Below, piece after piece: positions 1 to 6,907 of a stretch of 6,907 bases of DNA (position 1 is the first letter of the stretch; every line of letters starts with the position of its first letter). This DNA comes from Bacteroidales bacterium (GTDB taxonomy: Bacteria; Bacteroidota; Bacteroidia; Bacteroidales; P3): positions 1-6,907 of the forward strand of contig JAFWOP010000100.1 in the NCBI GenBank assembly GCA_017545365.1. The letters run 5' to 3'. The position numbers were made by a program, and so were the translations under genes. The notes under the pieces were generated by a model that was not told where the DNA came from, did not search any database, and was given only the letters and a program-made list of their open reading frames with translations.

Positions 1-763
1 CGCTGTTGATATAGGTGAGTGTGGCACGGCGCGGCGAGCGTATCTTGGCATCGTCGAGCGTGCGGCGCTTCTCGTCGAGTCCCTTCTCGAAGATGCCGTT
101 CTGTAGTTGCTGCATACGGAGGTCGGCCTGACGCACGCGCTGCTCGTTCTGGTACTGCTGGCGCAGTTGCGAGAGTTGCATCCGCGCGGTTTTTAGTGTT
201 GTCTCGGCCTGACGTACGCGGTCGCGGGTGCCGGAGCCAAGGCTGTCAAGGTAGAGTTCGTTGCGCAGCTGGGCTTCGAGTTGCGAGAGTTCCATCTCCT
301 TCACCTCAATCTGCATCCGGCGGTCGGAGAGTTGCGTCTCCACGTTGGCCTTCAGCTGGGCGGTCTGCTGACGGCGTATCTCGCGCTCGTCGAGGGCCTT
401 GGAGTAGTCGGTCTCAGCGGATTGCAAGTCGAGGCGCAGCAGGGGTGTGCCCATGTCCACGCTGTCGCCGCTGTGGGCATAGACCTCGAGTATCTGGCTG
501 CTGATGGGCGACACGATGATTTCCTCGAAGGCGGGCACGATGCGCCCCGTGGCCGAGACGCTGACGTCGATGGTGCCGCGGTCCACCTCGGAGATAATGA
601 GTGCCTTGCGGTCGAGGGTCGGAATCATCTGGGCGCCGAGCCAGGCACCTGCGCCGAGTACCGCCGCCGCGACGGCCACGGCAACGACCGTCTTCCGTAT
701 CTTTCGCTTTCGCTGTTCGCTGACAGGAATCTGCCTGTCCATGGTCTGATTGTCGTTCTTCAT
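1..763 (-). CDS. Periplasmic adaptor (HlyD/MacA-like membrane fusion protein), 5' part
   Basis: This is the N-terminal 254 residues of an adaptor that links an inner-membrane exporter to a TolC-type outer-membrane channel; the 3' end lies beyond the left edge. The protein has a short basic cytoplasmic N-terminus (RKRKIRKT), one membrane anchor at about residues 24-45, then the first half of a biotinyl-lipoyl-like domain (VSPISSQILEV...HSGDSVDMGTPLLRLD, about 84-113). A long Q/E/R-rich coiled-coil hairpin follows (about 115-238), and the second lipoyl half begins at KIRSPRRATLTYI. That order is typical of MacA/HlyD adaptors. The start is the ATG at 763-761; an in-frame ATG at 742-740 (MDRQIPVSEQ) is a plausible alternative start. 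A sigma-54 promoter lies 43-59 bp upstream. The family is clear, but the partner transporter (ABC or RND) is not visible; the TolC at the right end and knowledge of such operons favour a MacB/FtsX-like ABC exporter. Confidence 0.9.
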   Translation of the reverse strand, partial: MKNDNQTMDRQIPVSEQRKRKIRKTVVAVAVAAAVLGAGAWLGAQMIPTLDRKALIISEVDRGTIDVSVSATGRIVPAFEEIIVSPISSQILEVYAHSGDSVDMGTPLLRLDLQSAETDYSKALDEREIRRQQTAQLKANVETQLSDRRMQIEVKEMELSQLEAQLRNELYLDSLGSGTRDRVRQAETTLKTARMQLSQLRQQYQNEQRVRQADLRMQQLQNGIFEKGLDEKRRTLDDAKIRSPRRATLTYINS

Positions 764-805
764 TGTTCGTTCATGCGCTCTGATGATTCAGCGCACTAAT
801 GAAGA

Positions 806-822
806 TGCAAAATCAGTGCCAA
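806..822 (-). promoter_or_regulatory. Sigma-54 (-24/-12) promoter of the adaptor gene
   Basis: On the minus strand this reads TTGGCACTGATTTTGCA. It matches the RpoN consensus (TGGCAC, then TTGC) with the invariant GG and GC separated by exactly 10 bases, as the holoenzyme requires. The -12 C lies at 807, which places transcription start near 795 and gives a leader of about 32 nt before the ATG at 763. The call rests on sequence match, spacing and position. Sigma-54 promoters need an ATP-dependent activator bound upstream, which fits the paired dyads at 862-903. Confidence 0.85.
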
Positions 823-861
823 AAACGTAAACCGCTGAAAATCAATAGGGATAATAAAAAT

Positions 862-903
862 GAGTGTCCGGAAATGGACACTCGTCTGTTCGGAAATGGA
901 CAG
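862..903. promoter_or_regulatory. Tandem dyads, likely activator (enhancer) sites for the sigma-54 promoter
   Basis: Two copies of a palindromic site, TGTCCGGAAATGGACA (865-880) and TGTTCGGAAATGGACA (887-902), differ at one base and are offset by 22 bp, about two helical turns, so they present the same DNA face. The first is part of a perfect 8-bp inverted repeat, GAGTGTCC/GGACACTC (862-869 and 876-883). The asymmetric spacer GGAAAT is identical in both copies and in the same orientation. Their centres lie about 78 and 100 bp upstream of the predicted start site, where sigma-54 activators usually bind. The activator itself is not in this window. On the minus strand the first dyad can also form a hairpin followed by a T-rich run, so it may additionally end the transcript of the gene at 917-1357. 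Confidence 0.7.
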
Positions 904-916
904 TTCCCAGCAGTTC

Positions 917-1357
917 CTACAAAGACAAAGCCAGGAATTTGTGTCCCAAATCGTGGAAAGCCGCTTCCAGCTGTTTCGCCTCGGCGGGTGTGAAGCGAGC
1001 CTCCTTGCCGTTCACCTTGTTACCATTGATGCGCTGCATGAGCCACGACTGGCTCTTGCCGAAATAGACCCGTGCAATCTGCGACAGGTTGATGAACTTC
1101 GGCATGTCGCCCATCTTCTTGCGAAGTGCCTCGGCACGAAGGTCGGCAATGTCCTCGTCCATGGCGGCCATCATACGCCTAAAGTCAGTAATCATAGCTT
1201 CGTTGTACTCTTTCTTCTCTTCGGGCGTCATGGCATCCTGCACTTCATGCTGATACCTTTTTGCCGCCTCAAGTTCTTCAGGCGTAATGGCCTTATCATA
1301 GACCTCTGCAATCTTCTTGTGTACAGGGTGTGTAATGTAATTATTCAAGTTTCTCAT
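917..1357 (-). CDS. DUF5053-like small protein
   Basis: A 146-aa hydrophilic, mostly helical protein with no signal peptide or membrane segment, so probably cytoplasmic. The N-terminal two thirds (about 1-85) is charged and looks like extended helices. The C-terminal part (about 88-143) contains LSQIARVYFGKSQSWLMQRI, then NGNKVNGK and RFTPAEAKQLEAAFHDL. It reads like a compact helix-turn-helix region and resembles, from memory, the conserved C-terminus of DUF5053 proteins of Bacteroidota and their phages. The ATG at 1357-1355 is preferred over an upstream TTG at 1387-1385, because ten weak residues would otherwise be added and the TTG leaves almost no gap to the upstream stop. It is the second gene of a pair, 37 nt after the 58-aa gene. 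Function is unknown; DNA binding is only inferred. Confidence 0.7.
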   Translation of the reverse strand: MRNLNNYITHPVHKKIAEVYDKAITPEELEAAKRYQHEVQDAMTPEEKKEYNEAMITDFRRMMAAMDEDIADLRAEALRKKMGDMPKFINLSQIARVYFGKSQSWLMQRINGNKVNGKEARFTPAEAKQLEAAFHDLGHKFLALSL

Positions 1358-1394
1358 AATTGTCTGGTATTTATGGTGGGCATCCAAATATTCC

Positions 1395-1571
1395 TTAATC
1401 CTCCAGTGGCAGACCGATTCCCAGCAAGGCTTCGTGGGCTACCTTCCATTTGTCGAGCGCCTCGTTCAGCATCTCATCCTTAATATGTTCAGGAAGGTCA
1501 GATGTGGCAATACGAACCATGTTCCTTTCAAGTACGCGCTTGTATTCTTCTGCTTCTTTCCTTGTCGGCAT
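1395..1571 (-). CDS. 58-aa hypothetical protein, first gene of the small operon
   Basis: A short ORF starts with ATG at 1571-1569 (MPTRKEAEEY) and ends with TAA at 1397-1395. Its protein is charged and probably helical (EEYKRVLERNMV, then EHIKDEMLNEALDKWKVAHEAL), with no membrane segment or cysteine. I do not recognise the family. Support for a real gene is positional: an excellent Bacteroidota promoter ends about 20 nt upstream of the start, the ORF is the first after it, and the DUF5053-like gene follows 37 nt downstream on the same strand. A partner or antitoxin-like role for the second protein is possible, but nothing in the sequence shows it. Confidence 0.7.
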   Translation of the reverse strand: MPTRKEAEEYKRVLERNMVRIATSDLPEHIKDEMLNEALDKWKVAHEALLGIGLPLED

Positions 1572-1596
1572 TGTTTCTTGTTTTCTTTTGACCGTG

Positions 1597-1628
1597 CAAA
1601 GGTAATAATAAATTATTTATTGCGCAAA
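1597..1628 (-). promoter_or_regulatory. Bacteroidota housekeeping promoter of the two-gene operon
   Basis: Read on the minus strand, the -33 element TTTG (1628-1625) is followed by exactly 20 nt and then TACCTTTG (1604-1597), a full match to the TAnnTTTG -7 consensus of the Bacteroidota primary sigma factor. Transcription would start near 1590, about 20 nt before the ATG at 1571. The 20-nt spacer is almost entirely A/T. Confidence 0.85.
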
Positions 1629-1633
1629 TAATT
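1611..1633. promoter_or_regulatory. Inverted repeat over the -33 element, possible operator
   Basis: AATTATTT (1611-1618) and AAATAATT (1626-1633) form a perfect 8-bp inverted repeat around a 7-nt spacer (ATTGCGC). The right arm contains the -33 TTTG of the minus-strand promoter, so a protein bound here would block that promoter. An overlapping 7-bp repeat (1607-1613/1615-1621) is also present. The region is very A/T rich, so chance symmetry is a real risk. Confidence 0.4.
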
Positions 1634-1718
1634 GACAAGGTTTTTGGGTGAAGAATCTGCAAAAAAAGATTCGCTTTCTTGTAATATTCGGGCAGGAAGC
1701 GGTGTATATATAAATAGA

Positions 1719-2276
1719 ATGAGTGAAATCGAGACAAACATCAAACTGATTGAGGCGGCTGCGCGAGGCGAGCGCAGGGCTTGCGACGCCATCGTCCGCA
1801 AGTTCGGGCAGACCATGTTCGGCATTATCGCCCGACTGGTGGCCGACCGCCGCGATGCCGAGGAACTGACGCAGGACGCGCTGCTCAGGGGCATCCGCCA
1901 TATAGACAATTACGACCCCATGCGGGCGCCGCTGAAGTCGTGGCTCTGCCGCATTGCCTACCGCACGGCGCTGAACCATCTGCGACGACCCACCATAGAG
2001 ACAGCAAGCATCGACGACCTGCCGCCACCGGCGGAGAGCGACCTGGTGGACAGTTTTATGCGTGAACCTGATGACCATCGCGTAGAACTGCTACAGCGGG
2101 CCATACGGCGGTTGACGGACGACGAGCAACTGTTGGTGACACTATTCTACTTCGAGGAAATGCCGTTGGCAGACATCGCCTACATCATCGCACAGACGCC
2201 CAATGCCCTTGGCGTGCGGCTGCATAGAATCCGACAGAAACTATACAACATGATAAAACAACAAGATGCTCTATGA
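1719..2276 (+). CDS. ECF-family RNA polymerase sigma factor
   Basis: A 185-aa group 4 sigma factor that would direct RNA polymerase to a small regulon. Region sigma2 spans about residues 22-90, with the DAEELTQDALLRGIRHIDNYD core-binding segment and the PLKSWLCRIAYRTALNHLRR promoter-melting segment. A linker of about 30 residues (IDDLPPPAE...) follows, then sigma4 at about 122-178 with a helix-turn-helix (FEEMPLADIAYIIAQTPNAL, then GVRLHRIRQKL). Regions 1 and 3 are absent, as expected for ECF factors. The ATG at 1719 is chosen because sigma2 follows it at the normal distance; an upstream TTG at 1632 would add 29 residues without family resemblance. The stop overlaps the next start (ATGA, 2273-2276), so it is translationally coupled to its anti-sigma factor. 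No convincing promoter was found upstream. Confidence 0.95.
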   Translation: MSEIETNIKLIEAAARGERRACDAIVRKFGQTMFGIIARLVADRRDAEELTQDALLRGIRHIDNYDPMRAPLKSWLCRIAYRTALNHLRRPTIETASIDDLPPPAESDLVDSFMREPDDHRVELLQRAIRRLTDDEQLLVTLFYFEEMPLADIAYIIAQTPNALGVRLHRIRQKLYNMIKQQDAL

Positions 2277-2803
2277 AACAGACCGAACAACTACGCCACG
2301 ACGACAAGAACCTGCGCGAGGCCGTGAGGAGAGACATGGCCGACGCGCCCCAGTTGCCCGCCGATTTCTCGCTGCGCCTACAGCAGCAACTGCAGGCTGA
2401 CATCAGCCCGCGCAGACGCTGGTACCGTATGGCCGCTGCCATCGCCGCCCTGATGGTGGTGGGAGGATTGGTGTGGGCTGTCATCCCACTCCTGACCGCC
2501 ACGAAGGGAGCAGTTGAGCAAACAGAAACACAATCCACTCAGGGAAGCATAGAGGAGGCCCCTATGGTATATTTCTCCAACACGCCGCTCGACAGCGTGC
2601 TCTCGGTCGTGGGTACCCATTATGGCCAGGCCGTCTGCTTCCGCGACGACGCTTTGCAACGGCTACGCTTCACCATCGCATGGGACAGCGTGCAGCCGCT
2701 CGGCGTGTTTCTCGACAATGTGAATGAGTTCGAGGGACTGCTCCTGACGGATGAGCGCGACACCATCTTTGTGGAACCGATGGGAAAGGAGGAAGAGCCA
2801 TGA
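2273..2803 (+). CDS. Compact anti-sigma factor with C-terminal DUF4974 (STN-like) domain
   Basis: A 176-aa single-span protein predicted to hold the ECF sigma factor at the membrane. The cytoplasmic part (about 1-51) contains LPADFSLRLQQQLQ, resembling the short N-terminal segment of Bacteroidota anti-sigma factors. A membrane helix covers about 52-74. After a polar linker, residues about 98-168 form a DUF4974/secretin-like domain (YFSNTPLDSVLSVVGTHYG, then LRFTIAWDSV and DTIFVEP) that should lie in the periplasm. Typical FecR-type anti-sigma factors of this phylum are about 300 residues or more, with a FecR domain between the helix and this domain; here that domain is missing. The gene overlaps both neighbours by ATGA. 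Its identity as the partner of the upstream sigma factor is inferred from coupling and architecture. Confidence 0.85.
   Translation: MKQTEQLRHDDKNLREAVRRDMADAPQLPADFSLRLQQQLQADISPRRRWYRMAAAIAALMVVGGLVWAVIPLLTATKGAVEQTETQSTQGSIEEAPMVYFSNTPLDSVLSVVGTHYGQAVCFRDDALQRLRFTIAWDSVQPLGVFLDNVNEFEGLLLTDERDTIFVEPMGKEEEP
2785..2792 (+). promoter_or_regulatory. Strong Shine-Dalgarno sequence for the barrel gene
   Basis: AAAGGAGG sits inside the last codons of the anti-sigma gene, 7 nt before the ATG at 2800. It is a near-complete anti-16S match, unusual in Bacteroidota, where most genes lack a recognisable Shine-Dalgarno site. It supports the start at 2800 and suggests efficient translation at the overlap. 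It also encodes Lys-Glu-Glu-rich residues, so chance is possible. Confidence 0.6.
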
Positions 2804-5800
2804 AGCACATCACACTACTTGTAATAGCAGTATGCTCGATGCTCTGCGCTTCGGCACAGACCTGGTCGCTTGCCGACGCCTTGGAACGCCTGAACCGACA
2901 GCAGAGCGACTACGAAATCTCCTTCATCCACAACGAACTGGAGCACCTGCAAGTGGTGGCCGACACGGAGGACATGAGCGTGCCGAAGGCCGTGAAGCGG
3001 ATGACGAAGAACCAGCCTGTACGGGTCGTGACGAAAGGCCGGCAGATATTCGTGCAGTACAAGCCCAAGACCGACAAGCGCAAGATATGGCTTGCAGGGA
3101 AGGTCTGTGACTATGTGACGCATCTCGAACTACCACACTCCACCGTCCGACTGTTGACGGCCGATGGTCAGGTCGTGGATTCCTGCGAGGCCATCTCATT
3201 CATGCAATACGGCAACAATCCGCTCATCGAACATTCCGAGTTCGCTTTCCAGGTGCCTGCCCGCCCTGCCAATTATATCATCAAGGCCTCCTACGTGGGA
3301 TTCCAAACCACTGAGATGGCCTATACCTTCGACAATATCTACCGCCGTGAGCAACGGCGCGAACTGCCGCCCGTCTATATGAAGCGCGAGTCGCGGATGC
3401 TGCAGGAGGTGGTGGTCATGGCCACGAAGGTGCAGTTCTATTATAAAGGCGACACGCTCGTCTTCAATGCCGATGCTTTTGAGCTGGCCGAGGGGTCGAT
3501 GCTCGATGCACTGGTGCGCCAGTTGCCGGGCGTGGAACTGAAGGAGGGCGGTCGCATCTACCACAACGGCAAGTACGTCGATGCGCTGTTGCTCAACGGC
3601 AAGGACTTCTTCAGGGGCGACCACACCATCATGCTCGACAACCTGCCAACCTACACGGTGAAGACCATCGAGATCTACGACAAGTGGGGCGACCAGAGCG
3701 AGTTCCTCGGCCAGCACGTGATGGGCGACAACCGCTACGTGATGGACGTGAAACTGAAGAAGGAATACTCCATCGGCACGATGGCGAACGTGGAAGCGGG
3801 AGCAGGAACGGAGGAAAGATGGCTGGCCCGCCTCTTCGCCCTCCGCTTCACCGACCATTCCCGCCTCGCCGCCTACGCCACCGCCAACAACCTGAACGGC
3901 GACCGCAAGCCCGGCGAGACGGGCAACTGGAACCCGCAACGAATGCAGGACGGCGGCAGGCTGACCCAGCAGCAGACGGGCTTTGACTACAGCGTGGACG
4001 ACCGCAACAGCGTATGGAAAGCCGACGGCAATGTGCAAGTGACGCACACCGACCTCGACCGCCAGACGCAGACCAACCGCCAGAACTACCTGCCGACGGG
4101 CGACACCTACGACCGCATCAACCAGGCCCAGCGCGACAAGAACCTGAAGCTAAACACCAGCCACCACTACTACCGCAACTTCGGCATGTGGAACCTCGAC
4201 GTGCGCCCCTCGCTCGACTACGAGAAGTTCGACAACGCCAGCACCTACTCGTCGCTCACCACACGCAACGACAGCACGCTCAACAATCGCTCGGCGACGG
4301 AAGGAGACGCTTATCTGAACAAAAACCAGCAGCGCGGCCTCACCGAGGGCCACCAGCTCAGCGGCGCCCTCCGCCTCAACAGCACCTTCAAGTTCCACCA
4401 CAGCCCCGACTGGGTCTCCCTTCGTGCCGAAGCCAATTTCAACGACCGCCAGGAAGACCGCCACCACCGCCAGCATGTCTCCTATGCTGCGACCCCGTCG
4501 CAGCCCTCCCGGCCCCTCAACCGCTACCACCGCAACCACCCCAACCGTTCTTGGCGCGCCGAGGCCGGCGGCACCTATCAGATCAACTTCACCAACCTGA
4601 TCCGACTGCAATTGAACGCGAGCTATACGCACAACGACCGCCGCCGTGAGTCGTCACTCTTCGATATCGACACCACATACGCCCTCGGCCAGTTGCCCTC
4701 TGCGCGTGAATATGAGCAACACATTGACCACCGCAACAGTTACACGAGCCACTTCGACGAAGACATCTACGAATTCAGCCCCCGATTCTTCTACAACGCC
4801 TACAGCGAAGACGAGACTTGCCAGAAAAAGTGGTGGGCACAACTCGGCTTCCCCGTCACCGTCGTTCGCCAGAAACTACATTACCAGCGTGGCAGCATCG
4901 ACACACTCGTCACTCGCAACACGATGCCTGTCAACGTCTGGGATTGCTTTGTCGAATACAAAACCATCAACCATGAGACAGGTCATGCCCAGAAACTGAA
5001 TCTCCAGTACATCGCCCAGACATCGACGCCCGATTTGCAGAACCTCGTCGATATGCGCGACGATACCGACCCGCTGAACATCCGCATAGGCAATAACAGC
5101 CTGCGCAATGCCGTCAGCCACCAGTTTACCTTCGGCCAGCAATGGGGAAACGCCAACCAGAAAGAGACTTCTCATCATTACTGGCTCGGCTACACCATTG
5201 TCCAGAACGCCCTCGCCATGGGCTACAGTTACGACCCGCTGACAGGCATCCGCACGTGGCAGGCCGACAACGTGAACGGCAACTGGAGCGCCGATGCCAA
5301 CTACAGATTCAACACCGCCATCGGCAAGAAGCATCCCCTGCGCCTCGGCCTCAGCCCCACCATCCGCTACCAGCACAGCATCGACCTCGTTGACCAGCAG
5401 CGCAACACCGTCAACACACTCTCCCTCGACAACACCATCACCCTCTCCTACAAACTGGGCAGCCACGCCCTCAGTTTCAAGAGCACTGCCCTCTGGCAGC
5501 GCTTCACCAGCCCCTCCGTCACCTATGCTGCGACCCTGTCGCAGCCCTTAACCCTCACCAACGCCCTGACCGTCCTCCTGAAACTCCCCTGGAAAATGGA
5601 AGTCAGCACCGACCTCACCCTCTACACCCGCACCGGCTATGCCGACGATGCACTGAACACCAACAGCCTGGTCTGGAACGCCCGCCTCTCGCGTCCCTTC
5701 CTGAAAGGCCGCCTCCTCGTGATGCTCGACGGCTTCGACCTCCTCGGCCAGCTCGACAACGTCACCCGCACCGTCAACGCCCAGGGCCGCACCGAGACCT

Positions 5801-5880
5801 GCACCAACGTCCTGCCCCGCTACGCCCTTCTGCACCTCGTCTATCGGTTCAGCAAGCAGCCGAAGAAGAAGTATCAATAA
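2800..5880 (+). CDS. Outer-membrane beta-barrel protein (TonB-receptor-like transducer) with STN domain
   Basis: A 1026-aa outer-membrane protein. A signal peptide (MKHITLLVIAVCSMLCASAQ) is cut near residue 18-20; SMLC does not fit a lipobox. An STN domain follows (about 21-88, SLADALERLNRQQSDYEISF...RQIFVQY), then a carboxypeptidase-regulatory-like beta-sandwich (about 94-195). The plug-like region (about 202-320) contains EVVVMATK, GDTLVFNADAFELAEGSMLD, ALVRQLPGVELKEGG and DALLLNGKDFFRGD, characteristic of Bacteroidota barrel proteins. Residues about 325-1017 form the barrel, ending in an aromatic-rich strand (LHLVYRF) with a nine-residue basic tail. The STN domain and the sigma/anti-sigma genes directly upstream suggest a surface-signalling transducer. 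No SusD gene follows, so a glycan role is unsupported and the ligand is unknown. The gene carries two copies of a palindromic 27-bp repeat. Confidence 0.9.
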   Translation: MKHITLLVIAVCSMLCASAQTWSLADALERLNRQQSDYEISFIHNELEHLQVVADTEDMSVPKAVKRMTKNQPVRVVTKGRQIFVQYKPKTDKRKIWLAGKVCDYVTHLELPHSTVRLLTADGQVVDSCEAISFMQYGNNPLIEHSEFAFQVPARPANYIIKASYVGFQTTEMAYTFDNIYRREQRRELPPVYMKRESRMLQEVVVMATKVQFYYKGDTLVFNADAFELAEGSMLDALVRQLPGVELKEGGRIYHNGKYVDALLLNGKDFFRGDHTIMLDNLPTYTVKTIEIYDKWGDQSEFLGQHVMGDNRYVMDVKLKKEYSIGTMANVEAGAGTEERWLARLFALRFTDHSRLAAYATANNLNGDRKPGETGNWNPQRMQDGGRLTQQQTGFDYSVDDRNSVWKADGNVQVTHTDLDRQTQTNRQNYLPTGDTYDRINQAQRDKNLKLNTSHHYYRNFGMWNLDVRPSLDYEKFDNASTYSSLTTRNDSTLNNRSATEGDAYLNKNQQRGLTEGHQLSGALRLNSTFKFHHSPDWVSLRAEANFNDRQEDRHHRQHVSYAATPSQPSRPLNRYHRNHPNRSWRAEAGGTYQINFTNLIRLQLNASYTHNDRRRESSLFDIDTTYALGQLPSAREYEQHIDHRNSYTSHFDEDIYEFSPRFFYNAYSEDETCQKKWWAQLGFPVTVVRQKLHYQRGSIDTLVTRNTMPVNVWDCFVEYKTINHETGHAQKLNLQYIAQTSTPDLQNLVDMRDDTDPLNIRIGNNSLRNAVSHQFTFGQQWGNANQKETSHHYWLGYTIVQNALAMGYSYDPLTGIRTWQADNVNGNWSADANYRFNTAIGKKHPLRLGLSPTIRYQHSIDLVDQQRNTVNTLSLDNTITLSYKLGSHALSFKSTALWQRFTSPSVTYAATLSQPLTLTNALTVLLKLPWKMEVSTDLTLYTRTGYADDALNTNSLVWNARLSRPFLKGRLLVMLDGFDLLGQLDNVTRTVNAQGRTETCTNVLPRYALLHLVYRFSKQPKKKYQ
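4481..4507. repeat. Palindrome-bearing 27-bp repeat, copy 1
   Basis: This 27-bp stretch inside the barrel gene recurs at 5522-5548 with a single difference (C4496 versus T5537). Its core is a perfect 8-bp inverted repeat, GCTGCGAC (4486-4493) and GTCGCAGC (4497-4504), around a 3-nt loop CCC. In frame it encodes YAATPSQP. Confidence 0.8.
5522..5548. repeat. Palindrome-bearing 27-bp repeat, copy 2
   Basis: Second copy, matching 26 of 27 bases at 4481-4507. The inverted repeat GCTGCGAC (5527-5534) and GTCGCAGC (5538-5545) is intact; only the loop changes, to CCT. It lies in the same reading frame as copy 1 and encodes YAATLSQP. The sequence outside the repeat is not similar between copies. Confidence 0.8.
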
Positions 5881-5911
5881 AGTTAGTAAATAGACCTCCC
5901 GGGAAAAGCGA

Positions 5912-5933
5912 CAGGCCGCAGTGATGCGGCCTG
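5912..5933. terminator. Hairpin terminator between convergent genes
   Basis: A perfect 9-bp GC-rich stem, CAGGCCGCA (5912-5920) with TGCGGCCTG (5925-5933), closes a GTGA tetraloop. It sits 31 nt after the barrel-gene stop and just beyond the TolC stop at 5938. The plus-strand tail is CTGTTTATT and the minus-strand tail is TCGCTTTTCCC. Both are only moderately U-rich, but the position in a 57-nt convergent gap fits a bidirectional terminator. Confidence 0.75.
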
Positions 5934-5937
5934 CTGT

Positions 5938-6907
5938 TTATTCTATCAGTTTCTCCACGTCGGCGCTGAGGTCGCAGCCGCGCTCGAAGTCCCAGAGGGC
6001 GATGGAGCGGAGCTGATAGTAGTAGTACCAGTAGTTGTGGAGCTGGGCGATGCGGTTCTGGCGGGCCTCGTCCTTGGCGGTCTGGGCGGCGGAGAGTTCG
6101 AGGGTGGAGATGCTGCCGATCTTGAACGTCTCGACGTTGGTGTGGTAGCGGCGGCGGGCGATGGTGTCGGCCTCGACGGCGATGCGAAGTTGCTCGGCCT
6201 GGTTGTTGAACTGCTCGGTCAGGATAAAGATGTCCTGGCGGAAGTCCTGCGACTGCTGGCGCAGCTGGCCCTGTATGATGTCGCGATTGCTCTCGGCGAG
6301 GCGACGCTGTCCCTTGCGCTTGCCCCAGTCGAGCAGCGGCACGGTGATGCCGACCTGCACGACCTCGTTGCTGAGGAGGTTACGGTAGGCGTTGCTTATG
6401 TTCTCGCCCGTGCCGGTGTAGCCGAGTTGGGCGTAGAGGTTGACGCTCTGGCGGTTGGCGCGAGCCGAGGCCACGGCATAGTCGGCCTCCATCTGGCGAC
6501 GGCGCATGGTGGTGGCGAGGGCGTTGTTCTGGAGGGCGTGGCTTAGCACGTTGTCGTAGTCGAGGCGCACCTGCGGCACATCCTCGGGCACCGACGGCTC
6601 TATGTCCGCCTCCACATCGAGGAATGAGCGGAGGGCGAACTGACGAGTTTGGCGGTTGCTTTCACTGTTGGTCAGGGCGCTGCGGGCGGTAAGCACGTCG
6701 AGGCGCAGTTGCAGCACGTCGTTCTCGCTGATGGTGCCCATGCGGCGCTTGGCCTGCGCCACCTCGTAGAGTTTCTCGGCGGTCTGCAGGTTCTGGCGGG
6801 CGATGTTCACCTGTTCGCCGGCCAGCAACAGACCGAAATAGAGGCTGATGGCCTGCATAGCCACCTGCTCCGTCTCGGTGAGGAAGCGGGCCTGTGCCTC
6901 GCGGTAG
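5938..6907 (-). CDS. TolC-family outer-membrane efflux protein, 3' part
   Basis: This is the C-terminal 322 residues of an outer-membrane channel; the start lies beyond the right edge and the frame stays open to the last base. The visible part shows the TolC pattern of long helical stretches with an internal structural repeat: RMGTISENDVLQLRLDVLTA in one half and FKIGSISTLELSAAQTAKDE in the other, each the equatorial G-x-I-S segment followed by a long helix. Strand regions include VNLYAQLGYTGTGEN and VVQVGITVPLLDWGKRKGQR, whose P-L-D-W-G-K motif is typical of the family. The C-terminus (YYYQLRSIALWDFERGCDL) resembles channels encoded with ABC-type exporters in Bacteroidota. It should pair with an adaptor such as the one at 1-763, but it belongs to a separate transcript. 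Confidence 0.93.
   Translation of the reverse strand, partial: YREAQARFLTETEQVAMQAISLYFGLLLAGEQVNIARQNLQTAEKLYEVAQAKRRMGTISENDVLQLRLDVLTARSALTNSESNRQTRQFALRSFLDVEADIEPSVPEDVPQVRLDYDNVLSHALQNNALATTMRRRQMEADYAVASARANRQSVNLYAQLGYTGTGENISNAYRNLLSNEVVQVGITVPLLDWGKRKGQRRLAESNRDIIQGQLRQQSQDFRQDIFILTEQFNNQAEQLRIAVEADTIARRRYHTNVETFKIGSISTLELSAAQTAKDEARQNRIAQLHNYWYYYYQLRSIALWDFERGCDLSADVEKLIE

Follow-up and report, generated by a model that had tools for sequence, protein, structure and literature searches.

A tandem pair of 16-bp dyads before a predicted sigma-54 promoter, and its recurrence beside exporter genes in Bacteroidota

What reads the two near-identical inverted repeats that stand before the gene of an HlyD-type periplasmic adaptor in this stretch of Bacteroidales DNA (6,907 nucleotides, hereafter the window)? 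The initial annotation of the sequence took them for the binding sites of a sigma-54 activator, one of a whole family controlling exporters. Judged by sequence comparison, it is very probable that the pair is the enhancer (upstream activating site, UAS) of a sigma-54 promoter driving the adaptor gene, and that it is read by one clade of NtrC-family regulators.

The dyads and the promoter region of the window

The dyads read TGTCCGGAAATGGACA (865-880) and TGTTCGGAAATGGACA (887-902). As the initial annotation had noted, they are identical at 15 of 16 bases, which was seen directly in the window as well as by pattern search, and they lie 22 bp apart from centre to centre, or two helix turns. The pattern TGTYCN6GGACA has three matches in the window against 0.04 expected, one of the three being the palindromic copy on the other strand; the dyads are not a product of chance, because none of 200 shuffles reached the observed count of at least three.

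On the minus strand the order is distal dyad, a 6-bp linker, proximal dyad, 24 nt, TTTCAGCGGTTTA, 6 nt, TGGCACTGATTTTGCA and the adaptor start codon (Table 1). The -24/-12 element is a perfect TGGCACN5TTGCA (minus strand, 821-806) ahead of the adaptor gene, and placing the C of its -12 element at base 807 gives a predicted +1 at about 795. The dyad centres then fall at -77.5 and -99.5, in good agreement with the values of about -78 and -100 proposed at the outset. Taken alone, the box is a weak and suggestive sign, because 31 of 200 shuffles of the window also contain at least one -24/-12 match with up to one mismatch.

The adaptor more likely starts at ATG 742 than at 763, because M8-D9 (counted from 763) is invariant in 25 aligned adaptors. 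The fragment in the window matched no HlyD family in Pfam and gave just a sub-threshold coiled-coil match; a full-length relative that is 95% identical to it (loci L059/L165) does match HlyD.

Table 1. Positions of features in the window and, where marked L165, in a locus of its closest relative (genome G001).
Feature	Position	Strand	Basis
HlyD-type periplasmic adaptor, N-terminal 254 aa, continuing past the window edge	2..763	-	alignment, relatives
Predicted sigma-54 -24/-12 promoter TGGCACTGATTTTGCA; predicted start about 795	806..821	-	pattern search
IHF-type box TTTCAGCGGTTTA, 8/9 to WATCARNNNNTTR, lying 6 nt ahead of the -24 box	828..840	-	consensus match
8-bp perfect inverted repeat, then ATTTTTATTA; possible added terminator role for the DUF5053 gene	862..883	-	terminator search, fold
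Proximal dyad TGTCCATTTCCGGACA (transcription sense), putative upstream activating site nearest the promoter	865..880	-	pattern search; consensus from other loci
Distal dyad TGTCCATTTCCGAACA (transcription sense)	887..902	-	pattern search
Upstream gene DUF5053 (PF16476), same strand as the adaptor	917..1357	-	Pfam
TolC/OEP-type outer membrane channel, start outside the window	5938..6906	-	Pfam
Regulator of G001	L165:1896-3341	-	profile, Pfam
PAS/HATPase kinase of G001	L165:697-1896	same strand as the adaptor	Pfam

Paired dyads across the phylum and the genes beside them

A scan for TGTYCN6GRACA-N6-TGTYCN6GRACA in one genome per species gave at least 119 stretches. Among the matches listed, 98 are Bacteroidota by title (a raw count, unscaled to the share of Bacteroidota in the collection), with pairs in Prevotella, Bacteroides-type genomes, Flavobacterium, Sphingobacterium, Pedobacter, Spirosoma, Larkinella and Pontibacter, and 21 lie outside the phylum, some of them (e.g., in Methanosarcina and Thermoplasmata) chance-like. 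The tighter word TGTYCRnnnnYGRACA is present in both halves of 107 pairs (scan loci and window). The initial annotation had regarded the spacer GGAAAT as conserved, and in Bacteroidales this word is indeed common in either orientation: among 15 pairs the commonest six-letter spacer is ATTTCC, present in 8 of 30 dyads, and three more have the mirror image, GGAAAT. It is not conserved phylum-wide, however; outside Bacteroidales the four central letters form no fixed word (72 distinct oriented pairs), and the conserved word is TGTYCRnnnnYGRACA.

The distance between the dyads is less strict than the 22 bp first proposed. When the linker was left free (0-30 nt, at least one outer TGTCC required) in 296 genomes of the phylum, including that of the window's closest relative (G001, the centre and a known match), strict pairs were found in nine genomes, G001 among them, under a pattern that misses pairs having TGTTC at both outer ends. 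The other 295 genomes gave 10 strict pairs in 8 genomes, with linkers of 4 (one), 5 (seven) and 6 (two), and the reversed pattern with a free linker gave none in the 296. Allowing up to two mismatches in ten pair-bearing genomes, we found 21 linker-6 and 29 linker-5 places, where the reversed pattern gave 0 and 1. In the same order, the counts are 5 and 12 in Larkinella sp. C7 (G004), 3 and 8 in Sphingobacterium detergens (G003), and 3 and 6 in Pedobacter nutrimenti (G010). Each of the five Prevotella/Bacteroidaceae genomes carries 1-3 linker-6 places and 0 or 1 linker-5 places, and a further pair with linker 7 is present in three of the five. Linkers of 4-7, that is, a range of 20-23 bp, rule out a strict 22-bp spacing.

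At 35 of these 50 relaxed places a gene for a MacB-type permease, an adaptor, TolC, an ABC ATPase or a regulator of the clade described below starts within 900 nt and points away from the pair; the remaining 15 have no expected gene alongside. By genome, the expected gene is present at 10/17 places in G004 (10 of 17 candidate sites in Larkinella precede a permease or adaptor gene), 8/11 in G003, 8/9 in G010, 3/3 in G009, 2/2 in G012, 1/1 each in G007 and G031, 1/2 in G001 (the other place being at a contig end), 1/2 in G008 and 0/2 in G006.

The neighbours of the scanned pairs are likewise mostly exporter genes or regulators; the initial annotation had named enrichment before adaptor, ABC or TolC operons as a sign in its favour. 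On either side of a pair we kept the longest ORF (150 aa or more) with a start at -10 to 420 nt, which gave 140 candidates, and 101 of them are MacB/FtsX permeases, HlyD adaptors, TolC, ABC ATPases or NtrC-type sigma-54 response regulators of one clade. The largest cluster comprises 40 permeases (MacB_PCD in 40/40, FtsX in 37) and the second 25 adaptors including that of the window (HlyD_3 in 23). In the third, from which one 805-aa protein of L054 was excluded, Response_reg and Sigma54_activat were found in 21/21 aligned regulators and HTH_8 in 19, the two exceptions being truncated where the locus ends. Among 39 leftover ORFs scanned (14 of the 53 leftover ORFs being excluded from the Pfam tallies) there are 11 OEP/TolC proteins, 4 ABC ATPases and 5 Pontibacter fatty-acid hydroxylases. 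At three Flavobacteria loci (L013, L069, L082) the regulator and adaptor genes are divergent, with the pair between them.

Two outcomes that would have spoken against its reading were named in the initial annotation: absence of the dyads before orthologous adaptor genes, and their presence only together with DUF5053. Pairs in fact recur before adaptors and permeases phylum-wide; strict adaptor orthology together with a pair is seen in the Prevotella-type relatives L052 and L059, because the other adaptors are no more than 14-21% identical to the window fragment. Among the loci compared, the DUF5053 gene is confined to the window, L028 and L059, together with the L059 copies L134 and L165. L052, whose adaptor is 94% identical over the window fragment, keeps the pair, and tblastn finds no DUF5053 in the 8 kb covered, which speaks against a dependence of the dyads on this gene.

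A few pairs have other surroundings. At five Pontibacter loci (L029, L037, L046, L062, L071) they lie before genes of fatty-acid hydroxylase type, by about 110 nt in four and by 4 nt in L029 (by ORF call), with no clear -24/-12 box in the sequences inspected. Pairs of TGTCCGTATAAGGACA occur in a Desulfobacteraceae and a Proteobacteria MAG (L054:2488 and L115:453), 61-62 nt before -24/-12-like boxes, and a TGTCCC...GGGACA pair stands about 40 nt before such a box in Sulfurihydrogenibium (L078:5890); these related paired words are perhaps sites of other NtrC-type regulators.

Promoter distance, IHF-type box and the regulator clade

The relation of the pair to the promoter was followed in 89 regions downstream of a pair toward its target gene, 12 of them from loci of the later genome search; this set excludes regulator-side and fatty-acid hydroxylase regions, other neighbour classes, and L041_L, L031_L and L050_R. 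A match to TGG[CT][AC]N6-7TG at 25-100 nt past the pair is present in 64 of the 89 (on average 1.9 and at most 6 in 200 rounds of mononucleotide shuffling), 25 being without a box under the pattern used, and the other strand of the same regions has none. The 64 regions hold 68 boxes, at 42-45 nt (16), 51-57 nt (34), 63-67 nt (15) and 69, 71 and 80 nt (one each) from the pair, so that the distances are mostly 43, 53 or 63 nt and differ by steps of one turn. Among 62 non-identical regions the phase has a resultant length of 0.74 at 10.5 bp, 0.73 at 10 and 0.72 at 11, kinship among the regions inflating its nominal significance; the three periods score alike, and none of them is singled out. The distance class roughly tracks taxonomy (about 43 nt in Bacteroidales, 53 in Sphingobacteriales and Cytophagales, 63 in Flavobacteriales), and one Larkinella genome has both 52-54 and 63 nt.

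Between pair and promoter there is frequently a box close to WATCARNNNNTTR, which we take to be the IHF consensus and after which we call the box IHF-type. In 37 of the 64 regions it is matched at 8-9 of 9 positions between the pair and the -24 box, where 100 shuffles average 4.8 regions and never exceed 11; a perfect match is present in 18 (shuffle mean 0.3, maximum 2). In 41 of the 64 regions 6-7 nt separate the end of the best match from the TGG; in the other 23 that match lies elsewhere, notably in most Flavobacteria-type loci. A search blind to the dyads, for the IHF-type box followed by N6 and TGGYA in ten dyad-bearing genomes, gave 32 matches, and in 18 of the 30 examined as loci a pair stops 23-25 or 33-35 nt short of the box; many of the remaining 12 can be chance, because the reversed pattern gives 8 matches over both strands. 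The box may be bound by a protein of the IHF/HU type.

A profile built from the dyad-linked regulators found NtrC-type matches in all of ten genomes, with members of the clade among them, and Sigma54_DBD was found in 11/11 genomes including G001. In six genomes (G002, G003, G004, G009, G012, G031) no more than about 1.6 kb separates a clade member from a pair; in G001, G007 and G008 one lies about 10-16 kb downstream on the same strand and contig, and in G006 members and pairs are on separate contigs. G001, the genome of L059, is the closest relative of the window, with DNA identities of 94.1% over 3.8 kb and 95.7% over 2.1 kb. Its regulator and kinase are encoded about 9 kb downstream of the adaptor, and the window's regulator is known only via this relative. 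Behind the adaptor, on the same strand, follow an ECF sigma factor, two proteins with no Pfam match, one with a sub-threshold thioredoxin match, one with no match, an outer-membrane barrel, the regulator and the kinase. This array contains no ABC permease, for which reason the label of exporter at the window rests on the adaptor and on the other loci. The array of G008 runs from the pair through two permeases, an ATPase, two more permeases, TolC, an adaptor, two thioredoxin-type proteins (one weak) and a HipA-like protein to the regulator and kinase.

The dyad-linked regulators have a common C-terminal helix (approximately GN[IL][ST]..A..LG[IL][ST]R..LYR[RK]..K), which sets them apart from most NtrC-type regulators otherwise encoded in these genomes. 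We selected 28 loci of the clade regardless of dyads (L174-L201): by recount, a pair scoring at least 21/24 lies within 1.5 kb in 17, with 11 having no pair at this threshold in that range, and an HlyD gene is present in 23. Loci of other NtrC-type regulators (L147-L154, L156-L164 and L210-L216, controls unmatched by genome) had a pair in 0 of 24. Before the recount the scripted classes stood at 21/34 and 2/30, the two (L191 and L196) having the clade helix, which the text pattern had missed. In the shuffle control the threshold was reached by 1 of 10 shuffles of the control L153 and by none of the clade loci. One locus of G004 (L145) has a clade-like helix and a MacB neighbour but no pair. 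A clade member scoring above 590 bits is held by 30 of 118 genomes of the phylum, with a profile that leans toward Flavobacteria and under-scores Bacteroidales members. The initial annotation's connection of the dyads with activators of exporters is supported, since pairs go with exporter genes and with phased -24/-12 boxes, but they go with one regulator clade rather than a family.

The clade regulators resemble AtoC, NtrC, ZraR and PrsR in having receiver, Sigma54_activat and HTH_8 domains, and the best PDB match is an NtrC-family regulator (4l4u). They differ from these proteins in score and in loop: among the 25 best matches, the regulators of L165 and L013 fall below every NCBIfam cut-off (AtoC, NtrC, ZraR, GlrR and PrsR equivalogs), with best scores of 377 of 714 for AtoC (L165) and 380.6 of 502.6 for the PEP-CTERM response regulator (L013). 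The sigma-54 contact loop is usually given as GAFTGA (PMC3162934); most members have GAFTDA or GSFTDA in its place, and L008 and L047 have GSFTGA.

Clade members with pairs are also found outside the phylum, in two Kordiimonas (linker 8), a K189A-clade bacterium, a Sphingomonas MAG and a Proteobacteria MAG; in a Cloacimonadota MAG one member has a weaker pair (21/24) and the second has none. At L202-L207, in alpha- and gammaproteobacterial genomes and the Cloacimonadota MAG, clade members, dyad pairs and HlyD genes occur together, a distribution pointing to transfer of the whole module or to an older origin.

Several further features of these loci may be recorded here. The window encodes on its plus strand (1722-5880) an ECF sigma factor, a protein that matches FecR_C below threshold and a protein of 1026 aa related to an outer-membrane barrel, and the adaptor array of the relative (L165:3575-12417, minus strand) has a second ECF sigma factor, 39% identical to that of the window, and an outer-membrane barrel (30% identical). 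This suggests that an ECF sigma factor/barrel module was duplicated and wired into the sigma-54 array. The gene of the 1026-aa protein contains the palindromic GCTGCGACCC[CT]GTCGCAGC twice in frame (window 4486-4504 and 5527-5545), encoding YAAT[PL]SQP, and L165 and L028 have slightly altered versions of it. In the regulator of L165 (1896-3341, minus strand) the linker between receiver and AAA+ domain has in-frame repeats GGGAGAGGGG[CT][CT]GGGGGTGAGGC coding for GRG[AV]GGEA; GGEA stretches precede the DNA-binding helix in other Prevotella/Bacteroidaceae regulators (L169, L170, L146).

Alternative readings, proposed mechanism and meaning

The dyads could act mainly in RNA, as an intrinsic terminator or attenuator hairpin of the DUF5053 gene with no regulator involved. 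Extended outward, the proximal dyad forms a perfect stem of 8 bp with ATTTTTATTA behind it, just beyond the DUF5053 stop (predicted fold -14.3 kcal/mol), and a terminator search of the window found one terminator-like site against a shuffle mean of 0.3; the distal dyad, however, folds poorly in the sense strand (-3.9), and L052 keeps the pair with neither DUF5053 nor T-run. The letters of 152 dyads (76 distinct oriented pairs, in the sense of the downstream gene) bear on the same point. Positions 4/13 are C-A in 47, C-G in 46, T-A in 44 and T-G in 15, and positions 6/11 are G-T in 53, G-C in 45, A-C in 34, A-T in 19 and T-T in 1. The excess of wobble G-T over mismatched A-C at 6/11 is what a hairpin would favour, and so are the Watson-Crick partners at 4/13 in 90 of the 152 dyads, which symmetric protein sites predict likewise; but at 4/13 the RNA-breaking C-A is found 47 times against 15 for the tolerated T-G. 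As we read them, positions 4/13 speak clearly and positions 6/11 mildly against a function in RNA. We therefore reject an RNA hairpin as the conserved function, pairing not being kept across loci, and Rfam gave no match at the gathering threshold. Recognition of DNA fits better than RNA folding because the spacer letters vary and pair-breaking letters are common; the initial annotation's preference for a protein is backed by these letters, but its own argument, a conserved spacer, is weak, as the spacer varies. A terminator would also leave the tandem spacing and the phased -24 boxes unexplained, and we consider this reading improbable, while it is possible that the proximal dyad of the window doubles as a terminator of the DUF5053 gene.

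A different regulator might bind the dyads, for example a repressor acting on a sigma-70 promoter, the closeness of the sigma-54 regulator then being incidental. Several Flavobacteria pairs lie within about 20 nt of the start of the divergent regulator gene, where repression of that gene is possible. Yet centres at about 78 and 100 bp before the sigma-54 start are activator-like, the pairs are phased with the sigma-54 box, and the clade is the common neighbour while 24 loci of other NtrC-type regulators are without a pair; we regard such a regulator as very unlikely. That the pair is a chance repeat or a mobile repeat element is scarcely credible, even though the half sites are short, the window alone has two copies and some scan matches in unrelated groups look accidental: the shuffles of the window, the recurrence beside one gene class, the empty result of the reversed pattern in 296 genomes and the flanking DNA, which differs among loci where the words persist, all speak against it.

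An enhancer read by the regulator clade also has the parts of a UAS of an NtrC-family activator. Inverted repeats in tandem at whole helical turns are present, a correctly oriented -24/-12 box follows downstream (perfect in the window), a putative IHF-type bend site, known by its consensus match, lies between enhancer and promoter (frequent, not universal), and a candidate cognate AAA+ activator with a DNA-binding domain is encoded on the same contig in the closest relative.

Among described systems, the sites of GlrR/QseF before glmY of Enterobacteriaceae are the nearest published word that we met: TGTC-N10-GACA or TGTN12ACA, 18 bp long, in three copies and IHF-assisted, according to the portions available of PMC6075780 and PMC4987338. 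The likeness lies in repeated TGTC...GACA inverted repeats upstream of a -24/-12 promoter and in a sigma-54 response regulator, here a predicted one. Unlike those sites, the present ones are TGTY-N8-RACA, 16 bp long, in two copies 20-23 bp apart, and their targets are exporter genes and not a small RNA. A GlrR-type site is ruled out by the TGTY-RACA spacer of 8 bp and not 10, and the clade regulator scores far below the cut-off of the GlrR model (about 290 of 763 bits).

Predicted sigma-54 promoters have been reported as enriched before COG0577 FtsX-like ABC permeases in Bacteroidia and other classes, in what was termed the first evidence linking sigma-54 to this ABC family (PMC12316311, PLoS One 2025, as far as available); its main text has no occurrence of "UAS," "upstream activat," "IHF" or "HlyD." For Flavobacterium psychrophilum, experimental -24/-12 promoters (motif SM4) have been described, one operon's being verified by mutation, with chaperones, gliding motility and exported proteins as listed targets; the available part of that paper describes no enhancer site and assigns no activator (PMC9723704). 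Sigma-54 has been treated as a controller of the cell exterior (PMC3162934, in part). The accessible portion of a paper on PrsR mentions an enhancer and gives no letters for it (PMC9850573), and one on Desulfovibrio has no occurrence of "tgtc" as a word start (PMC4641369). Among the titles and abstracts listed in searches of the open-licence literature, none describes this enhancer, its regulator or its phasing, and the papers searched give no published regulator-to-site assignment for tripartite exporters of Bacteroidota.

From these parts, their spacing, their conservation and the genes linked to them we infer a mechanism whose protein steps are those established for NtrC-family activators. 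Each dyad would be bound by a dimer of the clade regulator (receiver, sigma-54 AAA+ and Fis-type helix), which is encoded near the exporter genes and often beside a histidine kinase. The kinase would sense, probably, envelope or toxic-compound stress and phosphorylate the regulator. Two dimers two turns apart would then nucleate the AAA+ ring, and the bend at the IHF-type box, together with a whole-turn distance between dyads and promoter, would present the ring to the polymerase waiting at 821-806.

We lean toward a wider reading as well, if with a good deal of reserve: that one clade, with one 16-bp code doubled at two turns and phase-locked via an IHF-type box to sigma-54 promoters, may be a phylum-wide master switch for MacB/FtsX-HlyD-TolC exporters, governing some 1-3 promoters in Prevotella/Bacteroidaceae genomes and as many as 17 in Larkinella, the module having crossed into, or being common to, a few Proteobacteria and a Cloacimonadota.

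With the site word, the spacing rule and the regulator clade in hand, the regulon would be listable for any Bacteroidota genome. The three distances between dyads and promoter (about 43, 53 and 63 nt), combined with a nearly fixed IHF-type box, amount to a natural experiment on looping and helical phase in sigma-54 activation. Tripartite exporters, whose control this pair would represent, are among the factors that determine what Bacteroidota can withstand in gut, rumen, soil and water.
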